From Alphaproteobacteria bacterium (GTDB lineage Bacteria; Pseudomonadota; Alphaproteobacteria; Bin95): a stretch of DNA of 41,241 nucleotides. Under the pieces are notes generated by a model, which worked only from the letters and a program-made list of their open reading frames with translations, did not search any database and was not told where the DNA came from. Location of the stretch: contig JAJDVH010000102.1 in the NCBI GenBank assembly GCA_022826185.1, positions 1 to 41,241 of the forward strand, read 5' to 3'. The translations under genes were made by a program, and so were the position numbers. This document shows positions 1-41,241 of the stretch, piece after piece (position 1 is the stretch's first letter; each line of letters opens with the position of its first letter).

Positions 1-87
1 CCCCGCGCCGCTTTGGGCCTCCTCCCTGGCCCCCGCCGCGCCGGCCCCGCCCCCCCCCGCGGCCGCGCTGCATGAAGCCTCATGCCT

Positions 88-183
88 TCTCCTCGTCATG
101 CCCGGACTTGTTCCGGGCATCCATGCGGCCGTCCGGTGGAAGCGGTGGAGGGAGATGCCCGGAACAAGTCCGGGCATGACGGA
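88..183 (+). repeat. Alphaproteobacterial double-hairpin palindromic repeat, copy 1
   Basis: Two perfect hairpins face each other: ATGCCCGGA (98-106) with TCCGGGCAT (112-120), and ATGCCCGGA (155-163) with TCCGGGCAT (169-177). The spacer contains GCGGCCG and GGAAGCGG. The same module occurs at 17488-17574 in the opposite orientation. Dispersed repeats of this kind are common between genes in alphaproteobacteria and give spurious translations. Bases 1-75 before it are extremely C-rich (a run of nine or more C at 49-58). One plus frame stays open from the edge to a TGA at 73-75, but no gene can be recognised there. Confidence 0.85.
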
Positions 184-219
184 AGGACGTTCGGGCATGA
201 CGGAGGAACGTTCGGGTAT
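157..219 (+). repeat. Three degenerate 21-bp tandem units
   Basis: Units at 157-177, 178-198 and 199-219 share the ending (T/C)CGGG(C/T)AT and a central GGAA or AAGG block. The first unit is the right-hand hairpin of the palindromic repeat, so the array looks like local slippage from that arm. It lies just before the TRAP small permease and is not obviously functional. Confidence 0.6.
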
Positions 220-287
220 GACGGGATGAGCGGCCGGGCAGCCAACGGGAAACCGGCCCAATTTCGGAATCGGGACACTGGCCCGCC

Positions 288-893
288 ATGACGATGAACA
301 GGCTCACCCGCCTGCTCGAACCCGTTGCGCTCGGAATCCTCCTGTTCGGCGGGCTGGGGCTCATCATCTCGACATTTCTCGGCACGGCAGACGTCGTCGG
401 CACGCAGATGTTCGGCGTGCCCGTGCCGGGCGCCACCGAGATCACCGAGAGCACGATGGTGCTCATCGTCTTCGGCGCGCTGACCTACACGCAGATCCGA
501 CGCAGCCACATCCGGGTCGAACTGCTCTACATGCGGGCCGGCGCGCGCGGGCAGGCGGCGATGGACGTGTTCGCGAGCCTCATGGCGGTGCTGTTCTTCT
601 CGCTGCTGCTCTGGCAGGCGACCAACGAGGCGCTGTTCAGCATCAAGATCGACGAGGCGACATTCGGCCTGGTGCGCATGCCGCTCTGGCCGGCGCGCAT
701 CGTGCTGGCGGCCGGCACGGCGCTGCTCATCCTCCAGCTGCTGCTCGACCTGGTCGCGGACCTGGACCGCCTCGTCAAGGGCGGCGAGGCGCTCTCGGTC
801 CAGGAAATCATCGAGCGCGACATCGGGGTGCTCGAGAACATTCCGGCGCCGCCGGAGGCCATCGACCCCTTCGAGGACGAGGAGGACCGCTAG
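288..893 (+). CDS. dctQ: TRAP transporter small permease (DctQ family)
   Basis: This 201-aa protein has four hydrophobic segments (about residues 12-35, 50-66, 88-108 and 132-155), as expected for the DctQ subunit of a TRAP uptake system. The family motif region IRRSHIRVELL lies after the second segment. DctQ pairs with the large permease DctM in the inner membrane and needs a periplasmic DctP binding protein. No dctP is visible here, so it may lie upstream of the window. The stop is 3 bp before dctM, so the two are co-transcribed. ATG 288 or 294 could be the start; neither has a strong Shine-Dalgarno sequence. The acidic C-terminal tail (EDEEDR) is cytoplasmic by prediction. Confidence 0.9.
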   Translation: MTMNRLTRLLEPVALGILLFGGLGLIISTFLGTADVVGTQMFGVPVPGATEITESTMVLIVFGALTYTQIRRSHIRVELLYMRAGARGQAAMDVFASLMAVLFFSLLLWQATNEALFSIKIDEATFGLVRMPLWPARIVLAAGTALLILQLLLDLVADLDRLVKGGEALSVQEIIERDIGVLENIPAPPEAIDPFEDEEDR

Positions 894-896
894 GCC

Positions 897-2207
897 GTGC
901 TCGACCCCGCGACCGTCGGCGTCCTCGTCGCCATCGCGCTCGCCGCGATGCTGGGCTCGGGCGTGCATATCGGCGTGGCGCTCGGCCTCGCCGGCGTCTG
1001 GGGCACCTTCCTCGCCATCGGGCCCGACGCCGCCTGGGCGCAGCTTGCGACCATCCCGTTCAGCACCACCAACTCCTTCACGCTCGCGGTCATTCCGCTG
1101 TTCATCCTGATGGGCTCGCTGGCGACGCAGGCGGGACTGACGACCGACCTCTACCGCGCCGCCTACAACTGGCTCGGCCGGCTGCCCGGCGGGCTCGCCA
1201 TGGCGACGACGCTCGCATCGGCCGCTTTCGGCGCGGCCAGCGGGTCCACCGTGGTCAACGCCGCCGTCTTCACCAAGATGGCGCTGCCGCAGATGACCTC
1301 CTTCGGCTACGACCGCCGCCTCAGCGCCGGCTGCATCGCGGCCTCGGGCACGCTCGCCTCGCTCATTCCGCCGAGCATCCTGATGGTCATCTACGCCATC
1401 CTGACCGAGCAGTCGGTGGCGCTGCTGCTGGTGGCGGGGCTGGTGCCGGGCCTCCTGTCGGCGGCGCTCTACATGGCCGGCATCTACGCCATCGCGAAGC
1501 GGTTCCCCCATATCGCGCCGCGCTCGGAAATCCGGGTGTCCTGGGCCCGGCGCTGGCGCTCGCTCTACGGCGTGTGGGGCATCGCCTTCCTGTTCCTGCT
1601 GGTGATCGGCGGCATCTATACCGGGTTCTTCGTGCCGACCTATGCCGGTGCCATCGGCGCTTTCGGCGCCTTCCTGATCGTGGTCTTCAAGCGCCGTCTG
1701 AACGCCCGCACCGCCGTCGATACCTTCAAGGACGCCGGCATCACCACCTCGTCGATCTTCATCATCGTGATCGGCGGCATCATCTTTGCGCGCTACCTGA
1801 CCTATACCGGCATCGTCAACGACATCACCGGCGCGCTGCTCGCGCTGGAGCTCGGCAAATACACCTACTTGTTCGCCTTCGCGGCGATCTACCTCGTGCT
1901 CGGCATGCTGATCGACCCGATCGCGATCATGGTCATCACCTTGCCGGTCATGTATCCGATCCTGACCAAGGCCGGCTTCGACCCGATCTGGCTCGGCGTC
2001 ATCGCGATCAAGCTCGCCGAGGTCTCGCTCATCACGCCGCCGGTCGGCCTCAATGTCTATGTCGTGCGCAGCGCCTCGCCGATCCCGCTGAAGCTGGAGG
2101 AAGTGTTCGCGGGCGTGATGCCGTTCCTCGCCATCGACATACTGACCCTGCTGCTGCTGATCGCGATCCCGGAGATCAGCCTGCTGCTGCCCTCGCTGAT
2201 GCGCTGA
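897..2207 (+). CDS. dctM: TRAP transporter large permease (DctM family)
   Basis: This 436-aa protein, mostly transmembrane (about 12 segments), is the usual length for DctM, the ion-coupled transport subunit of TRAP systems. Family signatures visible are PLFILMGSLA near residue 65, GAASGSTVVNAAVF near 115, ASGTLASLIPPSILMVIY near 150, and LGMLIDPIAIMVITLPV near 340. The GTG start at 897 follows the dctQ stop by 3 bp. The 3' end overlaps the convergent hyuB gene by 32 bp, so the two transcripts run into each other. The substrate is unknown; the family imports organic acids and related compounds. Position beside the hyu genes suggests an acidic N-containing substrate or product, which is inference. 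Confidence 0.95.
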   Translation: MLDPATVGVLVAIALAAMLGSGVHIGVALGLAGVWGTFLAIGPDAAWAQLATIPFSTTNSFTLAVIPLFILMGSLATQAGLTTDLYRAAYNWLGRLPGGLAMATTLASAAFGAASGSTVVNAAVFTKMALPQMTSFGYDRRLSAGCIAASGTLASLIPPSILMVIYAILTEQSVALLLVAGLVPGLLSAALYMAGIYAIAKRFPHIAPRSEIRVSWARRWRSLYGVWGIAFLFLLVIGGIYTGFFVPTYAGAIGAFGAFLIVVFKRRLNARTAVDTFKDAGITTSSIFIIVIGGIIFARYLTYTGIVNDITGALLALELGKYTYLFAFAAIYLVLGMLIDPIAIMVITLPVMYPILTKAGFDPIWLGVIAIKLAEVSLITPPVGLNVYVVRSASPIPLKLEEVFAGVMPFLAIDILTLLLLIAIPEISLLLPSLMR

Positions 2208-4011
2208 CGGCCGCGGACGCCTCGTCCGCGCGGTCCTCGTCGGCATCGTAGTAGCGCCCGCGGTGGAACATCTTGGAAGGCCGCGGCATGGCGGCGCGGC
2301 GGGCGAGCGTGGCTTCGAGGTCCACCCGGTCGCCGGCCAGCAGGACGCCATAGTCGCGCGCGGCGGCTTCCCCGGACACGAAGCCGTCCAGCACATCGGC
2401 CAGCACGTCTTCCGCCGGGCGGTCGGCCGGGTTGCCCCAGCCGCCGCCGCCGGGCGTGACGATGCGGACCAGGTCGCCTTTCGCCAGGCGCGTCCCGTCG
2501 CTCATGGTCGCGATGTCCCAGGGCGCCGGGCCGTCGGGATTGACGATCACGCGGCCCGGCGCACCCGACAGGCCGCCATGGACCCCGAAGGCCGGTTGGC
2601 GGCAATTGTCCAGCCGGATGCCGAAGCGGGCCTCGTCCGACAACACCCGCACGTCGCGCACGATGCCGCAGCCGCCGCGCCAGCGCCCGGCGCCGCCACT
2701 GTCCCGGTGGATGCCGAACGCCTCGATCTCGACGCCGAATTCCATCTCGGCGAACTCGATCGGGTAATTCTCCTGGGCGACGTAATAGACCGCGTCGATG
2801 CCGTCGGCGAAGGTGCGCGCGCCGAAGCCGACCGAGAGGCCCTCGATGCAGAGCGGCTCGGTCCCGTCGGCGTTCCTGCCGCGCAGATAGTAGAGCACAT
2901 AGACGGAGGGCGCAGCCGACGCCTGCCCGCCGGTCGCCTGCGCCAGCGTGCCGAACAGCGCGCTGGTGACGCGGATCATGGTGTGCGAGCGCAGGCCGAG
3001 CGGCGCGGGAAACCGGGGCGCGACCAGCGTGCCGGGCTTCTTGACGACGCTCTCGACCGCGCGCTCGAAGCCGCCGTTCATGCCGATGCCGGGCCGGTCC
3101 ATGCACATCCAGAGGCCCAGCATGAATTTCGGCACTGAATCGTCCATGAGGAAGTTGATCGGCCCGTCGGCCTGCCGGTCGGATGCCGAGAAGTCCATCT
3201 CAAGCGCGCCGTTTCCCTTCCGCAACACCACGTCCACGAAATAGGACCGGTCGGTCACGGCGTCCGAGTCGATGCGGTCGCGGAACGCATATTCGCCGTC
3301 GGGAATGCGGGCGGCAATCTCGCTGCGGAGCGCGCCTTCGGTCTCGACCAGCATCGCCTCGAATGCGGCCTCCACCACCTCGACGCCGTGGCGCTCGACG
3401 GTTTCGGTCAGGCGGCGCGCGCCCAGCCGGCAGGCGGCCATGATCGCCCGGAGGTCGCCCCGCAGCATCTCCGGGAAGCGCGAATTGCGCATGAAGATGC
3501 GCACGACCTCCCTGTTCTCCACCCCTTCGCGCATCACCCGGACGGGAGGGATCATGATGCCTTCCTGGAAGACGGACACGGCATGCGGGCTGATCGAGCC
3601 GGGAACCGAGCCGCCTATGTCCCAGAGATGGCCCCACGCCTCCGCGAAGGCGAACAGCCGGCCCTCGTGGAAGACGGGCATGACGAACACCATGTCCGGC
3701 AGATGGCTGACGGCGCCGCCGACGCCGTAAACATCGTTGTACCAGTAGAGGTCGCCCGGCCGCATGGTCTCGGCCGGATATTCCTCCAGGATCGCATCCA
3801 CCAGATTGCCGGCGAGCGTGAGCGAGGTGGAGACCACGAGTTCGCCGTCGCGATTGAGGAAGGCGGTGAAGAAATCCTTCTTCTCGCGGATGAAGGGCGA
3901 CATGGCGGCGCGCGCGATCAGCGCCTCCATCTCCGACCGGGCCGCGTTGAGCGCGCCCTTGATGAGTTCCAGCGTGAAGCGGTTGGGCGCCGCCGAGGAT
4001 TCGGACGTCAC
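2176..4011 (-). CDS. hyuB: Hydantoinase B/oxoprolinase family subunit 1
   Basis: This 611-aa protein spans the hydantoinase-B/oxoprolinase domain (about residues 8-520). In the family, HyuB works with HyuA in ATP-dependent opening of cyclic amides (5-oxoproline, N-methylhydantoin) or carboxylation of ketones. Visible family blocks are FIREKKDFFTAFLN near 40, WYNDVYGVGGAVSHLPDMV near 92, EGIMIPPVRVM near 155, and GGGGWGNP near 522. The last 90 residues form a variable tail. The start is GTG at 4009-4011, overlapping the hyuA stop (GTGA), so translation is coupled. It is the last gene of the minus-strand operon hyuA2-hyuB2-SDR-hyuA1-hyuB1. The exact substrate cannot be read from sequence. Confidence 0.93.
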   Translation of the reverse strand: MTSESSAAPNRFTLELIKGALNAARSEMEALIARAAMSPFIREKKDFFTAFLNRDGELVVSTSLTLAGNLVDAILEEYPAETMRPGDLYWYNDVYGVGGAVSHLPDMVFVMPVFHEGRLFAFAEAWGHLWDIGGSVPGSISPHAVSVFQEGIMIPPVRVMREGVENREVVRIFMRNSRFPEMLRGDLRAIMAACRLGARRLTETVERHGVEVVEAAFEAMLVETEGALRSEIAARIPDGEYAFRDRIDSDAVTDRSYFVDVVLRKGNGALEMDFSASDRQADGPINFLMDDSVPKFMLGLWMCMDRPGIGMNGGFERAVESVVKKPGTLVAPRFPAPLGLRSHTMIRVTSALFGTLAQATGGQASAAPSVYVLYYLRGRNADGTEPLCIEGLSVGFGARTFADGIDAVYYVAQENYPIEFAEMEFGVEIEAFGIHRDSGGAGRWRGGCGIVRDVRVLSDEARFGIRLDNCRQPAFGVHGGLSGAPGRVIVNPDGPAPWDIATMSDGTRLAKGDLVRIVTPGGGGWGNPADRPAEDVLADVLDGFVSGEAAARDYGVLLAGDRVDLEATLARRAAMPRPSKMFHRGRYYDADEDRADEASAAVSASARAAAG

Positions 4012-6065
4012 GGGCCGCCCTCCGAGATGAGCAGATTGCCGTAGCGGTCGGTGAGCGCGGTCTGGCCGGGAAGAAGGACGGTCGTCGAGTCCAGCTGATC
4101 GACGATGGCGGGGCCTTCGATCACATGATCGGCAAGCAAGGTCTCGCGGCGATAGGTGGGCGTCGGCCGGAGCGTGTCGCCATCGAGACAGGCCGGGCGT
4201 GCGCCCGACGGCTCGGGGCGTTCGGAGGATGCGGCGGGCAGTTCCGGCAGCGCGAACCTGTCGGTCAGGCCGGTCGCCTCGACCCGCTGATTGACGATCT
4301 CGACCGGCGCGGCGGGTTCCGAAAATGTGTAGAGCCGCTCGTGCAGCGCATGGAAGTCGGCAATGAGCGCCGCCAGCGCCTTTTCGGTAATCGGGCCGTT
4401 GCAGGGCACGGTCAGTTCCACGCCCTGCTTCTCGTAGCGCATGTCGGCCGAGCGGCGGAACCGGCGGCGCTCCGGCGGGACGCCATTGGCCTCGAGGCGA
4501 CGGTCGGCCTCATGCGTCAGCTCTGCGAACAGCGCCTCTGTGGCGGCGGCGTCGAACGCGCCCGCGCGCTGCAGGCGGGTTGCGGCAAAGTCATATCTGA
4601 GGTCCGTCGCCAGCAGGCCGATGGCGCAGAGAATGCCCGGGAAGCGCGGCACCAGCAGGCGCGCCGCCTTGAGTTCGCGCATCAGCTCCGCGCCATGGAC
4701 AGGACCGGCGCCGCCGAACGCCGCGAGCGCGAAATCGCGCGGGTCGAGGCCGCGTTCGACCGACATCACCTTCAATGCCCCGGTCATGTTGGCGTTGACG
4801 AGATCGACGATTCCCCGCGCAGCGGCGGTGAGGTCCATGCCGAGCGGTTCCGCCACATGCCGGCGGATCGCGGCCTCCGCCGCTTCCGGCGCCAGCGCCA
4901 CTTCGCCGTCGAGGAGCGCCGGCGGGATACGGCCGAGCACAAGATTGGCGTCGGATACGGTGGGGCGCGCACCGCCCTTGCCGTAGCAGGCCGGTCCCGG
5001 ATCGGCGCCGGCGCTCTCCGGCCCGACGCGGATCGCGCCCTGCTCCGTCACTGTGGCGACGGACCCGCCGCCCGCGCCGATGGTGTGAATGTCGATCATC
5101 GGGAAGGCGAGCGGGTGGTCGCCGACCCGGCCTGTAGTGGAAAGAGCGGGCTGGCCGTTCCGGATGAGCGCGACATCGGCGCTGGTGCCGCCCATGTCGA
5201 TGGTCAGCAGGTCGCCGATCCCGGCGGCCCGCCCCAGCCAGGCCGCCCCGAGCGCGCCGGCGGCGGGGCCGGAAAGCGCGAGATGCACGGCGCCGCGGGC
5301 GGCCTCCTCCGGCAGGCAGGCGCCGCCGTTCGACTTCATCAGCAACAGCGGCGCCTCGACGGCGCGGCCGGCGAGCCCGGCGGAAAGCCGGCCGATATAG
5401 CGCCTGACCACCGGCTGGACCGAGGCGTTCAGCGTCGTGGCCACGGTGCGCTCATATTCCCGGAAGACGGGGAGGACATCGACCGAAAGCGCGATTTCGA
5501 CATCCGGCAGGCTGGAGCGGAGAATCTCGCCGACCCGGCGTTCGTGGGCCCGGTTGGCGTAGGAGTGCAGCAGGACGACGGCGACCGCATCGAGGCCGGC
5601 GGCCCGAATGGCCTCGGCAGCCGCCTCGACCGCAGGCTCGTCCAGAGGCGTTGCCTCGGTTCCGTCCAGACGGATCCGGCCGGGCACCTCGAAGATGTGC
5701 CGGGCCTGGACAGGCCGCCGGGGCTTGACCCAGGAGAACAGGTTGGCCGCGCGCGGGATTTCCGCCCGGCCTATCTCCAGCACATGGCGGAACCCCTTGG
5801 TAGTGACAAGGCCGGTGCGGGCGCCCTTTCCCTCCAGAATCGCGTTGGTGACGATGGTCGAGCCGTGCAGCACGGTCGCCACCTCCGCCGGATCGACGCC
5901 GGACCGGTCCAGCATCCTGTCCACGCCGCCGAAGAACCCGTCGGCGGGCGCGCTCGGCACGGAGGGCGACTTGGCGACATGAAGCGCGCCGCCGGCGCGG
6001 TCCGCCAGGATGACGTCGGTAAAGGTGCCCCCGACATCGAGGCTGAGCGCATGGCGCGCCGTCAT
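4008..6065 (-). CDS. hyuA: Hydantoinase A/oxoprolinase family ATPase subunit 1
   Basis: This 685-aa protein has the HyuA architecture: an N-terminal actin-like ATPase domain starting DVGGTFTD (residues 10-17), a second phosphate loop DMGGTSAD (290-297), the GAGGGS loop (330-335), then the GPESAG...GPACYG block. HyuA binds ATP and activates the cyclic amide or ketone for its HyuB partner. The open frame extends 53 codons upstream, but ATG 6065 starts ten residues before the ATPase motif, as in the family, and overlaps the upstream SDR stop (ATGA). The upstream extension lies wholly inside the SDR gene. It pairs with the hyuB downstream. Confidence 0.93.
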   Translation of the reverse strand: MTARHALSLDVGGTFTDVILADRAGGALHVAKSPSVPSAPADGFFGGVDRMLDRSGVDPAEVATVLHGSTIVTNAILEGKGARTGLVTTKGFRHVLEIGRAEIPRAANLFSWVKPRRPVQARHIFEVPGRIRLDGTEATPLDEPAVEAAAEAIRAAGLDAVAVVLLHSYANRAHERRVGEILRSSLPDVEIALSVDVLPVFREYERTVATTLNASVQPVVRRYIGRLSAGLAGRAVEAPLLLMKSNGGACLPEEAARGAVHLALSGPAAGALGAAWLGRAAGIGDLLTIDMGGTSADVALIRNGQPALSTTGRVGDHPLAFPMIDIHTIGAGGGSVATVTEQGAIRVGPESAGADPGPACYGKGGARPTVSDANLVLGRIPPALLDGEVALAPEAAEAAIRRHVAEPLGMDLTAAARGIVDLVNANMTGALKVMSVERGLDPRDFALAAFGGAGPVHGAELMRELKAARLLVPRFPGILCAIGLLATDLRYDFAATRLQRAGAFDAAATEALFAELTHEADRRLEANGVPPERRRFRRSADMRYEKQGVELTVPCNGPITEKALAALIADFHALHERLYTFSEPAAPVEIVNQRVEATGLTDRFALPELPAASSERPEPSGARPACLDGDTLRPTPTYRRETLLADHVIEGPAIVDQLDSTTVLLPGQTALTDRYGNLLISEGGP

Positions 6066-6811
6066 GGGCTGCCCATCACCGGCAGCGCCTGCCCGGTGAT
6101 CCAGCCGGCCCGGTCGGACGCAAGGAACAGCACCGCATAGGCGATGTCCTCCGGCAGGCCGAGCCGGCGCATGGCGATGCCCTCGACGATTGCCGCCCGC
6201 TCCTCCGGGCTGCGCGCCTCCCACTGGCGGACATAGTCGGGCGATGTCTGCGGCATGAGGCCGGGCGCGACCGCGTTGACGGTAATCCCGAAGGGCCCGA
6301 GTTCGGAGGCGAGCTGGCGCGCCAGACCGATCTGCGCCGTCTTCGCCGTGCCGTAGGAGTGGATGCCGGTGCGCGACACGCGCAGGCCCGCCCCGGACGA
6401 GATGAGGACGATCCGGCCCTGCCCCTTCGCCTTCATGCCCGGCGTCACCGCGCGCGCCACATGGAACGCGCCATCTACATTGACCGCCTGGATGGCGCGC
6501 CAGTCACCGTCGGTCACCTCCTCCAGGGGGCCGGCGATCCGTCCGCGCACGCCGCCGGCCGCGTGGACGGCGATGTCGACGGGGCCGATCCGGTCCACCA
6601 GCGCGTCGACGGCTGCGGAGTCGGTGACATCGAGCTCGTGGGCCTCGACCGGAAACCCGGCCGTTGCAGCGGTTTCCCGGGCCAGTTCGCCTTCGATATC
6701 CGCGGCATGAACCTCGGCGCGCTCGGCGGCGAAGGCATGGACGATGGCGCGCCCGATGCCGCGCGCCGCGCCGGTCACGAGGACGCGCTTGCCGGGAAAC
6801 GCGATTTCCAT
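6062..6811 (-). CDS. SDR-family oxidoreductase 1
   Basis: This 249-aa classical short-chain dehydrogenase has the cofactor motif TGAARGIG (residues 13-20), a catalytic Ser in ISSG near 138, and Y153-x3-K157. The usual NNAG motif reads HAAG (83-86), a tolerated variant. The acidic D at the end of beta-2 (AADIEG) suggests NAD(H) preference. It sits between two hyuA/hyuB pairs, overlapping the downstream hyuA by 4 bp and starting 4 bp after the upstream hyuB ends. An oxidation or reduction of the ring compound or opened product is a reasonable guess. ATG 6811 is chosen because translation further upstream would run through hyuB2. Confidence 0.9.
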   Translation of the reverse strand: MEIAFPGKRVLVTGAARGIGRAIVHAFAAERAEVHAADIEGELARETAATAGFPVEAHELDVTDSAAVDALVDRIGPVDIAVHAAGGVRGRIAGPLEEVTDGDWRAIQAVNVDGAFHVARAVTPGMKAKGQGRIVLISSGAGLRVSRTGIHSYGTAKTAQIGLARQLASELGPFGITVNAVAPGLMPQTSPDYVRQWEARSPEERAAIVEGIAMRRLGLPEDIAYAVLFLASDRAGWITGQALPVMGSP

Positions 6812-6815
6812 GCGG

Positions 6816-8810
6816 TCAGCCCCGCCCTGCGCCGAGCTGCGGGAACTCCGCCCTGAGCGCGTCGAAGGCCGCGCGAACCTCCGAGCCGTCGCCCCGGCGC
6901 GCGGGCGGGTCGAGCAGGTCGATGGCATCGAAAATCCGGTGCTTGGCATAGAAGCGCCAATGGACCGGGAGCGCCGCCAGGCATTCGGTCAGGACATCGT
7001 AGTTGGCGTCCGTCCAGACGGCCTCGAAGGCCGCCCGCTCGGGTCCCACATCGTAGAATCCGTTGGCCTTCCCGTTCGCGCGGTCGGCGCGCAGCGCCTC
7101 GGTGGCCGGGACATCGACTGCGCCGTCGGCAATGACCACGCCATAGGCCTCGCGCGCATGTCCGGTCGAAACCCAGCCCCGGCGCCAGTCCAGCAGCACC
7201 GCCTCGGGCTCGCGCCGGAAGGGGTCGCCCCAGCCGCCCGCGCCCCCGCAGGTGACATGGATGACCTCGCCGGGTCCGATGGTGAGGATGTCGGTGTTCT
7301 TCAGGTCCACCTCGCGGTTCGTGCCGGGATTCCTGATGAACTTCGATGCCGCGCCCGGCCGGCCGCCCTCGATGCCCCAGCCGGTAAAGATCGTCCTGTC
7401 CCTGTTGCGCGCCGTGACGCGGGTGTTCGGCGAGAATGCCTGGAACACGAGCTCCGTGCCCAGCCCGCCGCGATGCAGGCCGGGCCCGGCGGAGTCGCGG
7501 GCGAGACCGAAGCGGAGCACCTTGATGCCGGCTTCCGCCTCGTTGACCTCCGTCGGCGTGTTCTTCATGAAACCCTGGTTGGCGCCGGAACCGTCGGGGC
7601 CGTCCTCCATCGCGCGACCGCCGCCGCCGCCGCTCATCGGACTGATCGCCGCCATGATCCGCCGGCCCGTGCGGTTGTCTATCGTGTTGACATTCATGAT
7701 CGGCCCGCCGGAACCGGGCGCCCCCGCCATGCGGTCCGGGGCCGCCTGGGCGAAGGCGCCGAAAGTAAGCCCGTGCAGGCGGTAGCAGCTCAGCGTGCGC
7801 ATGCCGACCGCCGCCGGAAACTCCGGATTGACCATGGTGCCCGACGGCAGGATGCAGCGGCAGACGCGGGCGATGCCGGAGTTGAGGTAAAGCGACGGAT
7901 CCAGCGAATAGAGCACATAGGTCATGCCGACCAGCAGCAGCACATGGCGCTCATCGCCGCCGGTCGGCATGTTGAGCGAGGATTCGAGCTGCGGGTCGGA
8001 CCCGGTGAAATCGAAGATCAGCTCCTCGTCGCGGATTATCACCGTCAGCTTCATGCGGCAGGGCCGTCCGTCGACGGAGTCCTCGTCCATATAGTCCGCG
8101 AAGGGATAGGCGCCGTTCGGCAGGGCGCGGACAATGGCGCGCGCCTGCGCCTCGGCATAGTCCAGCAGGTCCGCCACGCCGTCGCGAAAGGTCTCGATGC
8201 CGAAACGCGCGATCATCTCGTGGACCTTGCGCTCGCCCGTATTGCAGGCGGCGATCTGGGCTTTCAGGTCGCCCCAGTTCTGGTCGGGCGCGCGGACATT
8301 GGCGAGGAAGATGTCGAGCACCTGCCGGTTGAGCGTCCCCTCCTCCAGAATCTTGACGGGAGGGATGCGCACGCCCTCCTGGTGGATTTCCGAAAGCGTG
8401 CGCGAGAGCGACGCCGGCACCGCGCCGCCGACATCGGTGTTGTGGATGTGGCCGACGGAAAAGGCCACGATTTCGCCCTCGTGGAAGATCGGTTTCCAGA
8501 TGTGCATGTCCGGCGAATGCGTGCTGACGAAGCCCGAATAGGGGTCGTTCGTCATGGCGATGTCGCCCGGCCGGTAGTCGTCGATCATGGCGATGGCGCG
8601 GCCGTAATTGAGGCCGACGAACCAGGTGGCGCCCAGCTCCGTGGGTGTGGCGAAGGTCTCCCCCTCCGGCGTGGTCAGGCCGGTGGTGAAGTCTTCGGTT
8701 TCCTTGACGAAGGTCGAGTGCGCCGTGCGGTAGAGCGTGTAGGCCATGCTTTCCGCAGCCGCGCGGGTGTGGTTCTTCAGGATTTCCAGCGTGACCTTGT
8801 CTATGGGCAT
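6816..8810 (-). CDS. hyuB: Hydantoinase B/oxoprolinase family subunit 2 (long form)
   Basis: This 664-aa HyuB protein carries MTNDPYSGFVSTHSPDMH near residue 95, EGVRIPPVKIL near 150, a glycine-rich patch (SGGGGGRAM) near 395, and CGGAGGWGDP near 523. After the HyuB core there are about 110 extra residues rich in Trp, Tyr and His (near 570-664), absent from the other two HyuB proteins in this window. The ATG at 8810 directly abuts the hyuA2 stop at 8811. Together with hyuA2 it forms the first pair of the five-gene operon. The long form could mean a different substrate from hyuB1. Confidence 0.92.
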   Translation of the reverse strand: MPIDKVTLEILKNHTRAAAESMAYTLYRTAHSTFVKETEDFTTGLTTPEGETFATPTELGATWFVGLNYGRAIAMIDDYRPGDIAMTNDPYSGFVSTHSPDMHIWKPIFHEGEIVAFSVGHIHNTDVGGAVPASLSRTLSEIHQEGVRIPPVKILEEGTLNRQVLDIFLANVRAPDQNWGDLKAQIAACNTGERKVHEMIARFGIETFRDGVADLLDYAEAQARAIVRALPNGAYPFADYMDEDSVDGRPCRMKLTVIIRDEELIFDFTGSDPQLESSLNMPTGGDERHVLLLVGMTYVLYSLDPSLYLNSGIARVCRCILPSGTMVNPEFPAAVGMRTLSCYRLHGLTFGAFAQAAPDRMAGAPGSGGPIMNVNTIDNRTGRRIMAAISPMSGGGGGRAMEDGPDGSGANQGFMKNTPTEVNEAEAGIKVLRFGLARDSAGPGLHRGGLGTELVFQAFSPNTRVTARNRDRTIFTGWGIEGGRPGAASKFIRNPGTNREVDLKNTDILTIGPGEVIHVTCGGAGGWGDPFRREPEAVLLDWRRGWVSTGHAREAYGVVIADGAVDVPATEALRADRANGKANGFYDVGPERAAFEAVWTDANYDVLTECLAALPVHWRFYAKHRIFDAIDLLDPPARRGDGSEVRAAFDALRAEFPQLGAGRG

Positions 8811-10931
8811 TCAGCCCTCCCCGGTGAGGATCAGGTTGCCCCGCAGATCGACCTCGGCCGCGAAGCCCGGAGGAACCACGGTGGTGCAGTCGTCCTGCGA
8901 GACGATCGCGGGACCGGCGAAATGCTGGCCGGGCAGCAGGTCGGCCCGGACATGGAGAGCAGCCTCGCGGCTGGCGCCGTCCAGGAAGACCGTCGCATGG
9001 CCCCTGGGCGCCGCCGGCCCCGGAGCGGCGTCGGCTTCCGCAAGGGCCGGTTTCGGCACGGCGCCGCTCACCGTCAATCGCAGATTGACCGCCTGCACCG
9101 GCGCCTCCGTATCGGCATGGTCGTAAACGCGCTCATGTTCGCGGTGGAAGGCGCCTGCCAGCCCGGCGGTCCGGCCGGCCCGAATATCCGCCCGGTCGAC
9201 AAGCGTCTCGATTTCGTAAGACTGGCCCAGATAGCGCATGTCGGCCGACCAGGTGAGGCGCGCTTCGCCGTGGAATCCCTGCTCGTCGCGAAGCCATGCG
9301 AGCGCCTGCGCCTCCAGTTCGCAGGCATGTCCGTCCAGAACGGCAAGGCCCTCCGCGTCCAGATCGACGAAGGCCGTGCGGATGAAGTCGTTGCGGATAT
9401 CGGCGATCAGGCCGCCATAGGCCGACAGAACGCCCGGCGTCGGAGGCACGATCACCCGCGCCATGCCGACTTCCCGCGCGAACAGGACGCCCAGCATCGG
9501 CCCGGCCCCGCCGAAGGCCAGCAGCGAGAATGTGCGCGGGTCCGCGCCCCGGCGCGACATCAGCTTCGCGACCTCCAGATACATGCCGGAGACCGCGACC
9601 TCGACAATGCTCTCGGCCGCCTCGGAAAGCCCCATGGACAGGCGCCCGGCGATCCCGCCGACGGCGCGCTCGGCCGCGGCCCGGTCCAGCCTGACGGCGC
9701 CGTATCCGAGCTCATCCGCGCCGAGCAGCCCCATCGCGACGAAGGCGTCGGTGACGGTCGGGCGTTCGCCGCCCTTGCCGTAGCAGGCGGGCCCCGGCGC
9801 CGAACCTGCGCTTTCGGGGCCGACCTTGAGCACGCCGAAATCGTCCACCCGGGCGATGGAGCCGCCGCCGGCGCCGATGGAGGTCACGGAGACCGTCGGC
9901 ACATAGATCGGGAAGTCGCCCACCAGCTCGCCCGTGCCGAAGGCCGGCTCGCCGCCCTGGATGACCGCCACATCCGCCGAGGTGCCGCCCACATCGAAGC
10001 TCAGCACGTCCGCCGCGCCGATACGGGCCGCGGCATCCGCCGCGCCGATGGCCCCGGATGCGGTGCCCGACAGCAGCATGGCGATGGGGTCGGTCTTGCC
10101 GAGCTCCGCCGCCATGATCCCGCCGTTCGACTTGGTAATCATCGGCTCGGCCGGGACGCCGGCATCCCGAAGCGCCGCCTGCAGCGAGCCGATATAGGCG
10201 GCCACGCGGCGCTGGACGTAGCCGGCGACGGTGGCCGTCACGGTGCGCTCATATTCCCGGATGACCGGCCAGACGTCCGAGGAGAGCGTCACGGCCATCC
10301 CGGGCGCGGCCTCCAGGATCGCGTCGCGGACGGCGCGCTCGTTCACCGGGTTCGCATAGGCGTGCAGGAGCGCCACGACGATCGTGTCCGCGCCGGCGGC
10401 TTTCGCCTCGGCCACCGCCCGGCGGACATCGGCGGGATCGACCGGCGTCTCGATGGAGCCGTCCCTCAGCACGCGCTCGGCGATGCCATAGACCCGCTCG
10501 CGGGGAGCGAGGGGCGCAGGGCGGCGTGAAAATATGTCGTACGGATCGGGCGTCTTGAGCCGCGCGACCTCCAGCACGTCCTCGAACTCCCGCGTCGTGA
10601 ACAGCGCCAGCGCCGCGCCGCGGCGCTGGATCACGGTGTTCACGCCCACCGTGGTGCCGTGGGTGAAAAAGCCGATGCCGGCAGCCGGCTGTGCGTAGCG
10701 CCGGTCGAGCTCGGCGATGCCCTGCATCACTTCCGTGCCCGGAGCCTCGGGCGTCGAGAGAATCTTCAGCGTGCGCAGTTCCCCGCTCGCCTCGTCGAAC
10801 ACGCAGAAATCGGTGAAGGTGCCGCCGATATCGACGGCGACCCGGCTTCTTCTCGCTACTTCCGGCACGGTGCCCCAATTCCGTTCAGGATCGCGGCCGC
10901 CGGTTCCGAGGGCCGCATTCCCGTCCAGCAT
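8811..10931 (-). CDS. hyuA: Hydantoinase A/oxoprolinase family ATPase subunit 2
   Basis: This HyuA ATPase subunit has DIGGTFTD at residues 34-41, a second phosphate motif FDVGGTSAD near 316, GAGGGS near 355 and GPESAGSAPGPACYG near 372. From ATG 10931 it is 706 aa with about 25 residues more than the other HyuA proteins before the ATPase motif. A GTG at 10866-10868 would give the usual short N-terminus, so the start is uncertain. It is the first gene of the minus-strand operon and diverges from the SDR/ABC operon across a short control region. Role: ATP-dependent activation of a cyclic amide or ketone with HyuB2, by family knowledge. Confidence 0.92.
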   Translation of the reverse strand: MLDGNAALGTGGRDPERNWGTVPEVARRSRVAVDIGGTFTDFCVFDEASGELRTLKILSTPEAPGTEVMQGIAELDRRYAQPAAGIGFFTHGTTVGVNTVIQRRGAALALFTTREFEDVLEVARLKTPDPYDIFSRRPAPLAPRERVYGIAERVLRDGSIETPVDPADVRRAVAEAKAAGADTIVVALLHAYANPVNERAVRDAILEAAPGMAVTLSSDVWPVIREYERTVTATVAGYVQRRVAAYIGSLQAALRDAGVPAEPMITKSNGGIMAAELGKTDPIAMLLSGTASGAIGAADAAARIGAADVLSFDVGGTSADVAVIQGGEPAFGTGELVGDFPIYVPTVSVTSIGAGGGSIARVDDFGVLKVGPESAGSAPGPACYGKGGERPTVTDAFVAMGLLGADELGYGAVRLDRAAAERAVGGIAGRLSMGLSEAAESIVEVAVSGMYLEVAKLMSRRGADPRTFSLLAFGGAGPMLGVLFAREVGMARVIVPPTPGVLSAYGGLIADIRNDFIRTAFVDLDAEGLAVLDGHACELEAQALAWLRDEQGFHGEARLTWSADMRYLGQSYEIETLVDRADIRAGRTAGLAGAFHREHERVYDHADTEAPVQAVNLRLTVSGAVPKPALAEADAAPGPAAPRGHATVFLDGASREAALHVRADLLPGQHFAGPAIVSQDDCTTVVPPGFAAEVDLRGNLILTGEG

Positions 10932-11039
10932 TTCCCGCAGAACGCCGCAAGTCCAGCCTTGCGAACCCGGGGTCCCGCTCCGGCACGCATTTGACGCGCC
11001 CGCCGGGAGGCGTCAGTGTTGCTGTCCTGAGGGAGTCCC
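10932..11039. promoter_or_regulatory. Divergent control region with 24-bp dyad
   Basis: This 108-bp gap separates the hyu operon from the SDR/ABC operon. It contains a perfect dyad, TGACGC (10992-10997) and GCGTCA (11010-11015), with a 12-bp spacer, placed 25 bp before the SDR start. A TTGACG hexamer overlaps the left arm. A strong Shine-Dalgarno (GAGGGAG, 11029-11035) precedes ATG 11040. The dyad is a candidate operator controlling both operons; no regulator gene is seen nearby. Confidence 0.4.
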
Positions 11040-11801
11040 ATGGCCGAACTCGACAGGAGGGTGGCGATCGTCACCGGCGGCGCCCGCGGCATAGGACGCG
11101 GCTGCGCGCACGCGCTGGCGGAGCGCGGCCTCGCCGTCGCCCTGGTGGACGTCCTCGTCGCGGAGATGGCCAGCACGAAGGCCGAAATCGAGGGCTACGG
11201 CGTCCCCTGCCTGGCCTTCGAGGCGGATGTCGCCGACCATGGCCGCGCGAAGGAGGTCGCCGGCAGCGTTCTCGGCGCCTGGGGCCGGGTCGATGTCCTG
11301 GTCAACAATGCCGGGCGGCCCATGCCGACGGGCATACTGGACCTCTCCGAAGAGCAGTGGGATACGACCATCGATGTCAATCTGAAGAGCTGCTTCAACT
11401 ACATCCAGGCGGTCGCGCCGACGATGATGGAGCGCGAATACGGGCGCATCGTGTCGATGTCGTCGCTCAACGCCCATTCCGGCGGCGTGACGGCGGCCGT
11501 CTCCAGGGTCGCCTATGCCGCCGCCAAGGCCGGCATCATCGGCCTGACCCGCTCGCTGGCCAAGGAGCTCGGCCCGCACATCGCCGTCAATTGCGTGTGC
11601 CCCGGCCTCATCAAGACGGAGCTGGCGCAAAAGAACCCGGTCATCGCCACCCGCGAGCCCGAACTGATCCGGGGGATCGCGCTTCACCGGACCGGCAGTC
11701 CGCGCGACGTGGCCGAGCTGGTCGCTTTCCTGGCGACCGTGGAGCCCTGTTTCGTGACCGGTCAGGACATCACCATCGACGGCTTCCAATGGAACCGGTG
11801 A
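11040..11801 (+). CDS. SDR-family oxidoreductase 2
   Basis: This 253-aa classical SDR has TGGARGIG (residues 12-19), NNAG (89-92), a catalytic Ser near 141-142, Y159-x3-K163, and a PG motif after it (CPGLIKTE). The acidic residue after beta-2 (LVDV) suggests NAD(H). The strong Shine-Dalgarno GAGGGAG fixes the start. It is the first gene of the plus-strand operon and is followed after 80 bp by a dipeptide-type ABC importer, so it probably acts on the imported compound or its hydrolysis product. It belongs to the FabG-like group; the substrate cannot be assigned. Confidence 0.92.
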   Translation: MAELDRRVAIVTGGARGIGRGCAHALAERGLAVALVDVLVAEMASTKAEIEGYGVPCLAFEADVADHGRAKEVAGSVLGAWGRVDVLVNNAGRPMPTGILDLSEEQWDTTIDVNLKSCFNYIQAVAPTMMEREYGRIVSMSSLNAHSGGVTAAVSRVAYAAAKAGIIGLTRSLAKELGPHIAVNCVCPGLIKTELAQKNPVIATREPELIRGIALHRTGSPRDVAELVAFLATVEPCFVTGQDITIDGFQWNR

Positions 11802-11881
11802 CGGCCGGCAGACGGCCGGGACAAGGGAGGAGGCGGGCCCGTCCCGCCGCAACGGATACGCAACAGGGAGACAGAGGAACG

Positions 11882-13447
11882 ATGCTCACTCGCCATGCAT
11901 CCCGTCTTTGCCGCTTCGCCGCCGCCGCGGCGATCGCGCTGGGCGCGGCAACGGCCCCGGCAGCCGCCGGCGGCAAGTTCATTTTCGCCAATTCGTCCGC
12001 CTACGACACGCTGGACCCGCACGCCGTCTTCGATGTCGGACGGGTCGCGTCGCGCATCAACCTCTATGACGGGCTGATGCGCTGGTTCGACAATCCCCCG
12101 CACCTGGAGCCGTGGCTGGCCGAGAAAGTCGACATTTCGAAAGACGGCCTCACCTACACCTTCACGCTCCGGGACGCGAAGTTCCATGACGGCTCGCCGG
12201 TGGAAGCCTCCGATGTCGTCTATTCCATCGACCGCATCCTGGCGATGAAGAAGGGCGCCTATTCGCTCTTCGAGGGCACGGTCGCGCCGGGCTCGACCGA
12301 GGCGCCGGACGCGAAGACCGTGGTCTTCAACCTCTCCAAGCCGTCGGCCATCTTCCTCGCCACCGTGCCGGAAATCCATGTCCTCAACGCCGAGCTGGTG
12401 AAGGCCAACGAGGCGGACGGCGATCTCGGCACCGCGTGGCTCTCGAAGAACGACGCAGGCTCCGGCTCCTTCCAGCTCAAGCGCTACGACCCGGCCATCG
12501 GCTGGCAGGCGACGCGCTTCGACGACCATTTCTTCGGCTGGGACATGGTGGACAATCCGCTCGACGAGATCGAGTTCCGCACGGTGGTCGAGATCAACTC
12601 GCGCGTGCTCGGCCTGATGAACGGCGACTTCCACGGCACCGACGGCTACCTGCCGCAGGACCAGGTCAAGCGGCTGCGGACCAGCGAACATGTCGTGGTG
12701 CAGGAAGAAGAATCCATGCGGATCTTCTATTCCATCATCCATAACGGCCGCCCGCCGATGAACGACATCAACTTCCGCAAGGCGCTGAGCTACGCCTTCG
12801 ACTATGACGGGTTCATCGACAACATCCTGTCGGGGTCGGTCGCCCGCAACCCGGTGCCGCTGCCGAACAATATGTGGGGCTCGCCATCGGATGCGCAGGG
12901 CTACATGCTGGACCTCGAAAAGGCCAAGGAGCACCTCGCCATGGTCGAGGGCGACATCCGGGAGATCTCGCTCGGCGCCCTTTCCGGCTACGGCCAGACG
13001 GAACAGGCCGCGGCGCTGCTGCAGAACGGCCTGAACAAGATCGGCGTCAAGACAAAGATCGTCACCGACACCTGGCCCGTGGCTTCCGGCAAGATGCGCG
13101 ACGAGCAGCAGATGTACGACCTGCTGTTCCTGTGGAAGTCCACCTACTATGCGGACCCGAACAACTGGCTCGGCGAGATGTATGCCTGCGAGCAGATTGG
13201 CGCCCGCAACAATTCCTGGTACTGCAACGAGGAGGTGGACAAGCTGCTCTCGGAAGCGCGCGTCTCCACCGACCAGGACCTGCGCCGGGCGAACTACGAA
13301 AAGGCCAACCGGCTGCTGATGGAGGATGCCGCCGGCATCTTCGTCTACAACACCAAGTGGTTCGGCCCGTTCAACAAGAACGCCAAGGGCGTGCGGTTCT
13401 CGCCCATCGGCAACGGCCAGGAGATGCGCTGGGTCTCCATGGAGTAG
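11882..13447 (+). CDS. ABC importer substrate-binding protein (family 5, Dpp/Opp type)
   Basis: This 521-aa periplasmic binding protein of the peptide/nickel/opine family begins with a Sec signal (MLTRHASRLCRFAAAAAIAL, cleavage likely after about residue 29). No lipobox is seen. The family opening (SSAYDTLDPH) and the SBP_5 block VEKVDISKDGLTYTFTL-like sequence near residues 78-95 are clear. It captures the substrate and delivers it to the two permeases encoded next. The frame is open upstream, but ATG 11882 has an AGAGGAAC Shine-Dalgarno and a proper signal peptide. A long hairpin follows the stop, which may raise this gene's expression above that of the permeases. Confidence 0.93.
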   Translation: MLTRHASRLCRFAAAAAIALGAATAPAAAGGKFIFANSSAYDTLDPHAVFDVGRVASRINLYDGLMRWFDNPPHLEPWLAEKVDISKDGLTYTFTLRDAKFHDGSPVEASDVVYSIDRILAMKKGAYSLFEGTVAPGSTEAPDAKTVVFNLSKPSAIFLATVPEIHVLNAELVKANEADGDLGTAWLSKNDAGSGSFQLKRYDPAIGWQATRFDDHFFGWDMVDNPLDEIEFRTVVEINSRVLGLMNGDFHGTDGYLPQDQVKRLRTSEHVVVQEEESMRIFYSIIHNGRPPMNDINFRKALSYAFDYDGFIDNILSGSVARNPVPLPNNMWGSPSDAQGYMLDLEKAKEHLAMVEGDIREISLGALSGYGQTEQAAALLQNGLNKIGVKTKIVTDTWPVASGKMRDEQQMYDLLFLWKSTYYADPNNWLGEMYACEQIGARNNSWYCNEEVDKLLSEARVSTDQDLRRANYEKANRLLMEDAAGIFVYNTKWFGPFNKNAKGVRFSPIGNGQEMRWVSME

Positions 13448-13466
13448 CCCGGCACGGCAGGTCTCG

Positions 13467-13499
13467 GCAGCGGTTCCGGGCCGGGCCCGGAGCCGCTGC
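13467..13499 (+). promoter_or_regulatory. Strong intercistronic hairpin after the binding-protein gene
   Basis: Arms 13467-13482 and 13484-13499 pair over 16 positions with one G-T wobble. In practice a few central pairs would open to form the loop. No T-run follows, so this is a poor intrinsic terminator. Such hairpins between binding-protein and permease genes often protect the upstream mRNA end. This can explain differential expression within the operon. Confidence 0.75.
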
Positions 13500-13575
13500 G
13501 GCTCCTGTTCGGATCGAGATACGGCAAGGGCGGGGTCCGGCGGCGGCCGGCTGCTGACAGGATGGCCACAGTCCG

Positions 13576-14580
13576 ATGCGTGAACTCGTCCTCACCCTCA
13601 ACCGCCTGCTCTGGCTGGCGCCCACGCTTCTCGGGCTGCTGGCCATCACCTTCACGATCAGCCACGTCATACCGGCCGATCCGATTGCGTTCATCGCGGG
13701 CGACAATGCCAGCGCCGAGCAGATCGCCGCGCTGAAGGCCAAGTTCGGGGTCGACAAACCCATCCCGGTCCAGCTCTGGAACTATGTCATCGGCGTCGCC
13801 CAGGGCGATTTCGGCGTCAGCCTCTATACGCAGCGCCCGATTGCCGACGACCTCGTCTCGCGTTTGCCGGCGACGCTGGAGCTCGCCTTCGTCAGTATCC
13901 TGCTCTCGGCCATTATCGGCATTCCGCTCGGCGTGCTGGCGGCGGTGGACCGCAATTCCTGGCTCGACCATGTGCTGCGCGTCTTCACCGTTTCCGGGCT
14001 CGCCATCGCCGCCTTCTGGCTGGCCATCCTGTTCCAGCTCCTGTTCGCGATGGAGCTCGGCATCACGCCGCTGCAGGGCCGGGTGGACGGATGGGGGCCC
14101 GATCCCGTCACCGGCTTCTTCCTGATCGACTCCGCCTGGACCGGCGACTGGGAGACCTTCCGCTCCGTGGCCCACCACATGATCCTGCCGGCGGTGACGC
14201 TCGCCTTTCCCGCCATGGCGACCGTGATGCGTTTCACGCGCGCAGGCGTGCTCGACGCCATCAACTCCAACTATGTCGACTACCAGAACGCCATGGGTGT
14301 GCCCCGCCGGGTCGTCATCTGGCGCTATGTGCTGAGGAACGCGCTGATCGGCACGGTGACGCAGCTGGGCCTGATCTTCGGGAACCTGATCGCCAACGCA
14401 GTCGTCGTGGAGGCGGTCTTCGACTGGCCCGGCCTCGGGCTCTACGCCGTCAACTCGATCCTGCAGTCGGACTACAACGCCATCATGGGCTTCACGCTCA
14501 TCATGGGCGCCGTGTTCATCATCGCGAACCTGCTGGTGGACATCACCCACGGCCTGATCGACCCGCGCGAGGCCGGATGA
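13576..14580 (+). CDS. ABC importer permease (DppB type)
   Basis: This 334-aa inner-membrane permease has six predicted segments. The N-terminal TM1 with the IPADP motif (near 33-37) and the GDFGVS loop are typical of DppB/OppB. The EAA-like loop YVDYQNAMGVPRRVVIWRYV (residues 235-254) contacts an ATPase subunit. It forms the channel with the next permease. It starts 128 bp after the binding-protein gene and overlaps the next gene by ATGA. The substrate class is peptides, opines or similar small N-compounds. Confidence 0.93.
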   Translation: MRELVLTLNRLLWLAPTLLGLLAITFTISHVIPADPIAFIAGDNASAEQIAALKAKFGVDKPIPVQLWNYVIGVAQGDFGVSLYTQRPIADDLVSRLPATLELAFVSILLSAIIGIPLGVLAAVDRNSWLDHVLRVFTVSGLAIAAFWLAILFQLLFAMELGITPLQGRVDGWGPDPVTGFFLIDSAWTGDWETFRSVAHHMILPAVTLAFPAMATVMRFTRAGVLDAINSNYVDYQNAMGVPRRVVIWRYVLRNALIGTVTQLGLIFGNLIANAVVVEAVFDWPGLGLYAVNSILQSDYNAIMGFTLIMGAVFIIANLLVDITHGLIDPREAG

Positions 14581-15437
14581 TGGAAACCGCCCGCTTCCTC
14601 CTTCGCAAGCTCGCCGCCGACAGGACGGCGGCGCTGGGGGCGCTGCTCATCCTGCTCTTGATCGTGGTGGCCATCGCCGCGCCGGTGCTGTCCACCCACC
14701 CGCAGGACGTGGCGGAATTCAACCCGCCGGGCCGCCTGCAACCGCCCTCGGCCGAGCATTATTTCGGCACCGACCGGATGGGCTCCGACGTCTATTCGCG
14801 CATCCTGTTCGGCGCGCGGATCACCATTACCATCGCGGTCATCGCCATCGGCGTCAGCGTGCTGATCGGCGTACCCGTCGGGCTGGTCGCCGGCTACTAC
14901 CGGAACTGGATCTCGGATGCGCTCATGCGCATTTCGGACATCTTCCTGGCGGTGCCGCAGATTGTGCTCGCCATCGCCATCGCGCAGACGCTCGGCCCCT
15001 CCATCGAAAATGTCATCCTCGCGCTGTCGGCGACCTACTGGCCCTTCTGGGCGCGGCTCGTCTATGCGGAGACCCGCTCGGCGCTCAACGAGACCTATGT
15101 GGAAGCCTCCATTGCGCTCGGCGCTTCGCCCGGGCGGGTGATGCTCTTCCACGTCCTTCCCAATATCTCCTCGTCCCTGATCGTCCGCACCACCATCGGC
15201 ATGGGCGGCACCATATTGACCGCCGCCACCCTCGGTTTCCTCGGCCTCGGCCCCCCGGCGCCGTCTCCGGAATGGGGACGGACCATCGCCGAGTCCCGGG
15301 AATTCCTGCCCGAGGCCTGGTGGTACGCGACCGCGCCGGGCCTCGCCATCTTCCTCGTCGTCATGGGCTTCAACCTGTTCGGCGACGGGCTGCGCGACAT
15401 TCTCGACCCCCGCACGCGGCGGTCCTCCGATGGATGA
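14577..15437 (+). CDS. ABC importer permease (DppC type)
   Basis: This 286-aa permease shows the OppC N-terminal TM (about residues 22-43), the AEHYFGTDRMGSDVYSRIL motif (near 60-78) typical of DppC/OppC, and an EAA loop (YVEASIALGASPGRVMLFHV, near 178-197). The start overlaps the dppB-type stop (ATGA at 14577); the second codon is also ATG, so 14580 is an alternative start. The frame is open far upstream but only inside the previous gene. The 3' end overlaps the ATPase gene by 8 bp. Confidence 0.93.
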   Translation: MMETARFLLRKLAADRTAALGALLILLLIVVAIAAPVLSTHPQDVAEFNPPGRLQPPSAEHYFGTDRMGSDVYSRILFGARITITIAVIAIGVSVLIGVPVGLVAGYYRNWISDALMRISDIFLAVPQIVLAIAIAQTLGPSIENVILALSATYWPFWARLVYAETRSALNETYVEASIALGASPGRVMLFHVLPNISSSLIVRTTIGMGGTILTAATLGFLGLGPPAPSPEWGRTIAESREFLPEAWWYATAPGLAIFLVVMGFNLFGDGLRDILDPRTRRSSDG

Positions 15438-16452
15438 CCTGCTGACCGTCAGCGATCTGGAGGTCGGCTTCCAGACCGACCGCGGCCTGGCCCGCGTGCT
15501 CGACCGGGTGAATTTCCACGCGGGCCGCGGCGAGATCGTGGGCCTGGTCGGCGAGTCCGGCTGCGGGAAGACGACGCTCGCCCGCGCCATACTGGGCGTG
15601 CTGCCGGAAAACTCGGCGCGCATCTCCGCGGGCGTCATCGATTTCGACGGACGGGACCTGCTGGCCGAGGACCCGCAGGCGCTGGCCACGGAGGTCCGGG
15701 GCCGGCAGATCACCTTCGTGCCGCAGGACCCGTTTTCGTCCTTCAATCCCGTCTTCACCATCGGCGCCCAGATCGAGGAGCTGATGAAGTGGAAATCGCC
15801 GGAGTCCGAACCCGGCGCCGCCGGCCGCTTCTATCCCCGCGCGCGGCGCCGGTCGGACCGCGCCCGCGTTCTCGAACTCCTGCGCACCGTTCAACTGCCC
15901 GATCCCGACGGGATCCTGAAGAAATACCCGCACGAGGTCTCCGGGGGGCAACGCCAGCGGCTGATGATCGCCATGGCGCTCTTGCCGGAGCCCCAGCTCA
16001 TCATCGCCGACGAGCCCACGACCGCCCTCGATGTCACGATCCAGGCCCAGATCCTCAAGCTGCTCAAGCGCCTCGCCACCGAGCGCGGGGTCTCCGTGCT
16101 CTTCACCACCCACGATCTCGGAACGGCCTACGAAATCTGCGACCGCATCACCGTCATGTATGCCGGCCAGGAGGTCGAAAGCGCGCCTTCCGACGATTTC
16201 TTCGCCGCGCCGCGCCATCCCTACACGAAGCGCCTGCTGGAATCGCTGCCATCGCGCGAGCACGGGATCAGCGGCATTCCCGGCCAGATTCCGGCGCTGA
16301 TCGACCCGCCTGCAGGCTGCCGGTTCCACCCCCGCTGCGCCAACGCCTCCGCCCGGTGCGCCGCCGCCCGCCCCGGCGTGACGCAGACGGGCCCCGCCCA
16401 CCGGGTCCGTTGCCATCACCCGGTGGACGCTGCCCGGGAGGCCGTTCCATGA
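15430..16452 (+). CDS. ABC importer ATPase (DppD type)
   Basis: This 340-aa nucleotide-binding subunit has Walker A GESGCGKT (near residues 37-44), the signature VSGGQRQRL (near 173), Walker B LIIADEPTTALD (near 191) and the switch His in TTHDLG. The C-terminal oligopeptide-transporter domain has the Cys pattern GCRFHPRC (near 297-304). It hydrolyses ATP to drive uptake with the DppF-type partner. It overlaps both neighbours (8 bp and ATGA). Confidence 0.94.
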   Translation: MDDLLTVSDLEVGFQTDRGLARVLDRVNFHAGRGEIVGLVGESGCGKTTLARAILGVLPENSARISAGVIDFDGRDLLAEDPQALATEVRGRQITFVPQDPFSSFNPVFTIGAQIEELMKWKSPESEPGAAGRFYPRARRRSDRARVLELLRTVQLPDPDGILKKYPHEVSGGQRQRLMIAMALLPEPQLIIADEPTTALDVTIQAQILKLLKRLATERGVSVLFTTHDLGTAYEICDRITVMYAGQEVESAPSDDFFAAPRHPYTKRLLESLPSREHGISGIPGQIPALIDPPAGCRFHPRCANASARCAAARPGVTQTGPAHRVRCHHPVDAAREAVP

Positions 16453-17441
16453 CGCCTCCCGGCACGGATTTGCTGCGCCTCGAGGGCCTGCGGAAATACT
16501 TCCCGATCCGCAATGTCTGGAAGCGCCGCATCGGTTGGCTGAAGGCGGTGGACGATGTCTCGCTGACGGTCGAGAAGGGCGAAATCCTGGGCGTTGTCGG
16601 CGAATCGGGCTGCGGCAAGTCCACGCTGGGCAAGACGGTGATGGGCATTCACCCGCCGACCGGCGGCAGGATCGTCTTCGAGGGCAACGACATCACCGAC
16701 CTGAAGCCGCACCAGTCGCGCGACCTGCGCCGCGACCTGCAATATACCTACCAGGACCCCGGCGCCTCGCTCGATCCGCGCTGGAAGATCGGCAAGTCGC
16801 TGGACGAGCCGCTCGTGATCCACACCGGCCTCGGTGCGGCGGCGCGCCGGGAGCGAGTCAGCGACATCCTGTCGGCCGTCGGCCTTCCGGAAAGCCATCT
16901 CGACCTTTATCCGCACGAGATTTCCGGCGGCCAGCAGCGCCGTGTCGGCCTCGCCCGCATCCTCACCCTGCAACCGACCCTTGTGGTGCTGGACGAGCCG
17001 ACTTCCGGCCTCGACGTCTCCGTCCAGGCGACTGTGCTCAACCTCTTTCTGGATCTGCAGAAACAGTTCGACCTCACCTATGTCTTCATCAGCCACGACC
17101 TCTCCGTCGTCCGGATGATCTGCGACCGCGTCGCCGTCATGTATCTGGGCAAGGTGGTGGAGCTCGGCGCGACCGAACGGATTTTCGGCGCCCCCCGCCA
17201 CCCCTATACCCGCTCGCTGCTGTCCGCGATCCCGCAGATCGGCAAGCAGCGGATCACCGAGAGCTTCTGGCTGGAGGGCGAGCCGCCCGATCCCGGGAAC
17301 CTGCCCTCCGGCTGCCGGTTCCGCACCCGCTGCCCGCTGGCCGCGCCGCAGTGCGAGGGCGAGGTCCCGCCGCTGGTCGAGCACCTGCCCGGCCACGCCG
17401 ACGCCTGCCTGTTCTCCGACCGCGCCGTCCCCGGAGCCTGA
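16449..17441 (+). CDS. ABC importer ATPase (DppF type)
   Basis: This 330-aa second ATPase has Walker A GESGCGKST (near residues 51-59), signature ISGGQQRRV (near 159), Walker B LVVLDEPTSGLD (near 178), switch His ISHDLS, and the C-terminal GCRFRTRC motif. The extra N-terminal insert (KRRIGWLKAVDDV) is typical of DppF, which often carries a longer A-loop region. ATG 16449 overlaps the DppD-type stop. It is the last gene of the operon; the palindromic repeat 46 bp downstream could act as a transcription end or mRNA stabiliser. Confidence 0.94.
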   Translation: MTPPGTDLLRLEGLRKYFPIRNVWKRRIGWLKAVDDVSLTVEKGEILGVVGESGCGKSTLGKTVMGIHPPTGGRIVFEGNDITDLKPHQSRDLRRDLQYTYQDPGASLDPRWKIGKSLDEPLVIHTGLGAAARRERVSDILSAVGLPESHLDLYPHEISGGQQRRVGLARILTLQPTLVVLDEPTSGLDVSVQATVLNLFLDLQKQFDLTYVFISHDLSVVRMICDRVAVMYLGKVVELGATERIFGAPRHPYTRSLLSAIPQIGKQRITESFWLEGEPPDPGNLPSGCRFRTRCPLAAPQCEGEVPPLVEHLPGHADACLFSDRAVPGA

Positions 17442-17487
17442 TACCGGCGGCCTCAGACTGCGCGTCCCCTGTCGTCATGCCTCTCCT

Positions 17488-17574
17488 CGTCATGCCCGGA
17501 CCTGTTCCGGGCATCCCCTTCCACCGCTTCCGCTGCACGGCCGCATGGATGCCCGGAACAAGTCCGGGCATGAC
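17488..17574 (-). repeat. Double-hairpin palindromic repeat, copy 2
   Basis: Hairpins at 17492-17514 and 17549-17571 use the same 9-bp arms as copy 1 (ATGCCCGGA/TCCGGGCAT). The asymmetric spacer matches the reverse complement of that in copy 1 (88-183), so this copy is inverted. It lies 46 bp after the ABC operon stop. Confidence 0.85.
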
Positions 17575-17658
17575 GGAGGGGCCGGGCCGTTGCGGCTGAC
17601 CGAATGCGGGCAATAGCATTTTGTTCGAATTATTTTCGTAATAATTCCCGATATAGGC

Positions 17659-17685
17659 TTGCGTTTTTTCAAAGTATGCTATTAT
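17659..17685 (+). promoter_or_regulatory. Promoter-like sequence of repeat element copy 1
   Basis: TTGCGT (17659-17664) and TATTAT (17680-17685) are 15 bp apart in an AT-rich patch that is rare in this GC-rich DNA. A 7-bp dyad AATTATT/AATAATT (17628-17646) lies upstream. The equivalent position in copy 2 has a better promoter (TTGACG-N16-TATATT). The 15-bp spacer is short, so this copy may be weak. Confidence 0.45.
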
Positions 17686-17993
17686 GTAAGTAGAAGGAGG
17701 CGGCTTCTGCAGGGCTGCTTCGTTTCGCGCCGGTGCGAAAAAAGAACCCAACGGAACGGACGGGCGAAGTGCGCCCTGCGCCTGCCTTGCGCGCGGGCAA
17801 TCAGGCGCGCGAACCGCGCCGGCGCCGACACCCGCCCGCGCCCGCGCGCAGGCGCCCACGCGATACGCGCGAAACAGGGTCCCGCCACAGGCGGCAGCCG
17901 GCGGGACCGAAGGATGGATCGAAAGGAGAGACCCATGCCAGGGACGCAAGGCCCGAGGGACTACCCGCAGACCCCGTTCCGAACGGCGGCCTC

Positions 17994-18041
17994 ATGCCCG
18001 AAAGGAGAACAAGCTATGCCCCAAGCACATGCCGATCATGA
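17994..18041 (+). CDS. Candidate 15-aa peptide of the repeat element, copy 1
   Basis: This 15-codon ORF reads MPERRTSYAPSTCRS. It has the same length and pattern (MPER-x3-Y-x-P-x3-RS) as the ORF at 34784-34737. Of eight shared residues, four use different synonymous codons in the two copies, which is more like a conserved peptide than a conserved DNA. A small hairpin (CCGTT 17974-17978/AACGG 17982-17986) sits just before the ATG, and the stop lies inside the ATGACAT motif. The Shine-Dalgarno is weak. Function unknown; it could be a leader peptide. Confidence 0.35.
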   Translation: MPERRTSYAPSTCRS

Positions 18042-18554
18042 CATTCCATGACATTTCGCAACGGTCCGGGGATATCGGCCATGCCGCAGACGCACTTCGC
18101 TGGCGGCGGTCGTCGATTGGAGCCTGTGCCGGCCTGCGCCGGGAATCCCCTCTCCCGCTTGCGGGGGCGGCCGGGTGGGGGCCCGCTTCCGCGCCAGCGG
18201 AAGCGGCGGGCGCAGCCCGGCAAACACCCGTCGCGCCGAGAGGCCCACCCCCGTCCCCTCCCGCCAGGCGGGAGGGGAGACAAACCGAACGCCCTCAACA
18301 TGAGACCTGACTCGCGACCGCCGGCGGAAGCTCCCGCAGCGCGCCTCCGCGACAAAAACATGACATTCCATGACATCCACGGTGGAAAGGACGGTCCCGC
18401 CGCTCTGCGCGCGGGCGCGGGCGGGCGCGCATTATGCACGCGCACGCGCGAGAAGGGGGCGTCCGGGACCAAGGGCCGAAAGGAGGATGCAGCGCCTTGC
18501 AAACGGCCGGGGCGGAGACCGGCGCGCATGACAAAACATGACATTCCATGACAT
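18037..18554 (+). repeat. Three copies of an 18-bp ATGACAT-pair motif
   Basis: CATGACATTCCATGACAT occurs exactly at 18037-18054, 18359-18376 and 18537-18554. Each is a direct repeat of ATGACAT with a 3-bp spacer, giving a 10-bp (one helical turn) period. A fourth copy with CTC in the spacer is at 34724-34741 on the minus strand. Copies 1, 3 and 4 continue with a TCGC then GGTCC block within 20 bp. The 18057-18590 stretch between and after these copies has no credible gene, only GC-rich inverted repeats (for example CCCTCTCCCGCTTGCGGGGG near 18149) and a second GGTCCC...GGGACC pairing around 18390-18475. Confidence 0.8.
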
Positions 18555-18592
18555 GTCGCGGGGGGTCCGGGACGCCGCCGCTCGATGCGCCG

Positions 18593-19513
18593 TCAGAGGC
18601 CGGCCTGCTCCCTGCAGTAGCGGGCGACGTCGGCATGGGTTGCGAACCAGACATCCGGCTTCGTGCGGATGTGCTGCACCAGTTCGTCGAGCACCTGGAT
18701 GCGCGAGCGGTGGCCGATGAAATGCGGATGCATGGTCAGCAGGAACAGGCCCTCCTCCTCGTAAGCGCCGTCGAATTCGCGCCTGAACACCTCCAGCGCA
18801 CCCCCCGGCGGCGTGTAGGGCCGCAGGCCGGAGAAGCGGTCCATCGACCAGTAGGGCGCGTCGTCGCGGATCCACTCCACCGGCAGTTCGACCACGCCGG
18901 TCGGTTCGTTGTCTTCCAGCAATTCGTAGGGCTCGTCATCGGCCATCAGCGAGGAGTCGTAGAGGAGGCCCATCTCGCGCGTGATCGCCAGCGTGTGTTC
19001 GGAGAAGTCCCAGGACGGCGTGCGGATGCCGACCGGACGGACGCCGCAGATTTCCTCCAGCTTGTCGGCGGCGCGCATCTGCAGGTCGCGCTCGTCATCG
19101 GGCGGCAGGGCGGAGTTGAGCTCGTGAATCCAGGAATGGATGCCGATCTCGTGGCCTTCCGCGATCACCCGGCGCTGCTCGTCGGGATGCAGCATCGCGA
19201 TCACCGCGGGCACGAAGAAGGTCGCCGGCACATCGTAGCGTTCCAGCAGCTTCAGAATCCTCGGCACGCCCACCCTGGCGCCATACTGGCCCTGGCTGAG
19301 CTTGCCGGGCGAGCTCTGCGCCCAGCGCAGGGTCTGCGTTTCGTGGTCCGAATCGAAGGAGAGGGCAACGGCGCAGCGGGCCCCGCCGGGCCAGGACGCA
19401 GGCTTGAGAGACCGCCCGGCCCTGACCTTCTCGACGATCGGCCGCCAGTCGGCCTCGCCCCATTTCCACGCTTCGGGCTGGGCCGGCACGCCGGTTCCCT
19501 GGTGCTTGCTCAT
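18593..19513 (-). CDS. Polysaccharide deacetylase (NodB-homology) family protein
   Basis: This 306-aa enzyme has the metal-dependent deacetylase fold: SFDSDHE (residues 52-58) with the catalytic/metal Asp pair, HSWIH (126-130) as the HxxxH metal site, RTPSWDFS (164-171) and a late HPHFIGHRSR block (262-271). This subgroup, related to PuuE-type allantoinases and peptidoglycan deacetylases, often acts on C-N bonds of small molecules. No signal peptide is seen, so it is probably cytoplasmic. ATG 19513 has a GAAGGAG Shine-Dalgarno. It is divergent from hyuA3 across 176 bp. That context favours a small amide substrate over a polysaccharide, by inference. A truncated relative lies at 34274-34705. 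Confidence 0.88.
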   Translation of the reverse strand: MSKHQGTGVPAQPEAWKWGEADWRPIVEKVRAGRSLKPASWPGGARCAVALSFDSDHETQTLRWAQSSPGKLSQGQYGARVGVPRILKLLERYDVPATFFVPAVIAMLHPDEQRRVIAEGHEIGIHSWIHELNSALPPDDERDLQMRAADKLEEICGVRPVGIRTPSWDFSEHTLAITREMGLLYDSSLMADDEPYELLEDNEPTGVVELPVEWIRDDAPYWSMDRFSGLRPYTPPGGALEVFRREFDGAYEEEGLFLLTMHPHFIGHRSRIQVLDELVQHIRTKPDVWFATHADVARYCREQAGL

Positions 19514-19689
19514 GGACTGTCTCCTTCCCCGTCCGGTTTCCGGTCCGGACCGGCGCAGCATAGCACCGCAACGCGCACCGGAGCCGGCCGATGCGCGACA
19601 AGAGCGAGGTTGAGCTACCCTGCTCGAAGCGGGCATTCTCCATGCGGGCGCGCTCGACGGGTCGGCGGGGCGATATCCGGGGGGAGGCA
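19514..19689. promoter_or_regulatory. Divergent region with 14-bp palindrome
   Basis: The 176-bp gap between the deacetylase and hyuA3 contains a perfect palindrome CCGGTCCGGACCGG (19540-19553), 27 bp upstream of the deacetylase start. It is a candidate operator. On the other side, GGGGGGAGG directly before ATG 19690 is a strong ribosome-binding site for hyuA3. Confidence 0.35.
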
Positions 19690-21777
19690 ATGAGCGGGAC
19701 AGGATCGGCATATCGGCTGGGCTGCGACGTCGGGGGCACGTTCACCGATTTCGTCCTGTATGACGAGCGTTCCGGCGCCATCCATGCGGAGAAATGCCTG
19801 ACCACTCCCGCGGACCCTTCCGTCGGAATCCTGGAAGGCCTGCGGGCGTTCGACCCCATCGACCCCGGGCATGTTGCCGGCACGCGGCGCATAGCGCATG
19901 CCACCACCCTGGTCGCCAACGCGGTCATCGAGCGAAAGGGCGCCCGCACGGCGCTGCTCACGACCAGGGGGTTTCGCGACGTGCTGGAGCTTCGCCGCCA
20001 TGTCCGGGTGACGACCTACGAGCTCTGGGCCGATCCGCCGGCGCCGCTGGTTCCCCGCCATCTGAGGATCCCCATCGACGAGCGCACCTACAGCGACGGC
20101 GCCGTCCTTCGCCCGGTGCGCCCGGAGGACATCGAAGCCGCCGTCGCGTCGATGCGCGCGCAGGGGGTGGACTCGGTCGCGGTCGCCTTCCTGCACTCCT
20201 ACGTCAACCCCGCGAACGAGCAGGAGGCGGCGCGTCTCCTGCGCGAGCTCGCCCCCGAGATTGCGGTAACAACCTCCGCCGAGGTGCTGCCCCAGATCAA
20301 GGAGTACGAGCGCACCAGCACCACGGTCGTCAACGCCTATGTGAAGCCGCTCGTCCAGAGCTATCTCGGCAATCTCGACGCCGGCCTCGCCCGCACCGGC
20401 TACAGCGCGCCGCTCAGGGTGATGCTCTCCAATGGCGGCCTCGGCGCGACCGACACCGCGGCCGACTTCCCGCTCCGGCTCATCGAGTCGGGGCCGGTGG
20501 CGGGGGCCATCGTGGGGCGCCAGATCGCACAGGCGCTCGACCTGCCGGAGGTGCTGTCCTTCGACATGGGGGGAACGACGGCGAAGGCATGCCTGATTCG
20601 CGACGGGGCGATGCCGATCACCGAGGAGCTCGAAGTGGCGCGGTCGCGCCGCTTCACGCGCTCCAGCGGCTTTCCGGTGGCGGTGCCGGCGGTCAACATG
20701 ATCGAGATCGGGGCCGGCGGCGGCAGCATCGCCGGCATCAACGCCATGGGCCTCGTCCAGGTCGGGCCGGAGAGCGCCGGCGCCGACCCCGGGCCGATCT
20801 GCTATGCCCGGGGCGGCGTGCGGCCGACCGTGACCGATGCCGACCTGCTGCTCGGCTACCTCAATCCGGACAATTTCGCCGGCGGCTCAATGCGCCTCGA
20901 CGAGGATGCGGCGCGGACCGGCATCGAGGAGCATCTTGCGCGCCCGCGCGGCCAAACGGCGCTCGAGGCGGCATGGACCGTGCATGACGTGGTCAACGAG
21001 ACGATGGCGGCGGCGGTGCGCATGCATGTGACGGAGCGGGGCGGCAATCCCCGGCAGGCGACGCTGGTCGCATTCGGAGGGGCGGGGCCGCTGCATGCCT
21101 GCCACCTTGCGGCGAAACTCCGGATCGGCCGGGTCATGGTTCCGCTCCGGGCCGGCGTGCTCTCCGCCCTCGGCCTCCTGGTCGCGCCGCCCGCCTACGA
21201 CATCGTGCGTACCCACAAGGTTCCGCTCCGGGACCTCGACGCCGCGGCAACCGGGGCGCTGCTGGACGGGATGGCGGGCTCGATCGCGACGCTGCTGACG
21301 AGGCTGGACTCCGAGGGCGAGCTGCGCTTCCAGCGCGGGATCGACGTCGGCTATATCGGCCAGAGCTACCAGGTGACGGTGCCGCTCGACGGGGCGGTGG
21401 ACCGCGAGGCGATCTGGCGGTCTTTCGCCGCCCTCTACCGCGAGAAATACGGCTATTTCTACGACGATGTGCCGGCGGAGATCGTGAACCTCCGGGTGCT
21501 GGGCGAGCTGGTCGGCGGGGAGCTCGGATTCGAGCCGCTTGCCCCGGGAGAGGGGACGGCTCCGGCCGGCACGAGGCCCGCCTGGTCGGCGCGCGAGCGC
21601 CACATGCTCCCGTTCAGCGTCTTCGACCGGGACCGTCTGCATCCGGGCGCGGCCTTCTCCGGGCCGGCCATCGTCGAGGAAGCGTCCGCGACCACGATCA
21701 TCGACGAGGGCGCGACAGTGGAGGTCGATGAATACGGGTCGCTGGTCATCGCCGTCGATCCGGAGGAAGCGCCATGA
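19690..21777 (+). CDS. hyuA: Hydantoinase A/oxoprolinase family ATPase subunit 3
   Basis: This 695-aa HyuA has DVGGTFTD (residues 13-20), the FDMGGTTAKA phosphate loop (near 295), GAGGGSIAG (near 340) and GPESAGADPGPICY (near 357). The frame is open from 19591, but ATG 19690 has a strong GGAGG site and the family-typical short N-terminus. It overlaps hyuB3 by ATGA and forms a two-gene unit with it. DMGGTTAK, where the other two HyuA proteins have GGTSAD, marks it as a separate subfamily from the first two, so probably a different substrate. Confidence 0.94.
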   Translation: MSGTGSAYRLGCDVGGTFTDFVLYDERSGAIHAEKCLTTPADPSVGILEGLRAFDPIDPGHVAGTRRIAHATTLVANAVIERKGARTALLTTRGFRDVLELRRHVRVTTYELWADPPAPLVPRHLRIPIDERTYSDGAVLRPVRPEDIEAAVASMRAQGVDSVAVAFLHSYVNPANEQEAARLLRELAPEIAVTTSAEVLPQIKEYERTSTTVVNAYVKPLVQSYLGNLDAGLARTGYSAPLRVMLSNGGLGATDTAADFPLRLIESGPVAGAIVGRQIAQALDLPEVLSFDMGGTTAKACLIRDGAMPITEELEVARSRRFTRSSGFPVAVPAVNMIEIGAGGGSIAGINAMGLVQVGPESAGADPGPICYARGGVRPTVTDADLLLGYLNPDNFAGGSMRLDEDAARTGIEEHLARPRGQTALEAAWTVHDVVNETMAAAVRMHVTERGGNPRQATLVAFGGAGPLHACHLAAKLRIGRVMVPLRAGVLSALGLLVAPPAYDIVRTHKVPLRDLDAAATGALLDGMAGSIATLLTRLDSEGELRFQRGIDVGYIGQSYQVTVPLDGAVDREAIWRSFAALYREKYGYFYDDVPAEIVNLRVLGELVGGELGFEPLAPGEGTAPAGTRPAWSARERHMLPFSVFDRDRLHPGAAFSGPAIVEEASATTIIDEGATVEVDEYGSLVIAVDPEEAP

Positions 21778-23438
21778 ACCCCAACGAGCCGCCCGAAGCG
21801 CTCGACATCGTCTGGCCGCGCCTGATCGCCATCGCTGACGAGATGGCGACGACCATGTTCCGCACCGCGTTCTCCCACGATGTGGTGGAGGTGCACGACA
21901 TGTCCACCGGACTCTATGACGACCGGGGCTGCCTCATCGGCCAGACCTGGCTCGGCGCGACCGGGCATACCGGCGTCATGCCGGTTTACGGCCGGAACCT
22001 GCTGGAATATTTCCCGCCCGAGACGGTCCGGCCGGGCGACGTGTTCATCTGCAACGATCCCTGGATCTGCAACGGCCAGACGGCGGACGTCTTCATCACC
22101 ACGCCCGCCTTCCACCGCGGGCGGCTGATCGGCTTCTCCATCAACAGCGTCCACCATGTCGATATCGGCGGGCGCAAGGGCTCGGGCCTGAGTGAAGAGG
22201 TCTATGAAGAGGGGCTCATCATTCCGCCGCTCCGGCTCTATGACGACGGCGAGCCGAACGAGCAGCTGTTCGCGCTGCTCCGGCGCAATGTGCGCTTCGC
22301 GGAGAAGATGATCGGCGACCTGCGCGCCCAGGTGGCGGCGGGCTGGGCCGGCAGCCGCGAGCTTGAGCGCCTCGCGGCGGAGTTCGGCCTCGATTCGCTG
22401 CGCGGGCACGCCGACGAGATCATGCGCCGCACGGAGGCGGGGATGCGGGCCGGGATCGCCGCGCTCCCGGACGGCGAATACCGCGAAGAGATGGCGATGG
22501 AGATCGAGGGCATCGCGGAGCCGCAGACGCTCGCGGTCACGGTGCGGATCGAGGGAAGCGACATCTATACCGATTTCACCGGCACTTCGCCCCAGGTGCG
22601 CCGGCCGGTCAACTGCCCCATCAACTACACCCGCGCTTATGTGGCGCTGCCGCTCAAGCTCGTGTGCGACCCGATCCTGCCGAACAACCAGGGGACCTAT
22701 GAGCCGCTGCACCTGTCGGTGCCCGAAGGCACGCTGCTTAACCCGACCTTTCCCGCGGCCTGTTTCTGGCGCTTGTCGGCCGGGATGCTGGTCTCGGAGC
22801 TGATGTTCCGGGTGCTGGCGCGGATTGCCCCGGACCGGGTGCCGGCCGATTCCGGCTCGATGCCGACCTGGCAGTTCTATGTGAACGGCGTGCGCCCGGA
22901 CGGCGAGGCGTTCGCGCTGCACCAGCACGCCTTCGGCGGCATGGGAGGCCGGCCGGGCGATGACGGGCTGCCTTCGGTCAGCTTTCCCTACAATGTGCGC
23001 GATGTCTCCATCGAATGGTCGGAGATGGAAACGCCGGTGCTGTACGAGGCGCGCGAGCTCATCCCCGATTCGGGCGGGGCAGGCGAGTTTCGCGGCGGGC
23101 TCGGCCAGGAGCTGATCCTGAAGGCGTATGCCGGGCGGGTGAAGGAGGGCGAGCCGCTGGTGCTGTCGGGCTCGGCCGGGCGCATGCGCTTTCCACCGCA
23201 GGGGCTGGCCGGCGGGGCGGACGGCTCTTTCGGCGCGATCGAGATAAACGGCGAGGCGATTGCGCCTTCGAGTTCGCCGAACATCACCTTCCGCGAGGGC
23301 GACACAGTGCGGCTCAGGCTGCCGGGCGGCGGCGGGCACGGCGACCCCACGCGGCGCAACCGGGAGCGTATCGAAGCGGACCTCCGGGCGGGCTATGTGA
23401 CGCCGGAGGGCGCGCGGCGCGACTATGGTTACGAATAG
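21774..23438 (+). CDS. hyuB: Hydantoinase B/oxoprolinase family subunit 3
   Basis: This 554-aa compact HyuB has FRTAFSHDVVEVHDMS near residue 24, CNDPWICNGQTADVF near 93, EGLIIPPLRLY near 142, and LPGGGGHGDPTRR near 520. It lacks the C-terminal extensions of the other two HyuB proteins. Its ATG lies in the hyuA3 stop overlap, so synthesis is coupled one to one. It converges on the PLP enzyme gene with a 21-bp gap. Confidence 0.94.
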   Translation: MNPNEPPEALDIVWPRLIAIADEMATTMFRTAFSHDVVEVHDMSTGLYDDRGCLIGQTWLGATGHTGVMPVYGRNLLEYFPPETVRPGDVFICNDPWICNGQTADVFITTPAFHRGRLIGFSINSVHHVDIGGRKGSGLSEEVYEEGLIIPPLRLYDDGEPNEQLFALLRRNVRFAEKMIGDLRAQVAAGWAGSRELERLAAEFGLDSLRGHADEIMRRTEAGMRAGIAALPDGEYREEMAMEIEGIAEPQTLAVTVRIEGSDIYTDFTGTSPQVRRPVNCPINYTRAYVALPLKLVCDPILPNNQGTYEPLHLSVPEGTLLNPTFPAACFWRLSAGMLVSELMFRVLARIAPDRVPADSGSMPTWQFYVNGVRPDGEAFALHQHAFGGMGGRPGDDGLPSVSFPYNVRDVSIEWSEMETPVLYEARELIPDSGGAGEFRGGLGQELILKAYAGRVKEGEPLVLSGSAGRMRFPPQGLAGGADGSFGAIEINGEAIAPSSSPNITFREGDTVRLRLPGGGGHGDPTRRNRERIEADLRAGYVTPEGARRDYGYE

Positions 23439-23459
23439 GCCGGGCAGGCGAACCCGGAC

Positions 23460-24515
23460 TCAGCGGTCCCCGGTCAGCTCCCCGGCATAGGCGAAGATGA
23501 GCGGCTGGCCGCCGGTGTGGACGAATATGACCGTCTCGCCGGCCCCCACAACGCCGCGCTTCGCATGGTCGATGAGGCCGGCCATGGCCTTGCTGGTATA
23601 GACCGGGTCGAGCAGGACGCCTTCGGTCTCCGCAGCCAGCAGCATGGCCGCGCGCGACTCCGGCGTGAGCAGGCCGTAGGTCTCGCCCGCGAAAGACTCG
23701 TCGGCGACGAAGTCCGCCGGGTCGATAGCCAGGTTGAGGCCGAGCGTCCGCGCGGTCGCGGTGGCGATGCGCGCGATGTCGAGCGCCCGCTCCTCCTGCC
23801 AGCGGATCGGGCTGATCGAGGTCACCCGCGCCCGGCGGCCGAGCGCGCCGAGGCCGGTGACGAGGCCGGCCGGCGTGTTGTTGGCGCCGGCGAGGAAGAC
23901 ATGATCCGGATCGATCCCGGCCTCGTCGAACTGCGCGTCGAGCTCGACCGCCATGTCCACATAGCCGAGCGCGGCGCGCACCTGCTGGTCGAGGCCGAAG
24001 GGGGCGATCACATAGGGCCGGCGGCCGGCGGCCTCCAGCTCCCGCGCCTTCTCGTCGAGATGAGGCTGGATGCCCTCCATCGACTCGATGTCGATGACCG
24101 TCACGTCGGCGCCCATCAGGCGGTCGAGCAACAGGTTGCCCTGCGCGGCCGGTCCCTTCACGCCGTGCATCAGCACGAGGGAGACCGCGAGGCCGTGCCT
24201 GCGCGCCGCCGCGGTGATCTGCCGGCACCAGTTGGACTGGGTATAGGCGCCCGCCACCACCGTGTCCGCGCCGGATTCGAGGATGTCGGCGAAGGTGAAC
24301 TCCAGATGGCGCGTCTTGTTGCCGCCGAGCGCCAGGCCCGTCAGGTCGTCCCGCTTGATGTAGAGCGCGCGCACGCCGAGCGCCTCGGCAAGCCGCGGGC
24401 AGGGGTCGAGCGGCGTCGGCAGATGCCCCAGGCGCACGCGCGGCTGCGCCGCGATGCGCGCGGCGAGGTCGTCCCGTGTGGTCGTTGCTTCGGCAGTTGC
24501 CGTCGCCAGCGTCAT
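23460..24515 (-). CDS. PLP-dependent D-cysteine desulfhydrase/ACC deaminase family enzyme
   Basis: This 351-aa fold-type II PLP enzyme has the Schiff-base Lys67 in GGNKTRH (residues 64-70), the substrate loop TQSNWCRQ (92-99), and the Gly-rich phosphate site GANNTPAGL. The family splits D-cysteine, L-cysteate or ACC with release of ammonia and a C3/C4 keto acid. The loop reads SNW where the classical enzymes read SNH, so the exact substrate is uncertain. The ATG has a GGGAGGA Shine-Dalgarno. It lies between hyuB3 (convergent) and the BNR-kinase-enolase operon (divergent). A D-amino acid released by the Hyu enzymes would be a logical substrate, by inference. Confidence 0.85.
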   Translation of the reverse strand: MTLATATAEATTTRDDLAARIAAQPRVRLGHLPTPLDPCPRLAEALGVRALYIKRDDLTGLALGGNKTRHLEFTFADILESGADTVVAGAYTQSNWCRQITAAARRHGLAVSLVLMHGVKGPAAQGNLLLDRLMGADVTVIDIESMEGIQPHLDEKARELEAAGRRPYVIAPFGLDQQVRAALGYVDMAVELDAQFDEAGIDPDHVFLAGANNTPAGLVTGLGALGRRARVTSISPIRWQEERALDIARIATATARTLGLNLAIDPADFVADESFAGETYGLLTPESRAAMLLAAETEGVLLDPVYTSKAMAGLIDHAKRGVVGAGETVIFVHTGGQPLIFAYAGELTGDR

Positions 24516-24611
24516 GTCGTCCTCCCCCGCTGGTCTCGCGCCTCATCCTATCGCCGGCCGGAAGCGGGCGGCAACCGGACAGGGAGAGGCGCCGCATCGC
24601 GCGGCGGCCTT

Positions 24612-24635
24612 CTATCGCCTTGCCTGCGGCGATAG
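24612..24635 (+). promoter_or_regulatory. 8-bp hairpin in the divergent region before the BNR gene
   Basis: CTATCGCC (24612-24619) pairs perfectly with GGCGATAG (24628-24635) across an 8-nt loop. It lies 36 bp upstream of ATG 24671, ahead of a GGGGAGGG ribosome-binding site (24654-24661). It may be an operator or a leader hairpin. The rest of the 155-bp gap shows no clear promoter. Confidence 0.35.
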
Positions 24636-24670
24636 ACTGCGCGGCCTGACAGCGGGGAGGGCACGCAATC

Positions 24671-25708
24671 ATGGACCGCATCGTTCTCGCCGGGGCCGCG
24701 CAGCCCGGCATGAAGCATCGTCAGGGGCTGTTCCGGCTGGCGGAAGGCGCTGGCGCGTGGCAGCGGGTCAGCCGGGGGCTGCCGGTGGAGCCGGAAATAC
24801 GCGCGCTCGGCTTCGTCGGCGACAAGGCCTATGCCGGCACGCAGGCCGGCCCCTATGTCAGCGACGACGGGGGCGAGAGCTGGCGTTCGCTCAACCTGCC
24901 GTCGGAGGACCGCACCACCTGGTCGGTGATGGCGCGGCCGGGCGACCCGGACACGCTCTATGCCGGCACCACGGGCACCTCCGTCTATCGCAGCACCAAT
25001 GCAGGCGCGCGCTGGGAGCGGCTCCGCCCGCCCGTGCCGGAAGGCAATTGCGACATGGGTTTCCCGACGCGCGTCATCCGCATGACGGCGGACCCGAGCG
25101 CGCCCGACGAGATCTATGTCGGCCTCGAAGTCGGCGGCGTGCTGCGCTCGCTCGACGGCGGCGACACTTGGGAAAGCTGCAATGCGGACCTGCTGAGGCT
25201 TGCCGGCGAGGAGCACCTGAAGAGCGCCATCGGCTCCGACATGGACAGCGAAGGCATGATGGACACGCACTCGCTCGCGGTCAGCCCCGCGCTGCCGGGC
25301 ACGGTGTTCCTCGCCACCCGCATGGGCCTCTTCCGCTCCGACGACCGGGGCGAGACCTGGCGCGAACTCGGAATCGGCAACTACTCGCCGCTGACCTACG
25401 CCCGCGACGTGACGGTCTCGCGGCATGACCCCAAGGTGCTGTTCGGCGCATTCAGCAAGGCGGCGACCAGCGACGCCGGCTCGCTCTGGCGCAGCGCGGA
25501 CCTCGGCGAGACCTGGGAGCGCTTCGACAAGGGCGTCGATGTGAACTCGACCCTGATGATCGTCGCCGAGAGCGCCTCCGACCCGGACCGCGTCTGGTGC
25601 GGCGCGCGCACGGGACGCACTTTCGGCACGGCCGACGGCGGCGAAAGCTGGGCGCAGATCGAGCTGCCGGACGAGGTGGGCGGCGTCTATGCGATGGCGG
25701 CCGCCTGA
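24671..25708 (+). CDS. BNR/Asp-box repeat beta-propeller protein
   Basis: This 345-aa protein has six Asp-box repeats with the S-x-D/N-x-G-x-x-W pattern: SDDGGESW (near residue 70), STNAGARW (near 112), SLDGGDTW (near 162), SDDRGETW (near 222), SADLGETW (near 279) and TADGGESW (near 322). This predicts a six- or seven-bladed propeller similar to the sialidase/VPS10 fold. No signal peptide or catalytic sialidase residues are evident, so it may be a cytoplasmic binding or scaffold protein. It is the first gene of an operon with an APH-type kinase 15 bp downstream. Function unknown. Confidence 0.85.
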   Translation: MDRIVLAGAAQPGMKHRQGLFRLAEGAGAWQRVSRGLPVEPEIRALGFVGDKAYAGTQAGPYVSDDGGESWRSLNLPSEDRTTWSVMARPGDPDTLYAGTTGTSVYRSTNAGARWERLRPPVPEGNCDMGFPTRVIRMTADPSAPDEIYVGLEVGGVLRSLDGGDTWESCNADLLRLAGEEHLKSAIGSDMDSEGMMDTHSLAVSPALPGTVFLATRMGLFRSDDRGETWRELGIGNYSPLTYARDVTVSRHDPKVLFGAFSKAATSDAGSLWRSADLGETWERFDKGVDVNSTLMIVAESASDPDRVWCGARTGRTFGTADGGESWAQIELPDEVGGVYAMAAA

Positions 25709-25723
25709 CGGCCGGGCGCGCCC

Positions 25724-26722
25724 GTGACCGAAGCCGGGGCCGATAGCACGGACGCGCTCGCCGCCGCGCTGAGGCGCATGGGGCTCGCCGGACCGGAGGA
25801 ACGGCCCCGCTTCCACCCGCTGGAAGGCGGCGTCTCCTCGGACATCTACCGGGTCGAGACGGCGGCGGGCCCCGTCTGCGTCAAGCGCGCGCTCGCCCGG
25901 CTCAAGGTCGAGGCGGACTGGCGCGCGCCCGTCGAGCGCAACGGCTCGGAGGCGGGCTGGCTGGCGGCCGTGAACGCGCTGCTGCCCGATGCCGCACCGC
26001 GCCTGCTGGGCCAGGACGAAGAGGCGGGCGCGCTCGCCATGACGTGGCTGGAGCCCGGGACGCACCCGGTCTGGAAGGCGGAGCTTGCCGCCGGTCGGGC
26101 CGACCCCGCCTTTCCGCGTGAAGTCGGCCGGCGGCTCGCGCTCATCCACCGCGCCCATGCGGGCGACGGGGCAACGGCCGCCGCCTTCGCCACTGACGCG
26201 ATTTTTCACGACATCCGGCTGGAGCCCTACCTGCTGGCGACGGCGGAGCAGCATCCGGACCTCGCGCCTCAGCTGACTGCGCTCGCCGAGGCGACGGCCG
26301 GGACGCGCGAGACGCTGGTCCACGGCGATGTCAGCCCGAAGAACATCCTCGCCGGGCCAAGGGGGCCGGTCTTCCTCGATGCCGAATGCGCCTGGTACGG
26401 GGACCCCGCCTTCGACATCGCCTTCTGCCTCAACCACATGCTGCTGAAGAGCGTCTGGAAACCACGGCACGAGGCGGCCTATCTCGCCTGCTTCCGCGCG
26501 CTCGTGGACGGCTACGGGCCGGACGCGGCGCTCGACCGGCGCGCGGCGCGGCTGCTGCCGAGCCTGCTGCTGGCCCGCCTCGACGGCAAGTCGCCGGTCG
26601 AATATCTGACCCGCGAAAGCCAAAAGGCCCGCCCCCGCGCCTTCGCCCGCCGCCTGCTGCAACGCCCGCCTGCAAGCCTCGGCGAGATCGCGGCGGCCTG
26701 GGCGGCGGAGACAGCCGTATGA
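25724..26722 (+). CDS. APH-family phosphotransferase (small-molecule kinase)
   Basis: This 332-aa kinase of the aminoglycoside/choline-kinase fold has a Lys in VCVKRA (near residue 54), the catalytic loop HGDVSPKN (200-207), and the metal-binding Asp in FLDAECAWYGDPAFD (217-231). It phosphorylates a hydroxyl of a small metabolite with ATP. It starts with GTG and overlaps the enolase-like gene by ATGA. Its coupling to an enolase paralogue suggests it makes the phosphorylated substrate for that enzyme, which is inference. Related families include homoserine and methylthioribose kinases. Confidence 0.85.
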   Translation: MTEAGADSTDALAAALRRMGLAGPEERPRFHPLEGGVSSDIYRVETAAGPVCVKRALARLKVEADWRAPVERNGSEAGWLAAVNALLPDAAPRLLGQDEEAGALAMTWLEPGTHPVWKAELAAGRADPAFPREVGRRLALIHRAHAGDGATAAAFATDAIFHDIRLEPYLLATAEQHPDLAPQLTALAEATAGTRETLVHGDVSPKNILAGPRGPVFLDAECAWYGDPAFDIAFCLNHMLLKSVWKPRHEAAYLACFRALVDGYGPDAALDRRAARLLPSLLLARLDGKSPVEYLTRESQKARPRAFARRLLQRPPASLGEIAAAWAAETAV

Positions 26723-27960
26723 GCGCGTTCGGGATCGAGAGGGTGCGGGGACGGCGGGTCTGGGATTCGCGCGGGCGGCCGACGGTTGAAGCCGAGGTGC
26801 ATCTGGCCGGCGGCGCGACCGGCCGCGCCATCGCGCCCGCGGGCGCCTCGACCGGTTCCGGCGAAGCGCTCGACCGGCGCGACGGCGGATCGGTGTTCGG
26901 CGGGCTCGACGTCATGCAGGCGGTGGCGTCGGTCGAAGGCGAGATTTCTGCGGCGCTCCGGGGCGTCGATGTCGAAGACCTGGAAGCGGCGGACCGTCGG
27001 CTGATCGCGTTGGATGGCACGGAGGACAAGTCGCGCCTCGGCGCCAATGCCTGCGTCGCCGTGTCGATGGCGGCGGCCTGGGCGGGCGCGGCGGCGGCGG
27101 GCGTGCCGCTCTGGCGCTGGCTTGCGGGCGAGGAGCCGGTTTCGCTGCCGGCCCCGGAAATCCAGATCTTCGGCGGCGGCGCCCATGCCGGGCGGCGGGT
27201 CGATATCCAGGACTTCATGGTGACCGCGCCGGGCGCGGCGAGCTTCGCCGAGGCCTGTGCGTGGACCGCCGAGGTCTATCGCGCCGCCGGGCTGCTGATG
27301 GCCGAGGCCGGGCGGCTCCGGGGCGTCGCGGACGAGGGCGGCTTCTGGCCCGATTTCGACACTAACGAGGCCGCGCTGGACATGCTGGCCCGCGCCATCG
27401 AGCGGGCCGGATTCCGGCCGGGCGAGCAGGTCGCCATCGCGCTCGACGTGGCCGCAAGCGAGTTCGGGCGGGACGGGCGCTACCGGCTGGCGCTGGAGGA
27501 CCGGGAGCTGGACAGCGAGGGCATGGGCGCGCTGGTCGGCGGCTGGCTCGCGCGCTACCCGATCCTCTCGGTGGAGGACCCGCTCGGCGAGGACGACTGG
27601 AACGGCTTCGCCGCCTTCACCGCTGTCCATGGAGACCGCGTGCAGGTGGTCGGCGACGACCTGCTCGTGACCTCCCCGCGCAGGGTCGAGGAGGCGGCGC
27701 GGCGCGGCGCGGCCAACACGCTGCTCATTAAGCCCAACCAGCGCGGCACGCTCAGCGAGGCGAAGGCCGCCTGGGATGCGGCGCGTGAGGCGGGCTTCGG
27801 CGGCATCGTCTCGGCGCGCTCCGGCGAGACGGAGGACGTGACCATCGTCCACCTCGCCGTCGGCTGGCGGGCGCCCGGCCTCAAGGTCGGCTCCTTCGCG
27901 CGCTCCGAGCGCATGGCCAAGTGGAACGAGGCGATCCGCATCGAGGAAAGCCTCGCTTGA
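26719..27960 (+). CDS. Divergent enolase paralogue with altered active site
   Basis: This 413-aa protein aligns along its whole length with enolase (usual length about 430). Retained catalytic residues (yeast numbers in brackets): S44 (39), H156 (159), E206 (211), D243 (246), E286 (295), D313 (320), K338 (345), K389 (396). Two differ: the SHRSGE motif reads SARSGE, so His373 is Ala366, and Glu168 is Asp165. The metal site and the Lys/Glu acid-base pair remain, so it is probably active but on a modified substrate. It overlaps an APH-type kinase gene. It is unlikely to be the glycolytic enolase. Phosphonopyruvate hydratase-like chemistry is an alternative. Confidence 0.85.
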   Translation: MSAFGIERVRGRRVWDSRGRPTVEAEVHLAGGATGRAIAPAGASTGSGEALDRRDGGSVFGGLDVMQAVASVEGEISAALRGVDVEDLEAADRRLIALDGTEDKSRLGANACVAVSMAAAWAGAAAAGVPLWRWLAGEEPVSLPAPEIQIFGGGAHAGRRVDIQDFMVTAPGAASFAEACAWTAEVYRAAGLLMAEAGRLRGVADEGGFWPDFDTNEAALDMLARAIERAGFRPGEQVAIALDVAASEFGRDGRYRLALEDRELDSEGMGALVGGWLARYPILSVEDPLGEDDWNGFAAFTAVHGDRVQVVGDDLLVTSPRRVEEAARRGAANTLLIKPNQRGTLSEAKAAWDAAREAGFGGIVSARSGETEDVTIVHLAVGWRAPGLKVGSFARSERMAKWNEAIRIEESLA

Positions 27961-27983
27961 CCGGCTGCGCGGGCCAAGCAGCG

Positions 27984-28592
27984 TCAGCCCTGTTCGAGCT
28001 CGCTGTCCCAGTAAAGGAAGTCGGACCAGCTCTCATGCAGGAAATTGGGCGGGAAGCTGCGCCCGTTCTCCTGGAGGCGCCAGACGCTCGGCCGGACGGG
28101 GAGCTTCTGCAGCCGCATGCCCGAATCGCGGAGCAGCCGGTCGCCCTTGGCGCGGTTGCAGCGCCCGCAGGCGGCGACGACATTGGTCCAGGCCGTGCGC
28201 CCGCCGCGCGAGCGCGGCACCACATGATCGAAGGTCAGATCCTCAGGCGGCAGCCGCGAGCCGCAATACTGGCAGGCGAAGCGGTCCCTGAGGAAGACGT
28301 TGAAGCGCGTGAAGGCCGGATGGCGCGCCGGGGCCACATAGTCCCGCAGCGCGATGACCGAAGGCAGCCGCATGGCCCGGGTCGGCGAGCGCACCTCGCG
28401 GTCATATTCCGCCAGCACCTGCACACGGTTCAGGAACACGGCCTTGACGCTGTCCTGCCACGACCAGAGCGACAGCGGGAAATAGCTGAGCGGGCGGAAA
28501 TCCGCATTCAGCACCAGCGTCGGCGCGCTCTCCACAGGCGGCGTCACAGCACCCTCCAAGCCCGGACCGCGAATCGGTCCTGCCATCACCAT
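27984..28592 (-). CDS. HNH endonuclease, core-type
   Basis: This 202-aa protein has an N-terminal block (APTLVLNADFRPLSYFPLSL, near residues 23-42) seen in a widely conserved alphaproteobacterial HNH family, then the zinc-supported HNH motif: C107-x2-C110, DH at 122-123, N137 and C142-x2-C145. It probably cuts DNA with a divalent metal; the biological role is unknown. ATG 28592 or 28586 may be used. It converges on the enolase-like gene with a 23-bp gap. The 209 bp upstream hold a short hairpin (CTCCCT/AGGGAG, 28691-28705) and no gene. Confidence 0.9.
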   Translation of the reverse strand: MVMAGPIRGPGLEGAVTPPVESAPTLVLNADFRPLSYFPLSLWSWQDSVKAVFLNRVQVLAEYDREVRSPTRAMRLPSVIALRDYVAPARHPAFTRFNVFLRDRFACQYCGSRLPPEDLTFDHVVPRSRGGRTAWTNVVAACGRCNRAKGDRLLRDSGMRLQKLPVRPSVWRLQENGRSFPPNFLHESWSDFLYWDSELEQG

Positions 28593-28801
28593 AGGTGGCT
28601 CCGGCGCCGGGGCGCAAGGCGGGAACGCCGCGAAATCGGGGTCAATCGAGTGAAATTGCTACGACAACCTTATGACAACGCGGCAACACACTCCCTCAGA
28701 GGGAGCAGCTCATTCCCTCCCACTCCCCGCGTCCGCCAATTCCTAGGCGTCATGCATCACCGCCCCTGACAACCAGCTGTCTTTCCGAGTTTGGGTAATT
28801 T

Positions 28802-29911
28802 CTAAACGATCTCCACCGTGGGGAGCGCGCCTCGAATCCTCATTATAAGCACTCGACGTCCCGATTCACTTGAATAGGTGCCCGCCGCGCCTGTGCCGAC
28901 ACGCCAGAAATCGATGCCACTTACAAATTCACCTTGTGGATTATCGCCTTCGATGCTCTCCAGCGGACCCCTCAGTATTTCCGCATAAATTGTCCGGTCG
29001 GTCACAGACGGCTTCGCTAACGCCAACTGTAGAACAGTGGGAAGTAAGGCGTGAAACACGTGAACACCGACGGTTTTCTGTACGTTGAACTCCGTCGGAT
29101 TATCGTCGAAGGCATCTCGGTATATAGTCCTTATACCTTGCCAATATGCGTCCAATATCTTTAGTTTATCATCCATGCTATACCCATTGAAATTTTCTTG
29201 AGATAACGGACGTTTCAGAGAAGCTACCACAGCAGAATTTCCTATTGTCGTTCTCCCCTTTTGCTCGTTTGGGTAGCGAATTCTACCCCGCCATGCAGGA
29301 GTGTCCTTCAGTTTGTCAACGATCTGTTGACCCATTAGTTTCCAACTTTGTCCTCGTTCCTCCAACCACATCCTCATTTTTGTATCATGCTCTGCTCTCT
29401 GCTTTAGCAACACTAAAGCCAAATCTGTACTAACCGATTTAGCATTGGAATTTACGACATGAAACTGTTCCATTTCTTGACTCTCTGTTGCGCCAATCAT
29501 GCAAACGAACGGCAATTCATAATTCTCCCATTTGCTGGGATCTGCTTCAAACAGCTTACAAAGAGCATTTAGGCGATGCTGCCCATCCACAATATAGAAT
29601 GGATCATCGGAGCAAGATATAGGCAGACACAACGAACCATCGTCATTGGGAATGAGGTGACTCATATCCAAACCACGCCGATTTACGAGAATTGCGGTAG
29701 GTAAATCTACACGGTCAGCATCAATGTCTCGCGCGAGGGAATTGACCCGGGTCAAGGACGCCTCCCGCTGATACCCGACCTGTTTCCCCGATTTTCGATG
29801 AGGAATTCGGTGCGTAGTAGCCAACTGACCAATGGTGATCTTGCCAACCACAGTTGGAATTCCGCGCGTGGTGAGGCGAGGGCCTTCGATTACCTTTACG
29901 AGTGGTGTCAT
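28802..29911 (-). CDS. DGQHR-domain (DndB-like) protein
   Basis: This 369-aa protein has the DGQHR signature at residues 109-113 (VDGQHRLNAL), plus an upstream QRE (48-50) and a following NSNAKS block (near 181). The family includes DndB, linked to DNA phosphorothioate systems, and stand-alone defence-associated proteins. No dnd genes are visible here. ATG 29911 has an AAAGG site; the ATG at 30001 lies upstream within the promoter and lacks one. The gene is visibly AT-richer than its neighbours, suggesting transfer. Its own promoter and dyad lie just upstream. Confidence 0.88.
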   Translation of the reverse strand: MTPLVKVIEGPRLTTRGIPTVVGKITIGQLATTHRIPHRKSGKQVGYQREASLTRVNSLARDIDADRVDLPTAILVNRRGLDMSHLIPNDDGSLCLPISCSDDPFYIVDGQHRLNALCKLFEADPSKWENYELPFVCMIGATESQEMEQFHVVNSNAKSVSTDLALVLLKQRAEHDTKMRMWLEERGQSWKLMGQQIVDKLKDTPAWRGRIRYPNEQKGRTTIGNSAVVASLKRPLSQENFNGYSMDDKLKILDAYWQGIRTIYRDAFDDNPTEFNVQKTVGVHVFHALLPTVLQLALAKPSVTDRTIYAEILRGPLESIEGDNPQGEFVSGIDFWRVGTGAAGTYSSESGRRVLIMRIRGALPTVEIV

Positions 29912-29969
29912 GCTTTGTGCCTTTCGGTTTAGGTGCGACGACGTCGGCGAGAGTGCCGAAATCCGGTGG

Positions 29970-30023
29970 ATGCTAGCCGATTTCAGATCACGTGTCAACA
30001 TCTAGTTTTTGGAATCTGAAATC
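29970..30023 (-). promoter_or_regulatory. Sigma-70 promoter with inverted-repeat operator for the DGQHR gene
   Basis: On the minus strand TTGACA (29998-29993) and TAGCAT (29975-29970) are separated by exactly 17 bp. A perfect 10-bp inverted repeat, GATTTCAGAT (29979-29988) and ATCTGAAATC (30014-30023), places one arm in the spacer and the other upstream of the -35. This is the geometry of a repressor operator or of looping autoregulation. Confidence 0.65.
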
Positions 30024-30126
30024 AAGGTCATGAAAACAGATCAATGTCCTCTTCGCTGAGAGGCGTGACGAAAACGGTTGAGGGTGTTGCTTCGGGCGAT
30101 AGCAGCTACGGAGACTTCTCGGACCG

Positions 30127-30543
30127 CTACCTCGGCCTGATTAGATCTAGCTCCCAATCTGCCGCCTTCTCCAGCCTCTGCCTGACCTGCGCCAGCAGCG
30201 TCCGGACGGATGCGGCGGCGGCCTCGCGGTCCATGGATTCGGTTTCAGGATCGACGCCGGTGCAGCGGATCCGGACGGCGTAGAGGGTGTAGCGTTCGGT
30301 TTCGCGCCAGGGCTGTACATCCACGCCGCATGCGGCCAGGCGGTCCAGCAGCGTCTTGAGATCGTGGGTCAGCGGGTAAAGCTCGCCGAGCAGCGCCAGC
30401 CAGGCCTTGAACGCCTTCTCCAGCGCTTGCTGGACATGGAAGCCGAACCCTTCCTCCGGTCCTTCCGCAGCCAGAATCAGCAGCGAGCGCAAGTCTCCCT
30501 GGGAAGACCGCAGCATAAGCCGGGCGCATTTAAGGTCGCTCAT
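30127..30543 (-). CDS. HEPN-domain protein (partner of MNT)
   Basis: This 138-aa HEPN protein has the family core HVQQALEKAFKAWLALLGELYPLTHDL (spanning residues 36-62, given here by its ends HVQQ and THDL). The RNase motif R-x4-6-H of toxic HEPN proteins is not seen, so it may belong to the non-catalytic, substrate-binding type. It overlaps the MNT gene by 14 bp. The start ATG 30543 is chosen because the longer frame only reads back through the MNT gene. MNT/HEPN pairs act as toxin-antitoxin or nucleotide-modifying modules. Confidence 0.85.
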   Translation of the reverse strand: MSDLKCARLMLRSSQGDLRSLLILAAEGPEEGFGFHVQQALEKAFKAWLALLGELYPLTHDLKTLLDRLAACGVDVQPWRETERYTLYAVRIRCTGVDPETESMDREAAAASVRTLLAQVRQRLEKAADWELDLIRPR

Positions 30544-30865
30544 AGAGCACCCTGCCTTCCCGCAGCGCGCGGGCAAGAACATGATTCAGGGAATCGCGCC
30601 AGTAATCCAGTTCGGCGGTCGAAAAGACAAGTATATCTTTCGGGACGTCGAAACCGCCTGCTGCGCGGTACAGCCGGTTGGCCTCGTCGATCCGGCTCCG
30701 CCCTGGCCCGAATGGTTCGGCCTCGATGACGATCAGGTCGACGTCGGAGCGGTCGTGGGCGTCGCCACGGGCGCGAGAGCCGAACAGGATCACCTGCTCG
30801 GGATCGACCTCCTCCACGATCGCCCGGACCATCTCGTCCAGAAGCTCGTCCGTCACCAAGACCAT
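30530..30865 (-). CDS. MNT-type minimal nucleotidyltransferase
   Basis: This 111-aa protein has the pol-beta nucleotidyltransferase signature GSRARGD (residues 29-35) followed by DVD (41-43), the metal-binding Asp pair. In MNT/HEPN modules the MNT protein AMPylates or otherwise neutralises its HEPN partner. ATG 30865 has an AGGAGGG ribosome-binding site; the longer frame to 30982 is not needed. It is transcribed ahead of the HEPN gene and overlaps it. It diverges from the MFS gene over 115 bp. Confidence 0.88.
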   Translation of the reverse strand: MVLVTDELLDEMVRAIVEEVDPEQVILFGSRARGDAHDRSDVDLIVIEAEPFGPGRSRIDEANRLYRAAGGFDVPKDILVFSTAELDYWRDSLNHVLARALREGRVLYERP

Positions 30866-30980
30866 CGCCCCTCCTTGCCGGAGAATGATGCCGGTGGCGG
30901 GCGGGGCCGGCAAGCGGCGGCTGTTCCGTCTTCGCGCGGCGGCAGGCATATTGGGCGACGGCGCGGACGGGGATTCGGAC

Positions 30981-32105
30981 ATGGCGCATACTGCGGAGGC
31001 AGGAGTCGCAGCCGGGGAAACCCGGACGCTGGCGCTGATCGGCGCCGGACATTTCCTCAGCCATTTCTACGCGCTCACCCTGCCGCCGCTGTTTTTCTTC
31101 TTCCGGGAGGAATTCGGCGCCAGCTATGCGCTGCTGGGCGCGCGGCCGGTGCTGCTGGCGGGCCTCGCGCTCAACGCCGCCGCCATCGCCGCCATCGGGC
31201 TCGTCTCCAGCTACTGGATGCTGGCGCTGCTGGCCGTGGCGGCGGGCATCGGCAACAGCGTGTTTCACCCGGCCGACTATGCGGTGCTGGCGGCGCGCAT
31301 AAGGGAGCGGCGGCTGCCGCGCGCCTACAGCCTGCACACCTTTCTCGGTTTCTTCGGCACCGCGGTGGCGCCGCTCACCGTGGCGGCGCTGGCCCAGTGG
31401 ATGGGCTGGCGCAGCGCGGTCATGCTGGTCGGCGCGGTGGGTATTGCGACCGTGCTGACCATGGCGGCAAGCGGTGCAGCGGTTGCGTCTCCGCCGCGCC
31501 CGAAAGATGCAGCCAACGCCATGTCGGCTCGGCGCCATTCCCTGCCGATCCTGCTGTTTTTCGGCTTCTTTGCGGCCTACGGCATGGCGAGCGGCGGCAT
31601 CATGGCGTTTACGGTGATCGGTCTCGGCAAGCTTTACGGCCTCGACCCGGCATCGGCCGGCGCGGTGCTGACCGCGTGCCTGCTCGCACTGGCCTTCGGC
31701 ATCCTCGCCGGCGGCGAGCTGCCCGACCGCGAAAGGCTGCAGGTGCGCCTGACCGGCGCGGCGCTGGTCGGCGGCGGCGCGCTGACGGCGCTGGCGGGCT
31801 TCGCGGATATCGGCGCCGTCGGCCTTGCCGTGCTGCTGGGCGCGGCCGGCTTCGGGATGGGCCTCGTGCTGCCGGCGCGCGACCTGATGCTTCGGCGCAT
31901 CACGCCGCCCGGCAGCACCGGCCGGGTGATCGGTTTCGTATTTGTCGGACTTTCCGTCGGCGGCGGCCTCGCGCCGCTGCTGTTCGGCTGGACGATGGAC
32001 CGCGACTGGCCGATCCTGCTGTTCCTCGGCTGCGGCGTGTTCCTCGTCCTCGCCTTCCTCTGCTCCTTCGGCGCGGTGCTCGCCGCCCGGCGCAAGACAG
32101 GCTGA
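30981..32105 (+). CDS. MFS transporter
   Basis: This 374-aa inner-membrane protein has 11-12 predicted segments in two halves joined near residues 165-180 by a loop rich in Pro, Lys and Ala. The N-terminal GHFLSHFYALTLPPLFFFF and the HPADYAVLAARI block (near 95) resemble the fosmidomycin-resistance-like MFS group (GHFxxHxY). It is probably a proton-driven exporter of a small molecule. It is slightly short for the superfamily. ATG 30981 follows a GGGGATTCGG stretch with only a weak ribosome-binding site. Confidence 0.85.
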   Translation: MAHTAEAGVAAGETRTLALIGAGHFLSHFYALTLPPLFFFFREEFGASYALLGARPVLLAGLALNAAAIAAIGLVSSYWMLALLAVAAGIGNSVFHPADYAVLAARIRERRLPRAYSLHTFLGFFGTAVAPLTVAALAQWMGWRSAVMLVGAVGIATVLTMAASGAAVASPPRPKDAANAMSARRHSLPILLFFGFFAAYGMASGGIMAFTVIGLGKLYGLDPASAGAVLTACLLALAFGILAGGELPDRERLQVRLTGAALVGGGALTALAGFADIGAVGLAVLLGAAGFGMGLVLPARDLMLRRITPPGSTGRVIGFVFVGLSVGGGLAPLLFGWTMDRDWPILLFLGCGVFLVLAFLCSFGAVLAARRKTG

Positions 32106-32159
32106 GCCCTATTCCTTGCAAGACCGACGGCTTCCGGATCGCGGCCGGTTCGGGGCGGG

Positions 32160-33767
32160 TCAGATTCTCCCGTCATAGGCCCGTCGGCCGATCTCGGCGG
32201 CGATGATCGTGAAGCGGTCCCGCGAAAGCGCCGCTTCGATCTCCCGGGCAAGGCTCTCCCGGTTGCGAACCCGAACGCCCTCGCCGCCGAGCGCCTTCGC
32301 GACGGCGGCAAAGTCGGTGGCCCCGAATTCCACCGCGACATTAGGCAGTTGCGAACCCCGCTGCTTCAGCTCGATCAGCCCGAGCTGGGTGTCCACGAAG
32401 ACGACAATGGGTATGGCGAGCTTCAGGTCGCGAAGGGTGGCGAGCTCGCCAAGGAACATTTCGAGGCCCCCGTCGCCCACGGTCGCCACGACCGTGCGGT
32501 CCGGCTCGGCCAGCTTGCGCCCGATGGCGAGCGGGACCGCGCATCCCATGGTGCAGAGCCCGGTGGACTGGAGCAGGCCGCGGGGGCGGTAGCATTCGAA
32601 GAGCTGGCTGAGCACAATCCTGTGAGCGCCGCTGTCGGTGGTGACCACGGCATCGCGGGGCAGCGACCTCCGGAGGACATCCACGACGGCCGCCGGGCCC
32701 CAGTCCTCGTCGAGGCGGCTCTCGGCGCGCAGCGCCGCCTTCGCCGCAGCCGGTTCTCCCGACGGCCAGGTCTCTCGCGGCGCCACGCCCTTGCCCAGTG
32801 ATTCGAGGGCGGCGCCGACATCGACCGGAAAGATGAGGGAGGCCCGATGCATTCCATGACGGTCGATGACGGCCGGGAGGTCGATGACGCGGGCGCCGTC
32901 CGGCCAGGGGTCGCGCCAGCCGATGCGCATCTCGATCGGGTCGTATCCGGCAAGGATTATGCAGTCCGACGCCGCCGCCAGCGGCAGCAGATGCCGGTCC
33001 GCCCGTGGGCTGAGCCCGGCGCCTCCAAGAGCCAGAGGATCGTCCTCCGGCAGGACTCCCTTCGCCTTGTAGGTCGTAATCAGGGGCATGCGGAACCGGC
33101 GGCAGAACGCTGCCACGGCCGCCTCGGCATCCTGCGTCAGGACATCGAGCCCCGCGACCATAAGCGGGCGGCGCGCTTCGGCGAGCCAGGACCGGGCCTC
33201 GTCCAGCGCCGGGCCCTCGGCCGGCGCAACGGGCCGGGCCGCGGCCTCGGGCAATGGCGGCGGTGCGGACTGCTCCCGGGTTTGCACATCGATCGGGATA
33301 TCGAGGAGCACCGGGCCGGGCCGGCCTTCCGTTGCAATGGCGACCGCCCTGTCGGCCAGGACGGCGGCCATTCCATCCTCGACGCGAAACGCGGCCTTGG
33401 CGATGGGCTCCACCAGTTTGACATGATCGAACACCTGGTGGGTGTAGCTGTGCCGTTCATCTGCGGAAATGCAGCCTGTCAGCACGACCATCGGCACACG
33501 GTCCTGATGGGCGTTGGCGATGACGTTCACCGCATTGGCGATGCCCGGGCCGATGGTGGCGACCAGGATCGCCGGGGCCCGGTCATGGTGATGGACGCCC
33601 TCGCCCATGAAACCGGCGCAATTCTCATGCCTGGCGAGCACGACCCGGATGCCGGCCCGCTCCAGCGCATCCATGATGGCCAGCACTTCGCCGCCCGGAA
33701 TGCCGAAGGCGTACCGGCAACCGGCCTCGGCGAGCCTCCGGGCAATCAGGTCCGCTGAATCGGGCAT
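32160..33767 (-). CDS. TPP-dependent acetolactate synthase-like enzyme
   Basis: This 535-aa protein has the three domains of the TPP family: the N-terminal Pyr domain with catalytic Glu48 in RHENCAGF, the central domain (about residues 185-325), and the C-terminal PP domain with GDGG (431-434). Asp459 stands at the second metal-ligand position where acetolactate synthases usually have Asn. No regulatory-subunit gene is nearby, so a catabolic role (decarboxylation or carboligation of a 2-oxoacid) is more likely than branched-chain amino-acid synthesis. It lies upstream of nothing in its own direction for 54 bp and converges with the MFS gene. Confidence 0.85.
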   Translation of the reverse strand: MPDSADLIARRLAEAGCRYAFGIPGGEVLAIMDALERAGIRVVLARHENCAGFMGEGVHHHDRAPAILVATIGPGIANAVNVIANAHQDRVPMVVLTGCISADERHSYTHQVFDHVKLVEPIAKAAFRVEDGMAAVLADRAVAIATEGRPGPVLLDIPIDVQTREQSAPPPLPEAAARPVAPAEGPALDEARSWLAEARRPLMVAGLDVLTQDAEAAVAAFCRRFRMPLITTYKAKGVLPEDDPLALGGAGLSPRADRHLLPLAAASDCIILAGYDPIEMRIGWRDPWPDGARVIDLPAVIDRHGMHRASLIFPVDVGAALESLGKGVAPRETWPSGEPAAAKAALRAESRLDEDWGPAAVVDVLRRSLPRDAVVTTDSGAHRIVLSQLFECYRPRGLLQSTGLCTMGCAVPLAIGRKLAEPDRTVVATVGDGGLEMFLGELATLRDLKLAIPIVVFVDTQLGLIELKQRGSQLPNVAVEFGATDFAAVAKALGGEGVRVRNRESLAREIEAALSRDRFTIIAAEIGRRAYDGRI

Positions 33768-33824
33768 GCCGTTGCTCCCTGCCCCCGCTCGTCGATCCGG
33801 CTTCTCCGCGCGAAAGGCCGGCAG

Positions 33825-34277
33825 TCAGTCCTCGGCAATGTCTTCCGCCCAGAGTTCGGGCCGTTCCTCGATGAACCGGGTCATCAGCGCGGTGCAGTCC
33901 GGATCGTCGGCGACGACCACCTCGACGCCGCGCTCGCGCAGGAACGCCTCATTGCCGCCGAAATTCGTGTTCTCGGCGATGACGACGCGCGGTATGCCGA
34001 ACTGGACGATGGCGCCTGAACACATCATGCAGGGGGAGAGCGAGGTATAGAGGGTCGTGTCGCGCCAGGTCCGCTGGCGGCCCGCCCTGCGCAGCGCGTC
34101 CATCTCGCCATGCGCGATGGGGTCGCCCTGTTGCACGCGCCGGTTCCGGCCCCGCGAGACCACCGTGTCGCCGCGCGCGAGAACCGCACCGATGGGGCAA
34201 CCGCCCTCCTCGAACCCGGTTCTGGCTTCCTCATAGGCGATGCGCAGCATCCGGCGGTCGGTGTCGGTCAGGCTCAT
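33825..34277 (-). CDS. Cytosine deaminase, Fcy1-like
   Basis: This 150-aa zinc hydrolase has the motif HGE (residues 56-58) and PCMMC (82-86). It closely follows the yeast cytosine deaminase pattern: GCPIG near 26, DTTLYTSLSPC near 73, the GIPRVVIAEN block near 94, and the C-terminal FIEERPELWAEDI. It should convert cytosine or a similar ring amine to the keto form with release of ammonia. Its start overlaps the end of the deacetylase remnant (ATGA), a sign of a former operon. It may act on creatinine-like or modified pyrimidine rings, which would fit the hydantoin theme. Confidence 0.85.
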   Translation of the reverse strand: MSLTDTDRRMLRIAYEEARTGFEEGGCPIGAVLARGDTVVSRGRNRRVQQGDPIAHGEMDALRRAGRQRTWRDTTLYTSLSPCMMCSGAIVQFGIPRVVIAENTNFGGNEAFLRERGVEVVVADDPDCTALMTRFIEERPELWAEDIAED

Positions 34278-34705
34278 CTCTGCGGTCCTCGATAGTAGGG
34301 AAGCCGTTCGGTTCGGATCTCGTGCCCCTCGGCGGAAAGGGTGTCCAGATGATCGGCGATATCCTCAAGCCGCGCGAGCCAGACCTTGCGGGCCGCCATG
34401 GTCTCCTCGAGCCAGCGCTCGACCAGCCGCCAGCGGGCCAGCCGGCCGGTCAGGAACGGGTGGAGGATCAACATGAAGAAACCGCCGGCCTCATACTGCG
34501 CCTCGAACTCCTCCCAGAAACCCGCCAGCCCCGCGGACGGTCCGCGCACCGGCATCATGTAGCCGATTTCGTCATAGTGCGCGAAGGGCGGCCAGTCGTC
34601 GGCGCCCCAGTGGACGGGCATCTCCCAGAGCGCGCCCTCGGCGGTCGCCAGCCGGTAGGGAATGTCGTCCGCCATCAGGGAGCTGTCATAGCGGAGCCCG
34701 TGACG
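34274..34705 (-). pseudogene. 5'-truncated polysaccharide deacetylase
   Basis: The frame from ATG 34675 gives 133 aa. In-frame codons upstream (RHGLRYDSSL, to 34705) still match the intact deacetylase at 18593-19513 around its residue 180. Homology stops at about 34705, where a sequence shared with the repeat end motif begins. The missing half contained the Asp pair and the HxxxH metal site, so the product cannot be catalytic. The retained part matches LMADD, the Phe-Glu block before HP and the C-terminal tail. It overlaps the cytosine deaminase start, so the complete gene was probably the first of a two-gene unit. Confidence 0.85.
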
Positions 34706-34736
34706 GACAGGACCCCCGGCGATATGTCATGAGATG

Positions 34737-34784
34737 TCATGATCTGTATGCGCGCGGCACATATCCGATTGCCCGTTCAGGCAT
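34737..34784 (-). CDS. Candidate 15-aa peptide of the repeat element, copy 2
   Basis: This 15-codon ORF reads MPERAIGYVPRAYRS, matching the length and fixed residues of the ORF at 17994-18041. Codons for P2, R4, P10 and R14 differ synonymously between copies. It starts 4 nt after a stable GCAA-loop hairpin and stops inside the ATGACAT motif. A longer frame, open from 35285, reads through the GC-rich block, but its register is not conserved in copy 1. Peptide coding is unproven. Confidence 0.35.
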   Translation of the reverse strand: MPERAIGYVPRAYRS

Positions 34785-35107
34785 AAAGCTGCCCTTGCGG
34801 GCAGGGACCCCGGCTATCCATTCCAGCCTCCATACATCGCATCTTCGGCATGTTCCCGTTCTCCCTTCTGTGTCCACTTCGTTCTGTTCCCCCGCCGCCG
34901 GCCTGGCTGTGGCGGAACCCTTTTCCGCGCGTATCGCGCGCGCCTGCGCGCGGGCCCGGGCGGGCGTTTCGCGCCGGCGCGGTTCACGCGCCTGATTGCG
35001 CGCGCGAGTCAACGGACACACCTCTCCCGTCGGTTTCTCAGGGTCTTTTTCGCGCCGGCGCCGACGCGGAAGACGAAGCGGCTTCCGGATACCGCCCCTC
35101 CTGACCC

Positions 35108-35135
35108 AATATAGGCCACGATCGTCCATCGTCAA
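35108..35135 (-). promoter_or_regulatory. Promoter of repeat element copy 2
   Basis: On the minus strand TTGACG (35135-35130) and TATATT (35113-35108) are 16 bp apart. This is a good sigma-70-type promoter, placed about 60 bp inside the 5' border of the element and pointing into it. Its position matches the promoter-like pair in copy 1, so transcription looks like a conserved property of the element. Confidence 0.6.
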
Positions 35136-35313
35136 ACCCGCATGGGGAATTATTTCAAATTTTACGAACAAAACTCCTTCTTCGAGTCTGCCGTCCTGCC
35201 GCCAATTGTTCACCCCCGGAGTCCGGCTCACCGGGCGCCCGGGGACGAGCGCCGCGGCGTCAATGCGGCCATGCCGGCCTTGCATCGATCCTTTTCAGAA
35301 CGCAGACTGACTC

Positions 35314-35452
35314 TTGCAATCACTGAACGAGGCTTCCCGCTCTGTCGGGTCGCCCGCTGAATAGAACAGCCGACACCCGGCGAGGGAGTAGCTACCCGAG
35401 CCCGGCGAATAGGTGGGGTCTCTCACGACTTAGCCTCGTGCAGTGATTGCAA
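35314..35452 (+). ncRNA. Candidate structured leader RNA before the OMP gene
   Basis: TTGCAATCACTG (35314-35325) pairs perfectly with CAGTGATTGCAA (35441-35452), continued by CGAGGC (35328-35333) with GCCTCG (35433-35438). Inside are a hairpin CCCG/CGGG (35336-35349), a bulged stem TGTCG...GCTG/CAGC...CGACA (about 35343-35375), and two near-identical 13-mers GCCCG(CT/GC)GAATAG (35352-35364 and 35400-35412). The form is that of a multi-branched RNA domain closed by a long stem. It ends 48 bp before the start of the OMP gene. It matches no riboswitch class I can name. A small inverted-repeat element (MITE) is the main alternative. Confidence 0.5.
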
Positions 35453-35490
35453 CGGCCCGGCACCAGCCGGCGCCGTGTTCTGCAACACGG
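35453..35490 (+). promoter_or_regulatory. Overlapping hairpins masking the OMP ribosome-binding site
   Basis: Hairpin 1: CGGC-CCGGC (35453-35461) with GCCGG...GCCG (35466-35475). Hairpin 2: CCGTGTT (35473-35479) with AACACGG (35484-35490), 4-nt loop. They share 35473-35475, so only one can form fully. Hairpin 2 covers the first two bases of the GGAGA ribosome-binding site (35489-35493), 7 nt before ATG 35501. This is the layout of a translational switch. Confidence 0.5.
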
Positions 35491-35500
35491 AGACCAGCAC

Positions 35501-36190
35501 ATGAAATCCCGGTTATGGCTTCTTCCGGCCTTCCTGCTTCTGGCGTTCGCGCCCGGCGTGGCGGCGGCGCAATCGAACGACGGCTTCTACGCCTCTGTGA
35601 GCGGCTTCTATGTCCTGCCGACAGAGTCCTCGACCTCCTACACCGAAGGCGACCTGAAACTCACGGGGGACATTCCTCTCGACAGCGGCCCCGGCTTTGC
35701 GCTGGCCGTGGGGCACGGGACATCAAACGGCTTGCGGGGCGAGATTGAACTCGCCTACCGGTCGTCGTCCTGGGACAAATACGAGAATCTCGATCTGACA
35801 TTCGACGGCGACTCCATTGCCTCGGGTGATCTGGAGATCGGAGGCGATCTCAAGACGCTCAGCCTGATGGCGAACGGCATCGTGGCATTCGATGCGTCAT
35901 GGGGTCTGCGGCCCTATCTCGGCGCCGGCCTCGGCTTCGCCCAGCACGATGTGACCACAGACGCATTCACATTGACCGTCGATGGCAACACCCACGAGTT
36001 CGCGAGCAGTTCCAGCGACGACACCGTGTTCGCCTGGCAGGTGATGTTCGGCCTGACCTACCCGGTGTCCGACAGCGCCGAGGCCCGGTTCGGCTACCGC
36101 TATTTCGCGACCGGGGAAGCCGACTTCGACGGGACCAAGGCCGATTACGGCTCCCACAACCTCGAAATCGGCCTCCTGTTCCGCCTCTGA
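35501..36190 (+). CDS. Outer-membrane beta-barrel protein
   Basis: This 229-aa protein starts with a Sec signal (MKSRLWLLPAFLLLAFAPG, cleavage after AAAQ near residue 24). The mature part has alternating hydrophobic strands, Gly/aromatic turns and a last strand ending in ...GLLFRL. It fits the small OmpA/Opa-type barrel family (8 strands), common as surface proteins in alphaproteobacteria. The start is set by GGAGA 7 nt upstream. It has its own leader with strong RNA structure and a terminator-like hairpin after it, so it is monocistronic. Role unknown. Confidence 0.85.
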   Translation: MKSRLWLLPAFLLLAFAPGVAAAQSNDGFYASVSGFYVLPTESSTSYTEGDLKLTGDIPLDSGPGFALAVGHGTSNGLRGEIELAYRSSSWDKYENLDLTFDGDSIASGDLEIGGDLKTLSLMANGIVAFDASWGLRPYLGAGLGFAQHDVTTDAFTLTVDGNTHEFASSSSDDTVFAWQVMFGLTYPVSDSAEARFGYRYFATGEADFDGTKADYGSHNLEIGLLFRL

Positions 36191-36205
36191 CGTTTCTCTC
36201 CGGCT

Positions 36206-36248
36206 GAAGAATGAGTCCCGGTCACCTACTGGCGGCCGGGGCTTCTTC
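36206..36248 (+). terminator. Terminator-like hairpin after the OMP gene
   Basis: AGTCCCGGTC (36214-36223) pairs with GGCCGGGGCT (36234-36243) using two G-T wobbles, and GAAGA (36206-36210) extends the stem with TCTTC (36244-36248), leaving ATG bulged. It begins 16 bp after the stop. The T-tract is weak, so termination may be partial. Confidence 0.6.
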
Positions 36249-36348
36249 ATGAAAAGCCGACACAGAACACTGCCCATGACGAGAACGTTACGACGAACTT
36301 CATGCAGTTGGCCGCCGAAACGACTTAGCCGCCACCTGCTGCCGCTAG

Positions 36349-36541
36349 CACTGTGGCTTGGGGAAGCCCCTGTCCAACGGCTTTGTCGATCACCTGCGCC
36401 GCATCCTCCTCGACGAGTACTTCCGTACCATCGAACGCAGGAAGTTCTACAAGTGCATCGAAGTCACACAAAAATACTTCAACGCTCAATCTCATCTGCC
36501 ATAACACCGAACGGTCTCACCGGCGCCGGGGCATAAAGAGA
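36349..36541 (+). pseudogene. IS481-like transposase remnant (C-terminal integrase core)
   Basis: The frame from about 36349 reads GKPLSNGFVDHLRR (36361 on), then LLDEYFR and ERRKFYKCIEV, matching the end of the DDE integrase core of IS481-type transposases (GKP-x-SNG-x-V and LLDEYFR blocks). It stops at 36502-36504. The continuing HNTERSH block lies in the +1 frame from 36497, so there is a frameshift. No start, no Asp residues and no terminal repeats remain. The rest of 36249-36718 holds no recognisable gene. Confidence 0.7.
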
Positions 36542-36718
36542 AGACCACAGGTCGAGGTCCTCATCCGCTGCCGCCGGCGTCCAAGACGTCGAGGGCCGGA
36601 ACCTATAAGCAAGGCGGCTGAACCAACATCCTGCAAGGAGCGGCAACTATCAGCGGATTACCTCGGTCCGCAATTTCCGTATTCAACATGTCCGCCCCTT
36701 TTTTCTGCTCCGATTCGA

Positions 36719-37213
36719 CTAACGCAAAGCTCTAGGATTCAACTCAGCTTGCGTACCCTTCATCCTCCGCAACCATTGACGAAATTCCTGAATTACACCT
36801 TCCTCCTTCGCAGCAGCATCCCCAATCACTAATATCAACCCTTCCTCCAATGCCCTCTCGACTTCGCCTTCCAGCGCCGCCCATTGCCCACTTCCCCTTT
36901 TTCCGACCAACGCCATCCCGTACTCCACATATCGAATATTGTTCGAAAACAAATAAGAGATAACCTGCTTATGCACAAATCTTGGCCGGTAAAAAACTGC
37001 CGGTGTTCTAAGATCTACTACCGTCCTAACTGAGTTTGCTACTAGGGTGCGCTTAAATTTTTCCTCATCAAGGTCACCCAATTCTATAACCACAAACTTT
37101 CCCTTCCCAGTCTCTCCATACATAAATAGCGCTGTTTCCTTCTTTCTCCATTCGTCCGTCTCCTCCATTCCGCGCACTTTACTCTTGGGAAATCTTTTTA
37201 CATTTGCTGTCAT
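36719..37213 (-). CDS. Small partner of the dCTP deaminase (DUF488-like)
   Basis: This 164-aa protein is not recognised with certainty. Residues 38-108 resemble the DUF488 pattern: a beta-strand VVIELGDL, helix, strand RTVVDLRTP, the RP-x-F segment, and IRYVEYGMALVGKRG. The C-terminal half (ALEEGLILVIGDAAAKEEGV) fits the family's second strand and helix but lacks its Cys. The N-terminus is basic (KRFPKSKVRG). Its start overlaps the dCTP deaminase stop (ATGA), so it is translated with it. Codon use is AT-richer than the surroundings. It may be an accessory or immunity factor of the defence gene. Confidence 0.6.
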   Translation of the reverse strand: MTANVKRFPKSKVRGMEETDEWRKKETALFMYGETGKGKFVVIELGDLDEEKFKRTLVANSVRTVVDLRTPAVFYRPRFVHKQVISYLFSNNIRYVEYGMALVGKRGSGQWAALEGEVERALEEGLILVIGDAAAKEEGVIQEFRQWLRRMKGTQAELNPRALR

Positions 37214-38883
37214 CGCTCTACCGCCCCTTCGAAAAGTTGAACTGCCCCTTCTTCAACCATGAGCAAATCCCTTATCCTAACAGCATGCACCGGATATCCT
37301 CCTTCGGGCTCCACATAAGCTCCCGTACCATCCTTAACTTCCCCCCTTTTTCGAAAGAAATCATCATACATTCTCGGACCTACCCCGGTAAATGGCAAAA
37401 TCCTCATCCGATACTCCGATTGTCTCTGTATGCCCGCGCTTCTTTCCTCTGTGACGATTGAATCATAATGCAACTCTGCCGCCAAACTTTTCACATACGG
37501 TTCGATATACCTGACTTCGCCTACCCCCGCTGTCACCAAGTGCCTAGCGCAATTGTGGCAAGGATACGTTGTCGTAAACAACGTCGCACCAACCGCCGAT
37601 ATGCCGTACCTTGCCGCAGACAATAGTGCATTCATCTCCGCATGGATGGAACGGGAATACTCGATTATATCGCCAATTCCCGGTAGTCCGTCCAATCGAT
37701 CTTTACCCTCCGAAAAAATCTTTCTAATCTTTCCCTCTGCATCCGTTCTACTGCTTTCCTCGATATCCATCTGTCCATCCAATTTTGGATACACTACTGC
37801 AGCTAGCTCGCTCGCAAACTCCATTGCCAGCCATTCCGCAATCTCTCCCCTTAGCTTGTTCTTTTTTCTCTGATTGTGGCATCCCACAAACTGCTCATTA
37901 GCGTAATCCCATTCCCATGCGAAGCATCTATTATCAGGAGTGCTATCCTCATCATAAACACCACCACCGTACTTTGGCACATCGTTAGTGCCTGTGGATA
38001 CCACAGTGCCATCTTCCTTCATCAATGCAGCTCCGACCTGTCGAGACAAACACGCGGACTGCAATGACGCGGTATGGGCATGATACATCGCCCGTTCATG
38101 TTGATTAGGTCGCACTAAACTCGAACCTAAAATTAAGTTTACAAATCGCTGCAAGTCTTCGGTCAGGTTTTCACCAGTTTCTGATGGTAAATTATTGTCT
38201 ACAAAGAAATCTGCTTGATAAAATGCCTCTCTAACCTGCTGACCATGAGGATTTTGATGATCTTTCTCATCTCTCTCCATGTATTTCAAAACATCTTCTG
38301 ATGATACGCCTGCGTATTTTTTTGTCTCTGTCGGCTCACCAATAAGCCGTTCTTGTCTTTTTTCTTTTTCGCAATGAATTGCAACAAGGCGGAATGATTT
38401 ATCATACACCTTGCGTAGCATATCTACTTCTTCGTAATGCTTTATGGAATCAAGCAGAAACGCAAACTTATTTTTCCCAGGTTCATTTCCACCTCGCAAT
38501 TCTTTAATCTTCTGAATTGCCATTAATGCAACCGCTGAATTTCCATATCTTTGTCGAATATTATCTCCAATATCTTGAAGCCTTTGTGCTCGGGAAAATC
38601 GTTTCTTTCCAACATCAATGCTGCGTTCATGTTCGTTAGAGTCAGCCGACGGAAGGTGGTGCTCTAGAAGGGAGCTCAATTTAACCACAAAAACTTCATA
38701 ACCCTTAACTTCGAAAAGAGTCTGTAGGCGTTTAGCAACTGCAGAGCAACCGCTTCCGGCATAGCCAACGAAGCCTATTACAACTTCTTTCGAAAGTGGT
38801 GAAACGTCGGTTTCTTGATAAATGCGATATTCTTCGTTGTCGTTGGTATCGGGTAATGATTGCGAAGTAGGTAAACGAACCAT
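37210..38883 (-). CDS. avcD: Anti-phage dCTP deaminase, AvcD type (kinase-deaminase fusion)
   Basis: This 557-aa protein has an N-terminal P-loop kinase-like domain (Walker A G40-x2-GSGCS47; domain about 32-250) fused to a zinc deoxycytidylate deaminase domain (about 262-515) with HAE (414-416) and PCHNC (441-445). This architecture and length are those of AvcD/dCTP-deaminase defence proteins, which drain dCTP/dCMP during phage infection. The C-terminal PF-x-GV-x-PR-x-YDDFF segment is also typical. ATG 38883 has a TTAGGA site. The gene is clearly AT-richer than its neighbours and sits between an IS remnant and the hfl operon. Known systems of this type can be held off by an upstream RNA. Confidence 0.88.
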   Translation of the reverse strand: MVRLPTSQSLPDTNDNEEYRIYQETDVSPLSKEVVIGFVGYAGSGCSAVAKRLQTLFEVKGYEVFVVKLSSLLEHHLPSADSNEHERSIDVGKKRFSRAQRLQDIGDNIRQRYGNSAVALMAIQKIKELRGGNEPGKNKFAFLLDSIKHYEEVDMLRKVYDKSFRLVAIHCEKEKRQERLIGEPTETKKYAGVSSEDVLKYMERDEKDHQNPHGQQVREAFYQADFFVDNNLPSETGENLTEDLQRFVNLILGSSLVRPNQHERAMYHAHTASLQSACLSRQVGAALMKEDGTVVSTGTNDVPKYGGGVYDEDSTPDNRCFAWEWDYANEQFVGCHNQRKKNKLRGEIAEWLAMEFASELAAVVYPKLDGQMDIEESSRTDAEGKIRKIFSEGKDRLDGLPGIGDIIEYSRSIHAEMNALLSAARYGISAVGATLFTTTYPCHNCARHLVTAGVGEVRYIEPYVKSLAAELHYDSIVTEERSAGIQRQSEYRMRILPFTGVGPRMYDDFFRKRGEVKDGTGAYVEPEGGYPVHAVRIRDLLMVEEGAVQLFEGAVER

Positions 38884-38964
38884 TTGGCTGAGTCCTAAGT
38901 GAAATTAGCAGACGGTGTGGTGTAGATTCTTGGTCCAGTCGATTTCCCGTAAGCCGGCGACGAG

Positions 38965-38997
38965 GTAGCCGACGATCCTTTATGAAGGATCGGCCAC
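38965..38997 (-). promoter_or_regulatory. Strong hairpin between DUF2065 and the dCTP deaminase
   Basis: In minus-strand RNA GUGGCC-GAUCCUU (38997-38985 with loop 38984-38981) pairs with AAGGAUC-GUC-GGCUAC (38980-38965), leaving GUC bulged. A further 12-bp dyad AAGAA-TG-TTCTT lies at 39014-39025. The hairpin could end the hflK-hflC-DUF2065 transcript or be part of an RNA upstream of the deaminase. No T-tract follows, so intrinsic termination is doubtful. Confidence 0.45.
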
Positions 38998-39031
38998 TAG
39001 CGCAGCGTAGGTCAAGAATGTTCTTCGCCTT

Positions 39032-39238
39032 TCACACCCACCTTCTCGCCGCCCAGACCACCGCCAGGCCCAGCATCGCCGCCGTGAGGCCGCAGAAGCG
39101 GAGGATGGCGGGGGAGTAGCCGGCGAGGCGGAGCATGAAGCGGCGCATGGGTTCGGGCGCGGCGAGCCAGACGGCGCCTTCCAGCACCAGGGCCAGGCCG
39201 AGCGCGGCAAGGAAGTCGCCGAGGGGGAAGTCCTCCAT
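39032..39238 (-). CDS. DUF2065 small membrane protein (YjeT-like)
   Basis: This 68-aa protein has two hydrophobic segments (about residues 8-28 and 48-64) separated by an EPMRRFMLRL loop. It matches the DUF2065/YjeT pattern and follows hflC, as this family does in many proteobacteria. It is probably an inner-membrane accessory of the HflKC complex; function unknown. It lies 27 bp downstream of hflC and is the last gene of this operon. Confidence 0.85.
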   Translation of the reverse strand: MEDFPLGDFLAALGLALVLEGAVWLAAPEPMRRFMLRLAGYSPAILRFCGLTAAMLGLAVVWAARRWV

Positions 39239-39265
39239 CGGGGCGGGCGGGAGCCGGCGGCGCGC

Positions 39266-40153
39266 TTACTCGCTTCTTGAAGCCCTGCCGGAGATGTCGC
39301 CGAAGAAGTCGAAGAAGTCGCTGTCCGGGCTCAGCACCAGGGTGGTGTTCTCCTTGCCGAGCGCGTTGCGGTAGGCCTCCATCGAGCGGTAGAAGGCGAA
39401 GAAGTCCGGGTCCTGCCCGAAGCTGTCGGCATAGATGCGGATGGCGTCCGCATCGCCCTCGCCGCGCAGGATCTGCGCCGTCTTCTGCGACTCCGCGATC
39501 AGCACCGTGCGCTCGCGTTCGGCCCGGGCGCGGATGCGCTGGGCCACCTCGGCGCCCTGGGCGCGGAACTCCTTCGCCTCGCGCTCGCGCTCGGTGCGCA
39601 TGCGCTGGTAGATCGACTGCGCGTTGGCGTCCGGCAGGTCCGTCCGGCGGATGCGGAAATCGACGATCTCGATGCCGAACTCCGTGGCCGCGCCGTTCAC
39701 CTCGCTCTGGATGTTGGCCATGATGTCTTCGCGTTCCTCGGAGAGGATCGAGCTGAAATTGCTGTTGCCGACCACGCGCCGGAGGCTGGAGACGACCACG
39801 CCGGCGAGCCGGCTCTGGACGCGCGTCTCGGTGCCCACCGACTGGAAGAACTTGAGCGGGTCGTCGATGCGGTAGCGCACGAAGCTGTCAACCACGATCC
39901 GCTTCTGGTCCGAGGTGATGATCTCCTCGCCCTGCGGGGCGAAGTCCAGCACGCGGGCGTCGAAATAGACCACGTTCTGCCAGAAGGGCGCCTTGACATG
40001 CAGCCCCGGCTCCTGGACCACGCGCTTCGGGTTGCCGAACTGCATGACGATGGCCTGCTGCGTCTGGTGGACGGTGAACAGCGCGCTGGCCGCGAGGATG
40101 GCGAGCACGATCAACAGGATCGCGCCGCCGAAAAGCGCCGCATGCCTCATCAT
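39266..40153 (-). CDS. hflC: HflC, SPFH-domain protease modulator
   Basis: This 295-aa protein has one N-terminal membrane segment (about residues 8-28), then the SPFH/Band-7 domain (about 24-190) and a charged coiled region (RTERERE, AERERT). HflC and HflK form the large cage around FtsH and regulate its proteolysis at the periplasmic side. The ATG overlaps the hflK stop (ATGA). ATG 40150 (second Met) is an alternative start. Typical IVMQFGNPKRVV and EPGLHVKAPF motifs are present. Confidence 0.96.
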   Translation of the reverse strand: MMRHAALFGGAILLIVLAILAASALFTVHQTQQAIVMQFGNPKRVVQEPGLHVKAPFWQNVVYFDARVLDFAPQGEEIITSDQKRIVVDSFVRYRIDDPLKFFQSVGTETRVQSRLAGVVVSSLRRVVGNSNFSSILSEEREDIMANIQSEVNGAATEFGIEIVDFRIRRTDLPDANAQSIYQRMRTEREREAKEFRAQGAEVAQRIRARAERERTVLIAESQKTAQILRGEGDADAIRIYADSFGQDPDFFAFYRSMEAYRNALGKENTTLVLSPDSDFFDFFGDISGRASRSE

Positions 40154-41241
40154 TGCAGGTCTCCCGCGCCGGATTGCGCCCCGGCCTCATTCGCCTTGAT
40201 CCGCTTCTGCACCTCGGGCAACGGCAGGTACGGCACGACGCCCGACGCCCCGCCGCCCTGGTCGATGACGTATTTCTCCGCGTTGGCGAAGATTTCCTCC
40301 ATCGTCTCCAGATAGATGCGCTTGGTGGTCACGTCCTTGGCGGCCCTGAAGGCCGTATAGACCTGGGTGAAGCGCTGGGCGTCGCCTTCGGAGCGCGCCA
40401 CGACCTCCTGCTTGTAGGCCTCCGCCTCCTGCACCAGCCGCTCCGCCTCGCCGCGCGCGCGGGGGATGATGTCGTTGGCGTAGGCCTCCGCCTCGTTGCG
40501 CAGCCGCTCCTGGTCCGCGCGGGCGCGCTGCACGTCGCGGAAGGCATCGACCACCTGGTTCGGCGGGTCGGCCTTGAGGAGCTGCACATTGGTGATCTCG
40601 ATGCCGGTCCTGTAGTTGTCCAGGATGCCCTGCACGCCGGCCTTGACCTTGTCCTCGATCTGGCCGCGGCCCTCGGCGAGCGCGGCGGCAATGGGCGTCT
40701 GGCCGACGATCTCGCGCATCACGCTCTCGGACGCCGCCTTCACCGAGCGTTCCGGCTCGCGCACATTGAACAGGTAGTCGCCGGCGTCCTTGATGATCCA
40801 GAAGACGACGAAGTTGATGTCGACGATGTTCTCGTCGCCGGTCAGCATCAGCGCCTCTTCCGCGCTGCGGAAGCCGACCTCGACGCGGTTGACGCGCGTG
40901 ACCTTGGGCGTCTCCACCGTCTCTATGGGATAGGGCAGATGGTAGTTGAGGCCGGGCGTGGTGGTGCCGACGCGCTCGCCGAAGCGCAGCACGACGCCCT
41001 GCTCGTCCGTCTGCACGCGGTAGAAGCCGCTCAGCACCCAGACGGCGAGCAGCACGACAACGACCAGCAGGATGCCGATGCGCCCGCCCCGGCCGCCTAC
41101 GCCGCCGCCGCCCGGCATGCGCCGGCGCAGCCAGTCCTGCAGGCGCCGGATCGCCTCCTCGACATTGGGCGCCTGCGGGCCGCCGCCGGGGCCGCGTCCA
41201 CCGCCCCAGCCGCCGCCGCCCTGGTTGCCGCCGCCGCCACC
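40150..41241 (-). CDS. hflK: HflK, SPFH-domain protease modulator (5' end outside window)
   Basis: The visible 363 residues read from a Gly-rich N-terminal region (GGGGG, GGGGWGGGRGPGGG), through PNVEEAIRRLQDWLRRR, a membrane segment (about residues 52-70 of the visible part) and the SPFH domain (RVQTDEQGVVLRFGE on). The frame stays open to 41241, so the start lies off the window; the internal Met at 41118 is not the true start. HflK pairs with HflC in the FtsH-regulating complex. The C-terminus ends in SGAGDLQ. Confidence 0.95.
   Translation of the reverse strand, partial: GGGGGNQGGGGWGGGRGPGGGPQAPNVEEAIRRLQDWLRRRMPGGGGVGGRGGRIGILLVVVVLLAVWVLSGFYRVQTDEQGVVLRFGERVGTTTPGLNYHLPYPIETVETPKVTRVNRVEVGFRSAEEALMLTGDENIVDINFVVFWIIKDAGDYLFNVREPERSVKAASESVMREIVGQTPIAAALAEGRGQIEDKVKAGVQGILDNYRTGIEITNVQLLKADPPNQVVDAFRDVQRARADQERLRNEAEAYANDIIPRARGEAERLVQEAEAYKQEVVARSEGDAQRFTQVYTAFRAAKDVTTKRIYLETMEEIFANAEKYVIDQGGGASGVVPYLPLPEVQKRIKANEAGAQSGAGDLQ

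Follow-up and report, generated by a model that had tools for sequence, protein, structure and literature searches.

Two repeat copies in an alphaproteobacterial contig as probable deletion derivatives of a dispersed element with a TerS-like gene and phased iterons

RAYTs belong to the Y1-type transposases and REPINs consist of short palindromes in pairs, while PICIs are single islands of 10-15 kb with integrase and replication genes. The REPIN/RAYT system (PMC3116915) resembles the repeats described here in having hundreds of short non-autonomous copies per genome and a partner protein gene tied to the repeat, and PICI/SaPI satellites (PMC6092414, PMC5052747) resemble them in being mobile DNA that carries a terminase small subunit (TerS) gene without a large terminase. 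The TerS proteins of SPP1 and SF6, with their pac sites (PDB 2cmp, 4zc3, 3zqp; PMC4737164), belong to the same helix-turn-helix (HTH) family as the protein of our repeats, and direct repeats are likewise located at the TerS gene here. The way in which TerS proteins recognize DNA is an open question because the SF6 TerS domain has almost no DNA sequence preference (PMC4737164).

Our analysis concerns two stretches of a 41,241-nucleotide window (contig JAJDVH010000102.1). Probably both derive by internal deletion from a dispersed mobile element whose spread lies within a single alphaproteobacterial genus; they would be non-autonomous, with a TerS-like protein acting on their iterons in trans.

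The two copies and their family

An initial annotation had described a duplicated element at 17619-18054 (+) and 34724-35173 (-), and the two stretches do align there, with 79% mean column identity over 573 columns and an identical block order (Table 1). Read 5' to 3', the element comprises an AT-rich stretch, a sigma70-like promoter, a GC hairpin and a leader with a near-invariant core, followed by a Shine-Dalgarno sequence and start codon, a variable middle and two to four direct repeats CATGACANNN, the iterons. The promoter, recurrent in 55 copies, is commonly TTGACA-15 bp-TAGAAT or TATGAT. Its position, and the small hairpins that the annotation had found constant in place and variable in sequence, are real and were seen again in other copies.

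Table 1. Features of the two copies and their surroundings, in window coordinates
Feature	Position	Strand	Evidence or remark
Element copy 1, internally deleted, 459 bp	17612..18070	+	Edge information profiles (101 left, 119 right) and blastn family
Copy 1 sigma70-like promoter, TTGCGT-15 bp-TATTAT (elsewhere TTGACA/TAGAAT)	17659..17685	+	Recurs in 55 copies
Copy 1 first leader hairpin, directly after promoter	17697..17735	+	Fold
Copy 1 leader core, near-invariant, CAATCAGGCGCGCGAACCGCGCCGGCGC	17798..17825	+	Core search and alignment
Copy 1 short ORF, 38 codons, MPGTQGP...DHDIP*, Shine-Dalgarno before it, stop inside iterons; a remnant, not conserved	17935..18051	+	
Copy 1 iteron array, 2 CATGACA, 10 bp apart	18037..18053	+	
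Additional iteron array 3' of copy 1; left over from a partial element	18359..18375	+	Orthologous locus L093: one array here vs two
Additional iteron array CATGACAAAACATGACATTCCATGACA, repeats at 18527/18537/18547	18527..18553	+	
Polysaccharide deacetylase gene, C-terminal part, cut at copy 2 3' end	34274..34707	-	Intact gene in five sister species
Element copy 2, internally deleted, 475 bp, reads right to left	34708..35182	-	Alignment and edge profiles
Copy 2 iteron array, 2 CATGACA	34725..34741	-	
Copy 2 leader core	34971..34998	-	Alignment and core search

Copies were gathered by searching the source genome (4.48 Mb in 279 contigs) and its relatives, as the initial annotation had proposed, and the pair proved to belong to a large family. 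A blastn search with copy 1 returned 67 matching pieces from the source genome, non-self copies reaching E values as low as 1e-120, far beyond chance. The 28-bp core CAATCAGGNGCGNGAACCGCGCCGGCGC, with at most two mismatches, occurs 110 times there, and six further species have it 68, 81, 61, 78, 26 and 58 times, for a family total of ∼480 copies in seven of the eight species of one uncultured alphaproteobacterial genus. No occurrence was found in the eighth species (G001, rated 100% complete) or in any of 182 other alphaproteobacteria; as a control, the core read in reverse gave 0 in every genome searched, the source genome included. The pair CATGACA-N3-CATGACA was found 259 times in the source genome (control 0).

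The annotation knew no named family with this layout, and neither Rfam (0 matches in the window above gathering score) nor collections of 72,556 plasmids and 50,697 phages (no DNA match) supplied one. Among the matches listed, all exact matches in public genome records were to alphaproteobacterial MAGs. Viral spread of the leader was rejected, the core giving 0 matches in IMG/VR. Such elements are undescribed in the works that our literature search covered, subscription papers lying mostly outside that coverage. The family is a previously undescribed one of jumping-gene-like repeats, with ∼110 copies in this bacterium.

Both ends of the element are sharp. On the left, information content begins abruptly 47 bp 5' of the -35 hexamer and is near zero further out (101 copies), and on the right it stops ∼17 bp past the last CATGACA (119 arrays). 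The left edge reads TT..AAAA and is AT-rich, and the right edge reads CGCRGGGGTCC; by direct reading of the profiles the edges are not complementary, and no terminal inverted repeats were seen. Nor was a target-site duplication detected (k-mers shared across the edges were hardly longer than after shuffling, averaging 5.79 as against 5.61, with a highest shuffle of 5.78). In the deletion copies the gene is lost, while the leader and the two ends are retained.

Gaps between neighbouring iterons measure 9-11 bp (n = 340), 19-22 bp (n = 29), 29-33 bp (n = 25) or 40-45 bp (n = 5), with six elsewhere, so that helical phase is kept by 399 of the 405 gaps of no more than 45 bp, although these counts are not independent events because the copies are related by descent. 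This is the pattern that one-sided protein binding to the double helix would require. We rejected a translational stop in three frames as the cause of the 10-bp spacing, since the gaps of 21, 31-33 and 40-45 bp fit helical turns; such a stop is possibly a side effect of the spacing. Triple CATGACA arrays with 10-bp spacing were also seen on three phage contigs (L135 11226-11252, L138 885-911 and L139 reverse 4489-4515), two of them where an excisionase-like or integrase gene ends.

The full-length copy and its TerS-like gene

Full-length copies, found in sister species, are ∼1.35 kb long and have a single gene between the leader and the iteron array; in the copies read, no transposase lies between the ends. 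In L078 (JAJECZ010000234.1), a 326-codon gene is enclosed by a leader and iterons like those of the deletion copies. A gene fragment from the source genome (P0001, locus L021) matched Pfam Terminase_2 above the cut-off (E 3.6e-10), and the full protein (P0002) matched PHROG 51, terminase small subunit (E 7.5e-13), and the HTH of SF6/SPP1 TerS in PDB (E 0.005); the N-terminal HTH of the Terminase_2 family is present in it. The ORF ends in MTQHDIS, PDHDKT or PGHDIA, its closing codons being the iterons themselves and its stop codon lying within a repeat. Because dN/dS is ∼0.3 overall and mostly 0.1-0.2 over the first 115 aligned codons (the HTH region), as calculated from nine full or near-full copies of four species, several from one genome, the protein is maintained by purifying selection.

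The species with TerS-like proteins at E below 1e-20 are precisely the seven in which leaders and triple iterons occur; the proteins are absent from the other 88 genomes searched, G001 included, and G001 also lacks triple iterons. In the source genome no intact TerS gene is assembled; there are fragments, some of which lie where contigs end, and this is what a repeated gene that breaks assembly would lead one to expect. The single-sequence AlphaFold model of the protein was of poor confidence (pLDDT 48.8), too poor for a structure search. A conserved short ORF in the deletion copies was also rejected, as the sequences differ and their stop codons occur in each of the three frames of the array (29/25/16). 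Copy number, iterons and the TerS gene, which the initial annotation could not see, point to a mobile-element family.

Probable insertion sites, neighbouring repeats and the leader

From the dispersal of the copies, their sharp ends and empty sites in relatives we infer that they have inserted. At the site of copy 1, the two flanking genes are ∼20 bp apart in another species (L065), as against 1.15 kb of repeats, copy 1 included, in the window, and the element site L225 in G006 measures 668 bp as against a 23-bp gap in the copy-free G001; at single sites deletion instead of insertion is conceivable, because the species compared are 5-20% diverged. Divergence was too great to give exact insertion edges in two comparisons involving two arrays (L040/G001 and L012/G001). 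At the 3' end of copy 2, homology to the intact deacetylase gene of five sister species stops at 34707/34708, which coincides with the family-wide 3' end, the exact junction base being uncertain because a few bases of microhomology (TCCG) lie there. In the sister species G003, the counterpart of copy 2 is 98% identical and has the same left flank and a different right flank from ∼34707/34708. Because of this difference in the right flank, it is unproven that copy 2 inserted cleanly into the deacetylase gene; a rearrangement at the 3' edge of the element fits better.

Other repeats are found in the same loci. One is dispersed and occurs in the window at 94-181 and 17488-17575 as an inverted repeat CGTCATGCCCGGACTTGTTCCGGGCATCC whose arms enclose 30 bp; these two copies are 93% complementary, and many of the fetched loci have the repeat as well. 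An ordinary MITE of 309 bp, with the terminal inverted repeats ACGGCTGTCCGGTTTAG / CTAAACCGGACAGCCGT and an 8-bp duplication GAACAAGT on its flanks, is present in one species and missing from another (L020 197-504 vs L121 1546). A short repeat (ATACC...CGGTCGTTGACC ... GAGTCCCAAGTCGAGGCCGTTGGTAT; L009 1274-1459 vs L097 1669) is inserted within a copy of the TerS-family element. At 35265-35475 of the window, 5' of an outer-membrane protein gene, lies a repeat with matching ends TTGCAATCACTG / CAGTGATTGCAA, of which members of the genus have several copies, including G001, which is without the main element. The window further contains a GC-poor island (28802-30001, -) that is missing at the same place in G001 and whose ORF matches the DNA modification-associated DndB/DpdB, adjacent HEPN and nucleotidyltransferase ORFs (30127-30982, -) in the layout of a HEPN/MNT toxin-antitoxin, and a GC-poor gene (37210-38883, -) that matches an anti-phage dCTP deaminase model (PADLOC dCTPase, E 4.6e-154).

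The initial annotation had taken the duplicate for a transcribed RNA element, and part of this holds: because the promoter recurs, the leader is probably transcribed, and its core lies in mixed reading frames. The distances from GTGCG to the core (87/15/13 by frame) and from the core to GAAACAGGG (47/27/17) fall in all frames, and we therefore rejected a conserved peptide in the leader. The folding and covariation signals are weak. Two of four window segments folded no better than shuffles and two were marginal (z +0.40 to -2.22), and the first hairpin, which keeps its place with differing sequences in other copies, has a mean z of -1.3. The core hairpin, compared in 51 copies, varies almost only by one-sided C-to-U changes, plus one mismatch, and has no two-sided changes; a closing stem around it was not supported (G-G at one pair in 17 of 51 copies). 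Over 96 copies the arms of the terminal hairpin paired with their own partners slightly better than with shuffled ones (6.55 vs 6.36). This is the hairpin in whose stem GTCCC/GGGAC was said to be replaced by a compensated GTTCC/GGAAC; the two copies do differ in this way, but a GG bulge is needed for copy 2 to pair, and the hairpin belongs to one subfamily. The structured-RNA reading is thus only partly supported, the evidence not favoring an element that is chiefly an RNA gene, and an RNA role within the life cycle of the element is possible.

Explanations and relation to known systems

The dispersed mobile element that we favor has its basis in copy number, sharp ends and internal deletion, in the finding of leader, iterons and TerS gene together, in purifying selection and helical phasing, and in sites that lack the copy in relatives. 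Weighing against it, transposase, integrase and nuclease genes are all missing from the element, no target-site duplication was detected, the AT-rich left end does not mirror the right end (GGGGTCC), and the TerS gene is assembled only as fragments in the source genome. Beyond these observations, we infer mobility, and also that iterons in every copy are bound by the TerS-like protein. The master copy is a ∼1.35-kb unit in which an AT-rich 5' end, a strong promoter and a leader of ∼250 nt precede a solitary TerS-like gene, followed by 2-4 CATGACA iterons on one helix face and a G-rich 3' end. Its protein would bind the iterons of the copy that encodes it and of others as well, and build a ring or filament marking the 3' end of the element, much as TerS proteins act at the start of genome packaging. 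This complex might then recruit a host or phage nuclease or recombinase, so that any copy with both of these ends could be mobilized. Only tentatively do we propose the stronger version, which we doubt somewhat more than we believe: a new class of mobile DNA with no transposase of its own, in which a TerS-like protein would read phased 3' iterons in the manner of a packaging initiator and direct the cutting and transfer of any copy that has both ends.

An unlikely alternative is a minimal phage satellite, whose TerS-like gene and pac-like iterons would steer the packaging motor of a helper phage, with dispersal by transduction and recombination. The homology to SPP1/SF6 TerS, the location of the repeats at the TerS gene itself, just as in SPP1 the pac site extends over the start of that gene (PMC4737164), and the triple CATGACA arrays near phage genes on three phage contigs would all agree with it. 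However, neither a large terminase (PF03237, PF03354; Terminase_6N, TerL_ATPase) nor the GTA marker GTA_TIM (PF13547), for which a Caulobacter control genome was positive, was found in the source genome, and each large-terminase family was matched in only one other member of the genus. It is mainly because most of these genomes are without large terminases that we rate a satellite low; hundreds of sharp-ended copies also suit transposition better, and the SF6 DNA-binding domain does not specifically read the repeats of its own phage (PMC4737164). Hijacking of a GTA was rejected, the source genome being without the marker.

Repetition of a regulatory or housekeeping RNA for gene control is improbable. 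The recurrence of a strong promoter and first hairpin and the near-invariant core in mixed frames are what such a family would show, but the folding signal is weak, the core hairpin is without two-sided covariation, the terminal hairpin is confined to one subfamily, the TerS gene and iterons would go unexplained, and the repeats are absent from a complete genome of the same genus (G001). Least probable of all are MITEs of an ordinary unrecognized insertion sequence with the TerS-like gene as passenger or regulator. Dispersal, internal deletion and precise ends would fit MITEs, and other MITE families share these loci. Against this, no inverted repeats or target duplication were seen at the ends, the TerS gene is under selection and has its stop codon in the iterons, and no fetched locus contained a larger transposase-bearing element with the same ends.

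If the mobile-element reading is true, a protein that initiates packaging in viruses now serves a successful genomic parasite as its DNA-binding part, with recognition site and gene fused in one small unit. Another protein type would then join the few known to drive bacterial repeat families, and TerS DNA reading could be approached in a simple system with hundreds of natural candidate binding-site arrays.

Among known systems, the chromids of Skermanella (L145-L147), likewise an alphaproteobacterium, have several lone Terminase_2 genes per replicon, two of them (L146, L147) with ATGAC repeats ∼10-11 bp apart near the 3' end. However, their proteins are only 25-29% identical to ours and CATGACA iterons are lacking; they may be distant cousins and serve as a lead only. 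The SPP1 repeats lie at the start of the TerS gene and act together with a large terminase, whereas ours lie at the gene end, are phased at 10 bp and stand in a genome in which no large terminase was found. REPIN/RAYT is nearest in population structure, but the partner here is TerS-like, and the copies, of ∼450 bp, contain a promoter, leader and iterons. PICIs are nearest in carrying TerS (PMC6092414); by comparison, the elements described here measure 0.45-1.35 kb, carry one gene and number ∼100 copies.
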